A stretch of 64,000 nt of DNA from Cerasicoccus arenae (GTDB lineage Bacteria; Verrucomicrobiota; Verrucomicrobiia; Opitutales; Cerasicoccaceae), in assembly GCF_014651635.1 (NCBI RefSeq), contig NZ_BMXG01000002.1, forward strand, positions 186,001-250,000, in the 5' to 3' direction. Of this stretch, positions 1-64,000 are shown in pieces. A program made the position numbers and the translations under genes. Below the pieces are notes generated by a model. That model made no database searches. It was not told the DNA's origin and was given only the letters and a program-made list of their open reading frames with translations. How positions within the stretch are numbered: the first letter of the stretch is position 1; each line of letters starts with the position of its first letter.

Positions 1-151
1 GCATGTGCGCTTATCAATGACAGCAAGAGGCAACAATTACGTAACAGGCGGTCTGGCCCCCGTATTTAGCGCCGTTTAAAAAGCTGATCCCAGTGCGAGG
101 CGCTGCTTTGGGGTTGCCTTGAGGGCGGGCTTTGGCATTCACTCGCAGCTT

Positions 152-1141
152 ATGAAAGTATTGGTCGTTGGAGGTGCCGGTTATATTGGTAGTCATTGTG
201 TTCGTCAGTTGATCGCTGCGGGACATGAGCCGGTCGTTTTGGATAATTTGGTCTATGGCCATCGGGGCGCGCTGACGCCCGAAGTTCCCTTCTATGAGGG
301 TGATCTGGGCGACAAGACCTTCGTCCGTTCGGTGCTCGACGGCGAGTCGATCGAGCTTGTTATGCACTTTGCTGCCTACTGTTACGTGGGCGAGTCCGTT
401 ACGGCACCGTTCAAATATTACGAGAACAACGTTGTCGCGACCCTGCGTTTGCTGGAGACAATGCACGAGGCCGGCGTCAGCAAGTTCGTCTTCTCCTCGA
501 CCTGCGCAACTTATGGTGTGCCTGAGAGTTTGCCGATGACTGAAGACCTGCCGCAAGCTCCGATCAATCCCTACGGCCAAACCAAGCTCGATGTTGAAAA
601 CATCCTCAAGGCCTTGAGCCACGCCCATGGGCTGTCATTTGCGGCCTTCCGCTACTTCAATGCGGCAGGCGCTTCGGTGGATGGTGTTATTGGCGAGGAC
701 CACAAGCCGGAAACGCACCTGATCCCGCTCATTGTTGACGCCGCCGTTGGCAAGCGTGCGAATATTAAGATTTTCGGCACGGACTACGATACGCCTGATG
801 GCACTTGCCTACGTGATTACGTTCATGTGGACGACCTTTCACGCGCTCATATCGCCGTATTCGACAAGCTGGATAAGCCCGGTCAGTCGTTCTTCTACAA
901 CTTGGGGACCGGCACGCCGAACTCTGTCCGCGAAGTGATTTCAGCGGTGGAGCGTATTACCGGCAAAACGGTGCCAGTCATCGAAGATGAACGCCGACCT
1001 GGCGATCCGCCTGCGCTTTTTGCTGATTCCACGAAGGCAAAGACAGAGCTTGGCTGGACGGTGGAATTCGACACCATCGATAAGATTGTTGAAAGCGCTT
1101 GGCGTTGGCATTCCTCTCACCCCAATGGTTACGGCGACTAA
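152..1141 (+). CDS. galE: UDP-glucose 4-epimerase
   Basis: Interconverts UDP-glucose and UDP-galactose for polysaccharide and LPS synthesis and for galactose use (known for the family). Extended short-chain dehydrogenase fold: the NAD-binding GGAGYIG is at residues 7-13, the SST motif at about 115-117 and the catalytic Tyr141-xxx-Lys145 pair at YGQTK. Length is 329 aa, typical for GalE. A TTG at 119 would add 11 residues; the ATG at 152 is preferred because the Rossmann strand MKVLVVGG starts there. A UDP-glucuronate decarboxylase follows after 33 bp, so this is probably a nucleotide-sugar operon. The lacZ and GH4 genes elsewhere in the window suggest a galactose link, but that is inference. 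Confidence 0.95.
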   Translation: MKVLVVGGAGYIGSHCVRQLIAAGHEPVVLDNLVYGHRGALTPEVPFYEGDLGDKTFVRSVLDGESIELVMHFAAYCYVGESVTAPFKYYENNVVATLRLLETMHEAGVSKFVFSSTCATYGVPESLPMTEDLPQAPINPYGQTKLDVENILKALSHAHGLSFAAFRYFNAAGASVDGVIGEDHKPETHLIPLIVDAAVGKRANIKIFGTDYDTPDGTCLRDYVHVDDLSRAHIAVFDKLDKPGQSFFYNLGTGTPNSVREVISAVERITGKTVPVIEDERRPGDPPALFADSTKAKTELGWTVEFDTIDKIVESAWRWHSSHPNGYGD

Positions 1142-1174
1142 GCCGAATTTTATTTCACTATTACTACCACGACT

Positions 1175-2113
1175 ATGCGAGTACTTGTAACTGGAGGTGC
1201 CGGATTCCTCGGCAGTCATCTCTGCGAACGACTGATTAATGCGGACCACGATGTCATCTGTATGGACAACTGCTTCACTGGCCGGAAGAAGAACATCGAC
1301 CATCTGCTGGGCAATAAGCGGTTCGAGTTCATGCGCCATGACGTAGTGGACCCTTTCAAGGCTGAGGTAGACCAGATCTATAATCTCGCCTGCCCGGCTT
1401 CGCCTGTGCACTACCAATATAACGCGATCAAGACGATTAAGACTTCGGTCATGGGCGCGATCAATTGCCTAGGCCTGGCGAAACGTGTGGGGGCTCGTGT
1501 GCTTCAAGCATCGACTTCGGAAATCTACGGTGATCCGTCGGTTCACCCTCAGCCGGAGTCCTATTGGGGGAACGTGAACCCGATCGGTATTCGTTCGTGC
1601 TATGACGAGGGTAAACGCTGCGCCGAGACGCTTTTCTTCGACTACCATCGTCAGAACCGGGTCGACATTCGCGTGATGCGAATCTTCAACACCTACGGTC
1701 CACGGATGGACCCGCAGGACGGCCGCGTTGTCTCGAACTTCATTTGCCAAGCCTTGCGCGATGAGGATATCACCATCTACGGCGATGGCTCGCAGACGCG
1801 CTCTTTCTGCTACGTTGATGACAACATCGAGGGCATGATGCGCTTGATGAACAAAGACGGGATTACCGGCCCGGTTAACATTGGAAACCCAGGCGAATTT
1901 ACCATTCTTCAGCTCGCAGAGAAGGTCATCGAGTTGGTTGGTGGGAAGTCCAAGATCGTCAACAAACCGTTGCCGTCGGATGACCCCAGACAGCGTCGCC
2001 CGGACATCTCGCTTGCTAAGGAACTCCTTGATTGGGAGCCAGCCATCGCCCTTGAGGCAGGTCTCAAGAAGACGATTCCCTATTTCGATAAGCTCCTGAG
2101 TAAGGGGAAATAA
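1175..2113 (+). CDS. uxs: UDP-glucuronic acid decarboxylase (UDP-xylose synthase)
   Basis: Converts UDP-glucuronate to UDP-xylose in the cytosol, a precursor for xylose-containing glycans (family knowledge). The extended SDR features are visible: GGAGFLG at residues 7-13, the ACPASP motif at 72-77 characteristic of the UXS group, Thr/Ser at [10 protein letters not shown], and the catalytic Tyr143-DEG-Lys147. The 312 aa length matches soluble bacterial UXS. It follows galE by 33 bp on the same strand, so co-transcription is likely. No UDP-glucose dehydrogenase is in the window to feed it. A dTDP-glucose dehydratase role is unlikely given the ACPASP and YDEGK motifs. Confidence 0.9.
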
Positions 2114-2577
2114 CGGGTCAGGGCCTTCATGGCCTATCTGATTTTTAGCAGGGCGGCGGAGTTTTCTTCGTCGGCCTTTTTGATGCCTTTTTGGGCACCC
2201 TTATTGCGCGAAATTTATGTGCGTCCTTCCGCGCCGGGGGGGGGGGGGGCACTGAATCGGGGAAATTTCATATGTCAAAGAACAAGATGGTTGCCCGTTC
2301 GTCAATGGCATGGCGCAGGTCAGGGGCAACGTCTGTATTACGGATAACAAATCATGGCTCTGGTAATACCCGGAGGCGCAGATTGACATCAGTTCAGATA
2401 AATGTAGCAAATGTCCGGCGTCTCACAAGAAAAAATAGTGCTATTTTGTATATTAATATTTTCCTGCAACAATTATTATCGTTTTGTTGATTGCCAAGGT
2501 CTACGCTTGGGCGTGTTTGACTAAATTATCCGTGCCGTCCTGTTCTCGTCACAGAGAAACTCTCGATTACTAGAGCT
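2114..2577. other. 464-bp intergenic region with a G14 tract
   Basis: No convincing gene. A weak hairpin (GGCC-TTCAT-GGCC at about 2124-2136) followed by a short T-run may end the galE-uxs transcript. A run of 14 G lies at 2236-2249. The last 170 bp are AT-rich, and TTGACT at 2517-2522 could be a -35 element for the small membrane gene at 2578, but no good -10 was found. Short ORFs crossing the G-run look non-coding. Confidence 0.5.
2236..2249. repeat. G14 homopolymer, intergenic
   Basis: Uninterrupted run of 14 G, the longest homopolymer seen in the window. It lies 123 bp after the uxs stop and 329 bp before the next gene. Confidence 0.95.
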
Positions 2578-2898
2578 ATGATTATCGAAAAACTAACTCC
2601 CATGAGGCCATTGTTCCTGATCGCTGCGATATTCGGATTCCTGGCAATCAATTGTCCGTTTCTCTACTTCGCGCTCATTGACAAAGAAACTTATGCGGTG
2701 GCGATGGGGAACGGCATGGCGTTACTTTTCATTGGTGAGGCATTCCTCTTGATGCTGTTTTTCGCCTACATCATTGCCAAAAGTGGCTGTCGGAAGCCGG
2801 GCTGGTTTTTCTTCATTGTAATGTCGATCCTAGGGAGTTTGGCGTTCAGCGTTCCCCTCCAGCTTTACTTGATGACCAAGCCGAAAGAGGGGCAGTGA
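2578..2898 (+). CDS. Small membrane protein, DUF2834-like
   Basis: 106 aa with three predicted membrane helices at about 10-32, 45-68 and 76-98. The C-terminal part (a Gly-rich helix ending in SVPLQLYL, then a short charged tail) resembles the DUF2834 family of three-helix inner-membrane proteins of unknown function; this is recognition by eye, not a search result. It stands alone between a long intergenic region and argA, 106 bp from argA, so it may be monocistronic. No function is assigned. Confidence 0.6.
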   Translation: MIIEKLTPMRPLFLIAAIFGFLAINCPFLYFALIDKETYAVAMGNGMALLFIGEAFLLMLFFAYIIAKSGCRKPGWFFFIVMSILGSLAFSVPLQLYLMTKPKEGQ

Positions 2899-3004
2899 GC
2901 CGATTCAGACAATGCGGATAGCTCCGGACTTGGAGGCGTTGTTCGCTTTCACCACGATTTTTATCGTTTACCGGAGTGTGTGGCGCGATAGTAGTTAGTT
3001 CATA

Positions 3005-4321
3005 ATGAGTGACTTGCCACTGCCGCCTATCACCCCACTGAAACCCTCGGACCTCCGTGGCATTCTGGAATATGTCCCGATGTTTCGTGGACAGGTTTTC
3101 GTGGTGGCGATCGATGGCTCGGTGGTAGACGACGATAATTTCGGCAACGTGATCACTGATTTGGCCGTGATGAAGAGCCTGCACATTCGCATTGTGCTGG
3201 TGCACGGTATTGGGCGACAGCTCAAGACCTTATCCGAGGAGCGTGGTATTCCCATTAGTGACGCCTATGGCAGTGCGCCAACCGACGATGCCACCTTAAA
3301 GCTCGCGACGAAGGCCTCGGCTGAGGTCGGCCAAAGCCTCGTGCGGCAGCTCACCCGGCACAATCTGAAGTGCGCGTTGACCAACTCCATCCGCGCGACC
3401 GAGGTCGGCGTTCTTGGTGGCGTTAACCACCAGCACACGGGCAAGGTTGACAAGATCGACTTCGACGTCATCAAAAGCCTGCTGGAGCGCGACATTGTGC
3501 CCGTTTTCAGCCCGATTTGCTTCGATCGCGACGGCGACCCGCTACGGGTCAATTCCGACCTTTTGGCCACGGAGTTGGCGACGGGACTTCAGGCCTCGAA
3601 ACTCATCTTTTTGACGCCTCATGCGGGTCTGATGATTAAGGGCGAAACGCTGGTCAATCTTCCCCTCGGCGAGCTCCAGAATACCTTGAAAAAGCATCCG
3701 CAAGATGTGGATACGCGGCTGCTCAGCAAGGCCAAGGAAGCTTGCATTGCATTGGAGGGTGGGGTGCCGCGGGCACACATTCTCGACGGACGCGTCTTCA
3801 GTGGCCTGCTCACGGAAATCTTTGATAAGGTCGGCCTGGGCACGATGATCCACGCCAATGACTATCAGCAAATCCGCGTTGCCCGCAAAAAAGACGCCCA
3901 AGGCATTTACCAGATTCTGCGCAACGCAGCCAACCGGACCGAGGCTGTCGTTCAGCGCACACGGCAGGAGATAGAGCAGCACATCGACACCTATTATGTT
4001 TACGTCGTGGACGAGAGTATTATCGGCTGTTGCTGCTTGCAGAAGCTTGCTGGTACGCAGTCCGTGGAACTCGCCGCGGTACTTGTGCAGCCATTTTATC
4101 AGGGCAAAGGCGTCGGCAAAAAATTAGCCGAATTTGCCGTTCAGGAAGCTCAACGGTTGGGCTATAAGAAGGTCATTGCCCTGAGCACTCAAAGCGCGCG
4201 TTTCTTCCAAGACGTTGCTGGCTTCGAGGAGGGTTCCCCGAAGGATTTACCCAAGACCCGTCGCGAGAAATACGAGAAAACGAAACGCGGTTCCAAGGTG
4301 CTGGTGCGCAAGCTGGTTTAG
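3005..4321 (+). CDS. argA: Amino-acid N-acetyltransferase (N-acetylglutamate synthase)
   Basis: First step of arginine synthesis: acetylates glutamate with acetyl-CoA (family knowledge). The layout is the classic ArgA one. An amino-acid-kinase-like domain covers about residues 20-285 (VLVHG near 60, LTPHAG near 200, EGGVPRAHIL near 250), then a GNAT acetyltransferase domain covers about 290-438 with the acetyl-CoA loop QGKGVGKK. Length 438 aa equals the usual ArgA length. The kinase-like part regulates by binding arginine in known ArgA proteins. The FkbM methyltransferase gene starts 2 bp after the stop, so the two are probably co-transcribed although no functional link is evident. Confidence 0.93.
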   Translation: MSDLPLPPITPLKPSDLRGILEYVPMFRGQVFVVAIDGSVVDDDNFGNVITDLAVMKSLHIRIVLVHGIGRQLKTLSEERGIPISDAYGSAPTDDATLKLATKASAEVGQSLVRQLTRHNLKCALTNSIRATEVGVLGGVNHQHTGKVDKIDFDVIKSLLERDIVPVFSPICFDRDGDPLRVNSDLLATELATGLQASKLIFLTPHAGLMIKGETLVNLPLGELQNTLKKHPQDVDTRLLSKAKEACIALEGGVPRAHILDGRVFSGLLTEIFDKVGLGTMIHANDYQQIRVARKKDAQGIYQILRNAANRTEAVVQRTRQEIEQHIDTYYVYVVDESIIGCCCLQKLAGTQSVELAAVLVQPFYQGKGVGKKLAEFAVQEAQRLGYKKVIALSTQSARFFQDVAGFEEGSPKDLPKTRREKYEKTKRGSKVLVRKLV

Positions 4322-4323
4322 CC

Positions 4324-5124
4324 ATGGGGACGCTCAAGAAATTTACCGATCCGATTCTACGAGCCATCAACGGCGTCCCATTCGTTAATCGGAAACTGGG
4401 CACACTTGCTTCGCACTATCTGGCCATTCACCAGGCACCCAACTACGATTCGGACATCAATGGCGAGCGCTGGTTACTGGAGACGATTCAAAAACAGACA
4501 CCAATGGGCCTTTGCTTCGATGTCGGCGCTAATCGCGGTGGATGGGTTCAGATGATTTTATCGGTCGCTCCAGAAACGCGGGTGCATTGTTTTGAGCTTT
4601 CGTCACCGACGTATGAGTTTCTGGCCAAGCGCTTCGGCAACAATCCTCAAGTGGTTCTTAATGCGCATGGCTTGTCGAACCAGGCTGAAACGGTGACCTT
4701 TAAGCACTGTCACGATGGCGATGGGCTGACATCCATGATCGAGGTCGTGAGCTCTAAGAATACTGAGGAGATGACGGGCCGTGTCATGCGTGGTCTCGAT
4801 TATTGCATGGGGCATAAGATTGAGAAGATTGATTTTCTCAAAATTGACGTTGAGGGTGCCGAAAATCTAGTTTTGGAAGGCTTTGGTGAATTGATCCGGC
4901 CTGAGCTGGTTCCAGTTATCCAGTTTGAATACGGTTACGTGAATATCGTTAGCAAGTTCTTGCTGCGGGATTTCTATGCCTACTTTGAGGGGAGGGGATA
5001 CCGGATTGGTAAGCTCTGCCGTGACCATGTTGATTTCAGTCCATACGGTTTCCATCAGGAAGATTTCATTGGCCCGAATTATATCGCTGCCGCTCCTCAA
5101 TACGCTGCTTGGCTAGGGGCCTGA
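4324..5124 (+). CDS. FkbM-family SAM-dependent methyltransferase
   Basis: 266 aa. The SAM-binding motif LCFDVGANRGGW lies at about 61-72 and the FkbM-family strand FLKIDVEGAE at about 163-172. FkbM-type enzymes O-methylate sugars, lipids or natural products; the substrate cannot be told from sequence. The gene begins 2 bp after argA, likely translationally linked. A glycan substrate would fit the window's surface-polysaccharide genes, but that is only context. There is no signal peptide, so it is cytosolic. It converges on the porin gene with 28 bp between the stops and no obvious terminator. Confidence 0.85.
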   Translation: MGTLKKFTDPILRAINGVPFVNRKLGTLASHYLAIHQAPNYDSDINGERWLLETIQKQTPMGLCFDVGANRGGWVQMILSVAPETRVHCFELSSPTYEFLAKRFGNNPQVVLNAHGLSNQAETVTFKHCHDGDGLTSMIEVVSSKNTEEMTGRVMRGLDYCMGHKIEKIDFLKIDVEGAENLVLEGFGELIRPELVPVIQFEYGYVNIVSKFLLRDFYAYFEGRGYRIGKLCRDHVDFSPYGFHQEDFIGPNYIAAAPQYAAWLGA

Positions 5125-5152
5125 GAGATTCATTGGTGGGTCAGCGGTGCGC

Positions 5153-6589
5153 TTAGAACACGATTTGGGCGCGGATGCGGATCACGTCTTCACTGGCGTC
5201 TGGGCCATCGAAGCCAGCGCCGTCCCAGCGACCACCAAACTGCACGCGCTCGTAGCCAGCGCTGATCTTGGCGTTGTTGCCGAGGATATACCAATTGAGG
5301 CCAAAGTAATAGGACTGAGCGGCATTGAAGAAGCCAATGCCCAACGGGGACAAGACCGGAGATGCCGTGCCAGGGGCCACGCCAGGAACCGCACCACCGA
5401 AGGCTGGGCCTTGGCTGACCACACTTGGGTTTACACCCGCTTGGTCAGAGTCAATCATGGAGAAGCGGAAGACTGGCTCGATGGTGTCGTTGAAGAGATA
5501 CATCAGGAAGACGTTCGCGCCCAGAGGGGTCGCGCTACCGGAGTTGTAGCCACTGACTGAGAGGGGGCCACTGGTGCCAGTTGCGCGTCCGTTTTCTACA
5601 TAGGCACCCAGAAATTCACCGATGGCTTGGAAATCGCCAACCTTCAATTGCACAAAGGGGTCGATGGCAGCAATGGCGTTGGACTTGTTCAAGAAGGTAA
5701 CTGCGTTGCGGACTGCCAGGCTGTTGCCCTCGGGCATGTAGGTGCCATTGACGCCGACGGTCACCTTGCCGTCGTCCCACTTGGTGCTGTATTGCACGCC
5801 GCCGGAGTAGCCCAGCTGATTTTGCGTGCCGGTGGTTGCGGGGGCAGAGAAGTTTTGGAAGCCCTGCGTGATTTCTGCAAAATACTCCAACCCATCAACA
5901 CCAGGGATTTCGCCCTCCCAGAAAACACCAAGACGGCGTGCACCCAACCCGAGGCGTGTGGTGCCGAGGCCACCAGTGCTCAGCGGAAACATGCCCGCGC
6001 CAATGCGGCTATAGCTGCTGGTAAAGTAACTCGTAGCAATGGAGCGGTCGGTCGCTGGGATGTAGCGCGAGGAGGTATATTGCTCCAGCCCAAAGTGCGC
6101 CTTGTTGTAGCCAATGCTAACGGCACCGATGTCATCAAATTTCTTTTCGATGAAGGCTTTGTCCAAGTAGTTACGCGACGAAAAGCCTGAGCCAAAATTT
6201 GCCGTAATGTTGGTGCTCCAACCAGAGCCTAAATCAGCGGCGACGCCAAACGCCAGATTTGGTACATAAAAGGTGCTGGTGCTGGCTGGGTTTGGCAACG
6301 CTTCGTCGTGCGGTGCAATGTAAGCGTAGGAAAATTGTGAAAAGCCGGAAATCGTCAGACTCTTGACGAAGGATTTGCTCTTAACCTGTGGTTCTATGCC
6401 AATGGCACCACCCTTGATCTTATTTGCCTGTTCCTGCGTGATGACGCCTTGGCGCACCAACTCAGAGAGCGGTACGACACCAGTAAACTCGTTGCTCAGG
6501 TCGGGCATCGGAGTTGGGGCTGCGTCCTGGGCCAGGAGAACGCCACCTATTAAAAAGGAGGAGAGGAAAAGAGTTGGGAGGAGTTTCAT
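5153..6589 (-). CDS. Outer-membrane beta-barrel (porin-like) protein
   Basis: 478 aa. A signal peptide covers residues 1-20 (KLLP followed by a hydrophobic stretch, cut before QDAA). A short helical segment near 35-60 (LSELVRQGVITQEQANKI) is of the type found at the periplasmic end of some porins. The rest is strand-rich, with alternating aromatic and Gly residues, and ends in QIVF, a typical C-terminal barrel signature ending in Phe. It is probably a substrate channel; the substrate is unknown. The mpl gene lies 64 bp upstream on the same strand. A perfect 7-bp inverted repeat at 6616-6633 sits just upstream of the start and could be an operator. Confidence 0.8.
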   Translation of the reverse strand: MKLLPTLFLSSFLIGGVLLAQDAAPTPMPDLSNEFTGVVPLSELVRQGVITQEQANKIKGGAIGIEPQVKSKSFVKSLTISGFSQFSYAYIAPHDEALPNPASTSTFYVPNLAFGVAADLGSGWSTNITANFGSGFSSRNYLDKAFIEKKFDDIGAVSIGYNKAHFGLEQYTSSRYIPATDRSIATSYFTSSYSRIGAGMFPLSTGGLGTTRLGLGARRLGVFWEGEIPGVDGLEYFAEITQGFQNFSAPATTGTQNQLGYSGGVQYSTKWDDGKVTVGVNGTYMPEGNSLAVRNAVTFLNKSNAIAAIDPFVQLKVGDFQAIGEFLGAYVENGRATGTSGPLSVSGYNSGSATPLGANVFLMYLFNDTIEPVFRFSMIDSDQAGVNPSVVSQGPAFGGAVPGVAPGTASPVLSPLGIGFFNAAQSYYFGLNWYILGNNAKISAGYERVQFGGRWDGAGFDGPDASEDVIRIRAQIVF

Positions 6590-6615
6590 CGGGTTTTGAA
6601 GAAGACGAAAGGCTT

Positions 6616-6633
6616 TTGTTACAATCGTAACAA
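6616..6633 (-). promoter_or_regulatory. Inverted repeat upstream of porin gene (candidate operator)
   Basis: Perfect dyad TTGTTAC-AATC-GTAACAA, 27-44 bp upstream of the porin start and 20 bp after the mpl stop. The position suits an operator or activator site for a dimeric regulator. There is no T-run, so a terminator for mpl is less likely. Confidence 0.35.
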
Positions 6634-6653
6634 TTCAAGCTCGAATGTGCCGC

Positions 6654-8093
6654 CTATGTTACGCTGGTGTTACTTTTTGCGCTTTTAGCGTAAGTGTGCT
6701 GGATTCCACCGAACCCGCCGTTGCTAAAAAAGACTACGCAGCGCGGTTTATCTGTTTTTGAATGAGTGGCTTCGAGTAATTCTGCGAGCAGGGAGTCAAA
6801 ATCTGAAAAGGCAGCACTGCAGATCCCTTTTTCATTGAGTCGGGAGGCCATCTCACTGGTATTCAGGCGTTTGTCTTCGGCATAGCGTTCTCCGCGAAAC
6901 ACTGGCCCGAGATAAACTGCGTCGGCGAGCGCCAGTGCATCAGTAAAACGATCCTGGAAAATGTTTGTTGCGCCGGTGTTACTCCGTGGTTCGAAGCATG
7001 CAGTTAGCTGGTGTTCAGGATAGCGTCGGCGGAGGGATTCCAGCACCTGCGCGACCGCAGTTGGGTGATGCCCAAAGTCTTCCAGAATAACGAGTTCCGT
7101 CTCGTTGCAGAGGTTCTCTTGCCGGCGCTTCACGCCTTGATAATTGGCTAAGACACCAGGGCTGAGTGCGCAGAATGGGTCTTCAGGCTTGATCGCCAAA
7201 CCTGCAGCGAGCAGAGCGATTGCCACATTGCGCGCATTGTAGAGACCGTGCATTGGCCAAGCAATTTCTTCCCACAATGCCCCGCGCCAACGCAGGCGGA
7301 ATCGTGCGCCCGTCGGGCTTTCAGTAAAGCCTTCGATCCGCAAATCACAGCGCTCGCCCACGCCCACCGAAAAGCATGAACACCAGTTAACGGGTAGCAG
7401 TGGGGCGAGATTTTCGTCGTCTCCATTGTAGAGGATAAAGCCGTTCTGCGGCACTAGGCGGATTACGTGACTGAAGCTGCGCTGGATGTCTTGCAGGTCA
7501 CGAAAGATGTCACCGTGATCAAACTCCAGATTGTTAACTGCTAGAATGCGCGGCTGGTAATGGATGAATTTGCTGCGCTTGTCGAAAAAGGCGGAGTCGT
7601 ATTCGTCGCCTTCAATCACGAAGGGGCGACCAACTGCGCCAACATGCGCGCCGGTTGGCAAATCGCGTGGCACACCGCCAATTAGCCAACCTGGGTCAGC
7701 CCGATGCTCACGCAGCAGATAGGCAGTCAGCGCGGATGTGGTGGTCTTGCCGTGCGTGCCAGTGATCACGATTGGCTGGCGCGTTGAGAGCAGCGTTTCG
7801 GAGAGCAGAGCGGGCAGGGAAACGATTGGTAAGGCGCGTGTGGTCAGCAGCCATTCAATCTCAGGATTGCCTCGACTGATCGCATTGCCGACGACGACAC
7901 GGTCAGGCTGGAGTTCAGCGAGACGCTCAGCATCCCAGCCGTCCAAGATTTCAACGCCTGCATCGATCAGCAAGTCGCTCATTGGCGGATAAATTCCGGT
8001 ATCGGACCCGCTCACGCGATGACCGCTCTCCCGCAGCATCAGAGCAACATTGCCCATCGCGGTTCCGCAAATTCCCATGAAGTAAAGGTGCAT
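6654..8093 (-). CDS. mpl: UDP-N-acetylmuramate:L-Ala-gamma-D-Glu-meso-DAP ligase (murein peptide ligase)
   Basis: Recycles murein tripeptide by joining it to UDP-MurNAc (family knowledge), so this organism makes and recycles peptidoglycan. The Mur-ligase layout is clear: an N-terminal Rossmann domain opening with MGICGTAMG, the ATP loop TGTHGKTTTS at 111-120, the central motif NNLEFDHGDIF, and the C-terminal domain with LEDFGHHPTAV and EPRSNT. Length 479 aa fits Mpl. The absence of a MurC-like neighbour cluster also supports Mpl over MurC. The upstream gene on this strand is the FAD oxidoreductase, 144 bp away across a G8 run; the porin follows. Confidence 0.92.
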   Translation of the reverse strand: MHLYFMGICGTAMGNVALMLRESGHRVSGSDTGIYPPMSDLLIDAGVEILDGWDAERLAELQPDRVVVGNAISRGNPEIEWLLTTRALPIVSLPALLSETLLSTRQPIVITGTHGKTTTSALTAYLLREHRADPGWLIGGVPRDLPTGAHVGAVGRPFVIEGDEYDSAFFDKRSKFIHYQPRILAVNNLEFDHGDIFRDLQDIQRSFSHVIRLVPQNGFILYNGDDENLAPLLPVNWCSCFSVGVGERCDLRIEGFTESPTGARFRLRWRGALWEEIAWPMHGLYNARNVAIALLAAGLAIKPEDPFCALSPGVLANYQGVKRRQENLCNETELVILEDFGHHPTAVAQVLESLRRRYPEHQLTACFEPRSNTGATNIFQDRFTDALALADAVYLGPVFRGERYAEDKRLNTSEMASRLNEKGICSAAFSDFDSLLAELLEATHSKTDKPRCVVFFSNGGFGGIQHTYAKSAKSNTSVT

Positions 8094-8211
8094 CAGTGCG
8101 ACCTATTGGGGCGAATTTCGACAGAAGTCGCAACCCCATATACGAAATGTCACGGTAGATTTACGTATGGGTATTTGCCGCCGCAATGGCACCTAGTCGT
8201 TGCTTTTAAAT

Positions 8212-8219
8212 GGGGGGGG
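8212..8219. repeat. G8 homopolymer, intergenic
   Basis: Run of 8 G in the 144-bp gap between the FAD oxidoreductase stop and the mpl start, 119-126 bp upstream of mpl. Confidence 0.9.
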
Positions 8220-8237
8220 AGACGTTTTGTCCGCTGT

Positions 8238-11093
8238 TCAAATGTCGCCAGTTGAATCTACGACGAATTTGAAGAAGACTACTCTGGCGATCGGCAAATT
8301 CATCATTTGGATCATGGAGCGATCACCGTTGTCGGGTGACCAGCTAATGGTTTCTATAGGGGTGAGCAGTGGCTGCCAGGAATCGAAGGTTAGGTCGTTC
8401 GAATAATAAACCTGAAATGCCATATCACGGGCCGCACCTGGGCTGTGCCAGAGCAGCCCGATCGAGCTTTGGGTGCCCTCAATGTTCCACACAATTCGTG
8501 GTTCCTGGTTTGGTTGCCTCATACCGTTGTTGGGGTCTGTGCCAAAGTAGCGCTCCAGTCGGTTATTCCAAGAATCGCCATCGGGGTCGGCGTTTGGTGC
8601 GCTGAGGCTGGAGTTTTCTTCGCCAGTTGGTGAAAAGTGCTGGTAGCGCCATTGATCAGCGGGCTTATCCTCGATGGCAATGTCGAGGCTGTTGCTCGTG
8701 CCCAATTCGTAACCGATGACGGGCTCGATAGAAATGGTCAGTTGGCGAGTTCCTTGGGGCACGTCATCAACGATGGGGTATATCCAGATTTCGGCGCTCG
8801 ATTTCCCTGTGGGAATGGTGACTATACTGGGAAAGGCCCTGTAATCCACGTCTGCGACGGCGTCACCTGCTATAGACAGGTTCACGTCGATTGCGGCTTG
8901 GTTGGATATGTTGTCACGTACGATCTGAATGCGGGCTGGTTTGCCATTTTGTTCGCGAGCAATTGGATTAGCTGCGACGAGACTAATGATGGGGGGAGTA
9001 GTGGAGGCGGTTGAGGCAAGCTTCACTGCATCAACAATCACGTAGCCGTTTGCTCCAGTGGTAGAGACCTTGATTGTGCCTGTGGAGCCAGCGTCGAAAT
9101 ACCATTCGCCTATCGCATACCAGGATCCGCCGTTGACCTGTTGGTTTACCGTTATCTGATCCACGCCGTTGGCATCGGTGACTTCAATGGGTACGTTGGT
9201 CGCCCGATTGGAATGAGAGGTCCAACGCAGGAAGACTTGATAACTATCGGATTTAGGAACGTCTGGTCGGAATATCACACTCTTTTCCTTTGCAGCGTTA
9301 TCGTTGTGCAAATAGTCAGTACCGCTGTAGCCCGGTGTGCTTTGGCTGGATAGCCAGTCGCCATCGATTTCCACGTAGTCCGAGTCTAGATTATCAATGA
9401 TTAGCGGATTTTCAGACGTTGGCCGATCGCCGAGTATTTGGCCGGCAGCCAGCAAACGCGGCCGTAGTTCTTCGTAGTCCACTTGTTGGACACTTTGTTT
9501 TTTGGCGATGGCGAGACCGGCGGCGATGGTTGCGGATTGAGACAACGCCATTAAGCAAGGCTCCATCCGGATGGAGCAAAAGGCGACATGCGATGCAGAG
9601 AGACACCACGGTACAAGCAAGTTCGATGCTGTTTTCTCAGGCGGAACGAGTGCCCGGTAGGGGATCTGCCAAGGCGTTGTGATATTACCGCCGGTGTCGC
9701 CTTCCACACGCACGGTTCCAGTGGTTGAGACAAAGCGTCGGTTATGGTGGGCGTCCGCCCGATAATTGGCCATGCCCACGCTGTCGACGACCGGCAATTC
9801 ACGGTTGTAGTATTGTTGGGTGACGACGAAATCGGAGACCATACGTCGGGCTTCACGGACGTAGAGTTCGTGTGGCCAACCATCCGTTTCGGGATATTCG
9901 CCAAGAGGCAAGCCGAGCTGCTGGGACTTGCTAATTAAATTGGCAATATTGGTCTGTGTTGCGGCTGGTAACGAGTTGTCGGTGGCTAATGCGGCGTATC
10001 GTGGATCGTTCTGGATGTACCACAGCATGCCGAGTTGCCAGCCAACATGGCTCTGGTAAATTAGTTCACGAATGGCGTAGCTGGCCTCACACCAAGGGGT
10101 GTAGTTGAGGCCATCTTCTGTCCAGCGATTACCGCCAATATGGTCTGTCGAGACGCCACGGTTAAACATCTCATGGTTGTTGATGTCGTTGCCAACCTGC
10201 ATTGACGTGCTGCCGCCGTTACGGTGATAACGGTAGAGAATCTCAAAATCGTCGGCGTTGTAGGTCGGGGGTTGCCAGAACGGTTGAAGCTTGGTCGGGT
10301 CCGTATTCTGCACAGTGTACATACGGAAATTATAGGCCTGTATATGTTCGTCGGCTTGGCCATGTGTGTCCTCAGTTTCATTTGGCAGAATGTTGGCAAT
10401 CAGGCCGCTGGCTGAGTCGCCGGGGACGACATACGGGTCCACTCCTGGTAGCGAGACCGACGCTTCGCGGCCGGCCAGAGATTCTCCATACTGTGTCTTA
10501 GCTTCTCGGCCAAATGTGTAGGGTACATCCGCCATGGCCATCAGATCGCCTTCGTATGTGCAATCAATGAACATCCGGCCGCGAAAGACGCTGCCGTTCT
10601 CCATACGGAGTGAAATGATTCGCGGGCCATCTTTTTCGACTTCAGCGAGGCGTTGTTCGTAATAAGTTGGAATCGGCGTGTCCCAGTCTGCGCCGGGGAC
10701 CGGGTCTGCGAGTAATTCCTCAAATGCAGCTTCGGCTTTGGAGGGCTTAAAACCGGTATTGCCTGTTTTATCAAAATACTCCCGAGTGATGCCGCCTTGA
10801 ACGTTGGCGTCCACGCCATCGGTCGCCGTCAGTCCGCCAGAGGTTAGCCCGCCGACATGGCGCCCAAATACCACTAGAGCCACGGAGTTGCCTTGCCGGG
10901 CAGCTTGAACTGCCGCCGTGACGCCGCCTGAGGTTCCACCGTAGACAATGATGTCGGCTTCGACATCAACTATTGGGGCATCCGGGGCTGGGTAATAGTA
11001 TTGGAGTCCTGGATTGGGGGTGTCAGCAGCGCCATAGGCGGAGCCACTGATTGCCAAAGAAAGAATTGATAGGGTTAGCTTACGAGAAATCAT
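8238..11093 (-). CDS. Secreted FAD-dependent oxidoreductase with golvesin-like and Calx-beta-like domains
   Basis: 951 aa with a signal peptide at about 1-22. The dinucleotide loop IIVYGGTSGGVTA at 48-60 marks the FAD_oxidored family (PF12831 type), common in Planctomycetota and Verrucomicrobiota and often near glycan degradation genes. The flavin domain extends to about 540. A golvesin/xanthan-lyase-C-like beta domain follows at about 570-695 (YVEIDGDW through YVIVDAVKL), then a Calx-beta-like domain at about 700-800 and an Asp-rich calcium-type loop near 840 (DPDGDSWNN). The architecture suggests an extracellular or periplasmic enzyme acting on carbohydrate or glycoside; the substrate is unknown. 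It is flanked upstream by a perfect 7-bp inverted repeat at 11153-11175. Confidence 0.82.
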   Translation of the reverse strand: MISRKLTLSILSLAISGSAYGAADTPNPGLQYYYPAPDAPIVDVEADIIVYGGTSGGVTAAVQAARQGNSVALVVFGRHVGGLTSGGLTATDGVDANVQGGITREYFDKTGNTGFKPSKAEAAFEELLADPVPGADWDTPIPTYYEQRLAEVEKDGPRIISLRMENGSVFRGRMFIDCTYEGDLMAMADVPYTFGREAKTQYGESLAGREASVSLPGVDPYVVPGDSASGLIANILPNETEDTHGQADEHIQAYNFRMYTVQNTDPTKLQPFWQPPTYNADDFEILYRYHRNGGSTSMQVGNDINNHEMFNRGVSTDHIGGNRWTEDGLNYTPWCEASYAIRELIYQSHVGWQLGMLWYIQNDPRYAALATDNSLPAATQTNIANLISKSQQLGLPLGEYPETDGWPHELYVREARRMVSDFVVTQQYYNRELPVVDSVGMANYRADAHHNRRFVSTTGTVRVEGDTGGNITTPWQIPYRALVPPEKTASNLLVPWCLSASHVAFCSIRMEPCLMALSQSATIAAGLAIAKKQSVQQVDYEELRPRLLAAGQILGDRPTSENPLIIDNLDSDYVEIDGDWLSSQSTPGYSGTDYLHNDNAAKEKSVIFRPDVPKSDSYQVFLRWTSHSNRATNVPIEVTDANGVDQITVNQQVNGGSWYAIGEWYFDAGSTGTIKVSTTGANGYVIVDAVKLASTASTTPPIISLVAANPIAREQNGKPARIQIVRDNISNQAAIDVNLSIAGDAVADVDYRAFPSIVTIPTGKSSAEIWIYPIVDDVPQGTRQLTISIEPVIGYELGTSNSLDIAIEDKPADQWRYQHFSPTGEENSSLSAPNADPDGDSWNNRLERYFGTDPNNGMRQPNQEPRIVWNIEGTQSSIGLLWHSPGAARDMAFQVYYSNDLTFDSWQPLLTPIETISWSPDNGDRSMIQMMNLPIARVVFFKFVVDSTGDI

Positions 11094-11152
11094 CAGTCTC
11101 TATGAAGACAGTTCGCCGCGATGAGTTAAAGGGGATAGTCTTGGATACATGA

Positions 11153-11175
11153 TGCAAAAACTTGTAGATTTTGCA
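11153..11175 (-). promoter_or_regulatory. Inverted repeat upstream of FAD oxidoreductase gene
   Basis: Perfect TGCAAAA-N9-TTTTGCA, 60-82 bp upstream of the oxidoreductase start and 48 bp after the stop of the preceding gene. It could be an operator or part of an attenuated terminator. No factor can be named. Confidence 0.3.
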
Positions 11176-11222
11176 ATTTTTGCCAATCGTTTCCGCTCTC
11201 AGGTCAGGGTGCCTCTGGTTAA

Positions 11223-11783
11223 TCACTCCTTGGCTTTACTAGGATCGAACAGGACGAAGCCCTGCATTTCCTTGTAGATAAGCTCGGCTTCAGGCCAAGT
11301 GCTTTCTGGAGCACCGAACATACTGACCACGACCATGTCGGCGTCGTCGTTCCAGAAAAAGGAATAAATCACATGGTAATCGTCTGCGGCGTTGTGGGGG
11401 TTGGGCTGGATGGCTTCCAGACAGCGGACTCGGAATGGACCTTGATCATACTCATCGCAGACCTTAATGACGGATTTGGCGTTGGATTTAAATTTTTCCA
11501 GATTCTGCGCTGCTGCTTCGCTTGGCTTGAAGCCAGCTTCACTGACTTTGAAGAAACCCTGAATGCGGAAGCCCGTTTCGTAGCCTTCCCCCGTCATTTC
11601 TTCTTTGGAGAAGACATACATGAAGCCGTTATCCAGCCCACCACCCTCGTAATGCCAATCCTTGGGCATTAGTGCTTTGCCGCCCATGGGAAGCTTCTGC
11701 ACGCGGAAGCCCTCCGGGATTTCCTGGGCGTGAAGGGCTGCGATGGCAGCAAAGAGAATCAAGGCTAGGCGAAGCATGCGCAT
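11223..11783 (-). CDS. Exported protein of unknown function
   Basis: 186 aa from the ATG at 11783, chosen because a clean signal peptide begins there (MRMLR then a hydrophobic stretch ending LHA-Q at residue 19). Longer in-frame starts run into the divergent pyc gene. The mature part is a single mixed alpha/beta domain rich in aromatic residues, with three Cys residues or fewer and no motif that I recognise. It probably acts in the periplasm. It is divergent from pyc, with a 90-bp shared intergenic region that must hold both promoters. An ATG at 11777 is an equally good start. Confidence 0.7.
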   Translation of the reverse strand: MRMLRLALILFAAIAALHAQEIPEGFRVQKLPMGGKALMPKDWHYEGGGLDNGFMYVFSKEEMTGEGYETGFRIQGFFKVSEAGFKPSEAAAQNLEKFKSNAKSVIKVCDEYDQGPFRVRCLEAIQPNPHNAADDYHVIYSFFWNDDADMVVVSMFGAPESTWPEAELIYKEMQGFVLFDPSKAKE

Positions 11784-11873
11784 AAGGTTTGATTCCCAAA
11801 ATAACACCTGTTTGGCCAGCGAAAATGCCGGTAAGCCTTGACAGAAACAGCCTCGTATTAGTCTTTCTAACAC

Positions 11874-14800
11874 ATGGATAAGCTTCTTGTTGCCAACCGT
11901 AGTGAAATCGCCGTCCGTATTTTCCGTAGCGCCACCGAGCTGGATTTGCGCACGGTCGCCATTTACGCCGACGAGGACCGTTTCGGGGTCCACCGTTTTA
12001 AGGCGGATGAATCCTACAAGGTGGGTGCGGGTAAAGGCCCCGTCGCGGCCTACCTCGATATTGAGAGCATCGTCGCCCTAGCCAAGGAAAAGGGCGCGAA
12101 ATACATTCACCCCGGTTATGGCTTCCTTTCGGAGAACGCCAGTTTTGCTCGTGCTGTTCAAGAGGCAGGGTTGATTTTTGTGGGGCCTCAGCCCGACATG
12201 CTTGAGCGTATGGGCGACAAAGTCGAGGCGCGCAAGATTGCCGATGAGGCAGGCGTCCCGACGTTGCCCGGCACGAAGGAGCCAATCAAAGACCCGAAAA
12301 AGGCGATGGCGGCAGCGAAAAAAGTCGGCTTCCCGTTGATCGTCAAAGCAGCTTTTGGCGGCGGTGGCCGTGGAATGCGCGTCGTCAAGAAGGAGGAAGA
12401 TCTTCTGCCAATGCTTCAGGAAGCGCAGAACGAAGCGCAGACTGCTTTTGGCAATTCCGCAGTATTTCTTGAGCGCTACGTTGGTCGAGCGAAGCACCTC
12501 GAAGTGCAGATACTCGGTGACAAGCATGGCAACGTCATGCATCTGCATGAGCGAGATTGCTCGGTCCAGCGTCGTCACCAGAAGGTAGTCGAAGTCGCGC
12601 CGTCCATCGATTTGCCGGACGATACCCGCATCGCGCTTTGTGAGGCTGCCGTTCGCGTTGCCAAGACGGTCAATTACGAAAACGCTGGCACGGTGGAATT
12701 CCTCTACGACCTCGACACGAACGAGTGGTTCTTCATCGAGATGAACCCGCGCATTCAGGTCGAGCACACCGTCACGGAGGTCATCACCGGCATCGACATC
12801 GTCCGCTCGCAGATTCTCATCGCGCAGGGCAAAAAACTGACCGATCCCGAGCTTGCGCTGCCGAGTCAGGAAAATGTTCCTCGCAACGGCTTTGCGATGC
12901 AGGCCCGCATTACAACCGAGGACCCGGAAAAGAATTTTGCGCCGGATTACGGCAAGATCGTGAACTACCGCTCGGCGGCTGGTTTTGGTATTCGCCTTGA
13001 CGGTGCTATGGGCGACACCGGATCGGTCATCACGCCGTTTTACGACTCGTTGCTGGTTAAGCTGACGGCGTCAGCTTCGAGCTTCCCCATCGCCTGCCGC
13101 CGTATGCACCGCGCTTTGCAGGAGATGCGCATTCGTGGTGTGAAGACGAATATTCCGTTCATTGAAAACGTCATCAGCCACCCGGAATTCGTTTCGGGCA
13201 TGGCGACGACGACCATGATTGATCGCTCACCCGAGCTATTCCAGTTTAAGCGTCGCCGCGACCGCGCCACGAAGTTGCTCAAGCTCCTCGGCGATACCAT
13301 TGTTAACGGTAATGATCAGGTGAAGGGCCGGGAAAAACCGCTCATGAACTTGCCCGTCATTGTGCCCGACTACGACCACAAGGAGGCGATCCCCAAGGGC
13401 ACGCGCGACTACCTGCTGGAGCACGGTGCGACGAAATTTGCCGAGTGGACCAGCAAGCAGAAGCAACTGCTGATCACCGACACCACCTTCCGCGACGCCC
13501 ACCAGAGCCTGCTCGCTGCCCGCGTGCGCACCTACGACATGCTCCAGGTCGCCGACGCAATGGCCCACCGTGCACCGCAACTTTACTCCATGGAAATGTG
13601 GGGTGGGGCGACCTTCGACACCTCGATGCGCTTCCTCAAGGAAGGCCCGTTCAAGCGCCTGCGCAAGCTCCGCGAGCGCATCCCGAACATCTGTTTCCAG
13701 ATGCTGTTCCGTGGTTCGAATGCAGTCGGTTACTCAACGTATCCAGACAGTGTCATCAAGGGCTTCATCAAGCACTCGGCCGAGGCTGGGATGGATATTT
13801 TCCGCATCTTCGATTCGCTCAATTACCTGCCGAACCTGAAGGTCGCAATGGAGACCGTTGCTGGCCACACGCACGGCGTTTGCGAAGGCACGCTTTGTTA
13901 TACGGGCAACATTCTTGACGCCAAGCGCGACAAATACGACCTCAAGTATTATGTGGAGCTGGCCAAGGAGTTGGAGAAGATGGGCGCACACATTTTGGCG
14001 ATCAAGGACATGTCCGGTCTGTGTCATCCTTTCGCAGCGGAAAAGCTGGTCAAGACACTCAAGCAAGAGATTGGCATCCCCGTGCACTTCCACACGCACG
14101 ACTCCAGCGGCATCGCGAGCGCGTCCGTGCTTAAGGCCGCCGAGGCAGGCGTCGACGTGGTGGACCTCGCGATTTCTTCGTTGTCCGGCCTGACCGCACA
14201 GCCGAATTTGAACTCGATTGTTTACGCGCTGGCGGGATCGCCACGCGACACCGGGCTCAACCAGACGTTCCTCGACGAGCTTTCGATCTATTGGGAAGCC
14301 GTTCGCCAGTACTACGGACCGTTCGACACGTCGCCCAAGTTTGGTAGCGCCGAAGTTTACGCCCACGAAATGCCCGGTGGCCAATACACCAACCTGCGTG
14401 AGCAGGCGTCGGCTCTCGGTCTTGGCGCTCGCTGGCCGGAAGTGGTCCGCTACTACGAGGAGGTCAACGAGCTCTTTGGCGACATCGTTAAGGTCACGCC
14501 GAGCTCGAAAGTTGTTGGCGACATGGCGATCTATCTGCTGACCCGCGGTATCGAGCCGAAAAATCTAGTTAACCTAGAACCTGGCAGCCAGCCCTTCCCG
14601 GCATCGGTCATCGACATGCTTTCCGGTGGCCTTGGGCAGCCCAAGGGCGGCTGGCCCAAGAAGGTGCAAAAGGTCGTCCTTGGCGACCGCAAAGCCCGCA
14701 CGGGCCGCCCTGGTAGCTACGCGGAGAAAATCGATCTCGACGCGACGATGAAGAAGGTTGCCAAGATGCGCGGACGCGAAGCCAACGAAGACGATCTTTA

Positions 14801-15314
14801 CACCTACCTGATGTATCCCGACGTCTACAAGCAACTCGTCGAATACGTCGAGGAATACGGCCATGCTCGTGTGTTGCCGACCCCGGCATACTTCTACGGA
14901 CTTGAGCCCGGTGAAGAAATTTCGGTCGAGATCGAAGAAGGTAAGACGCTTTTCGTGAAGCTTATCTATGTGGGTGACCCGAATGCGGATGGTTTCCGAA
15001 CAATTACCTTTGAGATGAACGGTCGCCCGCGTGAAACGGTTGTCCGCGACAAGTCAATCGTCTCCGAAGGCAAGCAACGAGCTCAGGCAGATCCCGCCGA
15101 TGAAAAACAGGTCGGTGCGCCAATTCCGGCCATGATCAGCAGCGTTTCTGCAACGGTTGGCCACAAGGTAAAGAAGGGCGACAAGCTCGTGGTCCTCGAA
15201 GCCATGAAGATGCAGAGCACTGTCTATGCGCCTTGCGATGGCGTTATCGACGAGGTTACGGTCAAGGCCGGCGACCAAGTCGACTCGAAAGACTTGCTGG
15301 TGCGGCTGCGTTAA
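11874..15314 (+). CDS. pyc: Pyruvate carboxylase
   Basis: Biotin-dependent carboxylation of pyruvate to oxaloacetate, the anaplerotic step (family knowledge). Full single-chain alpha4-type layout of 1146 aa. The biotin carboxylase is at about 1-450 (Gly-rich ATP loop GGGGRGM near 161, catalytic EMNPRIQVEH near 290). The carboxyltransferase is at about 530-810 (DTTFRDAHQSLLAARVRT from 535). An allosteric/linker region follows, then the C-terminal biotinyl domain with EAMKM, Lys1112 being the biotin site. A TTGACA at 11838-11843 could be a -35 element, but its best -10 (TAGTCT) has a short 15-bp spacer. High GC third positions are consistent with high expression. Confidence 0.97.
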   Translation: MDKLLVANRSEIAVRIFRSATELDLRTVAIYADEDRFGVHRFKADESYKVGAGKGPVAAYLDIESIVALAKEKGAKYIHPGYGFLSENASFARAVQEAGLIFVGPQPDMLERMGDKVEARKIADEAGVPTLPGTKEPIKDPKKAMAAAKKVGFPLIVKAAFGGGGRGMRVVKKEEDLLPMLQEAQNEAQTAFGNSAVFLERYVGRAKHLEVQILGDKHGNVMHLHERDCSVQRRHQKVVEVAPSIDLPDDTRIALCEAAVRVAKTVNYENAGTVEFLYDLDTNEWFFIEMNPRIQVEHTVTEVITGIDIVRSQILIAQGKKLTDPELALPSQENVPRNGFAMQARITTEDPEKNFAPDYGKIVNYRSAAGFGIRLDGAMGDTGSVITPFYDSLLVKLTASASSFPIACRRMHRALQEMRIRGVKTNIPFIENVISHPEFVSGMATTTMIDRSPELFQFKRRRDRATKLLKLLGDTIVNGNDQVKGREKPLMNLPVIVPDYDHKEAIPKGTRDYLLEHGATKFAEWTSKQKQLLITDTTFRDAHQSLLAARVRTYDMLQVADAMAHRAPQLYSMEMWGGATFDTSMRFLKEGPFKRLRKLRERIPNICFQMLFRGSNAVGYSTYPDSVIKGFIKHSAEAGMDIFRIFDSLNYLPNLKVAMETVAGHTHGVCEGTLCYTGNILDAKRDKYDLKYYVELAKELEKMGAHILAIKDMSGLCHPFAAEKLVKTLKQEIGIPVHFHTHDSSGIASASVLKAAEAGVDVVDLAISSLSGLTAQPNLNSIVYALAGSPRDTGLNQTFLDELSIYWEAVRQYYGPFDTSPKFGSAEVYAHEMPGGQYTNLREQASALGLGARWPEVVRYYEEVNELFGDIVKVTPSSKVVGDMAIYLLTRGIEPKNLVNLEPGSQPFPASVIDMLSGGLGQPKGGWPKKVQKVVLGDRKARTGRPGSYAEKIDLDATMKKVAKMRGREANEDDLYTYLMYPDVYKQLVEYVEEYGHARVLPTPAYFYGLEPGEEISVEIEEGKTLFVKLIYVGDPNADGFRTITFEMNGRPRETVVRDKSIVSEGKQRAQADPADEKQVGAPIPAMISSVSATVGHKVKKGDKLVVLEAMKMQSTVYAPCDGVIDEVTVKAGDQVDSKDLLVRLR

Positions 15315-15341
15315 GCAAATCTGAGCCAGCATGAGAAAAGT

Positions 15342-16184
15342 ATGAAGCTGGCGATATTTCATGCGGTGCGTGCGGTGGAGCGAGCCTTGCCTTTGCAAGT
15401 GCTCCGAGCGGCGCTTTGGCCGTTGGCTTGGGCGGCAACGCTACGGGAAAAGAATCTGCGCCGGGAACTCGCGGCGGGGTGGGGGCGTTTGTCGGAATCC
15501 TGTCGAGGGGGGGGGGATGTTGAGCGGGTTATTTTCCGTGAGCGGGTTCGCTTTAATTTATCGAGGTTCATAAATTTCTGGCCAGATCGGCTGACCGAGC
15601 GACATTGGTCAGTGCGGATTCAGTTTACGGGCTTGGATGCATTGGAGACGGCGCGGCAAGCAGGGACACCCGTCGTGCTGGCGACGCTTCATGCTGGCCG
15701 AATGCATATGCTGCATTACGCCTTGCGAGCGAAAGGCATCCCGGCGGCAATGCTGATCAATAAACCCATCAGAGTGCGATCAGCCGTGAAGCTGGCGAAG
15801 GATCAATTGAGCCCAGGGCAGGGGCCGACAGTTTTCCCCCGAGAGCAACTAAAGGCCTCGCAGCGCCATTTACGGGATGGCAATTGTTTGATTGTTGCGA
15901 TGGACATGCCGTCGGAAGCCATGCGAGAGGCCTCATGGGGGGGGAGGGCAATTCGACTGTCAACTGGTGCCGTGCGGATGGCAGTTTCCACCCGGTCGCT
16001 GGTCGCAGCATGCATCGTTGTGGAGACCGCACCCTGGCGCTTCGAGGTGCAAATAGGTCAGCCGGTGTGTGCCTATTCACAAGGGTTGGAAGCCGCATTT
16101 GACCAAGTTGCCCAAGATCTGGAGCATCGGTTGCGTCCTTATTCAGAGCAGAGCTGTTGGGAGGTCTATAATTGCCTGGTTTAA
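15342..16184 (+). CDS. Lysophospholipid/lipid A acyltransferase-like protein (LpxL/HtrB type)
   Basis: 280 aa. The central part carries the features of the LABLAT/HtrB acyltransferase group: a strand followed by the catalytic-type His in VLATLHAGRMHML at about 111-123, then FPREQLKASQRHLRDGNCLIVAMDMPS with its conserved Asp, and GGRAIRLSTGAVRMA. Such enzymes add secondary acyl chains to lipid A or related lipids at the inner membrane. The N-terminus is amphipathic rather than a clear membrane helix. Two G-runs lie inside the gene: G10 at codons 55-59 (RGGG) and G8 at about codons 199-201 (WGG). A one-base slip in the first would destroy the catalytic domain, so switching is possible. It follows pyc by 27 bp. 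Confidence 0.7.
   Translation: MKLAIFHAVRAVERALPLQVLRAALWPLAWAATLREKNLRRELAAGWGRLSESCRGGGDVERVIFRERVRFNLSRFINFWPDRLTERHWSVRIQFTGLDALETARQAGTPVVLATLHAGRMHMLHYALRAKGIPAAMLINKPIRVRSAVKLAKDQLSPGQGPTVFPREQLKASQRHLRDGNCLIVAMDMPSEAMREASWGGRAIRLSTGAVRMAVSTRSLVAACIVVETAPWRFEVQIGQPVCAYSQGLEAAFDQVAQDLEHRLRPYSEQSCWEVYNCLV
15507..15516 (+). repeat. G10 tract in acyltransferase codons 55-59
   Basis: Uninterrupted run of 10 G encoding RGGG within the first fifth of the acyltransferase gene. The reading frame is intact at this length. Confidence 0.95.
15937..15944 (+). repeat. G8 tract in acyltransferase near codon 200
   Basis: Run of 8 G encoding Trp-Gly-Gly in the same acyltransferase gene; the second slippage-prone site in one ORF. 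Confidence 0.95.
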
Positions 16185-16248
16185 TTGCATTTCCGCACGA
16201 TAAGCATTGACGCCGCTAAATAACATATCAACATATCGGAATAATTTG

Positions 16249-17136
16249 ATGCGTATGTCTCGTGATATCCTTTCCAAGTTCGCTGACGGGCACAAAGTGT
16301 TCTCCGTCGAGTTTTTCCCACCCAAGACCGAGGAGGGGGCGCGGCAGATTCTGCGTACCGCTCATGCTCTGAAGGCCCACGAGCCGGATTTCGTGTCGAT
16401 TACCTACGGTGCTGGAGGCTCCAGCCGTGAGCGCACCATTGAATACGGTGAGCTGCTTCGCGATCTGTTCGGCTTCGAGGTGATGCCTCACCTGACTTGC
16501 GTTGGGCATTCGCGCGACGAGCTGACCAGTATTTTGGAGCGTTTTCAGGAAAGTGATTTTCATAATATCATGACCCTGCGTGGCGATCCTCCTAAGGGGC
16601 AAACGAGCTTTGAGCCGCATCCCGACGGCTTGCGTTACGCATCCGATTTGGTGGCGTTTATCAAAGAGCGTTTCCCCAATTTCTGCCTCGGCGTGGGCGG
16701 ATACCCAGAGAAACATCCTGAGGCGATGGACATGGACACGGACTTGGCCAACCTGCAAACCAAGGTCAATGCGGGGGCGGACTTCATCACGACGCAGCTG
16801 TTTTTCAACAATGCCGATTACTTCACGTTTGTGGAGCGGTGTCGCGGTTTGGGCATCGAAGTGCCTATCCTGCCGGGTGTCATGCCTGCGATGTCCTTTG
16901 ACCAGGTGAACCGCTTTTGCGGCTTTTGCGGTGCCAGGGTGCCACGCGAATTAGCCGCCAAGTTGGAATGCGTCAAAGACGACCCGGAGGCCTCGGAAGC
17001 GGTGGGCGTGGAATGGGCTTTGCAGCAAATTCGAGGTCTGCTCGACCGCGGCGCACCAGGCGTCCACCTCTACATTATGAATCGTTCTGGTGCCGCTATT
17101 GCCCTGATGGAAAAGCTCCGCGCGGCCAAGGTGTAG
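16249..17136 (+). CDS. metF: 5,10-methylenetetrahydrofolate reductase
   Basis: Reduces methylene-THF to methyl-THF for methionine synthesis, using FAD (family knowledge). The TIM-barrel motifs are clear: FSVEFFPPKTEEG near 18, TYGAGGSSRERT near 60, MTLRGDPP near 108 and QLFFNNADYF near 184. 295 aa from the ATG at 16249, the usual MetF length; a TTG at 16207 would add 14 residues with no homology value. The 64 bp upstream contain a short direct repeat (ACATATC twice) but no riboswitch that I can recognise. It follows the acyltransferase on the same strand. Confidence 0.94.
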   Translation: MRMSRDILSKFADGHKVFSVEFFPPKTEEGARQILRTAHALKAHEPDFVSITYGAGGSSRERTIEYGELLRDLFGFEVMPHLTCVGHSRDELTSILERFQESDFHNIMTLRGDPPKGQTSFEPHPDGLRYASDLVAFIKERFPNFCLGVGGYPEKHPEAMDMDTDLANLQTKVNAGADFITTQLFFNNADYFTFVERCRGLGIEVPILPGVMPAMSFDQVNRFCGFCGARVPRELAAKLECVKDDPEASEAVGVEWALQQIRGLLDRGAPGVHLYIMNRSGAAIALMEKLRAAKV

Positions 17137-17285
17137 CATCGGAGTTGAGTGATTGGACGGGTGTTTCTACTGAGGTCGAATCACCTATAATAGTGCCTGT
17201 AGCTGGAAATGTTCGTTTCTTTCGCTCGCTGCAACTGTTTACTGCGGAATAGCAGGGTCGGATGCGGTTACTTAAACCACATTGT

Positions 17286-17831
17286 CTAGACGTTTTCGAT
17301 TAGCACGAGAGTTCCACAGGGAGTGGTGTCGAATAGTTCGATGGCGTCAACGTTGCTGAGGAGGATGCAGCCATGGCTGTTGGGCGTGCCCAGACGGTCC
17401 TCCTGATTTGTGCCGTGCAGGTAAATGTAGCGGTCGTGGGTGTCGATTCCTGAGCCGACATTGACACTGTTTTCCAGCCCGCGCAGCCAAAGGATACGCG
17501 TGGTAATCAGGTTTTCCTCGTTCTCTGAGGCGTCCTGCTGATAGCAGTTTTTTCCAGTGGGAACGCGACCTTTGAGGACGGTGCCAGTGGGGAGATTATC
17601 GCCGATTTTCTCGTCTATCTGGTGGAGTCCAGTCGGGGTGCCGAGGGAGTTTTCGACGCAGCTCGGCGGCTGGCGGGATGTTGAAACGGTGTAGGTTTTG
17701 CGATGCTTTTCATCGATGTAGGCGTAAAGTTTTTGCTCGCCAATCGAGACGTAAAACGCATGTTCGGTGGGTTTCACTTGGCGCTGTTTGCAAACTGCAA
17801 GAATGCGCTGATAATATGAGGTAACATCCAT
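17286..17831 (-). CDS. L,D-transpeptidase (YkuD-fold) without an export signal
   Basis: 181 aa. The YkuD signature is complete: His139-Gly in YLHGTNQED, then Ser152-His153-Gly154-Cys155, the catalytic Cys. These enzymes form 3-3 peptidoglycan crosslinks or attach proteins in the periplasm. Unusually, there is no signal peptide or membrane helix at the N-terminus, which begins MDVTSYYQR. Its ATG (17829-17831) overlaps the divergent ATG of asd (17830-17832) by two bases, so one of the two promoters must lie inside the other gene. A GTG at codon 19 (17777) is a possible alternative start and would relieve part of that constraint. Either it is exported by another route or it acts on cytosolic murein fragments. 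Confidence 0.82.
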   Translation of the reverse strand: MDVTSYYQRILAVCKQRQVKPTEHAFYVSIGEQKLYAYIDEKHRKTYTVSTSRQPPSCVENSLGTPTGLHQIDEKIGDNLPTGTVLKGRVPTGKNCYQQDASENEENLITTRILWLRGLENSVNVGSGIDTHDRYIYLHGTNQEDRLGTPNSHGCILLSNVDAIELFDTTPCGTLVLIENV

Positions 17832-18858
17832 GAGCTATCGTGTAGGCATAGTCGGCGCAACAGGTGCCGTTGGTCAAGAATTGATCGATCTGCTTCACCG
17901 TCGGAATTTTCCGATGGCGGAGTTGGTCCTTTTGGCATCCAGTCGTTCGGCTGGCAAAACGATCACTTGGCAGGACAAATCTTGGACCGTGCAGGAAGCG
18001 ACTCCGGAAGCCTTTGACGATCTTGATATCGCCATTTTCAGCGCGGGCGGATCGACCTCTACCGATCTATGCCCGGAGGCCGCCAAACGGGGTTGCGTCG
18101 CTGTGGACAATTCCTCGGCCTTCCGGATGGACCCTACCGTGCCACTCGTCGTGCCGGAGATTAATCCTGCCGCCGCGCGTAGCCATCAGGGCATCATTGC
18201 CAACCCAAATTGCTCGACCGCTGTCGCGTTGATGGGCCTGTATCCGCTGCACCGCGAGTTCGGACTCAAGCGCTTTACTGCCGCGACCTATCAAGCGGTT
18301 TCGGGCGCTGGTGCCGCTGCCATGGCTGAGCTGGAAGACCAACTTCGCGCTTGGGCTAAAGGCGAGCCAATGACCAGCAGTGAGTTTCCTTATCAGATTG
18401 CCTTCAATTTGATTCCTCACGTAGACGTCTTCTATGACGATGGCTACACCAAGGAAGAGCACAAGATGCTCAATGAGAGCCGCAAAATTCTTGGCCATCC
18501 AGAGCTGCGCGCCTCGACGACCTGCGTCCGTGTGCCCGTGCTCCGCGCGCACTCCATCGCAGTCAATGCCGAGTTTGAGCGCCCAGTAGATCTGGCGCGT
18601 GCCCGCGAAGTTGTTAGCCTGTTTGAAGGTGCTGAGCTGGTGGACGATACAGCGAGCAAGCGTTATCCGATGCCATTGGATTTCTCGGGCAAGGAAAAAT
18701 GCGGCGTCGGTCGTATGCGGATCGACAGTGCTTTGGACAATGGTTTGGCGCTGTGGATTGTGGGTGACCAACTTTGGAAGGGGGCCGCGCTCAATGCCGT
18801 GCAAATCGCCGAACTCCTCGTTGCCGACAAGCTCGTTACACCGAAGACGACCGTTTAA
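17830..18858 (+). CDS. asd: Aspartate-semialdehyde dehydrogenase
   Basis: Makes aspartate semialdehyde from aspartyl phosphate for lysine/DAP, threonine and methionine synthesis (family knowledge). NADP loop GATGAVG at 9-15; catalytic Cys128 in NPNCSTA; the substrate motif QAVSGAGAAAM near 156; and the C-terminal catalytic His region RVPVLRAHS near 236. Length 342 aa is typical. The start is fixed by the Rossmann strand immediately after MSYRV, so it truly overlaps the divergent L,D-transpeptidase start. DAP supplied by this gene feeds peptidoglycan, so pairing with a murein enzyme makes biological sense. Its 3' end overlaps the opposite-strand GIY-YIG gene by 23 bp. Confidence 0.95.
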   Translation: MSYRVGIVGATGAVGQELIDLLHRRNFPMAELVLLASSRSAGKTITWQDKSWTVQEATPEAFDDLDIAIFSAGGSTSTDLCPEAAKRGCVAVDNSSAFRMDPTVPLVVPEINPAAARSHQGIIANPNCSTAVALMGLYPLHREFGLKRFTAATYQAVSGAGAAAMAELEDQLRAWAKGEPMTSSEFPYQIAFNLIPHVDVFYDDGYTKEEHKMLNESRKILGHPELRASTTCVRVPVLRAHSIAVNAEFERPVDLARAREVVSLFEGAELVDDTASKRYPMPLDFSGKEKCGVGRMRIDSALDNGLALWIVGDQLWKGAALNAVQIAELLVADKLVTPKTTV

Positions 18859-19132
18859 AAGTGGTCAGTCCGTTGGCTTGGTAACTGGCGATGAGCTGGA
18901 GTTTAGCGGCTTTCGTCAATTGCTTCAGTTGATACTCGGCTTTGCTGGCGCTGTCGCGGTCTGGCATCGGTTGCTGATAGACCAGCTTGAGCGGACCTTT
19001 CCCGCGTAATGCTTTGGCACCGCCTGTAAGCTCGCCGTTGTGCTGACGCAGACGGCGCACGGTATCCGTGCTGATACCAGTATACAACTGCCCAGTCGCG
19101 GTTTCCACCATGTACAAATACCAGTTGTTCAT
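18836..19132 (-). CDS. GIY-YIG nuclease-superfamily protein (UPF0213/YhbQ-like)
   Basis: 98 aa, the size of the single-domain YhbQ group. It begins WYLYMVETATGQLYTGIS, the GIY-YIG variant with Tyr and YTGI, followed by the Arg-bearing helix TVRRLRQHNGE and a Lys-rich C-terminal part. Members are thought to act on DNA or remain uncharacterised; the function is not known here. The gene overlaps the asd 3' end antiparallel by 23 bp. A strong hairpin lies about 90 bp beyond its start (19222-19251). Confidence 0.85.
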   Translation of the reverse strand: MNNWYLYMVETATGQLYTGISTDTVRRLRQHNGELTGGAKALRGKGPLKLVYQQPMPDRDSASKAEYQLKQLTKAAKLQLIASYQANGLTTFKRSSSV

Positions 19133-19478
19133 CTCTTCAATTTCACTGAAGCCAATAGGCTTCCGGCGCGAGATTATTCCGCTGAGTGAGTGTGTTGGGA
19201 TGCACGTATCTGTAAAGTGATGCGGGCCCTCGTATGGCTACGAAGGCCCGCTAGTTGACGGCGTCATGGGCGCGCGAATCCCGGCGTCAACTAATCTTCA
19301 GTAGGTGGTGTGTGACAGGAAGGCCTCTGCTTAGTATCCTTGATGCCGCCCAGCGAACAGGGTGTGCTGGTGGATTTATAATGCGTGGCGAAGGGCGTAA
19401 GAGTTCATGTAATTGGATTTGGTTTAATCCAATCATACTCGTTTTTGGCGTAAGCACCATTATAAGCCAGTCCCCTGT
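19133..19478. other. 346-bp intergenic region with two hairpins
   Basis: No coding potential seen. It contains the GC-rich hairpin at 19222-19251 and an AT-rich perfect dyad ATTGGATT-TGGTTT-AATCCAAT at 19412-19433. The latter lies 46 bp beyond the AraC regulator stop and might be its 3' hairpin. Confidence 0.5.
19222..19251. terminator. Strong GC-rich hairpin lacking a T-run
   Basis: GCGGGCC pairs with GGCCCGC, and the inner TCGTA pairs with TACGA around a TGGC loop, with one C/A mismatch between the two stems. No T-run follows on either strand, so it may be a bidirectional RNA-end or a stand-alone structure rather than a standard intrinsic terminator. Confidence 0.4.
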
Positions 19479-20309
19479 TTATAACACTATTCGATTATTT
19501 TTTGAAATCGATGCGTGTTCCAAAAACTGCTGGCGCATGCGGCTTGGCGAGATTTTGAACTTGCGGGAAAATGCGCGGGCAAAGGCGTCGGGGTCTAGAT
19601 AGCCACAGTGTTGGCAGATGGCCTCGATCGGGGCCGTGGTGTTGCAGACCAAGTCCTTGCCGGCTTTAAGTCGAAGTTCCTGAATACGTTTGCCGGGCGA
19701 CTGCCCCCATTTACGAGTGAGACGCCGCGTCAAATGCTCACGACTGATACCCGCTGCCTGGGCAACTTCGTCCATGGTAATTGGCAGATGATAGCGTCGT
19801 TCAATGTATTCTGAAGCGAAAGCAACGGGGTCTCGTTCCGCCGGAATCCTGGTCGCGTCTCGCCAGAGTGACGTGAGGAATTCGTAGAGCAATAGCGATT
19901 CGTGGAAGGGGTCCTTGAATTGGTGCTCTTTGAAGCGCCGGGATATTTCATCGAACAGTCGTGCGGCCTCGGATTGCTGAGGCATTGGTGCCACGCCGCC
20001 AGTCAGGCGCTGCAACTCAGTAAAAATATCTGCGCACTGTGGACCGGTTTGCGCGAGAAAATCGAGCACATAGGGGCCATCGCTTTCATCGGCGAATCCG
20101 TAGCGGGATTGGTCACCATGCCAGAAGAGCATTACGTGGTTTTTGGGTACGAGTGCGCGAACACCGTTTCGCTCAAGAAATCCGCATCCCCGGACGGTTC
20201 GTTGGATGACATACATCGGTTGGCCGCCTCTGGTCGTATTGTCATAAAAATACCGGCGCGAGTTGCGTATTTCACGGTCGGCCCAACTGACGCGGTATAA
20301 TTCAGACAT
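19479..20309 (-). CDS. AraC-family transcriptional regulator
   Basis: 276 aa. The N-terminal half (about 1-165) is an AraC-type cupin-like sensing region with Gly- and His-containing strands. The C-terminal half (about 175-270) has the two helix-turn-helix units of AraC/XylS proteins, including MDEVAQAAGISREHLTRRLTRKWGQSP and the second-helix core YLDPDAFARAFSRKFKISPS. It is divergent from a GH4 glycosidase gene with 83 bp between the start codons, so it very likely controls that gene in response to its sugar. Two perfect inverted repeats lie in the shared region. Confidence 0.9.
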   Translation of the reverse strand: MSELYRVSWADREIRNSRRYFYDNTTRGGQPMYVIQRTVRGCGFLERNGVRALVPKNHVMLFWHGDQSRYGFADESDGPYVLDFLAQTGPQCADIFTELQRLTGGVAPMPQQSEAARLFDEISRRFKEHQFKDPFHESLLLYEFLTSLWRDATRIPAERDPVAFASEYIERRYHLPITMDEVAQAAGISREHLTRRLTRKWGQSPGKRIQELRLKAGKDLVCNTTAPIEAICQHCGYLDPDAFARAFSRKFKISPSRMRQQFLEHASISKNNRIVL

Positions 20310-20333
20310 AAGGAAAGATCACAAATTGCCGGA

Positions 20334-20346
20334 ATATTGTCAATAT
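20334..20346. promoter_or_regulatory. Perfect dyad in the araC/GH4 divergent promoter region
   Basis: ATATTG-T-CAATAT, 25 bp from the regulator start and 47 bp from the GH4 start. Candidate operator; AraC proteins usually prefer direct repeats, so assignment is uncertain. Confidence 0.35.
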
Positions 20347-20365
20347 CGACTACTTGTTTTTTGCG

Positions 20366-20382
20366 TTAGAAATGTGTTCTAA
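20366..20382. promoter_or_regulatory. Second dyad just before the GH4 start codon
   Basis: TTAGAA-ATGTG-TTCTAA ends 10 bp before the ATG at 20393, where a ribosome site would be expected. It could be a repressor site or a leader hairpin; no Shine-Dalgarno sequence is visible there. Confidence 0.35.
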
Positions 20383-20392
20383 TAATTCTTAT

Positions 20393-22573
20393 ATGGCTTG
20401 TAAAATCACCCTCATCGGCGCTGGTTCCGTGGTCTTTGCGAAGACCCTGATCGGCGATATTCTTCAATTTCCTGAATTGTCTGACGCGGACATCTGTCTG
20501 ATGGACATCGATCCGGATCGGCTTAAGGTGGCAGACGTGATGATGAAACGTGTGGCGGCGACACTTGGTGTAAAGGCGCGCATCACTTCTACCCAAAATC
20601 AGAAAGAAGCAATCCGTGGTGCTAAGTATGTAATCTGTACAATTCAGGTGGGCGGCTACCGTCCATCGACGATGCGCGATTTCGATATTCCGAAGAAATA
20701 CGGGCTAGAACAAACCATCGCAGACACGCTCGGCGTCGGCGGCGTTTTCCGCGCATTGCGGACGATTCCGGTCATCAACAGCATTGCCCGCGACATTGCC
20801 GATGTTGGGCATCCAGACTGCCTGTTCCTGAATTACACGAACCCGATGGTGATGAATTGCATGGCGGTCGAACAGGCGGTGGGCATTCCACACGTTGGCC
20901 TCTGCCACTCAGTGTTTGGCACCGCGCGTATGCTCGCCAACCACGCGCACTTGCCATTTGAAGATGTGAGCTACCTCGTGGCTGGCATCAACCACATGGC
21001 CTTTTTTCTCAAGTTCCAGTACAAGGGCCAAGACGCATATCCTTTACTTTACAAGGTATTGGAAGATCCCAGCCGGAATTTCGAGTTGGTTCGCTACGAA
21101 ATGATGCGTCGCACCGGATATTTTGTCACGGAATCGAGCGAGCACCAGAGCGAGTATGTCCCGTATTTTATCCATCATGGCCAAGAGGTTATCGACAAGT
21201 TCAAGATCCCTCTGGACGAGTATCCGCGCCGTTGCGAAGGGATCATGTCTACTTGGAAGGAAACCGAGGCCAAGCTACTTGGTGAGGGCGACGAGAAGAT
21301 GACTGTCAATGCTCAGTCACATGAGTATGGCTCCTACATTATTCATTCGCGCGAGACGAACCAGCAGCGCACGGTTTACGGCAATGTGCCCAACAAGGGC
21401 TTGATCGAAAACTTGCCTGACGACTGCAATGTCGAAGTTCCATGTTTGGTCGATGCGGTCGGTTTGCAGCCAGTGCACATTGGTCGTTTGCCTGAGCAGC
21501 TCGCAGCAATCTGCATGACCAATGTGAATGTGCAACAGCTCGCCGTGAAGGCCGCATTGACAGGGAAGCGTGAACACATCTACCACTCGATCATGTTCGA
21601 TCCGCATGCCTCATCGACGCTCACCCTCGATCAGATTTGGGCAATGTGTGACGAGCTGATTGAGGCGCACCAGAGCGATGGCTTCCTAGGCGAATTTTCT
21701 CCAGTTATCAAGAACACTGGTCGTGGCTATGCTGGCGTCGGCGATCAACTAATTGCACGTGCCAAGCCGCGCGGATTGCGTTTGGATCAACCCAATAGCG
21801 TGTTTGAGTTGGAGCTTGAAATCGATAACCCAAGCAATGCCGGGGCAGCGTTTACGGCCAATCTGGCCTACGAAACCACTGCAATTGAGTTGGATTCAAC
21901 TAGCGTTTCGGTCAATGCGCCGGCGGGCCAAACAACCAAGGTTAGCATTCCGGCCCGTGTGCTGGAATCTGGAGCGAAGGAAATTTCTATCGAGCTGACT
22001 ACCGACGCGAGCAACGTGCTTGCGATCAGCACGAAGCTACGGCCTTACCCGGTGTTGTCCACGAACGCCGAAGGTGCCGCCTCGTTCGAAATCGACCTTT
22101 CAGGGTTCCAATGTGCGACCGGTTCACTTCGCCAAGACGGCGAGCAATTCATCATTCAGGTTCGTGTCGAGGACTCCGACGTACAGAAATCAAAGCGGAA
22201 GTTTTCGCTTAGTTCCTGTGCCGAGTTTTATTTCTCTGACTCCAAGGCCGATGATGTCGCCCATTTCATTCTGTTGCCAGATGGCGAAGGCAATGCTCAG
22301 TTTGTCAATGACGGGCAGGATGTCATTGCTGAAGCGAACGTGGAATACTCGCAGAGCAAGATGTACTACGAGGCGATAATCACTGTGCCGACAAGCTTGT
22401 TGAAGATCGGGCAGGGGCCATTCTTCTTCGATTGCTCAGTCAACCTGATGGCCTTGGGCGACGCGCACTCGGGCGGTCGTTCCTCGATCAGCGGTGGTAA
22501 GAAAGTCTGGGAGGATATGACTCAAGCGCACCTCGTGGACCTTTCGCCGGCACCAGTGCCGGCCAGCGTTTAG
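20393..22573 (+). CDS. GH4-family glycosidase with C-terminal Ig-like and CBM9-like extension
   Basis: 726 aa from the ATG at 20393 (MACKITLIGAGSV); upstream in-frame starts would only add AT-rich residues. The catalytic GH4 domain (about 1-455) shows the NAD loop IGAGSVVFAKTLIGDI, Asn150-Pro151 in NYTNPM, metal-binding Cys171 in GLCHSV and His201 in GINHMAFF. GH4 enzymes cleave by NAD/Mn-dependent redox chemistry; alpha-galactosidase (MelA), alpha-glucosidase or galacturonidase activity is possible. GH4 proteins are usually about 430-480 aa; here about 270 further residues form an Ig-like segment (about 460-550) and a CBM9-like beta domain (about 555-718). No signal peptide, so cytosolic. 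Divergent AraC regulator upstream; strong terminator downstream. Confidence 0.88.
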   Translation: MACKITLIGAGSVVFAKTLIGDILQFPELSDADICLMDIDPDRLKVADVMMKRVAATLGVKARITSTQNQKEAIRGAKYVICTIQVGGYRPSTMRDFDIPKKYGLEQTIADTLGVGGVFRALRTIPVINSIARDIADVGHPDCLFLNYTNPMVMNCMAVEQAVGIPHVGLCHSVFGTARMLANHAHLPFEDVSYLVAGINHMAFFLKFQYKGQDAYPLLYKVLEDPSRNFELVRYEMMRRTGYFVTESSEHQSEYVPYFIHHGQEVIDKFKIPLDEYPRRCEGIMSTWKETEAKLLGEGDEKMTVNAQSHEYGSYIIHSRETNQQRTVYGNVPNKGLIENLPDDCNVEVPCLVDAVGLQPVHIGRLPEQLAAICMTNVNVQQLAVKAALTGKREHIYHSIMFDPHASSTLTLDQIWAMCDELIEAHQSDGFLGEFSPVIKNTGRGYAGVGDQLIARAKPRGLRLDQPNSVFELELEIDNPSNAGAAFTANLAYETTAIELDSTSVSVNAPAGQTTKVSIPARVLESGAKEISIELTTDASNVLAISTKLRPYPVLSTNAEGAASFEIDLSGFQCATGSLRQDGEQFIIQVRVEDSDVQKSKRKFSLSSCAEFYFSDSKADDVAHFILLPDGEGNAQFVNDGQDVIAEANVEYSQSKMYYEAIITVPTSLLKIGQGPFFFDCSVNLMALGDAHSGGRSSISGGKKVWEDMTQAHLVDLSPAPVPASV

Positions 22574-22598
22574 TTTACGACTTTTTACTCAAAGTTTT

Positions 22599-22654
22599 CA
22601 GGCCGAGGAGTCCGGGGAAATATTCTCCGTGCTTCTTGGCCTGTCTCTTTTAAA
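22599..22654 (+). terminator. Intrinsic terminator after the GH4 gene
   Basis: Long hairpin: CAGGCCGAGGAG pairs with CTTCTTGGCCTG (two G-U pairs), and inside it CGGGGA pairs with TCTCCG around an AATAT loop. The tail is TCTCTTTT. It lies 26 bp after the GH4 stop. Confidence 0.8.
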
Positions 22655-22699
22655 AACCAGCGTTGCGCGGTGCGCGATTAATCTTCTAGTTAGCCGAGA

Positions 22700-23065
22700 A
22701 TGAAAACAGTTTTCGTGATTTTTCAACTGATGGCATTTGCAGTATGTACCTGTATGCTGGTATTTTGCATCATCATTGGCGAAATGGTCAGTGGCACTTT
22801 CAATGAAGTACGAGGCGCTACGGCTATTGAATCCTGGAATGTTGAAATGAGCTCTTGGGTTGGCCAGACCTTTACGGAAGAACAAAAAAATACAACTTTA
22901 GACCGATGGTATTCTATCTACAGGGGAGATGAGGAATTCATCAGTAGTGTTAAGCGATTCTTCAAGACCGGCATATCTGTGTTTGGAGCAATCGTATTTT
23001 TTCAGATGCTCTCTTTCATATTTCTACTTATTAAACCAAAAATAAATGCCCACGAATCAGCTTAG
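22700..23065 (+). CDS. Small two-helix membrane protein of unknown function
   Basis: 121 aa with membrane helices at about 4-28 and 90-113 separated by a soluble loop of about 60 residues (roughly 29-89, rich in Glu, Trp and Thr). Topology suggests both termini on the same side. I do not recognise a family. It lies between the GH4 terminator and ruvC, 40 bp before ruvC, and has lower GC than its neighbours. Confidence 0.6.
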   Translation: MKTVFVIFQLMAFAVCTCMLVFCIIIGEMVSGTFNEVRGATAIESWNVEMSSWVGQTFTEEQKNTTLDRWYSIYRGDEEFISSVKRFFKTGISVFGAIVFFQMLSFIFLLIKPKINAHESA

Positions 23066-23105
23066 GTGTCGCTGAGCTGCACATCTATCCTCTAGATTAG
23101 GGCGT

Positions 23106-23702
23106 ATGGGACGCAAATCTGCACGGTCACTCTGGAGCGCCAAGCTGGCGGGGCAGGGCGTGGCATCACCGGAATCCAGTGATGCCGCTGTTGAGCAGCA
23201 CTTTGCCGCACGGCGTGAACCTTTTGATGGCTTGGTGTTGGGAGTGGACCCAAGTCTTCGCGGTACTGGATTGGCTGTGGTAAGCTTCACTCCTGGTCAG
23301 CAAGCAAAACTCGTAGGCAGTCGTACACTCAAGTTTAAACCTGCGATCAGCAAGACCGAGTGCCTGGGCGAGATTGCCCGGGCGGTCACGGAGATACTTG
23401 ACGCAGAGCCGATCACTTGTGTCGCGCTGGAGCAGACGATTTACGTGCAAAATTTTCAGACGGCACAGATACTCGGGATGGCGCGTGGTGCGGCGATCGC
23501 CGTCGCTGCGATGCGTGGTTTGCCTATCCATGAGTATGCTCCGTTGCGTATTAAGCAGGCTGTTGTCGGCTACGGTCGGGCGAGTAAGGAGCAGGTCGCA
23601 GCGATGGTGCGTCAACAGCTGGGATTGTTGGCGGATTTGCCATTGGACGAAGCAGACGCCGCCGCGACAGCCATTTGCCACGCGCTCACGGGCCCGCGTT
23701 AG
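23106..23702 (+). CDS. ruvC: Holliday junction resolvase RuvC
   Basis: Cuts Holliday junctions with RuvAB during recombinational repair (family knowledge). The four catalytic acids are visible: Asp48 in GVDPSLRGTG, Glu109 in VALEQ, and Asp181 and Asp184 in DEADAAATA. The basic motif RIKQAVVGYGRASKEQV also matches. Length 198 aa includes an N-terminal extension of about 40 residues before the first RNase H strand, longer than the usual start; no later start codon fits as well. ruvA and ruvB are not nearby. recN lies 1.5 kb downstream. Confidence 0.93.
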   Translation: MGRKSARSLWSAKLAGQGVASPESSDAAVEQHFAARREPFDGLVLGVDPSLRGTGLAVVSFTPGQQAKLVGSRTLKFKPAISKTECLGEIARAVTEILDAEPITCVALEQTIYVQNFQTAQILGMARGAAIAVAAMRGLPIHEYAPLRIKQAVVGYGRASKEQVAAMVRQQLGLLADLPLDEADAAATAICHALTGPR

Positions 23703-23757
23703 TGGCGATGGAAATTAGCTTTACGCTGATCGGCTCTGTGGGCATTAATGAGCCTTC

Positions 23758-24696
23758 ATGGAATGGTATTACGCCCTCAATAACCAGCAACAAGGACCTG
23801 TCAGTGAAGCTGACCTAAGAGGCATGGCGCAGGCAGGCGTTATTCAGCCGGATACGCTAGTCTGGCGACAAGGTATGGCGGACTGGCAGCCATATGGGCA
23901 GGTAGTGGGCGGCGCTCCGGCAAGTCCCGTAGCAGGAGCTTACGCAGAAATACCTTCGCGGATGGATCAATATATGCCACGAGAGTCAAGTGGTACGGGT
24001 GGGCAGACGCCGAATTCCGAGCTGCGCGCCATGGCGCGGCAAGCCCTGAGTGGAGGTTGGGGGCCAGCTGTTGGCTTCATTGTGGTTCTTTGGCTCATAC
24101 ACTTTGGGGTGAATATGGCTTCGGGCATATTGCCCATAGTGGGGGTTTTCGTCCCCATAGTTTTGGCCGGGCCTTTTACGCTGGGTATGATGACCAACTA
24201 CCTGAATGTCTCACGAGGCGGCGAAACGGATTTCGCTAACCTGTTCAGTGGGTTCCAGGATTTTGGCCGGGCATTAGGTGTATATTTCCTAATTCTTTTG
24301 ATGGCATTTGTCGTCATATTTATCGGCGCATTCGTAGTTGTCGCCGCGATGGGGGTCACTGGCGGAATCTCTGAAGCTCGTTTTCAAGAAGCGGATGGCG
24401 TACTGCTAGCCATTATTTTTATCGCAGTAGCTCTATGTGTTGCTTCAGGGTTTTACATTCAGCTCAAGTTTTCGCAAGTCTACTACATCATGGCGGATCA
24501 TCGGGACATGGGCGTGATTGAAGTGCTGAGCACCAGCAGTCAAATGATGAAAGGTCAGCTATTGAAGTTATTCTTCTTGTACTTATCGTTCATTGGCTGG
24601 GCTTTTTTAGCCATCTTTACGTTCTTTATCGGTTATATATTCTTGGTCCCTTATATGATGGTCGCTCAGGCAAAGTTCTACGATGACATCCGCTGA
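23758..24696 (+). CDS. GYF_2-domain integral membrane protein
   Basis: 312 aa. Residues 1-50 are a GYF_2-type domain (WYYALNNQQQGPVS then TLVWRQGMADWQP), a small module common in Verrucomicrobiota and Planctomycetota membrane proteins. A Pro/Gly/Ser linker follows to about 95, and a multi-helix membrane domain of about five or six helices runs from about 100 to 305, of the DUF975/glycerophosphoryl-diesterase-membrane-like type. No function known. It converges on rpmH; the rpmH terminator lies 43 bp after its stop. Confidence 0.75.
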   Translation: MEWYYALNNQQQGPVSEADLRGMAQAGVIQPDTLVWRQGMADWQPYGQVVGGAPASPVAGAYAEIPSRMDQYMPRESSGTGGQTPNSELRAMARQALSGGWGPAVGFIVVLWLIHFGVNMASGILPIVGVFVPIVLAGPFTLGMMTNYLNVSRGGETDFANLFSGFQDFGRALGVYFLILLMAFVVIFIGAFVVVAAMGVTGGISEARFQEADGVLLAIIFIAVALCVASGFYIQLKFSQVYYIMADHRDMGVIEVLSTSSQMMKGQLLKLFFLYLSFIGWAFLAIFTFFIGYIFLVPYMMVAQAKFYDDIR

Positions 24697-24738
24697 CATA
24701 TGCTGGTGTGTCTCGGGAGCCATAAAAACCGGGGCATT

Positions 24739-24767
24739 AAAAAAAGCGGCCCTGTTGGGACCGCTTT
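24739..24767 (-). terminator. Intrinsic terminator of rpmH
   Basis: Read on the minus strand: AAAGCGG pairs with CCGCTTT and GGG pairs with CCC around an AACA loop, with one bulged base, followed by seven T. It ends the tRNA-Val/rpmH transcript. Confidence 0.85.
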
Positions 24768-24797
24768 CAAAAGCTGTGTGACTAGCTGATGGCTACG

Positions 24798-24959
24798 CTA
24801 GCGACAGAGTCGACGCGTGGTCTTGATCAGCGCGAGGCGCTTGCGGCCTTTGGCGCGGCGGGAAGCGATGACTTGACGTCCGCCTTTAGTCTTAGTGCGC
24901 GCACGGAAGCCGCACTTGCGAAGGCGCTTAACTTTATGTGGACGATAGGTAGGTTCCAT
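24798..24959 (-). CDS. rpmH: 50S ribosomal protein L34
   Basis: 53 aa, strongly basic, with the L34 pattern [27 protein letters not shown] and [10 protein letters not shown]. The start at 24959 (MEPTYRPHK) is set by the family N-terminus; earlier in-frame starts would read through the tRNA gene. Slightly longer than the common 44-47 aa, with a C-terminal tail ([10 protein letters not shown]). It lies 21 bp downstream of tRNA-Val on the same strand and has its own terminator. The neighbours usual in many bacteria (rnpA, yidC, dnaA) are absent. Confidence 0.95.
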
Positions 24960-24980
24960 GATGAAAAATACTGTTGAAAA

Positions 24981-25057
24981 TGGTGGGAGTAACTGGGCTC
25001 GAACCAGTGACCTCATCGATGTCAACGATGCGCTCTAGCCAACTGAGCTATACCCCC
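24981..25057 (-). tRNA. tRNA-Val (anticodon GAC)
   Basis: 77 nt including an encoded 3' CCA. Read on the minus strand the acceptor GGGGGTA pairs with TACTCCC (one G-U), the D arm has GCTCAGTTGG, the anticodon stem CATCG/CGATG encloses TTGACAT (anticodon GAC, Val), and the T arm ACTGG-TTCGAGC-CCAGT is intact. It probably shares a transcript with rpmH. Confidence 0.97.
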
Positions 25058-25210
25058 GGTCTTGGGAAAGGGCAGAAAAAAGAGACTACTGGCACATTGA
25101 GCAAGGTTAATTTTCGCGTTTTTCTAGATTTTTTTTCAGAATGATACTTCTCGCAGATTGTATTGCGGTTTTTATTGCTCCTGATCGTGGACCCGTTGAA
25201 ATGCAGAACC

Positions 25211-26863
25211 GTGCTTCAATACCTGCACATTTGTAACCTCGCATTGCTCGATGAAATCTCGTTGGACTTCGAGCCTGGCTTCACTGCGGTCACTGGCGAG
25301 ACCGGCGCTGGCAAGAGTGTGCTACTCGGCGCACTGTCTCTTCTGGCGGGCAATCGCGCGGAGAAATCGATTATCCGCTCCGGAGCGGAGGAATGCGTAG
25401 TCGAGGCAGCATTACACGTCGGCGAAACATCTGGTTTGGGCCCATTATTGGCTGAGCTGGACCTCCCCCCCTGCGAGGACAATACGCTTATTCTACGCCG
25501 GAGCTTGCACCGCCAACGTGGCGGAAAAGTGATGATTAATGGCGTTTTGGCCACGGTTACCGCCCTTCAGCAACTCGGTGAGGTGTGGATCGATTTCCAT
25601 GGCCCAGGCGAGCCTCAGAAGCTTTTTCACGAGAAAAACCAACTCTCGCTGCTCGATATATTTGCCCGGAACGGCAAGCCACTAGAGGCCTATCAGACCG
25701 ATTTTGACGTCTGGCGCGGGATTTGGAAGGAGATGGAGAACCTACGCACGGCCGAGCGCATTTCGCCGGAGGAGGCGGAGTTTCTGCAAAGCCAGATCGA
25801 CGCGATCAATGAAGTCAACCCGAACGAGGACTCCATCGAGGCCTTGGAGCGCGATTTTAAGCGTTTGGACAACGCCCGCGAGCTAAGCCAGCTATCTGAA
25901 CAGACCAGAAATGGTGCCCGCCAAGCAGCTCGTGCAGGCTCCGCTGTGTTACGGGCTGCGCGTGAGTTGGCAGAAATTGACTCCGCCGCCGATGTGTTGG
26001 CAGGCCGCCTTGACGCATTAATCCTCGAGGCTGAGGACTTGGCGGACGAATACGACACATTGGCCAGCGGTGGTGATTTCGACCCCAATGAGGCAGAGCA
26101 AATTCAGCGCCGTATGCAGACTTGGCTTCAGATTCGCCGGAAATACGGGCCGACCACGGAAGCGGTTCGCGCCAAACGCGACGAACTCGTCCGTCGGATT
26201 GGTTCCCAGACGAATGTCGAAGGGCAGATTATCAAGCTTGAGCACCGAGCTAAGGAAATGGAGAAAGGGCTACGTCAGCAGGCTGATGAGCTACGTCGTC
26301 GTCGTTTAAAGGGGGCCAAGGAACTTTCGGCACAAGCACGTGAGCTATTGACTAAGCTGGGCTTTAAAAAAGCGGATTTTTCGATCGAGGTGGAGACCGA
26401 GGAGAAACTGAGCCGTCATGGGCACAGCAATTGCCGGTTCCTATTTTCCCCGAACGTTGGGCAGCCGCTGATGCAGCTCAACAAAATTGCCTCCAGTGGT
26501 GAAACCGCCCGCGTGATGCTGGCGCTCAAGGCCGTGCTTGCTAAAGCGGATTCGACTGCGCTCCTCGTCTTCGACGAAGTGGACGCCAATGTGGGTGGTG
26601 AAATTGGCGCTGCCGTGGGCAGGGAACTCGCGGCGCTGGCGGGTGATCACCAAGTCTTTTGCGTGACGCACTTGCCGCAAGTGGCCGCATTAGCGCGACA
26701 GCATTTTCTCGTTGAGAAAGGGCAGGACGAGAAAGAAACGACGGTTTCGATTCGCCGTATTGACCAGGACAAACAACTGCGTGAAAGCGAGCTCGCTCGC
26801 ATGCTCGGTGACCGCGATTCTAACTCAGCCCGCGAGCACGCGCGACAACTGATGGCGCGCTAA
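25211..26863 (+). CDS. recN: DNA repair protein RecN
   Basis: SMC-like ATPase acting in double-strand-break repair (family knowledge). The GTG at 25211 is chosen since family members begin (M)LxxLxIxNFALL; the longer frame from 25163 adds 16 hydrophobic residues without counterpart. Walker A GETGAGKS is at 29-36; a long coiled-coil arm spans about 150-350 with many Glu, Arg and Leu residues; the ABC signature SSGETARVMLALK follows; Walker B is LLVFDEVDANVGGE; the switch His is in CVTHLPQVAALA. 550 aa, normal length. A C7 run occurs in the first third. It is transcribed alone. Confidence 0.95.
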   Translation: MLQYLHICNLALLDEISLDFEPGFTAVTGETGAGKSVLLGALSLLAGNRAEKSIIRSGAEECVVEAALHVGETSGLGPLLAELDLPPCEDNTLILRRSLHRQRGGKVMINGVLATVTALQQLGEVWIDFHGPGEPQKLFHEKNQLSLLDIFARNGKPLEAYQTDFDVWRGIWKEMENLRTAERISPEEAEFLQSQIDAINEVNPNEDSIEALERDFKRLDNARELSQLSEQTRNGARQAARAGSAVLRAARELAEIDSAADVLAGRLDALILEAEDLADEYDTLASGGDFDPNEAEQIQRRMQTWLQIRRKYGPTTEAVRAKRDELVRRIGSQTNVEGQIIKLEHRAKEMEKGLRQQADELRRRRLKGAKELSAQARELLTKLGFKKADFSIEVETEEKLSRHGHSNCRFLFSPNVGQPLMQLNKIASSGETARVMLALKAVLAKADSTALLVFDEVDANVGGEIGAAVGRELAALAGDHQVFCVTHLPQVAALARQHFLVEKGQDEKETTVSIRRIDQDKQLRESELARMLGDRDSNSAREHARQLMAR

Positions 26864-26887
26864 TTATTGGTTGATCGCCGTCTCTGA

Positions 26888-26895
26888 GGGGGGGG
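26888..26895. repeat. G8 homopolymer after recN
   Basis: Run of 8 G in the 102-bp convergent gap between recN and folA. The same gap has a direct repeat of GGTTAAAG (minus strand) just beyond the folA stop. Confidence 0.9.
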
Positions 26896-26965
26896 CTCAT
26901 ACATCGTCATTGGCTGATTTTACGCCCCTAAGTTGTAAATGTACCTCAACTTTAACCTTTAAACT

Positions 26966-27463
26966 TCAAGCTTTAACCTCCATTCGGCGAAGCCGGATGG
27001 TCTCAAACTCGGGGTAGTCCAGCAGGCGTTCGGTCGGCTCGAACAAGTCCTCGAAGACAGGCATCCAGGCGTCACCGGGGGGGGTGAGCTTGACGCGGGT
27101 TAGGAGTAACTCGGCGCAGCGGGGGAGGGTCTGGCGATAGATTTCTCCGCCACCAGCAATGAAGATTTGACGGTCGCCCGGGTCAAAGGCTTCCAATGCA
27201 TCGAGGGAGCGAATGAGGGTGGCACCGGGGAGGTCGTCAGGCTGGGCGGTGCGGGAGATGACGATGGTTTCGCGGCCGGGGAGGGGGCGGCCAATGGAGT
27301 CCCAAGTCTTGCGCCCCATGACGAGGACATGCCCCATGGTTGTACGCTTGAAGAATTTGAAGTCCTCCGACAAGCGCCACGGGATGGTGTTGCCGTTGCC
27401 GATGACACGGTTTTCTGCCATGGCGGCGATGGCGATCCAGTTTGGAAAGGGGGGGGGGGTCAT
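26966..27463 (-). CDS. folA: Dihydrofolate reductase with a C11 tract in codons 2-5
   Basis: Reduces dihydrofolate to tetrahydrofolate (family knowledge). 165 aa with the DHFR motifs IAAMAENRVIGNGNTIPWRLSEDFKFF (catalytic acid Asp34), VMGRKTWDSIGRPLPGR, and the GGGEIYR loop near 104. The ATG (27461-27463) overlaps the TGA of the upstream MotA/TolQ-like gene as ATGA, so translation is likely coupled. The first codons are ATG ACC CCC CCC CCC, an 11-C run immediately after the start; a second C8 run falls at codons 127-129. Length change of the first run would frameshift the whole enzyme, unless coupling from another frame rescues it. Confidence 0.95.
   Translation of the reverse strand: MTPPPFPNWIAIAAMAENRVIGNGNTIPWRLSEDFKFFKRTTMGHVLVMGRKTWDSIGRPLPGRETIVISRTAQPDDLPGATLIRSLDALEAFDPGDRQIFIAGGGEIYRQTLPRCAELLLTRVKLTPPGDAWMPVFEDLFEPTERLLDYPEFETIRLRRMEVKA
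27077..27084 (-). repeat. C8 tract (coding strand) in folA codons 127-129
   Basis: Plus-strand G8, encoding Thr-Pro-Pro on the minus strand. Confidence 0.9.
27449..27459 (-). repeat. C11 tract (coding strand) in folA codons 2-5
   Basis: Plus-strand G11, directly after the folA start codon, encoding Thr-Pro-Pro-Pro. Confidence 0.95.
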
Positions 27464-27861
27464 GTGCGGAATTCCGGAGGCTGAGAATGAAACTCTGCTT
27501 TTTTGCTTATTATATAGACCAGCAGCAAGACTCCGATGATGGTGCCAATGGGGAAATGAATGAGCCAAAAAATGGCGAACACGATCAGGAATTTAAAGAA
27601 CCATGGGGCTCGGTAGCTTGAGTGAAAAAATGCGATGGCGAGGAAAATGAGGCCAATCAATCCCATGATTAATCCCATGGCGGTCGTTGTAATGGCAATA
27701 CTGATATTGTTGGCTAATGCCTCGGGGTTTCCCATGCCAGACGCTTCAATATCCTGAAACGCGCACACCATGCCGTAGACAGTTCCCAAGAGGCCGAAAA
27801 CTGGCCCGATCTGCAGCCAAGCTCCGATGAGGGCGAGAGTTTTGCCAGGTTGATGATTCAT
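27460..27861 (-). CDS. Small MotA/TolQ/ExbB-like membrane protein
   Basis: 133 aa from the ATG at 27861 (MNHQPGKTLAL). Three hydrophobic helices at about 10-32, 50-75 and 84-118. The motif GPVFGLLGTVYGMVCAFQ followed by ALANNISIAITTTAMGLIMGLIG resembles the proton-channel core of MotA/TolQ/ExbB proteins, but the protein is shorter than usual, lacks the large cytoplasmic loop, and has no TolR/ExbD partner beside it. Its stop overlaps the folA start (ATGA). It is divergent from the EIIA/cyclase gene, with 172 bp between them. Confidence 0.72.
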   Translation of the reverse strand: MNHQPGKTLALIGAWLQIGPVFGLLGTVYGMVCAFQDIEASGMGNPEALANNISIAITTTAMGLIMGLIGLIFLAIAFFHSSYRAPWFFKFLIVFAIFWLIHFPIGTIIGVLLLVYIISKKAEFHSQPPEFRT

Positions 27862-28033
27862 TGTGGTGTGCGGGAGATGATCATTAGGGTGTGGCCAGTG
27901 CTGGCAATGGAAATTACGATGCGGTGCATTTTTCCCCAGTTTTCGGGTGGTTCCGAAGTTAATAACTTGCTGAATACCAAACAAAAGGGTTGTCAGCTGG
28001 GCCATTCTGCCCCATTGTGTATAAAACTCCTTT

Positions 28034-29392
28034 ATGCGACTCGACCGGTATATTTCCAAGTCCCGTATCATCGATATTGTGAGCGGGGACCTGGAGGGAG
28101 CGCTCAAAGAATTGCTCGAAGTTTGCAAGCTTCCTGAGGAAGTTGGTATGACTAAAAAGCAACTGCTCGGAGTGCTCATTGAGCGCGAGCAGACGATGAC
28201 CACCTACTTGGGTAGTGGTATCGGTCTGCCGCATGTGCGCATACCGATGAAGCGACCCTATCAATTTGCGATTGGGCGTTGTCCGCGTGGGCTTGAGTTT
28301 GATGGGCATGACGAATATCGTGACCTACGGCTGGTTTTTCTGCTTTTGGCCTCGGAGAAGGAGAAGTCCTACCTGAATGTCCTGGCCTCATTAGCGCGCA
28401 CATTCCAAGAGCCCGGTGTGGTCGAGAAAATGACGCACTCCAAGGACATTATTGCCCTGCGAGAGTCCGTCACCGCGACCTTTGGCGGTAGTGGCGCGAA
28501 ACAGGGGACCAAGGACAACAAATTTAACCGTTTAATCCTCAAGGAGGCGGTCAAGGTGGCCAAGGGCTCACAGAGTTCGGCTATCATGGTCTTTGGTGAC
28601 ACTTTCATCGGTGGTGTTGATTTGACCGAGTCCTTTGACGGGATGAAGACGATCCTTGTCACTCAGTCGGCTACGGAGGCCTCCTTTGACAGTAAAACGG
28701 TGACGGCTATCATCCCCGCACGTTCTTTTGGGCACAACCGCTTATCGCAGTTGCGGAGCGCGATGTTGATCGGGCTGACGCGTGGTATTATCAAGCACAA
28801 TGAGCGCCTTTGCTGTGTTGGTGGACTGCCGCAGAGCAACCAGTTCGACACGCTTGTGGTTGTGGATGTGGAGCGCGAATTTCAAAGCGTGCTGACGCGC
28901 CAGACTGATATGCTGCCCGCCGCAGTAAAACCAGAGGTTTTGGAGCGTGTGCTCGGAATTGCGACCGAGTTGTCGGTGGAAGGTCGTGAGGGTAAACCCG
29001 TCGGCGCGCTTTTTGTGCTCGGTGATTCCCAGCAAGTCCGCCCGCATACGAAGCAGCTCGTGCTAAACCCATTTTTTGGCTACGAAGAGGAAGAACGCAA
29101 TATTCTGAACCCCTTCATGGACGAGACGGTGAAGGAGTTTTCCCTGTTGGATGGTGCTTTCATTATCCGAGGCGATGGTGTGCTGGAAGCTGCCGGTACG
29201 CTCATCCACGCTAACGAACTTCCCCAGCAACTACCCAGTGGGCTGGGCACGCGTCACGCCGCCGCTGCTTCGATCTCTATGGCCACAGATTGCATTGCGC
29301 TGGTGGTGTCCGCCAGCACTGGCCAGGTGACATTGTTTCGCCGCGGCCAGATGCTGCCGTTGATTGAGCGCAATGCCAGCCGCGACCTTTAG
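28034..29392 (+). CDS. PTS EIIA (type 2) - pyruvate-kinase-C-like - diadenylate cyclase (DAC) fusion
   Basis: 452 aa. Residues 1-150 form a fructose-type PTS IIA domain with phosphorylatable His67 in YLGSGIGLPHVRIP. Residues about 163-295 look like a pyruvate-kinase C-terminal-type alpha/beta region (AIMVFGDTF, ILVTQSAT). Residues about 300-445 carry the marks of a DisA_N/DAC domain: Asp373-Gly-Ala in LLDGAF and GTRH at 405-408, where DisA and CdaA have RHR but here RHA. DAC domains make cyclic di-AMP from two ATP (known). The combination implies that second-messenger synthesis or binding responds to PTS phosphorylation; this is inference, and activity with RHA is uncertain. No signal or membrane segment, so cytosolic. 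An OprB porin gene follows by 112 bp. Confidence 0.78.
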   Translation: MRLDRYISKSRIIDIVSGDLEGALKELLEVCKLPEEVGMTKKQLLGVLIEREQTMTTYLGSGIGLPHVRIPMKRPYQFAIGRCPRGLEFDGHDEYRDLRLVFLLLASEKEKSYLNVLASLARTFQEPGVVEKMTHSKDIIALRESVTATFGGSGAKQGTKDNKFNRLILKEAVKVAKGSQSSAIMVFGDTFIGGVDLTESFDGMKTILVTQSATEASFDSKTVTAIIPARSFGHNRLSQLRSAMLIGLTRGIIKHNERLCCVGGLPQSNQFDTLVVVDVEREFQSVLTRQTDMLPAAVKPEVLERVLGIATELSVEGREGKPVGALFVLGDSQQVRPHTKQLVLNPFFGYEEEERNILNPFMDETVKEFSLLDGAFIIRGDGVLEAAGTLIHANELPQQLPSGLGTRHAAAASISMATDCIALVVSASTGQVTLFRRGQMLPLIERNASRDL

Positions 29393-29504
29393 ATTTTCTC
29401 AACCTGCTTGTTACCATAAAAATGCCCGATGCCGATTACCCAGTAGAGACATAGTGACGGTGCTATTTTTGTGGTCGTCAAGAAACCCCTACACAACACG
29501 ATCC

Positions 29505-30908
29505 ATGAAAAATTTTATCGCTTGGCGTCCCCTAAGACGTGTGAGTCTGCTATGTCTGATTTCGGCGGTTAGCCCCGCCTTTGCCGCCTATACTCAATAT
29601 GCAGCGACTGCGGAAGAACGGCACGATGAGATGATGACGTATTTTGACGATCACATCGAGCCGACCATCCCCGATTCTCTCGATACATGGTGGAGCTATA
29701 AGTACATGCTGGGAGATGGCTACTATCGGGATGATCTCGCCAAAGAAGGCATTACGTTGTCCCTGAAGTTCGTGACAGATAGCATGGGGAATGTGTCAGG
29801 TGGTGCTCGGCAGGGCTTCACTTATACTGGTTCCATGGGCTTCGACATGGATGCCGATTTAGAGCGTTTGGTGGGGATTCCGGGGGCGGACTTTTACGTC
29901 TCGGCGGTCTGGCGCTCGGGGGTTAGTTTATCCAATCGCTATATCCACAACGTCTTCCAGACCCAGCAGGTGTACGGTGGGCAAAATCTCCGACTCTACG
30001 CGTTTTACTGGCGACAAGAACTCTTCGAGGACCAGTTAGAGGTCAAGCTGGGCCGCATTGCTCAAGGGGACGATTTTCTCTCTCGGCCGATTTACTGGAG
30101 CTACGTTCAGAACGCGTTCGACGGCAATCCGGTGTCGATCTTTCTGAATTCTCCAATGTATGCCTATCCGAATGCGACTTGGGGCGCGTTTTTTAAGTAT
30201 ACCCCGAAACAGGCACCTGTTTACGCACAGGTTGGCGTCTATGGCGGTGCCAAAAAGCCAGCCCAAAACCGTAACAGCGCCCACGGTCTGGACTGGAGTT
30301 TTGATTACGAAAACATCTTTATCATTGGGCAGGCTGGGTGGACGCCGGAGCTTACGATTGGGAATCAAGAAGGGCTGCCAGGCAATTACTCGATGGGCGG
30401 TTATCATGTAATCGATGATCACCCTACATTCCTACAACCGCCGACCATTGCAGGACTTCCGAAAACGGTTCGTAAGGCTGATGGACTCTGGGGCATGTAC
30501 TGGATGGTCGACCAAATGGTCTACTCGAACGGCGTAAATTCGAGCGGCAATAAGACCGGTATTACGCCATGGTTTACAGTCAGTCTCGCTCCAGACGAGC
30601 GGGTCAACAAGATGCCTTTATCATTTTATGGTGGTATCCGCTTTGATGCGGTTTTACCAAGTCGTAAGGATGACTTCCTCGCACTGGGCTATGTCTATGG
30701 CAAGTTCAGTGACGATTTCCGAAAGTCTCAAGTAATCGCGGGCTTGTCACCGCAGAATTTCGAGTCAGTTGTCGAGCTAACCTATATGATTCAGGTTAAC
30801 CAATGGCTAACGTTTCAACCCGACATTCAGTATATCATTAATCCTGGCGCAGCAGGCAAGTTTGGCGATGCCCTGGTGCTGGGTTTCCAGTCCTCCGTGC
30901 AGTTTTAA
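29505..30908 (+). CDS. OprB-like carbohydrate-selective porin
   Basis: 467 aa from the ATG at 29505, where a signal peptide begins (basic MKNFIAWRPLRR, hydrophobic core, cut after SPAFA at 27). The mature part has the OprB pattern: a helical start (WWSYKYMLGDGYYRDDLAKEGI), then long strand-rich segments with KLGRIAQGDDF, and a C-terminal strand ending SVQF. OprB porins let mono- and oligosaccharides cross the outer membrane (known). Placement after a PTS IIA-containing regulator suggests sugar uptake under its influence, but no promoter evidence links them. Confidence 0.85.
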   Translation: MKNFIAWRPLRRVSLLCLISAVSPAFAAYTQYAATAEERHDEMMTYFDDHIEPTIPDSLDTWWSYKYMLGDGYYRDDLAKEGITLSLKFVTDSMGNVSGGARQGFTYTGSMGFDMDADLERLVGIPGADFYVSAVWRSGVSLSNRYIHNVFQTQQVYGGQNLRLYAFYWRQELFEDQLEVKLGRIAQGDDFLSRPIYWSYVQNAFDGNPVSIFLNSPMYAYPNATWGAFFKYTPKQAPVYAQVGVYGGAKKPAQNRNSAHGLDWSFDYENIFIIGQAGWTPELTIGNQEGLPGNYSMGGYHVIDDHPTFLQPPTIAGLPKTVRKADGLWGMYWMVDQMVYSNGVNSSGNKTGITPWFTVSLAPDERVNKMPLSFYGGIRFDAVLPSRKDDFLALGYVYGKFSDDFRKSQVIAGLSPQNFESVVELTYMIQVNQWLTFQPDIQYIINPGAAGKFGDALVLGFQSSVQF

Positions 30909-30967
30909 ACCAACTGCCGAAAGGCGTATGAGATTGCTTTACTCAGGCTGATGGCTGTCGCAAGCTG

Positions 30968-32098
30968 TTGATTATCCGCTTGCACCGTTACATATTTGGC
31001 CAGCTGCTGCTGGCGGCCACGATGGCGATCGCTGTCTTCGTGTTCGTGCTCGTCGTCTTCAATGTGATCAAGGAAGTCGCGGGTCCGTTTGCGTCCGGGC
31101 AAATCACGGAGGGGATGTTCGTCTACCTGATCGCAATCACGATACCTGGTGTGCTGCCCTACGCTTTGCCGTTGGGGCTGCTGACCGCTATTTTGCTGGT
31201 GCTCGGGCGGCTCTCAGCGCAAAACGAAATTGTGGCGATGAAGGCTGCAGGCCTGAGCCTATGGCGGATTACTGCCCCGGTTTTCTTGTTGGCCCTGCTG
31301 GGCGTCGGGCTGTCTGCCGTGATCAATATCTACTACGCGCCGATTGCTGACACCGCATTTCGCTCGACGTTACAAAGCGCCGCGCGGGCTGATCCGCTGC
31401 GCTTCTTTTCCCCGCGTACTTTCGTTAAGAATTTCCCTGGCTACGTTATCTTCGCCGACCGGCGGGAAGGCAACGAACTGCGTCAATTACACGTCTGGGA
31501 ATTGGATGACCAAAGTCGCGCCATTCGTCATCTCCAGGGTCAACGTGCCGAGCTGTCTTTTGACGAGGCTAACCCCGCAATTGTACTCACTGTACACGAT
31601 GCTCATGGCCAAGTCATTAACCCAGACCTGCCACCGAGCGACCTCGATTCAACTTATATCGGTGAGTTTAAACGCTCGGAGTTCAGGCTGCCGCTGGACG
31701 ACCTTTTGGGCGGAAACAAGAAGCAAACGAAGCTCGCTTTTATGACCCTCGATGAGCTTCTCCAGCGCCGCGCGGAGGCTATTGCCGATAAGGGAGAAGG
31801 GGCCTTCGAGCGTCGTATCGAGCTCCAGACTGCTATCCAGAAAAAGTTTTCATTCTCCTTTGCAGTGCTCTCTTTGGCGCTGGTCGCGATCCCGCTCGGT
31901 ATCAAGGCCAGCCGGACGGAAACCTACGCGAATTTCGCCTTGGCCCTCGCCTTGGCGCTGGGCTATTTCATGGTTTTTATCCTCTGCTCTTGGTTGGAAA
32001 AAATGCCTGCGATGCGGCCCGATTTGATGATTTGGGTGCCTAACTTTCTCTTCCAAGCCTTGGGAGGAATTCTCTTCTGGCGCGCCTGTAAGCGTTAG
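30968..32098 (+). CDS. LptF/LptG-family permease
   Basis: 376 aa starting with TTG (TTG-ATT-ATC-CGC). Three membrane helices lie at about 10-35, 50-75 and 95-125 at the N-terminus, a large periplasmic domain at about 130-265, and three helices at about 285-370. Motifs IPGVLPYALPLGLLTAILL, GRLSAQNEIVAMKAAGLS and IKASRTETYANF are typical of LptF/LptG, which with LptB extract LPS from the inner membrane (known). A single copy is seen; the partner paralogue and lptB are elsewhere. It lies 59 bp after the OprB gene. Confidence 0.88.
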   Translation: MIIRLHRYIFGQLLLAATMAIAVFVFVLVVFNVIKEVAGPFASGQITEGMFVYLIAITIPGVLPYALPLGLLTAILLVLGRLSAQNEIVAMKAAGLSLWRITAPVFLLALLGVGLSAVINIYYAPIADTAFRSTLQSAARADPLRFFSPRTFVKNFPGYVIFADRREGNELRQLHVWELDDQSRAIRHLQGQRAELSFDEANPAIVLTVHDAHGQVINPDLPPSDLDSTYIGEFKRSEFRLPLDDLLGGNKKQTKLAFMTLDELLQRRAEAIADKGEGAFERRIELQTAIQKKFSFSFAVLSLALVAIPLGIKASRTETYANFALALALALGYFMVFILCSWLEKMPAMRPDLMIWVPNFLFQALGGILFWRACKR

Positions 32099-32169
32099 CT
32101 CGGCGGTGGCAGGAAGCCCGTAGTTATTTTACAATCGACTGAAAATGGTGGCGGTCTAATTTTGAAGTC

Positions 32170-33393
32170 ATGGCAGTATCTCGAGACTTATTAGGAGCGC
32201 GCACTTTGTCGGTGGAAGGACGTTGGTGTCTACACAGTTACTACAGCTTGTGCCCGTATGCGCCGGATGGTTCCGGGCGTATTCTCATTGCTGGTGTGGA
32301 TCTAGAAAACGGGCAAGGCGAAGTGATGATTTTATCGCCTGATGCCAAGGTGCTTGATCGTTTTGGCCGTAATGATGTGACGCCGAGCTTTTGGCATACT
32401 GGATTTTGGCAAAGCTGGTCGCCCGACGCGCGCTTTGTTTACTTTCAGTCTGGCGACGAAATGAATCCGCAGGTCATTCGTCGCGAGCTTTCTACCGGAA
32501 TCGAAGTTCAGGTTTCTGGAGATTTGGAAGGCATCCCCCCATCGGGTGAGCCCGGCTTATCTTGCCTGCACGGGCTGTTGTATGCCGCAGGTTATGGCCA
32601 TCCTGAGCGGCTTTATCGTCCCGAGCTTGCCACGGTGCCATTTCAGGCGCGTGACAAGCATGGGATTTCCTCACTGGATTTTAAAAAAGCAACAACGTCG
32701 CTGTTACTTTCGACGAATGGAATTTTGGAAATACACCCAGACCGTGATCGACTCCATCGTGAGGATCACATCATACGTGAGCGTCTCGGCCCGGATGAGG
32801 GACTGACGTTGATGACTTACTGCGTGCGTTGGAACCGCCAAGGAACGCGCTGCCTATTTTATTTTGGGAACCACTGCGTGGACAAACGTCGAGGGGAGCC
32901 AAAGATAACCTATGTCTTCACCGCTGATCGAAATTTGCAAGACATCCACCTCGCTCTCGACTTAAGTTTCGGTCGGCCAGGCGTCCACTGGGCTTGGCAG
33001 CCTGATGGTGAGCGTCTCATCGGCTATGGCCCGCGCCTGGATGTCCCTGGTAAAATTGCCCTCGCCGAAGTTCGTTATGATGGTACGGGCTACCGAATTC
33101 TCAGTGATCATGCAAGTGGCGGGCACCCGACGGTTAGCCCCGTCAACGATGACCTGATTGTTACGGACGAAGGGACTCCGGAGGGCGGAGCGGTGCTCTT
33201 CATTTCTCGCCAAAGCGGCAAAGAAATCACTCGCGTTGCGCTACCAAAGTTTGTGGGAGAAAGAGAATTGCCCGGGCGGAACGCCAATCGAATTTGCCAC
33301 CACCCGGTATTTTCGCAAGACGGTTCACGAGTGCTCTGCAATAGCCTACCAGGTCGTTTCGCGCAGTTATTTGAAATGGAGCCGCCTCAATGA
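32170..33393 (+). CDS. Beta-propeller protein (TolB/oligogalacturonate-lyase-like repeats)
   Basis: 407 aa with several propeller-like repeats, for example SWSPDARFVYFQSG, VRWNRQGTRCLFYFG, AWQPDGERLIGYG and PVFSQDGSRVLCNS. Each has the D-G-(S/T/A)-(R/E)-(hydrophobic) turn of WD40-like TolB and oligogalacturonate-lyase-type propellers. There is no signal peptide, so cytoplasmic. Conserved His residues (HTGFW, HPERL) could bind metal as in oligogalacturonate lyases, but the catalytic set cannot be confirmed. Its TGA overlaps the start of the acetyltransferase gene (ATGA), pointing to coupled translation. Confidence 0.65.
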   Translation: MAVSRDLLGARTLSVEGRWCLHSYYSLCPYAPDGSGRILIAGVDLENGQGEVMILSPDAKVLDRFGRNDVTPSFWHTGFWQSWSPDARFVYFQSGDEMNPQVIRRELSTGIEVQVSGDLEGIPPSGEPGLSCLHGLLYAAGYGHPERLYRPELATVPFQARDKHGISSLDFKKATTSLLLSTNGILEIHPDRDRLHREDHIIRERLGPDEGLTLMTYCVRWNRQGTRCLFYFGNHCVDKRRGEPKITYVFTADRNLQDIHLALDLSFGRPGVHWAWQPDGERLIGYGPRLDVPGKIALAEVRYDGTGYRILSDHASGGHPTVSPVNDDLIVTDEGTPEGGAVLFISRQSGKEITRVALPKFVGERELPGRNANRICHHPVFSQDGSRVLCNSLPGRFAQLFEMEPPQ

Positions 33394-34013
33394 GCCTCTG
33401 GAATTTCCTTGATGGCGGGCTTAGCCTACCACAAAAACCTCGAACTTGGAGACAACGTCTCCTGTACTGGATCGGGCGTCGATTGGCCCTGCGGCATCCG
33501 AATGTTTATGCCCCGAAATCTTGCCTGTTTCATCCTGGGGCAAAAATTAATCCGCGAAACGGAAAAATTGTCTTTGGTGAAAACTGCAACGTGGCCGAAG
33601 GAGCTATTATTCAAGGTAACGTAAGTTTCGGGGCAAATTGCTCCGTCCAAGCTTACACAATCATTACTGGCTATGGGTCGCTGGATAAGCCTGACGGCCA
33701 AATAACGTTTGGGCAGGGTGTCCGTGTCGCATCTCATGGGATGATGATCGCCGCGAATCATATCTTCGATGATCCCGGGAAGCCCATCCACGGACAAGGC
33801 CTTCAACAAATGCCCATCATCGTGGAGGATGATGTATGGATTGGCGGTCGGGTCAACCTCACCGCTGGAGTGACCATCGGCAGCGGTTCAGTGATTGGTG
33901 CGGGCTCGGTAGTCACGAAAGACATTCCTGCCGGCTCCATCGCAGTAGGCATCCCCGCGAAAGTCATTAAGAATCGAAATTGCGACAATCTCATCACGCC
34001 AAAATCCGATTGA
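33390..34013 (+). CDS. Left-handed beta-helix acetyltransferase (hexapeptide family)
   Basis: 207 aa. Hexapeptide repeats occur at about 55-100 (VFGENCNVAEGAIIQGNVSF) and 145-195 (IVEDDVWIGGRVNLTAGVTI and ...GSVIGAGSVVTKDI), and the catalytic-type His sits in MMIAANHIFDDP near 124-135. The PAKVI ending is typical of WcaF/NodL-like sugar O-acetyltransferases that decorate exopolysaccharide or LPS sugars (known). It is translationally coupled to the propeller gene through ATGA at 33390-33393. It converges on the efflux operon. Confidence 0.88.
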   Translation: MSLWNFLDGGLSLPQKPRTWRQRLLYWIGRRLALRHPNVYAPKSCLFHPGAKINPRNGKIVFGENCNVAEGAIIQGNVSFGANCSVQAYTIITGYGSLDKPDGQITFGQGVRVASHGMMIAANHIFDDPGKPIHGQGLQQMPIIVEDDVWIGGRVNLTAGVTIGSGSVIGAGSVVTKDIPAGSIAVGIPAKVIKNRNCDNLITPKSD

Positions 34014-34151
34014 GCATACTGAATGGTGCTGTCTTACCGCTTGGTTGTTCTGGCGGTCGCTTTTATTGGGGAGCTGAAAGGAAAGGTTGATTGAATTACG
34101 CAAACAAGTTCATAGACTTCGTTAGTCTAGCGCATTAGCGAGCTGTTTTCC

Positions 34152-35639
34152 TCAGCGCATTTCGTTCGCAGACGGTTTTGGTGGTGCTGTGTTTAGCGCA
34201 CTGTCCAATAGGGCATTATTATCGTTCTGGTCGGGTAATATTGGAGGCTGCCAACCGCCGCCGAGGGCGCGAATTAGAGCCAATTGTTGGACATATTGTT
34301 CGTTCTCCAGCTCAACCAACGCCAACGCATTATTCAGTGCAGTACGCTCAGTGTCGACGACTTCCAAATAGTTGACCAAGCCGTTTTCGTAACGCTGTTG
34401 AGCAAGGTCTGCGGCCGCCCGCGCCGAGTAGGCGGCGTCCTGCTGGGCGGTCACTTGGACCTGTAGAAATTGTAGTGCTGCAAGTGAATCCTCGACCTCC
34501 TGAAAGGCCGTAAATACCTGACTGCGATAAAGCTGAAGAAGTTCAGCGTAGTCGGCTTTAGCCTCGTCAATCCGGCTAGCAACACGCCCTGCCGTAAAGA
34601 CTGGCACGCTAACACTGGGTCCAAGCGACCCGAATAGGCTCGAACGGGTGAACCAGTTACCCGCGTCTGCCGCGGCAAAGCCGACGTCACCGGTAATTTG
34701 GATGCGAGGAAAATACTCAGCAATGCGCGCGCCGATGAGTTCACTCGCCGCTTTAACAAGGCTCTCGGCTTGCGCAATGTCTGGACGGCGCTCGAGGAGA
34801 GTTGAAGATACGGCAATGGGGGAGGGGGGGAGTAGCGGATGCCAATCAAGTTGCTGTGGCAAAGTGAAGGCAGAAGGATACTCACCCAATAAGATAGCTA
34901 GTGCGTTCTCGGCCAGAGCACGGCGGCGGCGGAAACCTTCCAAGCCTGAGCGGGCGATCGACCACTCGGTTCGCGCCTGGTAGTATTCGAGGTCGTCGGC
35001 CAAGCCACTGTCGCGCCGCACTTCGACCAGATCGAGGGACTTTTTGCGCCCGACCACGGTTTGTTCCAGAATGCCAATGCGCTCGTCGAGCGTGCGGATT
35101 TGGAAATACTGTTCGGCGACGAGCGTCTGCACCAAGACCATGGCGTAGCCGAAAGCGTCGGCTTCTGCCTGAGCTTCAGCTAGCGCGGATGCCGTTAGCC
35201 GCCGCACACGCCCCCATACATCCAGCTCCCAAGTTAGCCCGAGTGCAGAGTCAAAGTTGTTGCGTGTAGAGGCGTTGGTACCTGGATTGGTAAGGTTGCC
35301 GGAGGAGCGTTGGCGAACGGCTTCCGTGAAGAAGTCAACTTGCGGAAAAAGCTCACTGCGGGCAACACCGACAGAGGCAGCTGCGCGGTCTACGCGGGCT
35401 AGTGCAGCGGCAAGGTCCGGATTGGCGACTGTTGCGGTTTGGATGAGCGCGGCCAACTGTGGATCGCGGTAGGCTGTCCACCAACCGACAAGGGAAGTGG
35501 CCGCGGTACGGTTCTCGTACTTCAGCTCGGTGGGGACTTCAGGAGCGGGGGAAACGTAGTCTGGCCCGACCATGCAGCCGCTGAATCCCAGCGCTATCAG
35601 CGTGGCTAGGGCGGGCCTGAGAAATTGTGTACAGGTCAT
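34152..35639 (-). CDS. RND efflux outer-membrane lipoprotein (OprM/NodT family)
   Basis: 495 aa with a lipoprotein signal (LGFSGC, Cys22). It has two long-helix repeats: QLAALIQTATVANPDLAAALARV near 65, and ERRPDIAQAESLVKAASELIGARIAEYFPRI near 285. The C-terminal YENGLVNYLEVVDTERTAL also fits the TolC/OprM fold. It forms the outer-membrane duct of a tripartite pump. Its ATG overlaps the RND gene's TGA by 4 bases (35636-35639), the last gene of the kinase-MFP-RND-OMF series. A plus-strand G7 run at 34824-34830 encodes LPP. Confidence 0.93.
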   Translation of the reverse strand: MTCTQFLRPALATLIALGFSGCMVGPDYVSPAPEVPTELKYENRTAATSLVGWWTAYRDPQLAALIQTATVANPDLAAALARVDRAAASVGVARSELFPQVDFFTEAVRQRSSGNLTNPGTNASTRNNFDSALGLTWELDVWGRVRRLTASALAEAQAEADAFGYAMVLVQTLVAEQYFQIRTLDERIGILEQTVVGRKKSLDLVEVRRDSGLADDLEYYQARTEWSIARSGLEGFRRRRALAENALAILLGEYPSAFTLPQQLDWHPLLPPSPIAVSSTLLERRPDIAQAESLVKAASELIGARIAEYFPRIQITGDVGFAAADAGNWFTRSSLFGSLGPSVSVPVFTAGRVASRIDEAKADYAELLQLYRSQVFTAFQEVEDSLAALQFLQVQVTAQQDAAYSARAAADLAQQRYENGLVNYLEVVDTERTALNNALALVELENEQYVQQLALIRALGGGWQPPILPDQNDNNALLDSALNTAPPKPSANEMR

Positions 35640-38600
35640 TCTTGGAAGGATTTCTGGGCGGCTTCGGCCTCAATGCGTTGAGCGCGGGCGTTTGGACCAG
35701 TGGTGAAGCGACCGAAAAGATTGTAGGCCCATGGCACGGAAAACAAAGTCAACACAGATGCAATTGATACGCCGAAGAAGATGACCACGCCAATCGTAAT
35801 TCGGTTTTCTGAACCTGCTCCGGTTGCGATGACTAGCGGGATCGCGCCGAACACAGTCGAGATCGCAGTCATTGCAATCGGCCGTAGGCGTAGTTGTGAT
35901 GCGCGCAGCACGGCCTCGCGCACGCTCATGCCCTCTTCGTCACGCAGTTGGTTGGCGAATTCCACGATAAGAATACCATTTTTTGCGGCGAGTCCGACCA
36001 GCATCACAATACCGATCTGCGAAAAGATATTGAGTGTGCCCGCGTACATAATCAGCCCCCAGAGTCCGCCGGCAATGGCGAGGGGAACTGTCAGCAAAAT
36101 GGTGAATGGGTGGACCCAGCTTTCGAATTGCGCTGCTAACACGAGGAACACCATCACGAGTGAAAGCGAGAACACGAAGTAGATGGCTCCTTGTGAATCA
36201 ATGAATTCACGGGACTCGCCCTTGTAGTCAACTTGGGCGCGTGGTGGGAGCTTTTCGCGGACGATTTCGCGTAGGTATTCCAGTGCTTCTCCAAGCGTGT
36301 AGCCCTCGGCGAGGCTTGCAGTGATCGTTACTGCGCGGAGGCGGTTAAAGCGATTAAGGGTCGAAGCTTCGGCAGTTTCTTCCAGCTTGATCAAGTTACT
36401 CAGCGGGATCAGGGTGCTGGTTTTTTCAGAGCGAACGTAAATATTGGTCAGGTCGGTGGCGGTCTGACGATCTGTATCACGGCCTTGGAGGATGACGTCG
36501 TATTCCTCGCCTCGCTCCAGAAACGTAGTCACGCGTCGAGAGCCAAAGAAGGTCTCTAGCGTCTGTCCGATTTGTCGTAGAGAGACACCGAGGTCCGCTG
36601 CACGCTCCTTGTCCACTCGGACTCGGAACTGCGGTTTGGTTTCCTTAAAGTCGGTGTCGACATTGAGGAGGCGGGGGTTTTCGCGGGCTGCCTCCATAAC
36701 GATATCCTGCCACTCTTTTAGCTCAGAGTAAGTGTTTCCGCCGATCACGAACTGCACTGGTTCGCCGAGATTGCGAGTCAGTCCGCTGCGTTGGACGGGG
36801 AATGCGCGAATACCTGGCAGATTGCTGATTTTGGGAACGGTCTCGCCAATGATTTCTCCAATGGGACGTCGCTGTTCGAAGTCTTCCAAGACTACGATAG
36901 ACATGCCGCCGTTAAAGGAATTGGGATTGCCGAAGCTGCGCGGGGTGCGGGTCAGCACACGCATGGCCTCGCCGTTATCAACCAGAGGGAGTAGCTCGGT
37001 TTCGATCTCTCGCATGTATTTCTGGGCATATTCGTAGCTAGAGCCTTCGGGAGCATTCATCATGATAAAGAATACTCCGCGGTCTTCCTTGGGGGCGAAT
37101 TCTGCGGGCAATCGACGGAAGCAAAAGAGCATTAATCCAGCTGCGAGCACTATGATACTCCCGACCAGAAACGGGTGACCCAAGGCGACATCCAACATGC
37201 GACGATAACGACTCGCTGCGCCGTCGAGCACGGTGTCTACTAGCTTGGCGAAGCGTCCCTCGGTTTGGCCTGATGAGAGCAGGAACGAGCACATCATCGG
37301 CGAGAGCGTCAGTGCGATCAAGCTGGAGACGCCAACTGCCGCCGCCAAGGCAAAGGCGAATTCGCTGAACAAACGCCCGGTGTTGCCTGATAAAAAACCA
37401 ATCGGCACGAAGACAGCGATTAGCACTAGTGTCGTTGCGATGACAGCAAAACTCACTTGTTTGGCTCCGCGGACAGAAGCCAGCGCTGGCGATTCGCCGA
37501 GGTGAATGCGACGATAAATATTTTCCAGCACCACGATGGCGTCGTCGACCACCAGACCGATGGCGAGCAAGAGCGCGAGCAGAGTAAGGAGGTTGAGCGA
37601 ATAGCCCATTACACGGAGGAAAATCAGCGCGCCGATGAGCGAGATTGGTACTGTAACAGCGGGTACAAGCACGGCACGCACGCTGCCCAAGAAGGCGAAG
37701 ATGACTAGTACGACCAGGATCAGCGCGATAATGAGTGAATTGTAAATTTCGTTGATCGACTGGTCGATGAACACCGTGCTGTCGAAGCTGTTGAATATGC
37801 GGGTGCCTTCGGGCAATGATTCTTGAATGGAAGTGACTTCGACCATCACAGCCTGGGCGACTTCCAACGTGTTCGCGGTGGACTGCGGGATAATACCGAG
37901 GCCGACCATGTCTTGACCATTGCCGCGCAATTCCTGACGGTGCTCAACCGCGCCGATCTGGGCGTCTGCCACTTCGCCGAGTCGGATTAGGTGGCCATCG
38001 CTGCCTTGCCCCACGACGAGCTTGGCAAAGTCTTCTTCTGTCTCGTAACCGCGCTGGGTTCGCACGGTGAAATAGCGGTCGGCGGAGTCAACTCGACCTG
38101 CTGGCAGTTCAACGTTTTCCGATCGCAAAGCTCCCTCGATGTCGGCCACGGTAATGCCACGTGCGGCCATGGCGTCACGGTCTAGCCAGACACGCAGGGA
38201 ATACTCCCGTGCACCCCCAATACGGACGCGTGCGACACCACTGACAGTGGCGAGGCGGTCGACGAGGTAACGGTCAGCGTAGTCGGTCAATTCTAGGCCA
38301 TTGAGGTTGTCGCTAGCCAAATTGAGCCACATGATGACGTCTCCGCCGGAGTCGACTTTGAAAATTTCCGGCGGGTCGGATTCGACTGGGAGATTGTCCA
38401 CTGCGCGTCCCACACGCTCGCGCACATCGTTGGCGGCGGAGTCGATTTCGCGGCTCAGTTCAAATTCAATGGTAATCTCGGACTTGCCGTCTTCGCTGGT
38501 CGAAGTAATTGAGCGGATGCCCTCAATGCCGCTGATACGATCTTCGAGTAGTTGAGTGATTTTGGTGTCGACCACGGCCGCCGAAGCACCGGGGTAATTC

Positions 38601-38746
38601 GTTTCAACGGAAACGATGGGGGGATCGATGTCCGGATATTCGCGGACGGGTAACTGTCGGAACGACAAGTAGCCCACAACCATGAGTAATAGGCTAAGGA
38701 CGGCCGCAAAGACGGGGCGTTTAACCGAGAGTTCAGAGATATGCAC
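35636..38746 (-). CDS. RND efflux pump inner-membrane transporter (HAE-1 family)
   Basis: 1036 aa, starting GTG. The N-terminus SVKRPVFAAVLSLLLMVVGYLSF is the first membrane helix of AcrB/MexB-type pumps; 12 helices in two halves and two large periplasmic loops are evident. The proton-relay Asp401-Asp402 lies in AIGLVVDDAIVVLENI. It exports drugs, dyes or lipids by proton antiport with the adjacent membrane-fusion and outer-membrane proteins. The loop and drug-pocket residues do not by themselves fix the substrate. It follows the fusion protein by 12 bp and overlaps the outer-membrane factor by 4. Confidence 0.95.
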   Translation of the reverse strand: MHISELSVKRPVFAAVLSLLLMVVGYLSFRQLPVREYPDIDPPIVSVETNYPGASAAVVDTKITQLLEDRISGIEGIRSITSTSEDGKSEITIEFELSREIDSAANDVRERVGRAVDNLPVESDPPEIFKVDSGGDVIMWLNLASDNLNGLELTDYADRYLVDRLATVSGVARVRIGGAREYSLRVWLDRDAMAARGITVADIEGALRSENVELPAGRVDSADRYFTVRTQRGYETEEDFAKLVVGQGSDGHLIRLGEVADAQIGAVEHRQELRGNGQDMVGLGIIPQSTANTLEVAQAVMVEVTSIQESLPEGTRIFNSFDSTVFIDQSINEIYNSLIIALILVVLVIFAFLGSVRAVLVPAVTVPISLIGALIFLRVMGYSLNLLTLLALLLAIGLVVDDAIVVLENIYRRIHLGESPALASVRGAKQVSFAVIATTLVLIAVFVPIGFLSGNTGRLFSEFAFALAAAVGVSSLIALTLSPMMCSFLLSSGQTEGRFAKLVDTVLDGAASRYRRMLDVALGHPFLVGSIIVLAAGLMLFCFRRLPAEFAPKEDRGVFFIMMNAPEGSSYEYAQKYMREIETELLPLVDNGEAMRVLTRTPRSFGNPNSFNGGMSIVVLEDFEQRRPIGEIIGETVPKISNLPGIRAFPVQRSGLTRNLGEPVQFVIGGNTYSELKEWQDIVMEAARENPRLLNVDTDFKETKPQFRVRVDKERAADLGVSLRQIGQTLETFFGSRRVTTFLERGEEYDVILQGRDTDRQTATDLTNIYVRSEKTSTLIPLSNLIKLEETAEASTLNRFNRLRAVTITASLAEGYTLGEALEYLREIVREKLPPRAQVDYKGESREFIDSQGAIYFVFSLSLVMVFLVLAAQFESWVHPFTILLTVPLAIAGGLWGLIMYAGTLNIFSQIGIVMLVGLAAKNGILIVEFANQLRDEEGMSVREAVLRASQLRLRPIAMTAISTVFGAIPLVIATGAGSENRITIGVVIFFGVSIASVLTLFSVPWAYNLFGRFTTGPNARAQRIEAEAAQKSFQE

Positions 38747-38758
38747 AGTGCGGTGGAG

Positions 38759-39874
38759 TTAGGATTTGGTCGAGTCCGTGAAGACCTCTTCCTCGGTTAC
38801 CACTTGCACCTTTTGCCCCTCGCGGACGCGATGGCCGTGCGTGACGATTGGCTGGTCGATTTCTAGGCCTTCCAAGATTTCCACGACGCCTTTTTGCCGT
38901 CGGCCAATCTTAACTTTAATTCGTTCTGCGGTGCCCTCGTTGTTGATCCTGTAAACGAACTGCTGGTCGCCAATGGGGCTCAACGCGCTCTCGGGGATCG
39001 TCATTGCATGTTTTTCACCAAGGTTTAGTTCGACGATTAACAACATGCCAGGACGGAGCGCAAAGTCCTCGTTGGGCGTGATTGCACGGACTTGCGCAGC
39101 TCGGCTGATCGGATCGATCTGCGGCGAAATCGAGCGTACCTCCCCTAGAAAAACACGGTCCGGATAGGCCTCAGCACGAGCACGTATAGGCATACCAGTT
39201 TTGACCTGTGCAAAGTGCCGCTCGGGGATGGTGAAATCGACCTTAACCGGAGTCAGGTCAATAATGCTCACGAGCGGGTCGCCGGCTTCGACCAACTCGC
39301 CAGGGCTGACGTTTTTTAACCCGAGCACACCGTCGAACGGTGCGTAAATCGTGCGGTCTGCCAAGCGGGCTTTAGCCAACTCGACCTGGGCTTTAGCGAC
39401 CGTGAATTTCGACACTTCTTCATCGATGACAGACTTGGACAACGCACCGCTGCCTTCGACAGACTTCACGCGATCAAGTTGCCGAGAACGTTCATCTAGG
39501 CTGGCCTGCATTTCCTCAAGCAATGCTTGTTGTTCGGCATCATTGAGCTCAATCAGCAAATCGCCCTTGGTCACGTGCTGGCCAGAATCAAAATTAACGG
39601 AGATGACGCGTTCAGTGATCTTTGGAGAAAGCATTGCCTGCTCGTTGGCACGAACAGTTCCCAGCGCTTCGACGGTTTCCTGCCAAATGGTTTCCTGGAC
39701 AGGCTGCACGAATACGGGCGGATCGCTTTGCGGCTTATCCGGGATGGCGGAAGGGGGGGGGGGGGCTAGGAGAAAATATGCTGCCGCGCCCAGTGCGACG
39801 ACTCCGAGCAGCACGGACACGATCCCAGCTAGGGGGTTCTTTGATTTTGGTTCAGTTGTTGATCCGGTAGACAC
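38759..39874 (-). CDS. RND efflux membrane-fusion protein with C13 tract near its N-terminus
   Basis: 371 aa, GTG start. One membrane anchor lies at about 17-36, directly followed by APPPP encoded by a 13-C run (codons 37-41). It then has the HlyD/AcrA layout: a barrel-sandwich hybrid (VRANEQAMLSPKITERV, HVTKGDLLIELND), a coiled-coil hairpin of about 110-165, the second biotinyl-lipoyl half (YAPFDGVLGLKNVSPGELVEAGDPLVSI) and a beta-barrel domain (PGMLLIVELNLG). It links pump and duct in the periplasm. A one-base slip in the C13 run would truncate the protein just after its anchor. Confidence 0.93.
   Translation of the reverse strand: MSTGSTTEPKSKNPLAGIVSVLLGVVALGAAAYFLLAPPPPSAIPDKPQSDPPVFVQPVQETIWQETVEALGTVRANEQAMLSPKITERVISVNFDSGQHVTKGDLLIELNDAEQQALLEEMQASLDERSRQLDRVKSVEGSGALSKSVIDEEVSKFTVAKAQVELAKARLADRTIYAPFDGVLGLKNVSPGELVEAGDPLVSIIDLTPVKVDFTIPERHFAQVKTGMPIRARAEAYPDRVFLGEVRSISPQIDPISRAAQVRAITPNEDFALRPGMLLIVELNLGEKHAMTIPESALSPIGDQQFVYRINNEGTAERIKVKIGRRQKGVVEILEGLEIDQPIVTHGHRVREGQKVQVVTEEEVFTDSTKS
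39753..39765 (-). repeat. C13 tract (coding strand) in membrane-fusion protein codons 37-41
   Basis: Plus-strand G13, encoding Ala-Pro-Pro-Pro-Pro immediately after the membrane anchor. Confidence 0.95.
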
Positions 39875-39949
39875 AAACCCGAATGAAACATCCGTTTGAA
39901 CTTATGCAACACGAAGCGGAAAAAAATATCTTATGAATTGAAGTGGTAA

Positions 39950-41248
39950 TCAATTATCAATTGGTTGACTCGCCTTTGGAGGTATCGAAGTGAGGGGGGG
40001 GGCGGGCAAGATGAGATGGAATCGTGCTCCTTCTCCAGGAGAGGAGTCCACGTCAATTTTAATCCCTAAACGTTCAGCCAGTTCTGCTGTCAGCGCGAGA
40101 CCGAGGCCATAGTTGGAATTGATAGACGATTTACGGCTACGGATTTTGTCGTCCTGATAAAAGGCGTCGAAGATATGGGGCAATATCTCGGGGCGGATAC
40201 CGGGGCCTTCATCACAGACAGAGATCGAGGCTGGCCGATTGGTGGTTGCCGGGATGAAACGGATGATGACTGCCTTGTCGCGCGGCGTGTAGCGGATTGC
40301 GTTGCCGAGCAGGTTGTTGACCATAATCAAGAGCAGGTCCGTGTCGGTCTCAATCGACTGTTCGCCTTTGCAGACGAGCAGAAGATCGACGCCGTCATCA
40401 TTGGCCAGTGGCGTGTGAAGATCAATCGAGGCCGAAAGTAAATCGCGGGGATCGATCAGCTTAAGATCCGGAGTCCAGGCGTCTGAGCCAGCTTTAGAGA
40501 GGTCTAGCATGCGGCGAATGAGCTGGCTCATACTGCGGGAGTTCCGCTCGCACAGCCGTAATGCCTGCTTGTATTTATCACTGCTGCGCTCATAACGAAG
40601 CATCGACTGCGCGGTGGTCAGGATTGCAGCAATTGGCGTTTTGAGTTCGTGGCTGAGGTTAGCAACGAGTTGCGCGCGAGATACGGAAAGCTGCTCTGCG
40701 CGTACCTTTTCCTGGATCGAGTTTTGCGCGAAGCAGTAAACCATCCACGCAGTCATTCCCACAAGGATCAGCAAGTTGAGGAGATTGAGGAACCCGAGCA
40801 CGGTATGATCGAAAGCAAGGACGGGCTGGACATTGTGTAGCGTTGCAAAGAAAAATAGGTAAGCTGCTACTGGCAAGGCGGCTAGGCCAGTTCGCCGTCG
40901 GAGCGGCACGAAGTCGAGCAGCAACATGAACGGTGACAGCAACAGCAGCAGAAGCTGAAAATCCGACTCCCAACCCCATTCGAGCACCCATGTGCGCACC
41001 TGCAATACCCATTCGAGTGAGGCGAGCACGATGCCCCAGCCCCACCAGTGGCACTTGAGCAGCAGGTAAACGCCACCATATATAATGAAGCCGACCCCAG
41101 CCATCATCAGGATGCCTGGTCGGTCACCTAAATAGCCAAACAGTGCAAAACACAGCCGTAACACCACATTGCCAACTAATAGTCGCCAAAGGAGCCGCTG
41201 TAATAGCGTGCTGGGGACCACGAATGACTGTGTTATCGGATAGCTCAA
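39950..41248 (-). CDS. Membrane sensor histidine kinase (no adjacent response regulator)
   Basis: 432 aa, probable TTG start at 41248. Five to six membrane helices cover about 18-172, a sensor of MASE-like build without a large periplasmic domain. A HisKA dimerisation domain follows with His200 in LVANLSHELKTPIAAIL. The HATPase_c domain has the N box (NNLLGNAIRYTP), G1 box (VCDEGPGI) and G2 (NYGLGLALTAELAERLG). It sits 75 bp upstream of the efflux genes on the same strand, so it probably belongs to their regulation, yet no receiver-domain gene is next to it. The last codons hold a C9 run (residues 416-419). Confidence 0.9.
   Translation of the reverse strand: MSYPITQSFVVPSTLLQRLLWRLLVGNVVLRLCFALFGYLGDRPGILMMAGVGFIIYGGVYLLLKCHWWGWGIVLASLEWVLQVRTWVLEWGWESDFQLLLLLLSPFMLLLDFVPLRRRTGLAALPVAAYLFFFATLHNVQPVLAFDHTVLGFLNLLNLLILVGMTAWMVYCFAQNSIQEKVRAEQLSVSRAQLVANLSHELKTPIAAILTTAQSMLRYERSSDKYKQALRLCERNSRSMSQLIRRMLDLSKAGSDAWTPDLKLIDPRDLLSASIDLHTPLANDDGVDLLLVCKGEQSIETDTDLLLIMVNNLLGNAIRYTPRDKAVIIRFIPATTNRPASISVCDEGPGIRPEILPHIFDAFYQDDKIRSRKSSINSNYGLGLALTAELAERLGIKIDVDSSPGEGARFHLILPAPPLTSIPPKASQPIDN
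39994..40002 (-). repeat. C9 tract (coding strand) near the 3' end of the kinase gene
   Basis: Plus-strand G9 encoding Ala-Pro-Pro-Leu, about 15 codons before the stop; slippage would alter only the tail. Confidence 0.9.
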
Positions 41249-41593
41249 AAGTTACAATTAGTTATCGGCGCTGTTTTCTGTCTCATAACCGTTCATGTGC
41301 AGAGAGTGGACAAAATTTTCGCCACCAGATACCAACTGACGACGTACCCTACTTCTCGTAGCATTTTGACAAGGCTTCCGCCGAAATCTCTCTCTCGTTT
41401 TCAATCAGCAAAAAAAGCATTCGGTCCTGCGAGGCGCGTGCCCGCAGCATAGTTCAGGGTTTGGAAAACGTCTGCGGCAAAAAAATGAGATGCCCGCTTT
41501 CGCTTTTATCGTAGCAGCTCTAATTCTGCCAGAATTCCCTTAGACTTCAATCCGATAAGTTTGGTTACGGCGGGTAGCCACGTGAGTGCGTCG
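41249..41593. other. 345-bp intergenic region
   Basis: Lies between the VWA gene stop and the kinase start, both on the minus strand, so it should hold the promoter of the kinase-efflux series. Only the palindrome at 41522-41536 stands out; no ORF or clear -35/-10 pair was found. Confidence 0.5.
41522..41536. promoter_or_regulatory. Perfect 15-bp palindrome
   Basis: AATTCTG-C-CAGAATT, 57 bp after the VWA gene stop. Candidate operator for the downstream kinase-efflux genes, though it is 274 bp from the kinase start; it could instead be a 3' structure of the preceding operon. Confidence 0.3.
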
Positions 41594-44131
41594 TCAGATT
41601 CTTTGCTTACGAGAAAAGAAGTCTTGGAAGCTGGATGACGCTAGCCCTAAGCGAGTTTGCAAAATTTCCAGTAGGAATAGTGGAGTAAGCAGAAAGAGAA
41701 TCCAGAGGCGGAGGCTTTGCTTGATGTCAGTGTCCGGTGCCTGCCAGGATTCAGCCAAGTTAACACGTTCCTCGCCGCCGGTAGTCTTGCTCAGTTGGAT
41801 TAAGTCATTGAGTGCGACCGGGCTGGTTTGCCATTCGACATTTTCTCCAGCGATGATGGGGCCGAAGGGCAGAGAATGGTCACCCACTTGGACGGCACCG
41901 CGGTAGGATTGGCCGAAATCAAGTGTGAGCTTAGCGCGAAAAAGTCCCGGCTCGATACGTTCCCAGACGCCAGTCAGGGCCTCGTTAGCACTTTGTGTCG
42001 TGTAGAGGAGCTTGGGTAGCCCAGCTTCGGGCAAGTCGGCTTGGGTGTCGTCGTAAAAGAAATCCAGCGTCAGCTCGTTACCTTGCAAATGGGTCGACAG
42101 GCCAAGGCCGCGAGGGATGTCTTGCCCGATGAGCCAGCGGGTCAGCGTTTGCATGAAGTCACCATAGGCGGGCCAGGTGCGTGTTGCCGCGCTATAGTCT
42201 CCCGAGACGGCAAAGGATACCGCAGCGGCCCGGCCAGAGCCGCGGTTCCAGAAGGCGACTAGTGGCGCGTTGTATTCGTCGCGGGTATTTGCGGCGGCGG
42301 TCGCACCTTCCTTGAGGTAGCTCAGATTGTAGCCGTCGAAATAGGCTGGCCAGTCGAGTGCGCCTGCGGCGATTTGCAGCCAGCCTGCGGTAGGCTCAAC
42401 GCCAGTCTGTTCTTCGACAAAGGCTGATCGGGCGACCGCGACCGTTTCCTGGGCGAAGACGGCGGGGAGGTTTGCGGGGTTGTCGTTAAAAAACATCCGG
42501 CCGTTACCGAGCTTGGCGATGTCCTCGATGAAGGCCGCATCGCTGTCGGTGGACGATCCGAGGCCAATGACACTGACGGAGGCACCTTCTTTGACCATCT
42601 CTGCGATGAGGCTTTTGTAGTTGCCGGGCTCCTCGGAGTCTGCCGCATCAGAGAACAGGATGATGTGCTTTTGACCGACGGGTGATTTTTTCAATTCTTG
42701 CCATGCGGCCTTGAGGCCAGTGTAAACATAGATGCCGCCGCCCATGCTTTGGATGCTGCGGACTCGATTTTCGATTGTGGGAAGGTTCGGGCCGACGCTA
42801 GTGAGCGGCACGATGATATGGGGCTCGCTGTCGACCGCAAAGACGGTCAGTAAGTCATTGGGTCCGAGCAGGCGCGCGGCCTCGGCGACGCCGGAGTTCG
42901 CCAGATCCATCTTCGACATGCCGCCTGGGACGGTTGTGGCCATGCTGCCGGATCGGTCAACCACGATAGCCATTGCCACGGCCAGTTTTCGGTGTTCCTC
43001 CTTGAGCTCCAAGCTGACGGGCAGAATGTTCTCTACCGGCGATTCGAAATATCCACCTGACCCGAAGCTGAACTTGCCACCCAGCATCACGAAACCGCCG
43101 CCCTGACCGCGGACGTAGAAATCGATGGCCTCCAGCGTGTCGGCGGGGATTTCGTTCGCCGGAATATCATTGAAGATCACGGCTTGCGCACCGGTCAAAC
43201 GGCCTTCGTGAAATTGGCGTGCGTTGGTGATGACCTCCAGCTCGAAGCCTAGCCGCCGTAAGGTTGTGGCCACGGGGTCGTCCTGGTAACGCGTGACTAG
43301 AATGATGCGCGGCCCGCCTGAAATCTCGATCCATCGCTCGGCGGAATTGTTGCCGGGACGGGGGTCATTGACATTGCTCAGTGTGGCCTCATAGCGATAG
43401 GCACCGGGTGTGAGAATACGGTCTTTCAGGCGAATTCGCCCGCGCCCCGCTGGCGTGGAAACGGTTCCCTGTGCCACGGTCTTGTCGTCGCGTTTGATAT
43501 GATATTCCGTGGAGCCGCCCGCTGGGCCAGTGACAAGCAGTTCGATGAGGAAAGGCTCGGCGGTCTGATTGCGATTCGGCATATCCAGTCGCTCGACCTG
43601 AAAGTCCGCTGTGGCGTCGAAAATGGCTAGCCTGTAGTCCACGGGCGTTTTTGCGTTTTGGAGGGACTTGGCGATATTGGCGAGGGGCTCGGTACTGTAG
43701 CCGTCGGTCAAGATGAGCACCCGGGCGGCGCGATTGTTTGCCCGGCGGGCCTCGGCGATGTGCAGCGCGGTGGCGAGATTGGTCTGATTTAAGGAATCCT
43801 CAAAGCGTAGAATATCGGAACTGCGCTCCGTTGCACCACGCGCGAAGTCCACGAAGTGTAAGGTGTCGTCGGGGCCGCGGCTGTCGCTAATGAGGGCCTC
43901 CCATTCGGTCAGGCGGGGGCCGAGGACATCTTTTGCGGAGTCGGATTGGTCGACCAGCACCCAGAGATCGAGACCGGGCTTGAGCAATCGCCATTGCGGA
44001 TCAGCCAGAAAGATGGTGGCCAGCAGCAGGCAGATGACGCGGAGTGGTCGCCAGAGCTGAAGCCCGCGCGCATACCAGCCCAGAAAAGCGAGGACGGGCA
44101 GGAGGAAGAACCATTCAGGTTGGCGAAACAT
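41594..44131 (-). CDS. Large membrane protein with two VWA-type domains and a GATase1-like domain
   Basis: 845 aa, last gene of the MoxR operon. N-terminal helices at about 8-20 and 30-44 are followed by a first VWA-like domain with a MIDAS-type DQSDS at 61-65. A GATase1-like alpha/beta segment is at about 272-375 (AVIFNDIPANEI, FVMLGGKFSFGSGGY), then a second canonical VWA domain with DRSGS at 392-396 and IILFSDAADSEE. One C-terminal helix is near 810-835. VWA proteins in MoxR clusters serve as metal-dependent adaptors matured by the AAA+ ATPase (family knowledge). The GATase-like part lacks an obvious catalytic Cys triad. It is separated from the BatA-like gene by 36 bp. Confidence 0.8.
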   Translation of the reverse strand: MFRQPEWFFLLPVLAFLGWYARGLQLWRPLRVICLLLATIFLADPQWRLLKPGLDLWVLVDQSDSAKDVLGPRLTEWEALISDSRGPDDTLHFVDFARGATERSSDILRFEDSLNQTNLATALHIAEARRANNRAARVLILTDGYSTEPLANIAKSLQNAKTPVDYRLAIFDATADFQVERLDMPNRNQTAEPFLIELLVTGPAGGSTEYHIKRDDKTVAQGTVSTPAGRGRIRLKDRILTPGAYRYEATLSNVNDPRPGNNSAERWIEISGGPRIILVTRYQDDPVATTLRRLGFELEVITNARQFHEGRLTGAQAVIFNDIPANEIPADTLEAIDFYVRGQGGGFVMLGGKFSFGSGGYFESPVENILPVSLELKEEHRKLAVAMAIVVDRSGSMATTVPGGMSKMDLANSGVAEAARLLGPNDLLTVFAVDSEPHIIVPLTSVGPNLPTIENRVRSIQSMGGGIYVYTGLKAAWQELKKSPVGQKHIILFSDAADSEEPGNYKSLIAEMVKEGASVSVIGLGSSTDSDAAFIEDIAKLGNGRMFFNDNPANLPAVFAQETVAVARSAFVEEQTGVEPTAGWLQIAAGALDWPAYFDGYNLSYLKEGATAAANTRDEYNAPLVAFWNRGSGRAAAVSFAVSGDYSAATRTWPAYGDFMQTLTRWLIGQDIPRGLGLSTHLQGNELTLDFFYDDTQADLPEAGLPKLLYTTQSANEALTGVWERIEPGLFRAKLTLDFGQSYRGAVQVGDHSLPFGPIIAGENVEWQTSPVALNDLIQLSKTTGGEERVNLAESWQAPDTDIKQSLRLWILFLLTPLFLLEILQTRLGLASSSFQDFFSRKQRI

Positions 44132-44167
44132 TAGTTAATGAAATTGCTTGTTTTGGAGCGCTCGTAA

Positions 44168-45916
44168 TTACGTGTTTCTTCCAGTGAAGTGGTAATTGGC
44201 CAGCATGGTGCCGATCAGGAGAAGCGCCCACAACGGCGTGAGCAGGTCGTCTTCCAGATTTTGGCGGATGACTTTGTTGTTGCCAGTGGTCAGGTCGTAG
44301 GCGGTGCGGGCTTGGCGCAAATCCGCCTCGCGAATGTCGGCAAAACGGGCCGCGCCTTGAAGCAAATCATCGCCGCCGTGTATAACGGTGAAGAGTGTGG
44401 GCTTCGTGGGCGCGTTCCAGGTTTTCAGCGGTAGAGGCTCGGTTTGATTATGCTGAATGGTGTAGGGCTGAATCGGGTTGCTGGGCAAGGGCAAGGCTTG
44501 GTGTGTTTCAAAGTTTTCACGCCAAGGCGAGCGCCGCTGCTGTCGTGCTGTGGCGATGAATCGATTGAGCAAAATTACGTAGGCGGGAAGGCGGTCGAGG
44601 TTGGATTGCGCTGGATCGAAGCGGAAGACCAGCACGCGGCCTTGGGCAGTGCTTTCCAGATAGATCAGTGGTTCGTTGGCGGACCAGACAAGGACAACGG
44701 CATTGTCACTCGGCGGCAGCGGAAGCTCGTCTTCGCGCTGGATGACGAGGCCATTGAAAGTGAGTCCCTCGACCAGCGGGTGCGCCTCGACGAAAGATTG
44801 CGGCGCCGACAATGAGCCAACATCGGCACCCTGTTTTGCAAAGGCGATTGCGTAGGGTTGGGGCAGGGTGGTTAGTCGTTCGGGGCTAGTCAGCGAATGC
44901 ACGCCGAGGTCGGTCTGGCCGTCGACGGCTCCGTATTGAATACCTGGAATGCGGGCGACGGCCTTGCGAATCCATTCCGCAAAGGATTGTTCGCCGCGGA
45001 TGATGTAGGCCACGGGCCGAGGTCGCGGGTGGACGATGGGCGCGTGGTCGTCAAAGGTGAAAGCATCGCCTTCCAGGCGCAGGCTGATGGCGGATTCCTC
45101 CTCAGGAAAAGCTCCCCCGACGCGGCGCACACCGTTGGCGGGGATTGAAAGGTTTTGCGGCTCGGTCTGCGTTCCCGAGGTGCCTTCGATCCACCATTTT
45201 CGCTGCTGTGGGGTGTCGCTGTAGTTACGGATTATGGCCTGCCAGATGGGTTGTCCGTCACGCTGATCGGTGCGCACGCCAGTGAAACCGACATTGGCCA
45301 GCGGCTCGCCAACGGTGACCACCTCGGCGAGTGATTCAAGAGCAGGATTGGCTTCGTCGGTGATGAAAATTACGCGACCTTCGCGGCCCACGGCAGTCTG
45401 GGCGGCGCGAAGGGCTGAGGCCGCGTCATGCGTGCCATGAGTGGGTTGCCAGGCTTCAAGACTTTGGCGGAGGAGGTTGGCATCCTCGCCATGATAGAGA
45501 CGTTGTGAGGTCGCGAGAGAGTCGCGCACGAGCCAAGTGGTGTTGCTGGCTAGGCGGCTGGTATCGCCGAGGATGTGGTTGACGGTCTGTGTGGCGGAAT
45601 CGCGAAAGGCACTCATCGAGGCCGAGGCGTCCAGCACGATGGCGACCTGTGCGGTGGAGTCGTCTTTTATAATGCGCGGCTGGGCGAGGAGTATGGTTAA
45701 CAGAAGCGCGGCGAGGATTTGCATCCAGAAGGCCCAGGAGTTGCGCCAAAATTCCCAACGTCGGCCAGAGCGGCTCTCAGACTGTGGCTTGGGCATCAGG
45801 AATAGCGTGGAAATAAGCAGCGGTCGCGCTTGGCGCTGAAAGCAATGAATGGCGATGATCGCGGGAATCGCGAGTAGTCCCAGCAAACCCCATTGGTTGG
45901 CGAGGAAGATATTCAT
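44168..45916 (-). CDS. BatA-like aerotolerance-type VWA membrane protein
   Basis: 582 aa. The N-terminal BatA domain has two helices (about 8-25 and 60-80) with the basic segment between them, then a VWA domain with MIDAS DASAS at 96-100 and IFITDEANPA near 180. A beta-rich middle part follows and a final helix lies at about 560-578. The related Bat proteins of Bacteroidota are linked to stress tolerance, but the mechanism is not settled. Its ATG overlaps the DUF58 stop by 4 bases (45913-45916). Confidence 0.85.
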   Translation of the reverse strand: MNIFLANQWGLLGLLAIPAIIAIHCFQRQARPLLISTLFLMPKPQSESRSGRRWEFWRNSWAFWMQILAALLLTILLAQPRIIKDDSTAQVAIVLDASASMSAFRDSATQTVNHILGDTSRLASNTTWLVRDSLATSQRLYHGEDANLLRQSLEAWQPTHGTHDAASALRAAQTAVGREGRVIFITDEANPALESLAEVVTVGEPLANVGFTGVRTDQRDGQPIWQAIIRNYSDTPQQRKWWIEGTSGTQTEPQNLSIPANGVRRVGGAFPEEESAISLRLEGDAFTFDDHAPIVHPRPRPVAYIIRGEQSFAEWIRKAVARIPGIQYGAVDGQTDLGVHSLTSPERLTTLPQPYAIAFAKQGADVGSLSAPQSFVEAHPLVEGLTFNGLVIQREDELPLPPSDNAVVLVWSANEPLIYLESTAQGRVLVFRFDPAQSNLDRLPAYVILLNRFIATARQQRRSPWRENFETHQALPLPSNPIQPYTIQHNQTEPLPLKTWNAPTKPTLFTVIHGGDDLLQGAARFADIREADLRQARTAYDLTTGNNKVIRQNLEDDLLTPLWALLLIGTMLANYHFTGRNT

Positions 45917-46809
45917 TTTCCAATCACCTCCACGGCCTGCGAGCCGAGGGCTTCACGGGTGAGGGCCTGCGTGAGCGAGCCTTCGGATTTTACGCGGGCA
46001 AAGTCTAGCGAACGCCGACGACAGGCGTCACTCCAAGCGGCAAAGTGGCTGCGGTAGCGTTGTCGATAGCTCTCAAGCTCATGGGCGGAGAGGTTGTGCG
46101 TCTGGCGAGCGTCGCGCTCGCAATCGATTAGCTCGACGTTGCCGAGCCAGTCGGGGTTCGCCTCCTGCTCGGTCCACGGAGCAAAGACAATGCAGCGTGT
46201 GCGGCCACTGGAGAGGACGTTGACCACGGCGTCTGGCGCGCTGGGGAAAAGCAAGTCGCTGATGATGACGCGGAGTGACTGCTGCCGCCAAGGAACGCGG
46301 TCGAAGTGGGGCGTGAGCGGAGTTGCTTCGGTCGAAGAAAAATCGATTTGGCCACTGCGGAGAGCATCCGTGGTGATCTGTTTGACCTGACTACCAATCA
46401 ATTGAAAGGCCTTCAGCTGGGCGTTGATTTGGAAGGTGGAGTGCGCGGCGAAGTAAAGCAGCTCAAGTGCGCGGAGTGCCTTCTCAGGCGTAACAAACAT
46501 CGAGGCAGAAGCGTCGAAGGCGAGATCGACCTGCGGGCTGACTTCCTCGCGATAGAGCTTCATGCTGTAGTTACCCGTGCGTGCATAGGCTTGCCAATTA
46601 ATATAACGGGGGTCGTCGCCCGGGATGTATTGGCGGTGATCCTGAAAATCGATGGAACTGCCAATGCCCATGCCCGCCCAGTTCCCAGACTGGCCGCGCC
46701 AGTTGTCCCGCCGGAAGGCAAGTTGGATCATCCGCGCTGCGCTTTCGGCGCTTTTCAATGCTTGGCGGTGGACTTCATGCGCGGGTAGTTGAATCGTGGC
46801 GCTAGTCAT
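45913..46809 (-). CDS. DUF58-domain protein (MoxR-associated)
   Basis: 298 aa, soluble. The DUF58 signature is present: GSSIDFQDHRQYIPGDDPRYI, then NWQAYARTGNYSMKLYREE near 70-88, followed by a VWA-related fold (DLAFDASASM near 96-105, VIISDLLFP near 185). DUF58 proteins almost always occur beside MoxR AAA+ genes and VWA proteins. It overlaps the ABC permease stop by 4 bases and the BatA-like start by 4, so stoichiometric translation is expected. Confidence 0.9.
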   Translation of the reverse strand: MTSATIQLPAHEVHRQALKSAESAARMIQLAFRRDNWRGQSGNWAGMGIGSSIDFQDHRQYIPGDDPRYINWQAYARTGNYSMKLYREEVSPQVDLAFDASASMFVTPEKALRALELLYFAAHSTFQINAQLKAFQLIGSQVKQITTDALRSGQIDFSSTEATPLTPHFDRVPWRQQSLRVIISDLLFPSAPDAVVNVLSSGRTRCIVFAPWTEQEANPDWLGNVELIDCERDARQTHNLSAHELESYRQRYRSHFAAWSDACRRRSLDFARVKSEGSLTQALTREALGSQAVEVIGK

Positions 46810-48302
46810 GCTTCGGCGGGGGCCGAGGACTGCGCAGCCAGCGCTTGAGCCTTGGCGGCCTTTTGTTTTTCAAGTATCTGGGTGGCCTGATCTTCCAATA
46901 TCTTTTGTGGCTCTTGCAGCCGCCAGGTCGCGAATAGGATGACCATGTAGCTGATCGCCGTTGTCACAATGCTACCAATCAGGAACAGCATGTATTTCGA
47001 CGTTTCCGGCTCGATAGAGCCTATCGCACACAACAGGCCAGCTTGGGGAACGAAAAATAGGATGTTGGTGTACGGCCAGTCTCTGGTCTCCTCGACCAGC
47101 ATGGCGAGAACCGTCAGGCAGATGGCCACGAGCTGGATCAGCATGAACAGACGCATGCCGGAGTTGTTACGCATTTTGAAGAGGATGATGATTGCGCGTG
47201 GAAGCAACAATGAGCCAAGGGCGCAGATCACTTGCAACAGCACCAATTCAATGTCGTTCAAGCCGTTGTCGAGCAATAGGAGGATGCCAATGGTCAGCCC
47301 ACACACTGCGACAACGAAGTTGGAACCGGCGGGCCATCCGGGGTAAAGAAACATTCGACCGAGAAATTTTCCAATACCACCGAAGCGTAAGAAAGGACGA
47401 TAAATGCCGGGTAGGGCAATGGGTTCGTTGACCACGCAACTAATGGTCACTGCGATCATGGCCATAAACACACCTGCCAGATAAAGCTCCTGCACAATGT
47501 CAACATAGTAGGCGATGCCCCACAGACCGAAAATTGCCAATAAGTAAAAGCGCTTAGGTGTTTCATGGTTTTCCGCCATGGGACTAATGCGCGCACTCGC
47601 AAACTCTAAGAATAGCCCGCCAATGGGCACACTGAGCAGTAGGATCAATGGGATGGACACCCAGAGGTTGGTAGTCTCCAGATAGCTTAGGATGTCGTCC
47701 GGGTTCAGCCCTGCAACTGCCATGATGTTTACCGCAACAAAAAATGCAATGATGCCGACGATAATCATGAGTATGCGCAGCACCTTACTATGGACCACCG
47801 ATACACATATCGCGCCCCCTGTACAAATTAATGAGCCATACAGAATCCAGCCCAAGGCGGCTAAGTCGTGTAACGGATTAACCGCGCCCACGAAGTATCT
47901 CAACGCAATGTAAGGCAGGAGGGACAAGACCACAAGCCAGCCTTGAATATTGAGGGAGAGCCATTTCCCGAAAACAATACCACGTGCGTTCAAGCTGGTA
48001 AGTTGCAGTAGATCCAGTCGTGCATCATCAAACTCCCGAGCTAGTGCGTTGAGCCCCATTAGCGGCAGAATCATAAGCAGGTAGATGCTGATGATTGTCC
48101 AGAAGAGGGCGCTCATTCCCTCCATGTCACGTGTGCCTGTGGCAGTGGCCAAGCCGAATGTCACAAAGAGGATCATGATGATCTGTACGATCACGAACAT
48201 GCTCACGAATTGGCGGGAGCGCACGGACTGCCGTAGTTCTTTGACGATTACGGGGTTGATCCAGTCGCTGATTTCGCGTTTTCCGAGTAGTTTCTTGAGC
48301 AT
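46806..48302 (-). CDS. ABC-2-type transporter permease
   Basis: 498 aa with about ten to twelve predicted helices. The N-terminus is cytosolic and amphipathic (DWINPVIVKELRQSVRSRQF), a pattern typical of ABC-2 permeases of the NatB/GldF kind. The conserved coupling-helix segment EFDDARLDLLQLTSLNARGIVFGKWL is near 88-113. The C-terminus is rich in Ala, Lys and Gln. It is 2 bp from the ATPase stop and overlaps DUF58 by 4 bp. The transported substrate is unknown. Confidence 0.85.
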   Translation of the reverse strand: MLKKLLGKREISDWINPVIVKELRQSVRSRQFVSMFVIVQIIMILFVTFGLATATGTRDMEGMSALFWTIISIYLLMILPLMGLNALAREFDDARLDLLQLTSLNARGIVFGKWLSLNIQGWLVVLSLLPYIALRYFVGAVNPLHDLAALGWILYGSLICTGGAICVSVVHSKVLRILMIIVGIIAFFVAVNIMAVAGLNPDDILSYLETTNLWVSIPLILLLSVPIGGLFLEFASARISPMAENHETPKRFYLLAIFGLWGIAYYVDIVQELYLAGVFMAMIAVTISCVVNEPIALPGIYRPFLRFGGIGKFLGRMFLYPGWPAGSNFVVAVCGLTIGILLLLDNGLNDIELVLLQVICALGSLLLPRAIIILFKMRNNSGMRLFMLIQLVAICLTVLAMLVEETRDWPYTNILFFVPQAGLLCAIGSIEPETSKYMLFLIGSIVTTAISYMVILFATWRLQEPQKILEDQATQILEKQKAAKAQALAAQSSAPAEA

Positions 48303-48304
48303 GG

Positions 48305-49261
48305 CTAATTGACGTTGGTGTCGCGGAGCATGTCGATAAAGGCGTCCTCCAGTCGCTTGGGTTCACGGTGGAAATCGTAGACTTCAATACCGTGTTTGAT
48401 CATGGCACGGAGCAGTTCATTAAGGTAATGCTCGATGGGCTGACCGTCCTCCACTAGATAAGCGACCGAGGCCCCTTTAGGTAATTTTTCACGGAGCGTT
48501 AAATGCGGGTGCTGCTCAATCCATTGTAAGAGGTGCTCTGGTGCTCCATGGGTGAGAATGCGGACGACCATGCCCTCGATCGAGTTTTCCGTCAGGCTGT
48601 CTGCGTCGCCATGGTGGACGAGACGTCCAGCATCGATGAATAATAGTGAGTCACACATTTCTCCAAGTTCGGATAAAATATGAGAGCTGATGAAAAGTGT
48701 CTTGCCCATTTGCTTGAGTTGGCGGACAAGTCGTTTGAACTCCTGGCGCGCCTTGGGGTCAAGCCCGGCGGCGGGTTCATCGAGGATGAGTATTTCTGGG
48801 TCAGATAGCAGCGTGCGCCCCAGACAAAGGCGTTGCTTTTCTCCTTTGGAAAGTTTTTCGCAAGGGCGCTCCGCCAGGCGATTCAAGTCAGTGAAATCCA
48901 TGACGTCATCAATGCGCGACTTACGCTTGGCTCCATGTAAATGATAGGCCCGTGCAAAGAAATCCAGATACTCCAGAACGTCCATATTTGGATAGGTTCC
49001 GAAGTGGTCAGGCATCCAACCGACGAGTTGGCGAACTTCACGTGGGTTGGCAAGCGTGTCCATGCCAGCCATTTCGATGCGTCCGTGGTCGGGATTGTCG
49101 AGCGTCACGAGCATGCGCATGGTGGTGGTCTTGCCGGCACCATTGGCCCCGATAAAACCGACGACGCGATTAGGCTCGACCGAAAAACTTAGATCCGCAA
49201 CGGCCTGCACATTGCGGAATCGTCGCTGGATGTTTTCCACTTTGATCATCATGTCGGACAT
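48305..49261 (-). CDS. ABC transporter ATP-binding protein
   Basis: 318 aa from the ATG at 49261, which overlaps the TAA of the upstream gene by one base. Walker A GANGAGKTT at 38-46, the signature LSKGEKQRL at 137-145, Walker B LILDEPAAGLDP at 158-169, and the switch His in ISSHILSE. The drug/lipid-exporter type of ATPase (NatA/CcmA/GldA-like), with a C-terminal domain of about 100 residues. It pairs with the permease that follows after 2 bp. Longer in-frame starts lie inside the upstream gene and are rejected. Confidence 0.93.
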   Translation of the reverse strand: MSDMMIKVENIQRRFRNVQAVADLSFSVEPNRVVGFIGANGAGKTTTMRMLVTLDNPDHGRIEMAGMDTLANPREVRQLVGWMPDHFGTYPNMDVLEYLDFFARAYHLHGAKRKSRIDDVMDFTDLNRLAERPCEKLSKGEKQRLCLGRTLLSDPEILILDEPAAGLDPKARQEFKRLVRQLKQMGKTLFISSHILSELGEMCDSLLFIDAGRLVHHGDADSLTENSIEGMVVRILTHGAPEHLLQWIEQHPHLTLREKLPKGASVAYLVEDGQPIEHYLNELLRAMIKHGIEVYDFHREPKRLEDAFIDMLRDTNVN

Positions 49262-51141
49262 TAGATGCTCTCCTTTTTTACGAGGGGACCGGCAATGATG
49301 GTTTGGTGGTCCTTCCAGTTGATGCTGTCCAAGGTTTCCGGGTAGGCGTCGCGCATTGGTTCCGCCATTGCGTAGAACCAGCCGGTCCGCCCAGCGAAGC
49401 CGCGATAGTCCGAGAACATCCACGGTGCTCCGCCGATGTATTCACGTTGCCGCCACCATTGGTTAAACTCGGCAGCACTTGATTTCATTGCCTTGGCCGT
49501 TTGTCCAACACCCAAGCCTCCGGCTTTCCAGAATTGTCCTTGGTCATCGATGTAGAATATCTGTTGGCAACTGGCCTGTAAGTTTGACACTAGCTCGGGT
49601 GCGTCCGCTGAACCTTGGAGGATAATGGCCTCGCGAGAAGGCGTTACATTAATCAAGCGATTGTGTTGCAGGCGACGACTCGCGAAATAATCGCCGCTGA
49701 AGTGATCGCCTGTTTGTTGAAAATGCCCTGAGGCATCCATGGAGGATTCTGGTAGTTTCGCACCGAGGAGACGAATAGTTGCCGAATCTGGGATGTCGAA
49801 ACCCCCGCTCATGAGGATGCCCGTTACTGATAACTCATCCTGTACGTAGGCCTTGGTTTTACGGACAGGGTCAATAATGACCAGCCGACTTACCGTGCCG
49901 TTACCACCAAAACCGTCACTGAAAATAATGCTAACTACGATTAATGCGCAAAAGATCAGAGAGATAGCTGGAATCGTAATGAATATACGCCAGCGGTTGC
50001 GACCTCGTGCCAATATGAAGAAGTTTACCGGGCCAACAATGACGCCAAAGGCGATCACGCTGATAATGATCAAGATAAAGTTTACCCCTTCGATGACGAT
50101 CGAGTCTTCAAAAAACTCTTTATTACTTGTGGCCTTGTTGAGCAGTTGGCTCATCTTGTCGGTCGATGAAAACGCCTCGTTGATGTTATTGGTTCGTCGG
50201 TAAAATGCGCCTTCAGGCAAGAAGCGAAAATTGATAAATGAATCAAAACTAGAGTCGTAAATAGCAATGCGCTCAGTGGGTTTCGAGCCTGAGCGTTTTG
50301 GGGGAACGCTTACAGATCGCTCCATGTCGTACTCTAATGTGTGGATGTCTCCGTTGAATAAAATGACGTTGCCCAAGCCAACCGCGCGCGTGCGACTACC
50401 AGCGGGTATGTCACTAAGGGCGGTATCCATCGAACGCTCTCCGACGAGAACTCGGAGCTGGCCGCCCGCCATCACATAGTCCATGACCGCACGACGAGAA
50501 CTAGGCGTGAGGCCTTCCCACTCCGTCTGGCTGAAATAAAGCGAATCAAACGCCATGTAAGCGCGCCAGTCTTCGGGCGCAATACTCGTGGTGATTGAAA
50601 GATACTGGATTTCTTCACCCAAGGAATCAATTTTCCGTTGGAGTTGGTGGCCGATCTCCAGGAAGAGTTCTTCTGACATGCCTCCAAAGTGAACCAGGCT
50701 GCCTCTGTGGCGGTTCCTCGCACTGCGTGAAAAATAGACGTATTCGTCGATCCCAGTTCCAGTGAAGGTCAAATGTAGTTCATTATTATACTGGTCATCT
50801 GCGAGTGGACAGAGGAGGCGAAAAGTGCGGGTTTCACCAGCGGGCACGTCGAGTGTTTCGGTGAGCCGTAGTGATGTGCTGCTTTGGTAGTATCCCGAGG
50901 TGCTCTGGCTATTCACCTCCCAGCGCCCATCACGGGGTGATTTATTGGTAATTCGAATTTGGATGGGATAAAAACCAGCGCGATCAAAGGGGATCTCTTC
51001 CCATGCGAGATGGGCGTCGATGTCGATGCCCGCAGCTGGTTTGGCAAAGATCGAATAACTAACGGTACCAGTAGCGGCATTTAAAACAGGCAATAGCGCC
51101 AACAGCGCCAAAAGGGAGAGCAGGAGAGGACGGCGCATCAT
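49261..51141 (-). CDS. Exported membrane-anchored protein of the MoxR/ABC operon
   Basis: 626 aa. Signal peptide at 1-22, then a periplasmic beta-rich domain at about 25-145 (Ig-like; WEEIPFDRAGFYPIQIRITN) and a GATase-like or Rossmann-like segment at about 150-250. Two helices lie at about 345-400 enclosing the short loop GPVNFFILARGRNRW; this GPVN-x-hydrophobic motif recurs in Bat/GldG-like proteins. The last part (about 400-626) is extracytoplasmic and ends with the basic tail VKKESI. It may be the periplasmic partner of the ABC transporter. No family name is certain. It directly abuts the MoxR stop. Confidence 0.7.
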   Translation of the reverse strand: MMRRPLLLSLLALLALLPVLNAATGTVSYSIFAKPAAGIDIDAHLAWEEIPFDRAGFYPIQIRITNKSPRDGRWEVNSQSTSGYYQSSTSLRLTETLDVPAGETRTFRLLCPLADDQYNNELHLTFTGTGIDEYVYFSRSARNRHRGSLVHFGGMSEELFLEIGHQLQRKIDSLGEEIQYLSITTSIAPEDWRAYMAFDSLYFSQTEWEGLTPSSRRAVMDYVMAGGQLRVLVGERSMDTALSDIPAGSRTRAVGLGNVILFNGDIHTLEYDMERSVSVPPKRSGSKPTERIAIYDSSFDSFINFRFLPEGAFYRRTNNINEAFSSTDKMSQLLNKATSNKEFFEDSIVIEGVNFILIIISVIAFGVIVGPVNFFILARGRNRWRIFITIPAISLIFCALIVVSIIFSDGFGGNGTVSRLVIIDPVRKTKAYVQDELSVTGILMSGGFDIPDSATIRLLGAKLPESSMDASGHFQQTGDHFSGDYFASRRLQHNRLINVTPSREAIILQGSADAPELVSNLQASCQQIFYIDDQGQFWKAGGLGVGQTAKAMKSSAAEFNQWWRQREYIGGAPWMFSDYRGFAGRTGWFYAMAEPMRDAYPETLDSINWKDHQTIIAGPLVKKESI

Positions 51142-52167
51142 TTATTGTATTTTCGCTGCCGCAAGGGTCTTGGGAAGTTCGGCCTCTTCAGGGTTGATCT
51201 CGGTGAGGAGTTTGGCGACAAAGCTTTCCGGGGTGACGCCTTCCATGCGATCTTGGTAGTTAACAATAATACGATGCCCAAGCACATATGGTGCGGCGGC
51301 ACGAACATCGTCTACGCTCGCGTGCACTCGACCTTCCAGCAACGCACGGGCGCGGGCTGCTGAGGCCAAGCCAATTGCCGCGCGTGGACTCGCGCCGAAT
51401 TTGATCACTTTGGCTGCGGTGTCAGGGTTGGGGTAAGTTCCGTGGACTAACCGCGCGATGTAGCTTTTAACGACATCCGGCAAGTAAACTTTGCTCGTCA
51501 TTTGAGAAATGCGGAGTAGCTGCTCGCCGGTCATCGATTTACGGACGACAGGCTCTTGGCCGAGGATACGGGCGGAGATGATTTTCTCCAGCGTTTCACG
51601 CGTCGCGCTTAGGACCGTCAGTTTGAAGAGGAAGCGGTCGAGTTGAGCCTCAGGTAGCGGGTAGGTGCCTTCCAGTTCGATCGGATTCTGAGTGGCAAAG
51701 ACAAAGAACGGGTAGGGCAGGTCATGGGTGATGCCCATCACTGTTACTCGACGCTCCTGCATAGCTTCGAGGAGTGCGGACTGCGTCTTCGGGCTGGCGC
51801 GGTTGATTTCGTCGGCTAGCATAAGGTTCGTAAATACGGGGCCTTCCTGAAAAACGAATGTGCGCTGGCCATCTTTTTCCTGGAGCATTGGGTTGCCTGT
51901 GATGTCCCCCGGGAGCAAGTCAGGTGTGAACTGCACGCGCTTGGTGTCCAAATCGAGCGTTCTGGAAAAGGTGCGGACGAGCTCGGTTTTGCCGAGTCCA
52001 GGCAAGCCCTCCAGTAAGAGGTGTCCGCCCGAAAGCAGGGCCAGTATAACGGTTTCGATCAAGGTCTCCTGTCCGAACAGGACTTCGTTGACGGCGGCAC
52101 TAAGGCCCTTGAGAGCTTGTGCGGCTTCCGCTGCGGATTGTTCGGTCAGGGTTGTTGGTTCGATCAT
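51142..52167 (-). CDS. MoxR-family AAA+ ATPase
   Basis: 341 aa. Walker A GLPGLGKT at 54-61, Walker B LMLADE at 115-120 followed by INRASPKTQSALLEAMQERRVTV, sensor 1 in FVFATQNPIE, and the C-terminal lid with SPRAAIGLASAARA. MoxR ATPases act as chaperones that insert metal cofactors or activate partner complexes through VWA proteins (family knowledge). Here three genes downstream encode DUF58/VWA partners. The ATG overlaps the stop of the preceding gene by 4 bases. Confidence 0.95.
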   Translation of the reverse strand: MIEPTTLTEQSAAEAAQALKGLSAAVNEVLFGQETLIETVILALLSGGHLLLEGLPGLGKTELVRTFSRTLDLDTKRVQFTPDLLPGDITGNPMLQEKDGQRTFVFQEGPVFTNLMLADEINRASPKTQSALLEAMQERRVTVMGITHDLPYPFFVFATQNPIELEGTYPLPEAQLDRFLFKLTVLSATRETLEKIISARILGQEPVVRKSMTGEQLLRISQMTSKVYLPDVVKSYIARLVHGTYPNPDTAAKVIKFGASPRAAIGLASAARARALLEGRVHASVDDVRAAAPYVLGHRIIVNYQDRMEGVTPESFVAKLLTEINPEEAELPKTLAAAKIQ

Positions 52168-53468
52168 TGAAAATAGTTTTCGAGGAGTTTGCGTTCTTCC
52201 GGGCTAAGTTGATTTTTCCACACGACGTCTCCGCCTTGGCCCAAGGAATCTGAGCCTTGGCTTGTCTTAATTATAAAGGCTTCGCCTGCTTCATTTTCGT
52301 CCGGTGCGCGGTCTTGGATGGCTAGGGTCTGCCCGAGCGCGGCGTTGCGCATGTCTTCGTTAGACACGCCTTCCACCGAAGCCGGAGTGACACGTGACTC
52401 AAAGGGAGAGGCCGTTAAGGGGGCTGCGCCGGGGCCACGGTCAATGCCGCCATTACCGGGCATTTGACAGGCCATCAATATCATGTCTTCCAAGGCGTCG
52501 GGATTGAGCTTGGCCAGTTTGCAAAGCTTTTGGGCATTTTCATCAAGCGTGCCCTTGACTAACTTGTATTTCGAAAGGTCGATGTTTTGGCAGGACTGGG
52601 AATTGCCCATTTTCTTCAGTTGCTCCATCATTTCGGAACTAAGCGGCGTCGTGCCGAGTTGCATGCCCTCAAGCGCTTTTTGCAATGCGCCTTCGAGAGC
52701 CATGGCTTCCTGAGAAAAGGGTTCATCGCCAGCTTGACGCATGGCGTCCAGCAAGGCCGAAGTCTTCATCATGTCTTGGGCTAGTTTTTGTAGATCCTGC
52801 TGGGTTTGATCTCTGAGGCTGTCGCCTGCTTCGAGGCTGCTTTGTGTGAACCACGTTTCTGTGGGTTGTTGGCGCAGTTCGTCGAGTTTCTTTTCGAGTT
52901 CCTTGAGCGCGGTTTCCTCGACCACTTCGTCTTCCGTGAGTTCCTCTACCCAAGCTTCGAGCTCTTCCCAGGCCATGGGCTGCTTGGGGTTGTCGATGAC
53001 GACATCAGCACGCACTGTCTCCACCGGAATTAGACAGCCAATGAGCAGTAGGGTCGCCGATACGGCAATGGGCGTCGTGATGTTGCCCCAACGAAATTGA
53101 TACGGCACACTCAATTGCTCGGGCAAAGGCGGCCAGGCGATGGCACCTTCGCTGGCGGCCGAGAGTGCACTCTTGAGGCCGAGGTGTTGCTCCAACCTCA
53201 GCATGCCGTCCCGTTGGCTTAGGAAGCGTCGCCATGCAAGCCCCAGCGCGATGAGTGCTAGAACGACCAGCACCGCGGCGTAGATGGCCACGATTCGATC
53301 CTGTGGCCACTCTTGCTGTCGCGCATAGATGACAGCAACTGCGGATGCCAAGTTAAGGCCCAAAAAGAATGGGAGGAAGCGCTGTAGCCACCAAAAGCAA
53401 TTCGCCGCCCACGCCGTCCGCCGGGCGTTGCGTTTCCAAATTCTTTCTGTATCGATAGCAGACGGCAT
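52164..53468 (-). CDS. Membrane protein with acidic coiled-coil region, first gene of the MoxR operon
   Basis: 434 aa. Three helices at about 28-50, 60-80 and 128-150 (DUF4175-like arrangement), then an acidic helical stretch at about 165-300 rich in Glu, Gln and Leu with heptad spacing (coiled coil). The C-terminal part is low in hydrophobics, and the last 20 residues are charged. A clear ribosome site AAAGGAG lies upstream of the ATG on the minus strand, unusual for this window and consistent with being the operon leader. Function unknown. A 19-bp palindrome lies 158-176 bp upstream. Confidence 0.7.
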   Translation of the reverse strand: MPSAIDTERIWKRNARRTAWAANCFWWLQRFLPFFLGLNLASAVAVIYARQQEWPQDRIVAIYAAVLVVLALIALGLAWRRFLSQRDGMLRLEQHLGLKSALSAASEGAIAWPPLPEQLSVPYQFRWGNITTPIAVSATLLLIGCLIPVETVRADVVIDNPKQPMAWEELEAWVEELTEDEVVEETALKELEKKLDELRQQPTETWFTQSSLEAGDSLRDQTQQDLQKLAQDMMKTSALLDAMRQAGDEPFSQEAMALEGALQKALEGMQLGTTPLSSEMMEQLKKMGNSQSCQNIDLSKYKLVKGTLDENAQKLCKLAKLNPDALEDMILMACQMPGNGGIDRGPGAAPLTASPFESRVTPASVEGVSNEDMRNAALGQTLAIQDRAPDENEAGEAFIIKTSQGSDSLGQGGDVVWKNQLSPEERKLLENYFQ

Positions 53469-53625
53469 TTCTAATGGTTCTCCTTTACAGATAACACCTT
53501 GAATAGAGTTGTTCCATACTAAGTTTTATCAATGGAAAAATCCAATATCCTACAAGGCTACTATCATCCTGTTGGAGCGTTTGTCCTGTGCATTGCGTAA
53601 ATAGAGCTTCAAGCGAATCCCCATC

Positions 53626-53644
53626 ATTTGCACAATGTGCAAAT
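53626..53644. promoter_or_regulatory. Perfect 19-bp palindrome ahead of the MoxR operon
   Basis: ATTTGCACA-A-TGTGCAAAT. It lies 158 bp upstream of the operon's first start codon and 8 bp beyond the stop of the preceding oxidoreductase gene. No T-run follows, so an operator is more likely than a terminator. Confidence 0.45.
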
Positions 53645-53652
53645 TCTCCTAT

Positions 53653-55248
53653 TCAACGGGACGTTGATGCCCATTGCTTTTGCTCTTTGAGCATGAGCTT
53701 GGCCGTGTTATGACCGGAGGCACCCCAGACCCCCCCCCCCGGATGAGTGCTGGCACCCGTTAAATAAAGCCCTTTGATGGCAGGGATTTTGTAGCTCGAT
53801 AACTCCGGCATTGGGCGAAAGCAGAACATTTGGTCGAACGACATTTCCAAGTGCATGACATTGGCGCGGTGCATACCGTGGAGGCGTTCGATTTCGAGCG
53901 GCGTCTGGATGTAGCGGTCAATGACTTTGGCCGATGTGCCCGGAGCATATTCATCGACGGCGGCTAAGAGTTTATCGGCCTCGCGGTCGGCAATGTCGTC
54001 CCAGTGTTCGCCATTACGTAGCTCGTAAGGATGATACTGGCCCCAGACAAACATCACGTGTTTGCCCTCGGGGGCGAGGGTGTCATCAAGGCTGGAAAAG
54101 GTCATCACGAGCGGAATCGGTTTCTCCGGCGGACGGCCTGCAAGGTAGTCTCCATAGGCAGCGTCGAGGGCTTCGCGGGAGGGACAAAGAAGCTGCAGCC
54201 CGCGATGCATTTCGCCCACGCCGTTGCTTTCCACTGGAAAGCCGGGATATTCAGGCAGGCCTTCCATTGCGCAGCGAACAATCATGCCGAAGCCGTTGCC
54301 GATACGTAGCGATTCCGAACGCTTTTTAATGTCAGCAGGGAGGTCCGGCGCGTCGGCGAGGAGCGTGTCCAGTGTGGTTTTAATATGGCAGGCGGCGACG
54401 ACGGCTTTGGCCTCGTGGCGGTCGCCATTTTGCAGCTCAATACCGGTTGCTTGGCCAGCGCCATTGGTCATTATACGCTTCACAGGAGCATCTTCAAAAA
54501 CCTCTCCGCCATCGGCGATAATGCGTTGCTTGAGTGCTTGGGTGAGTGCGCCACTACCGCCTTTTGCCCGCTTCATGCCAGATTGGTGATACATCGAATG
54601 CCAGCCAGCGAAATCACCCGAGGCGGCTTCGGAGGGGGGGGGGCCACTTTGCGCGGCGAGCCAGATGATTGCGGTCCGTAGTGCTTCATGTTCAAAGGTT
54701 TCCAGAACAAGCTGGCCGTAAGGGCCCATGAGCTTGCGGATCATGTTCATACGGTCGCTGCCTTTGAGTGATCGCCCGAACATCGTGCTGACAAGATTCC
54801 ATGGCGTGGGTGCCTTAAGGAACGCCGCGAAGACCCCCTCATTGAGTTTTCCCCAGGCATTGACGAACTCACGGTAGGCCTCGGCGTCCTTGGGGCTAAT
54901 GGCGGCGATGCTCTGGCAGGTCTTTTCAATGTCTCGGTAAAAGGCAATGCCTTTACCCGTCTCGCCGGGTAGCGGATAATAGGCCCAGGGGTCCATTTCG
55001 ATGTATTCCAAGCCGTGTTTTTCCAACTCCAATTCGCGGAGAACTGGCGTTTGGTGAATCATCACATGAGCTGAGCTGCCGACATCGATTCGATAGCCAG
55101 TGAAGATGTCTGTCTGCGTGCACACGGCACCGCCAACAATGCCCCGTCGCTCAAAAACTGCTACTTTGCGCCCGGCCTGCGCCAGATAGGCAGCACAGAT
55201 CATCCCATTGTGCCCGGAACCGACGATGATGGCGTCAAACGAAGACAT
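53653..55248 (-). CDS. NAD(P)/FAD-dependent oxidoreductase, phytoene-desaturase/CrtO-like
   Basis: 531 aa from the ATG at 55248 (MSSFDAIIVGSGHNG). FAD loop VGSGHNGMICAAYL at 9-22; the family C-terminal motif TGASTHPGGGVWGASGHN spans about 496-513. The protein belongs to the COG1233 group (phytoene desaturase, CrtO ketolase, PYROXD2-like); no carotenoid genes surround it, so pigment function is unproven. Two homopolymers lie inside the coding region: C10 (codons 202-206, SGPPPS) and G11 on the coding strand (codons 503-506, PGGG). Confidence 0.88.
   Translation of the reverse strand: MSSFDAIIVGSGHNGMICAAYLAQAGRKVAVFERRGIVGGAVCTQTDIFTGYRIDVGSSAHVMIHQTPVLRELELEKHGLEYIEMDPWAYYPLPGETGKGIAFYRDIEKTCQSIAAISPKDAEAYREFVNAWGKLNEGVFAAFLKAPTPWNLVSTMFGRSLKGSDRMNMIRKLMGPYGQLVLETFEHEALRTAIIWLAAQSGPPPSEAASGDFAGWHSMYHQSGMKRAKGGSGALTQALKQRIIADGGEVFEDAPVKRIMTNGAGQATGIELQNGDRHEAKAVVAACHIKTTLDTLLADAPDLPADIKKRSESLRIGNGFGMIVRCAMEGLPEYPGFPVESNGVGEMHRGLQLLCPSREALDAAYGDYLAGRPPEKPIPLVMTFSSLDDTLAPEGKHVMFVWGQYHPYELRNGEHWDDIADREADKLLAAVDEYAPGTSAKVIDRYIQTPLEIERLHGMHRANVMHLEMSFDQMFCFRPMPELSSYKIPAIKGLYLTGASTHPGGGVWGASGHNTAKLMLKEQKQWASTSR
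53730..53740 (-). repeat. G11 tract (coding strand) in CrtO-like codons 503-506
   Basis: Plus-strand C11 encoding the conserved Pro-Gly-Gly-Gly turn of the FAD domain using GGG codons throughout. Confidence 0.95.
54634..54643 (-). repeat. C10 tract (coding strand) in CrtO-like codons 202-206
   Basis: Plus-strand G10 encoding Gly-Pro-Pro-Pro. Confidence 0.95.
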
Positions 55249-55356
55249 GTCGTTAAGGTGGCGTCGGATACGGCAATGGCAAGCTTGCACCGTGGCCTAT
55301 TTAGTAGGCGCTGCTTATGGGGATAATGGAGTTACGCTTGCTGCAAGTCGGGGCAT

Positions 55357-55392
55357 AAAAAAACGCCCTCCTTGTGGGTAAGGAAGACGTTT
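55357..55392 (-). terminator. Intrinsic terminator of the PEP-CTERM gene
   Basis: On the minus strand AAACG pairs with CGTTT and TCCTT with AAGGA, with a 3x3 internal loop, followed by seven T. It lies 27 bp after the stop. Confidence 0.85.
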
Positions 55393-55418
55393 GGGAAATA
55401 GGCTTCTACCGGCTATTA

Positions 55419-56225
55419 CTAGGCTGTTCGTTTCCGACGCATGTAGACGACGCCTGCGGTGAAGAGGGCAAAGCCAAGCGCATAGTAGCCGGGTTCGGGA
55501 ATAGCGACAATTTGGAAGCCAGATAGCCCCGCTCTACGACCAACATTGCTTGATGCGATACGAAAAGTAGACAAATCGACATTTTCAAAGACGACGTAGT
55601 TTGAATCGGTTCCGGCAACAGTCGAAGTCGAGCGTGTGTATGTGCCGCTCCACTGATGGTCGCTATCTGTCATGATGTAAGTCGGGCTGACATCCGTCCA
55701 AGTGCCATCAACATCTTCCTGGAGCCTGACGTTCATGTTATAGGGAGTCGAGGCGCTGCTTCCGGATCCACCAAAATAGACGTAGACATCATACAGTTCA
55801 AAAGGAGCATTCTCGACTAGAAACGTGCGAGAGCCAGTGCCACTTGAGCCTTTAGCAAATTTCATCATTATGGCGTCGGGCATGGTGACACTTCCATCCA
55901 CGGGCGTATTGTTAGGATAATTAAATGCTGACCCGCCAACTTGGGCATTCATTCCTACGATGGTGTTACCATCACTGTCTACCAAGTCTGTGAATAGGGG
56001 AGATGAAGAGCCTGATTCCCAGTAAAGATTATTCCAGTTGGCTGTTGGAACTACGCCAACTGAGTCAGTAGGAGCCAAGTCGAAATCTCTGCTAGAGAAG
56101 CTTGCGACGTTAAAACCAACAGCCGTTTGGCCGATAGCATTGATACTAGAAAGTCCATACATAAGGATGCCGGCTAGGGCAGCCTTGTTGAGGAGCAAGA
56201 GGAATTTGCGCGAAGGTAATGTCAT
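55419..56225 (-). CDS. PEP-CTERM sorting domain surface protein
   Basis: 268 aa. A signal peptide is at about 1-32, a strand-rich Ser/Thr/Gly extracellular region at about 33-238, and a canonical C-terminal sorting tail: PEP (about 243-245), a hydrophobic helix and terminal MRRKRTA. Exosortase cleaves such tails and attaches the protein to the surface or releases it (family knowledge); the exosortase gene is not here. A sigma-54-like site and a hairpin lie upstream, and an intrinsic terminator follows. Function of the mature domain is unknown. Confidence 0.92.
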   Translation of the reverse strand: MTLPSRKFLLLLNKAALAGILMYGLSSINAIGQTAVGFNVASFSSRDFDLAPTDSVGVVPTANWNNLYWESGSSSPLFTDLVDSDGNTIVGMNAQVGGSAFNYPNNTPVDGSVTMPDAIMMKFAKGSSGTGSRTFLVENAPFELYDVYVYFGGSGSSASTPYNMNVRLQEDVDGTWTDVSPTYIMTDSDHQWSGTYTRSTSTVAGTDSNYVVFENVDLSTFRIASSNVGRRAGLSGFQIVAIPEPGYYALGFALFTAGVVYMRRKRTA

Positions 56226-56255
56226 AATTTCTTAGGGGTTGGAGAGACACCATGG

Positions 56256-56277
56256 GAATCCACATGTCTATGGATTC
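56256..56277. promoter_or_regulatory. Leader inverted repeat of the PEP-CTERM gene
   Basis: GAATCCA-N8-TGGATTC, 31-52 bp upstream of the start codon; could form a hairpin in the 5' leader or be an operator. Confidence 0.35.
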
Positions 56278-56359
56278 ATAGGATTATCAATATGATCGGA
56301 CTATGATGGGTTTACCTTAGAATTAGCTCAAAGGTCTATTTGGTTAATCTATTAAACTG

Positions 56360-56374
56360 GCATTGAACATGCCA
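56360..56374 (-). promoter_or_regulatory. Sigma-54-like promoter for the PEP-CTERM gene
   Basis: Minus strand TGGCATG-TTCA-ATGC has the GG-N10-GC spacing of sigma-54 promoters (consensus TGGCAC/TR-N4-TTGCW). Transcription would start about 120 bp before the ATG. The same bases, with one more on the plus-strand left side, form a dyad TGGCAT-TGAAC-ATGCCA, so a protein-binding palindrome is the alternative. Confidence 0.4.
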
Positions 56375-56377
56375 TTA

Positions 56378-56407
56378 GCCCAAGGCGGAGAAAGCTCTGC
56401 CTTGGGC
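56378..56407. terminator. Strong hairpin after lacZ
   Basis: GCCCAAGGC pairs with GCCTTGGGC; the inner G-U and GAG/CTC pairs extend it to a 13-bp stem with an AAAG loop. No T-run. It lies 29 bp after the lacZ stop and probably shapes the 3' end of its transcript. Confidence 0.5.
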
Positions 56408-56435
56408 CTACAATAATGACATCTACCGAGGGTAC

Positions 56436-59552
<3,117 letters not shown>

Positions 59553-59607
59553 TTAGGAGAAGCGTAAAAGATCACTACGTGCATGAAGATGCGGCAAGGC
59601 AAAATTA

Positions 59608-60849
59608 TTAGACGGCTGGCATATCCCGGCGAGGTTCATGCACCCGGGCTATAAAATATAGCGAGACCAGCATGCCAACAAAGGCGATCAGGGCCTGCAA
59701 TTGCATCGAATCGTACTTAGTCCAGAAAAAGGCCCCGATGAGCGAAAAGATAATCATGCTGGGGCCATTAAGCAGGCCAGCGAGTGCGCCATAGGTCGGA
59801 CGTCGGTGGTCGGGGGCGATTTCCAGCATCAGGGTTACATTGCCGATCATGTTCACATTTCTTGTCATGCTTGCGACAAGGAAGTAGGCCATAAAGGCCA
59901 TATAACTTTCTGCGAATGCTGCGATGACGAATGAGCAGAGGAATAGCAGCCTCGAAATAACCAATAGTGCTTTGCCGCCCACGCGGTCACCTAATACCCC
60001 AGCAAAGGCATTGCCAACAAACTGCCCGACCGTTGCGGCGACGAGGGCGTCTCCCACGAAGCCCTCCGATACATCCAGCACGTCAATAGCGTGAATCGCC
60101 ACGTAGGGAATGACAAAGACGCTCATCGGTCCCATGAGCCGCATAATAGCAAAATTACGGAAATTGCGGTCTTGGCGGAGAATTTCAAACAGCTCGACGC
60201 AATACTGGCTCAGCGTTAGTTTCTTCTTCGCTTTGGGAGGTTCGACGACGTTTTCCTCGACCTGCGTGAAGAACAGGTAAGACAAAGCCAGGAAGGCGAA
60301 TGCGATCAGGTGGAGCAGCCCGAAGCCTAGCATGCCGTCATATTTATCCAGCAGCCATTTGATGACAAAACCGGCCAAGATTGCGATCCCGGCACCAATC
60401 AAGTTGCGAGTCGCAGTCAGCGATGAACGGCGGTTAGCTGGCACCGTTCGCGCGACGAGCTGAGTCCAAGCCCCGTGGCCGATCCCGCCCATAAAACCGG
60501 AGAGCATGGGGGCTAGGGCAAGCGCCAGTAGAGCGTAGTCCGGATGCTCTTTGCCCAGGAAAATAATGACCAGACCCGCGATCAGAAATACCAGCCGCTG
60601 AGGCACGCCAGTGATCATGGCGATGCGCTTCATGTGTTTGCTACGCTCCACAAAAGACGCCGAGATAATGGGGGCCATGATCAGTCCAATAAACATGGAA
60701 CTGGGCAGAAGCGAAATTACCCAATTAGGCGCATTGAGCTGTTTGGCCATCACGGTCAGCACTGTATCGGCTGCGATAAAGGACATGCCGCCCATGAACA
60801 GGCCGCCTTCCAAGGAATGCGCCAGATAGTTTTTCCGGTCGCGATCCAT
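59608..60849 (-). CDS. MFS transporter, probable galactoside/sugar permease
   Basis: 413 aa with 12 predicted membrane helices; the segment SFVERSKHMKRIAMITG between helices 2 and 3 corresponds to the MFS loop. It is of the broad MFS-1 type with no substrate-specific motif. Co-directional with lacZ, which starts 61 bp downstream, so it is likely the importer of a beta-galactoside; this is inference from neighbourhood. A central cytosolic loop (about 200-215) is rich in Lys and Glu. Confidence 0.85.
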   Translation of the reverse strand: MDRDRKNYLAHSLEGGLFMGGMSFIAADTVLTVMAKQLNAPNWVISLLPSSMFIGLIMAPIISASFVERSKHMKRIAMITGVPQRLVFLIAGLVIIFLGKEHPDYALLALALAPMLSGFMGGIGHGAWTQLVARTVPANRRSSLTATRNLIGAGIAILAGFVIKWLLDKYDGMLGFGLLHLIAFAFLALSYLFFTQVEENVVEPPKAKKKLTLSQYCVELFEILRQDRNFRNFAIMRLMGPMSVFVIPYVAIHAIDVLDVSEGFVGDALVAATVGQFVGNAFAGVLGDRVGGKALLVISRLLFLCSFVIAAFAESYMAFMAYFLVASMTRNVNMIGNVTLMLEIAPDHRRPTYGALAGLLNGPSMIIFSLIGAFFWTKYDSMQLQALIAFVGMLVSLYFIARVHEPRRDMPAV

Positions 60850-60996
60850 TAACCCGCAGCCTCGCGAATATTCCCGACTGGGCGGCGTGGCGAGTCCTGC
60901 AAAATCCCAATTTTCACAGTATCACGCTGATCCTGCATTCCAAACAGCGCAACTTGAAATCAGCGAAAATTGAACCCTCTTTAGCTTTTAACGGCC

Positions 60997-61908
60997 TCAG
61001 GTCGTAAGAGCGGGGAATGTTTTTTCCTGCCAAATCGCCGTAATTGTCTGAATGGCGGCTTGGATTAATGCCTCATCACGTCGGTTTTTGCGAAAGCCCA
61101 GCGAGAGGGGCATGATGCCACTGAGTTGCGGAATGACCTCCACCTGATCGCGGTAGATCGAATGGTTCATGACCTCCTCAATGATGACGCTCAGGCCAAG
61201 CTCACGCGCCACGAAATTCATGGTGGAATGCTCCTCATTCGCCCCGCGAATGCGTTCGTCGATGTTTAGCTGATGCGCAGTGCGCCAGTCTTGGGTGAAC
61301 TTGTAAAGCGAGCAGCCTTCGCTGGCGAATATCCAAGGATATTCTTGTAGTCGGGCGGGAGCTGCGTTGCGTAGTGCGGGTGCCCAAGCCTTGGGGGCAA
61401 TCAAGAGCACGCGGCGCTCTTCTAGCGAGATCGATTGGATGTCGGGATTGGTTTGTTGGCCCTCGAAGAAGGCAATGTCGAATTCGTCCTGACGCAGGCC
61501 ATTGAGCATGAACTGGCTTGGACCAAAGGTACAGTTAAAGCGTAGTGTGGAAAATTGCGCACTCAGCCGGCTGATGATTTCGTCGGTGTAAAGGGTTTCT
61601 GGCGGATTATTGACGCCAATGCGCAGCGTGCCGGAGACATCGTCGCCCAGCATATTGGCCTTGCGTCGCAATGTAGCGACTTGCTTCAGGATGCTCTCGG
61701 CATCTTCCCACAATGAGCGTCCAGGCTCGGTCAGGGCCATTCCACGTGAACTGCGCGTAAACAAACGCACGCCCAACTCGTCTTCAAGGGCTTTGATGTG
61801 GGCGCTGACGGCGGGTGGGCTCAGGTAAAGGCGCACCGCTGCTCGGGACACATTCTCTTCTTCGGCTACCGCACAGAACGTGCGCAATTGATGGAAATCC
61901 AGGCTCAT
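60997..61908 (-). CDS. LysR-family transcriptional regulator
   Basis: 303 aa. N-terminal winged HTH at about 4-62 (LRTFCAVAEEENVSRAAVRLYLSPPAVSAHIKALE and RLFTRSSRGMALTEPG), followed by the type-2 periplasmic-binding-like effector domain with TLRIGVNNPP near 95 and FDIAFFEG near 160. It lies 147 bp upstream of the MFS-lacZ pair on the same strand. LysR proteins usually act on a neighbouring divergent gene; here the upstream partner is not divergent, so a role in controlling the sugar genes is only a guess. Confidence 0.92.
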   Translation of the reverse strand: MSLDFHQLRTFCAVAEEENVSRAAVRLYLSPPAVSAHIKALEDELGVRLFTRSSRGMALTEPGRSLWEDAESILKQVATLRRKANMLGDDVSGTLRIGVNNPPETLYTDEIISRLSAQFSTLRFNCTFGPSQFMLNGLRQDEFDIAFFEGQQTNPDIQSISLEERRVLLIAPKAWAPALRNAAPARLQEYPWIFASEGCSLYKFTQDWRTAHQLNIDERIRGANEEHSTMNFVARELGLSVIIEEVMNHSIYRDQVEVIPQLSGIMPLSLGFRKNRRDEALIQAAIQTITAIWQEKTFPALTT

Positions 61909-62141
61909 CGTGAAATGATTCTCCCATTAATAAACAGTTTCCGTCCAGTCGGCAACTGCGAGTTGTTGAATATAGTTATCTTCGGTAAAAACCCGAGCAG
62001 GCGGGCAATGCGTTTTCTCATTTGCCCAGTATACCTGACTGAGCATGCGAAGGCCATGAGTGATGGCTGAGGGCGCGTTCAGAATTTCTGAACGCCGACT
62101 CGATGTATGCCATTGACGCTGAGCATGACTTACGTTGTCGC

Positions 62142-62594
62142 CTAATTATTCGGCAGGACAATGGATTGGCCGGGCTTCATCGTCAGTGGATAGCCATCCT
62201 CTTCGTAGTTCCACAGGGAGAGTTTGCCATCGTCGAACTCCAGTGAGAGATAGCCGGATTTATTGCTCCAAGAGGGTGACCATGCCCCGCTGCTCGGGGT
62301 TACGAATTGCTCCACGGTTCCATCATGGAAAGGGGTTTCGGCTGGAACTGGCCGGGCATTGTATTCCCAGATCTCAATATCTGCGATCCAGCTCTGCACT
62401 TGGGGTGGCCCTAAGGCGATGTAGACTGCTTGCCGCGAATCGCCTTGCTGAATACCGCCGGTCAACAAGCGTTGCTGTGTCTCAGTTGAGAGTAAGCCGT
62501 AAGCCTCCGAATACTGCCGTGCCCGATGCTCCTGCGTGGAGCCGCAGCCAGAAAGAACGAGGGCTATCCATGTGCAAAAGATTAAAGTTCGCAT
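62142..62594 (-). CDS. Lipoprotein with SmpA/BamE-like features
   Basis: 150 aa from the ATG at 62594, giving a clean lipobox (ALVLSGC). An upstream start overlaps the small NSS-subunit gene. The mature part has RLLTGGIQQGDSRQAVYIALGPPQVQSW, which resembles the start of SmpA/OmlA-type small lipoproteins, followed by a beta-rich part with EIWEY and LSLWNYEEDG. Attached to the inner or outer membrane on the periplasmic side. It is 25 bp from the small transporter subunit. Confidence 0.75.
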   Translation of the reverse strand: MRTLIFCTWIALVLSGCGSTQEHRARQYSEAYGLLSTETQQRLLTGGIQQGDSRQAVYIALGPPQVQSWIADIEIWEYNARPVPAETPFHDGTVEQFVTPSSGAWSPSWSNKSGYLSLEFDDGKLSLWNYEEDGYPLTMKPGQSIVLPNN

Positions 62595-62619
62595 ATGCTC
62601 AGATGCTTCAACGTGATCC

Positions 62620-62790
62620 TTACCGCTGTTTAAAGGGCGGTTTTGTGTCGGGCGTTTTCTCATCAGCACTGAAGCTATGCATATGCTCAGTTTCACCGGG
62701 AGTGGAGAGCACTTTCCACATGCACCAGCTAAAGAGCAAGCACACGGTGCCCACGGAAATAAACATAATTAACCAGCCACCTGAAGTCAT
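62620..62790 (-). CDS. Small single-helix subunit of an NSS sodium symporter (MetS-like)
   Basis: 56 aa, too short for routine ORF calling. ATG (62788-62790) overlaps the TGA of the transporter gene (62787-62789) as ATGA. One membrane helix is at about 5-26 ([22 protein letters not shown]), followed by a polar tail ending PPFKQR. Small one-helix partners of this type accompany some sodium:neurotransmitter-symporter (SNF) transporters, such as MetS with MetP. The reading frame and overlap are strong evidence for a real gene. Confidence 0.85.
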
Positions 62791-64000
62791 GAGTCTTCCT
62801 TCCAGTTTGTGTGCACGTCGCGGTAGCGCTGCACGCTCGATACAATGATGCCGAAGAAAATAAACAATGCGATCACGAGTAGAACGCTGAGGCGAGCGGC
62901 AGTGTTTGGAGTGTCTCCAAATAAGTCAGTGACGTATCCGCTGAGTTCTGCTTCGGCATGACCGGGCTTAATCCCAAAGAACTTCTCCAGTACCCAAAAG
63001 ACGAAGACAGTGATGAGGAATATCGGGCAGACAAATTTCATGACGGGTTTAAAGAATTTTGGAATGCGTATTGCCGCTCCCTGATGCGCCTCCTTGAAAC
63101 CTTTTTCAATGCCTAATACCCAGCCAAAAATGATAATCTCAATTGTTGCCAGCACGAAAAGCAGGAAGGTGCCGACCCAGAAATCCAGCGTGTCGAGAGC
63201 CTTGATGTCTTTACTGAAATAAACCACAAATCCACAGCCAATCACGGTTACCAAACCGAGTATGGCGACTGATCGCTTACGATCAATGTTCATGGTTTCT
63301 TCAAGAAATGCGATGCCGGGTTGCAGCATGGATATGGAACTCGTCATTGCGGCCAGGAAGAGCAAGAAGAACCATAGAAAGCCGAACAGTGTGCTGCCGG
63401 GCATTTCAGAAAATACCATGGGCAAGACATTGAAGCCCAGTGCGAAGCCGCCGAGAGACCCGGACAAACCAGCGACCCCAATAAAGGCCACTGCTGACGG
63501 AATCGTGATTAGCCCGCCCAAAGCTACTTCGCAAAACTCATTGGCGCTGGTCGCTGCCAAGCCGCTGAGCACGATGTCATCCTTTTTGCGTAGATAGCTG
63601 GAATAGGTAATGATGACGCCGAAGCCGACCGAGAGTGAAAAGAAAATTTGCCCCGCTGCCGCTAGCCAGAGCTGTGGATTGGTCAATTGTTCAACGACAC
63701 CAACTTTCTCAATATGGTATGTGACACCATCGATTTCCTGATTGGCCTTGGCCATAAACTCAGCAATCAGATTCTTGTCGACTATTTCACGTTTTGAAAT
63801 ATCACCGGTCACAACGTCTGTCTCTACGACGTAGTTCTTGGTCGGGTTCCAAAGAAATCCTAGACCATTATTAACGTTCTCATTCGGTTCCGAAGGAACT
63901 GGCGCACCCAGAGTGAGTACGCGAATGAGTACCACGACGGCGAGCACGACTAAAGTCGGCACGGCGTATTTGCAGAAGAATTCAATGCCGCCCGATATTC
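62787..64000 (-). CDS. NSS (sodium:neurotransmitter symporter family) transporter, 5' end missing
   Basis: Partial: reads open from beyond the window; at least 403 residues are visible, while family members are around 500-600 aa. At least eight membrane helices are seen. Motifs include [18 protein letters not shown] near the middle, [24 protein letters not shown], and [27 protein letters not shown], all typical of NSS/SNF permeases. The frame continues upstream of 63962 with the typical [14 protein letters not shown], so the GTG at 63962 is not the start. Likely an amino-acid/sodium symporter; substrate unknown. Overlaps its small subunit by 4 bp. Confidence 0.92.

Follow-up and report, generated by a model that had tools for sequence, protein, structure and literature searches.

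Does the phosphotransferase system (PTS) control the synthesis of c-di-AMP in Opitutales? The signals that control c-di-AMP synthesis are still poorly known, and both systems are usually treated as separate, even if both act on potassium. The question is raised by one gene within a 64,000-nt stretch of Cerasicoccus arenae DNA (contig NZ_BMXG01000002.1; hereafter the window, to which coordinates refer unless a locus is given). Its product combines a PTS EIIA domain, a middle domain resembling the C domain of pyruvate kinase (PK-C) and a diadenylate cyclase (DAC) domain. Since a signal-receiving domain and a cyclase share one polypeptide, the kinase chain is identifiable and only a single DAC is present, a link between carbon status and c-di-AMP becomes testable. 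Our answer, held with moderate confidence, is that a mainly regulatory PTS phosphorylates His67 of the EIIA domain, thereby tunes c-di-AMP synthesis and links phosphoenolpyruvate (PEP) supply to ion homeostasis.

Gene, domains and predicted structure

The gene is a single unbroken open reading frame (ORF) with an ATG start (Table 1). Both its start (MRLDRY) and its full length are conserved in essentially all sampled Opitutales. Dozens of independent genomes share this start and the entire architecture, which rules out an assembly or start-codon artefact, and with identities down to approximately 30% such recurrence is far beyond chance. A preceding sequence-only reading had proposed the three domains, and all of them score above the Pfam cut-offs: PTS_EIIA_2 (PF00359) with E 3.6e-17 and 63.1 bits against a cut-off of 27, DacZ_P with E 9.7e-16 and 58 bits against 27.4, and DAC (PF02457, formerly DisA_N) with E 1.3e-22 and 80.1 bits against 27. 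The match to DisA_N was a point on which that reading had staked its claim beforehand. CdaA_N, the transmembrane region before the DAC domain, was not matched in the Pfam search of the window protein.

Table 1. Coordinates of the cyclase gene, its parts and its neighbor in the window, and of antiporter-borne EIIA domains at other loci
Feature	Position	Strand	Evidence
EIIA-DacZ_P-DAC gene, predicted diadenylate cyclase, very probably DacD-type, 452 aa	28034..29392	+	ORF, Pfam, conserved start and length
PTS_EIIA_2 domain, residues 30-142	28121..28459	+	Pfam; fold match to EIIA-Ntr 2a0j
His67 codon, predicted phospho-acceptor, GIGLPHVR	28232..28234	+	Alignment to PH motif of PtsN structures
DacZ_P domain, residues 163-284, pyruvate-kinase-C-like fold	28520..28885	+	Pfam; fold search
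DAC domain, residues 314-439, predicted diadenylate cyclase	28973..29350	+	Pfam; CdaA/DisA fold matches
DGA catalytic motif, residues 373-375	29150..29158	+	Sequence; 49-sequence alignment
GTRH motif, residues 405-408, then Ala	29246..29257	+	Sequence; 49-sequence alignment
OprB carbohydrate-selective porin, neighbor gene	29505..30908	+	Pfam E 1.7e-71; synteny
Na_H_Exchanger-TrkA_N-PTS_EIIA_2 fusions (Opitutales)	L184:11-2062, L185:2624-4720, L202:3-1811, L203:472-2718, L204:317-2584, L205:203-2503, L206:317-2584		

A full-length AlphaFold2 model was built from 49 Opitutales sequences (mean pLDDT 80.2, pTM 0.56), in which the domain folds are usable, but not the placement of the domains relative to each other. 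Compared against the PDB with Foldseek, its N-terminal part matched EIIA-Ntr 2a0j (E 1.7e-8, TMt 0.83), while its C-terminal part matched CdaA and DisA structures (E about 1e-7), a likeness to DisA that had been expected from the sequence. The middle domain, folded alone (pLDDT 80, pTM 0.77), gave exclusively pyruvate kinases as its 50 highest-ranking PDB hits (lowest E 1.4e-5, TMq 0.59–0.68), in agreement with the PK-C-like segment recognized earlier.

The EIIA domain had been assigned to the fructose type. It does fall into the EIIA_2 family; however, the NCBIfam models for fruA (39.9 bits) and PtsN (TIGR01419, 38.0 of 138.7 bits) both scored below their cut-offs, and EIIA-Ntr ranked first in the PDB profile and fold comparisons. 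The fused EIIA is not clearly fructose-type. The proposed phospho-acceptor His67 is present within YLGSGIGLPHVRIP and aligns with the PH motif of PtsN structures.

On the opposite strand, an ORF of the MotA/ExbB family (27460-28203, -) overlaps with the 5' end of the cyclase gene. This overlap probably reflects an ORF start placed too early, as an internal Met precedes LALIGAWLQ. The Rfam scan of the window yielded a tRNA gene (24984-25057, -) as its sole match and no c-di-AMP riboswitch.

Distribution of the fusion

The fusion is the standard, and usually the sole, DAC of Opitutales and not an oddity of a single genome. In a set of 388 genomes from the phylum, full-length homologues occur throughout the order Opitutales at 37–94% identity, and six further ones from other classes (G004, G035, G160, G248, G319, and G384) share 30–35% identity. 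Named matches that give a group in their title belong to Opitutales/Opitutia (Lacunisphaera, Opitutus, Pelagicoccus, Cephaloticoccus, Oleiharenicola, and Puniceicoccaceae); the other named matches are titled only Verrucomicrobia or Verrucomicrobiota. Outside the phylum, a plasmid search gave only partial matches, either to archaeal DacZ or to EIIA-like stretches, and no NCBIfam model specific to the fusion was found when the window protein and 49 relatives were scanned.

Profile scans were extended to 62 Opitutales genomes. A DAC was detected in 56 of them and exactly one in 55 of these 56, the window's genome included, where the fusion is the sole DAC. The only genome with two, G410, carries in addition a CdaA-type protein (CdaA_N and DAC, 398 aa; L195:834-2030), the gene of which lies directly downstream of a DHH-phosphoesterase-like ORF, as read by eye.

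Besides the fusion, forms without EIIA occur. EIIA is absent from the DAC ORF in G403, G415, G416, and G425, while G420 has a DacZ_P-DAC-like separate gene only. In addition, separate DacZ_P-DAC-like proteins of approximately 300 aa, lacking EIIA and carrying GLGSRHLAAAA, were observed (L044:4005-4616 and L194:946-1677), and in G173 such an EIIA-less protein coexists with the fusion. An apparent 818-aa version in L039 was rejected: the additional residues come from an open frame that runs antisense to other genes, and the actual protein is an EIIA-less DacZ_P-DAC. At four loci from genomes of 0.8–0.9 Mb (L189, L190, L191, and L192) the cyclase lacks EIIA_2 and retains DacZ_P-DAC, and neither EI nor HPr was found in these genomes. 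This suggests that a need for c-di-AMP itself persists when genomes are reduced.

PTS gene content and conservation of His67

The profile scans detected EI in 49, HPr in 53 and EIIA-man in one of the 62 Opitutales genomes. PTS_EIIC (PF02378, the sole EIIC family scanned) was in contrast found in only six, among them the window's genome, and not in the other 56. PTS_EIIA_2 is present in 51 genomes, mostly once and then in a frame of 440–490 aa which is the cyclase. A His-bearing fusion occurs in 44 genomes (fusions of G395 and G422 split over contig ends were counted, and the His of G010 was included after a separate check), and in 32 of these it is the sole EIIA_2. Within this set of 32 genomes, EI was found in 27, EI together with HPr in 25, and EIIC (PF02378) in none. 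Since the fusion is usually the sole EIIA_2, the cyclase is the only EIIA_2 that EI and HPr could phosphorylate across most of the order. Furthermore, as EIIC went undetected in most of the 62 genomes, a regulatory PTS is more plausible than sugar sensing.

Within the EIIA domain, an alignment of 49 Opitutales sequences shows no variation at His67 or in the G-G-PH-R motif around it. However, at least four lineages have lost His67, and this restricts the claim of a PTS relay. It is replaced by Tyr in family f9 (G364, G408, and G418) and in G428 and by Ser in family f4 (G176 and G149), and in G411 the EIIA is degenerate. The loci with a replaced His67 are L045, L168, and L177 (f9), L033 and L196 (f4) and L159, and the remaining protein is conserved in each of them. 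Despite the replacement EI is present in f9 and f4, so that a relay to the cyclase must there be gone or different. The f4 genomes hold a separate EIIA of 161 aa.

Such losses would suit an EIIA that serves as a phosphorylation-independent interaction or structural module, comparable to unphosphorylated PtsN with its partners, with the cyclase outside PTS control. The intact remainder of the protein in f9, f4, G428, and G411 agrees with this explanation, and so do f96 and G416, where EIIA_2 is gone and DacZ_P-DAC is retained, and six genomes that keep His67 while EI is undetected, incomplete bins accounting for only some of the latter. Yet the invariance of His67 and G-G-PH-R in the 49 aligned sequences, and the fact that in most genomes the fusion is the only EIIA_2 open to the retained EI and HPr, speak against it, and we consider it unlikely. 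Absence of EI is associated with loss of His67 or EIIA (38/6 against 6/6, Fisher p 0.013, kinship ignored). This association was not upheld in a tree-based test, whose power was too low because independent changes were few; thus co-loss was dropped as proof of function and serves as a hint only. Among the genomes negative for EI, several are bins that are small or incomplete.

Another explanation holds that the fusion serves sugar transport: its EIIA would pass phosphate to EIIB and EIIC for fructose or some other sugar, the cyclase would sense flux through that transporter, and the neighboring OprB would belong to it. The window's genome does encode a complete fructose PTS (FruB-like IIA-HPr-EI, PfkB-type kinase, IIB-IIC) with its own OprB, besides a 590-aa EI with three PEP-utilizer domains and a 100-aa HPr with HARPA and NGRSIMGL sites, and an OprB gene adjoins the cyclase gene within the window's family. 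However, a separate IIA is encoded in the fructose operon itself, a second EIIA beside that of the cyclase which makes this genome an exception to the sole-EIIA_2 pattern, and the fusion is nearly universal despite the rarity of EIIC. The OprB neighbor, which had been taken to fit sugar sensing, turned out to be weak evidence: of 84 loci, only those from the window's own family show the adjacency, in five cases out of six. In other families of the order the cyclase is flanked by housekeeping genes, DnaG-, RpoD-, and NuoA-like as read by eye, and the cyclase gene is not co-located with PTS genes. With housekeeping neighbors and a family-limited OprB, gene order gives no support to a PTS link either. 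We regard a role in sugar transport as very improbable.

Cyclase active site

The ATP site of CdaA comprises Leu (GALI), Asp (DGA), Thr-Arg-His, Ser and Glu (PMC7288161). The corresponding motifs of the window protein are GALF (residues 324-327), DGA and GTRH, both of which had been pointed out before, and Ser426. Asp373, Gly374, Arg407, His408, and Ser426 are invariant in 49 Opitutales relatives. In contrast, the third Arg of RHR and the Glu of (V/I)SEE, as found in DisA, CdaA, and CdaS, are absent from the window DAC. The third position of RHR is Ala, while A, S, T, L, N, R, M, V, and G occur among the relatives, and the second Glu of (V/I)SEE is Ser (SAS). The Ala had been singled out by the sequence-only reading; the observation holds, but with RHH in an archaeal DacZ and variable residues among the relatives it is no warning sign. 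At the same two positions an archaeal DacZ from Haladaptatus has RHH and SES, and neither the third Arg nor the second Glu is a defining feature of the DacZ-like branch. The related DacZ of H. volcanii synthesizes c-di-AMP in vitro, and at low salt a change in c-di-AMP level alters the cell volume (PMC6741144). Since the Haladaptatus DacZ carries RHH and SES and the H. volcanii enzyme is active, the variation in the active site is no sign of a dead enzyme. A catalytically dead DAC, the protein being only a nucleotide-binding sensor or scaffold, would match the two missing residues, but given that an archaeal DacZ also differs at both positions, the five invariant residues and a genome that retains a PgpH-type phosphodiesterase beside this only DAC, its chance is about as slim as that of a role in sugar transport.

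Relation to known systems

The legend of figure A1 in PMC6741144 lists a class of diadenylate cyclases named DacD, with members from Lacunisphaera, Puniceicoccaceae, Coraliomargarita, and Opitutae; the class names are attributed to Corrigan & Gruendling 2013. The window protein very probably belongs to this class, as the members listed there come from the same order and one DAC per genome is usual there, a likeness by taxa. Archaeal DacZ/DacY (CdaZ) resembles the window protein in having a PK-C-like domain followed by DAC and in similar active-site variants. The DacZ model NF041371 matches residues 214-441 (E 2.8e-33); however, with 115.4 of the 430 bits of this equivalog the window protein is related but not a member. 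Furthermore, archaeal DacZ lacks EIIA (the Haladaptatus protein comprises 268 aa with DACZ_N and DAC) and matches DACZ_N, whereas the window protein matches DacZ_P.

The regulatory PTS-Ntr (PtsP-PtsO-PtsN) is similar with regard to EI, HPr, an EIIA resembling PtsN and a permease that is undetected in most genomes, and in the proposed output to cation homeostasis. It differs in that the EI of the window's genome has no N-terminal GAF domain and in that the EIIA is fused to a cyclase. A review of PTS-Ntr mentions neither c-di-AMP nor fused forms (PMC13104625). An EIIA that sets the level of a nucleotide messenger has precedents in separate proteins and with other messengers, whereas the window protein unites both parts in one polypeptide and concerns c-di-AMP. 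In E. coli, EIIA-Glc controls adenylate cyclase. In Caulobacter, PTS-Ntr controls (p)ppGpp (PMC4848567).

The literature searched revealed no experimental work on the DacD class and no report of the EIIA-cyclase connection or of a permease-poor PTS around it. The EIIA-DacZ_P-DAC architecture itself is probably already catalogued; what is new is the genomic wiring, with EI and HPr kept, EIIC rare and the cyclase often the sole EIIA_2. The earlier suggestion of a new wiring from the PTS to c-di-AMP remains the best-supported idea, but it concerns the standard DAC of an order, whose class already bears the name DacD. If true, it would account for the retention of EI and HPr in most Opitutales, where no PTS sugar permease is detected.

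Proposed relay and ion homeostasis

Under the regulatory reading that we favor, the window protein would be a soluble DacZ-like diadenylate cyclase with an N-terminal PTS EIIA. PEP-derived phosphate would pass through EI and HPr to His67, whose phosphorylation state would shift the mutual orientation of two DAC domains and thus set the rate of c-di-AMP synthesis. Whether phosphorylation restrains the cyclase is a guess only; we suppose that it does, with a chance little better than even. The PK-C-like DacZ_P is a probable metabolite-sensing domain that may bind a glycolytic metabolite and add to this control, given that pyruvate kinase C domains bind fructose-1,6-bisphosphate (PMC6741144). The c-di-AMP formed, broken down by the PgpH-type phosphodiesterase, would adjust K+/Na+ and osmotic balance. 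In most Opitutales the PTS would be mainly regulatory with the cyclase as its principal or only EIIA output, and in some genomes EIIA would act on a cation/proton antiporter as well. Probably the relay reports carbon status to c-di-AMP and thus to the control of salt and potassium.

Apart from the cyclase, most of the EIIA_2 carriers examined are either fusions of the fructose PTS or cation/proton antiporters that contain TrkA_N. Na_H_Exchanger-TrkA_N proteins with a C-terminal EIIA_2 were found in G164 (of the window's family), G001, G039, G134, G364, and G418, with a near-identical copy of the G039 protein in G048, and all of these EIIA_2 domains retain the PH motif. The presence of EIIA on antiporters suggests that PTS outputs in Opitutales commonly concern cation homeostasis. 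This is in line with E. coli, in which the K+/H+ antiporter YcgO is bound and inhibited by PtsN in its unphosphorylated form (PMC11808508). A further reading, to which we give somewhat less than even odds, is that the Opitutales PTS was converted from sugar uptake to a dedicated signaling relay with ion-homeostasis outputs, in which EIIA is covalently attached to the only c-di-AMP synthase and sometimes to a cation/proton antiporter, so that PEP supply would be written directly into c-di-AMP and ion transport.

The antiporter proteins, with their RCK-type domain and C-terminal EIIA, represent a second fusion of EIIA to an ion-homeostasis protein in Opitutales. Two of the three f9 genomes, in which His67 of the cyclase is Tyr, possess such an EIIA-bearing antiporter. 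c-di-AMP has a known role in potassium control, and TrkA_C is a known type of c-di-AMP receptor domain. The window's genome encodes 11 TrkA_C domains and one PgpH-type protein (7TMR-HDED, 7TM-7TMR_HD, HD), the gene of which adjoins PhoH- and YbeY-like genes.
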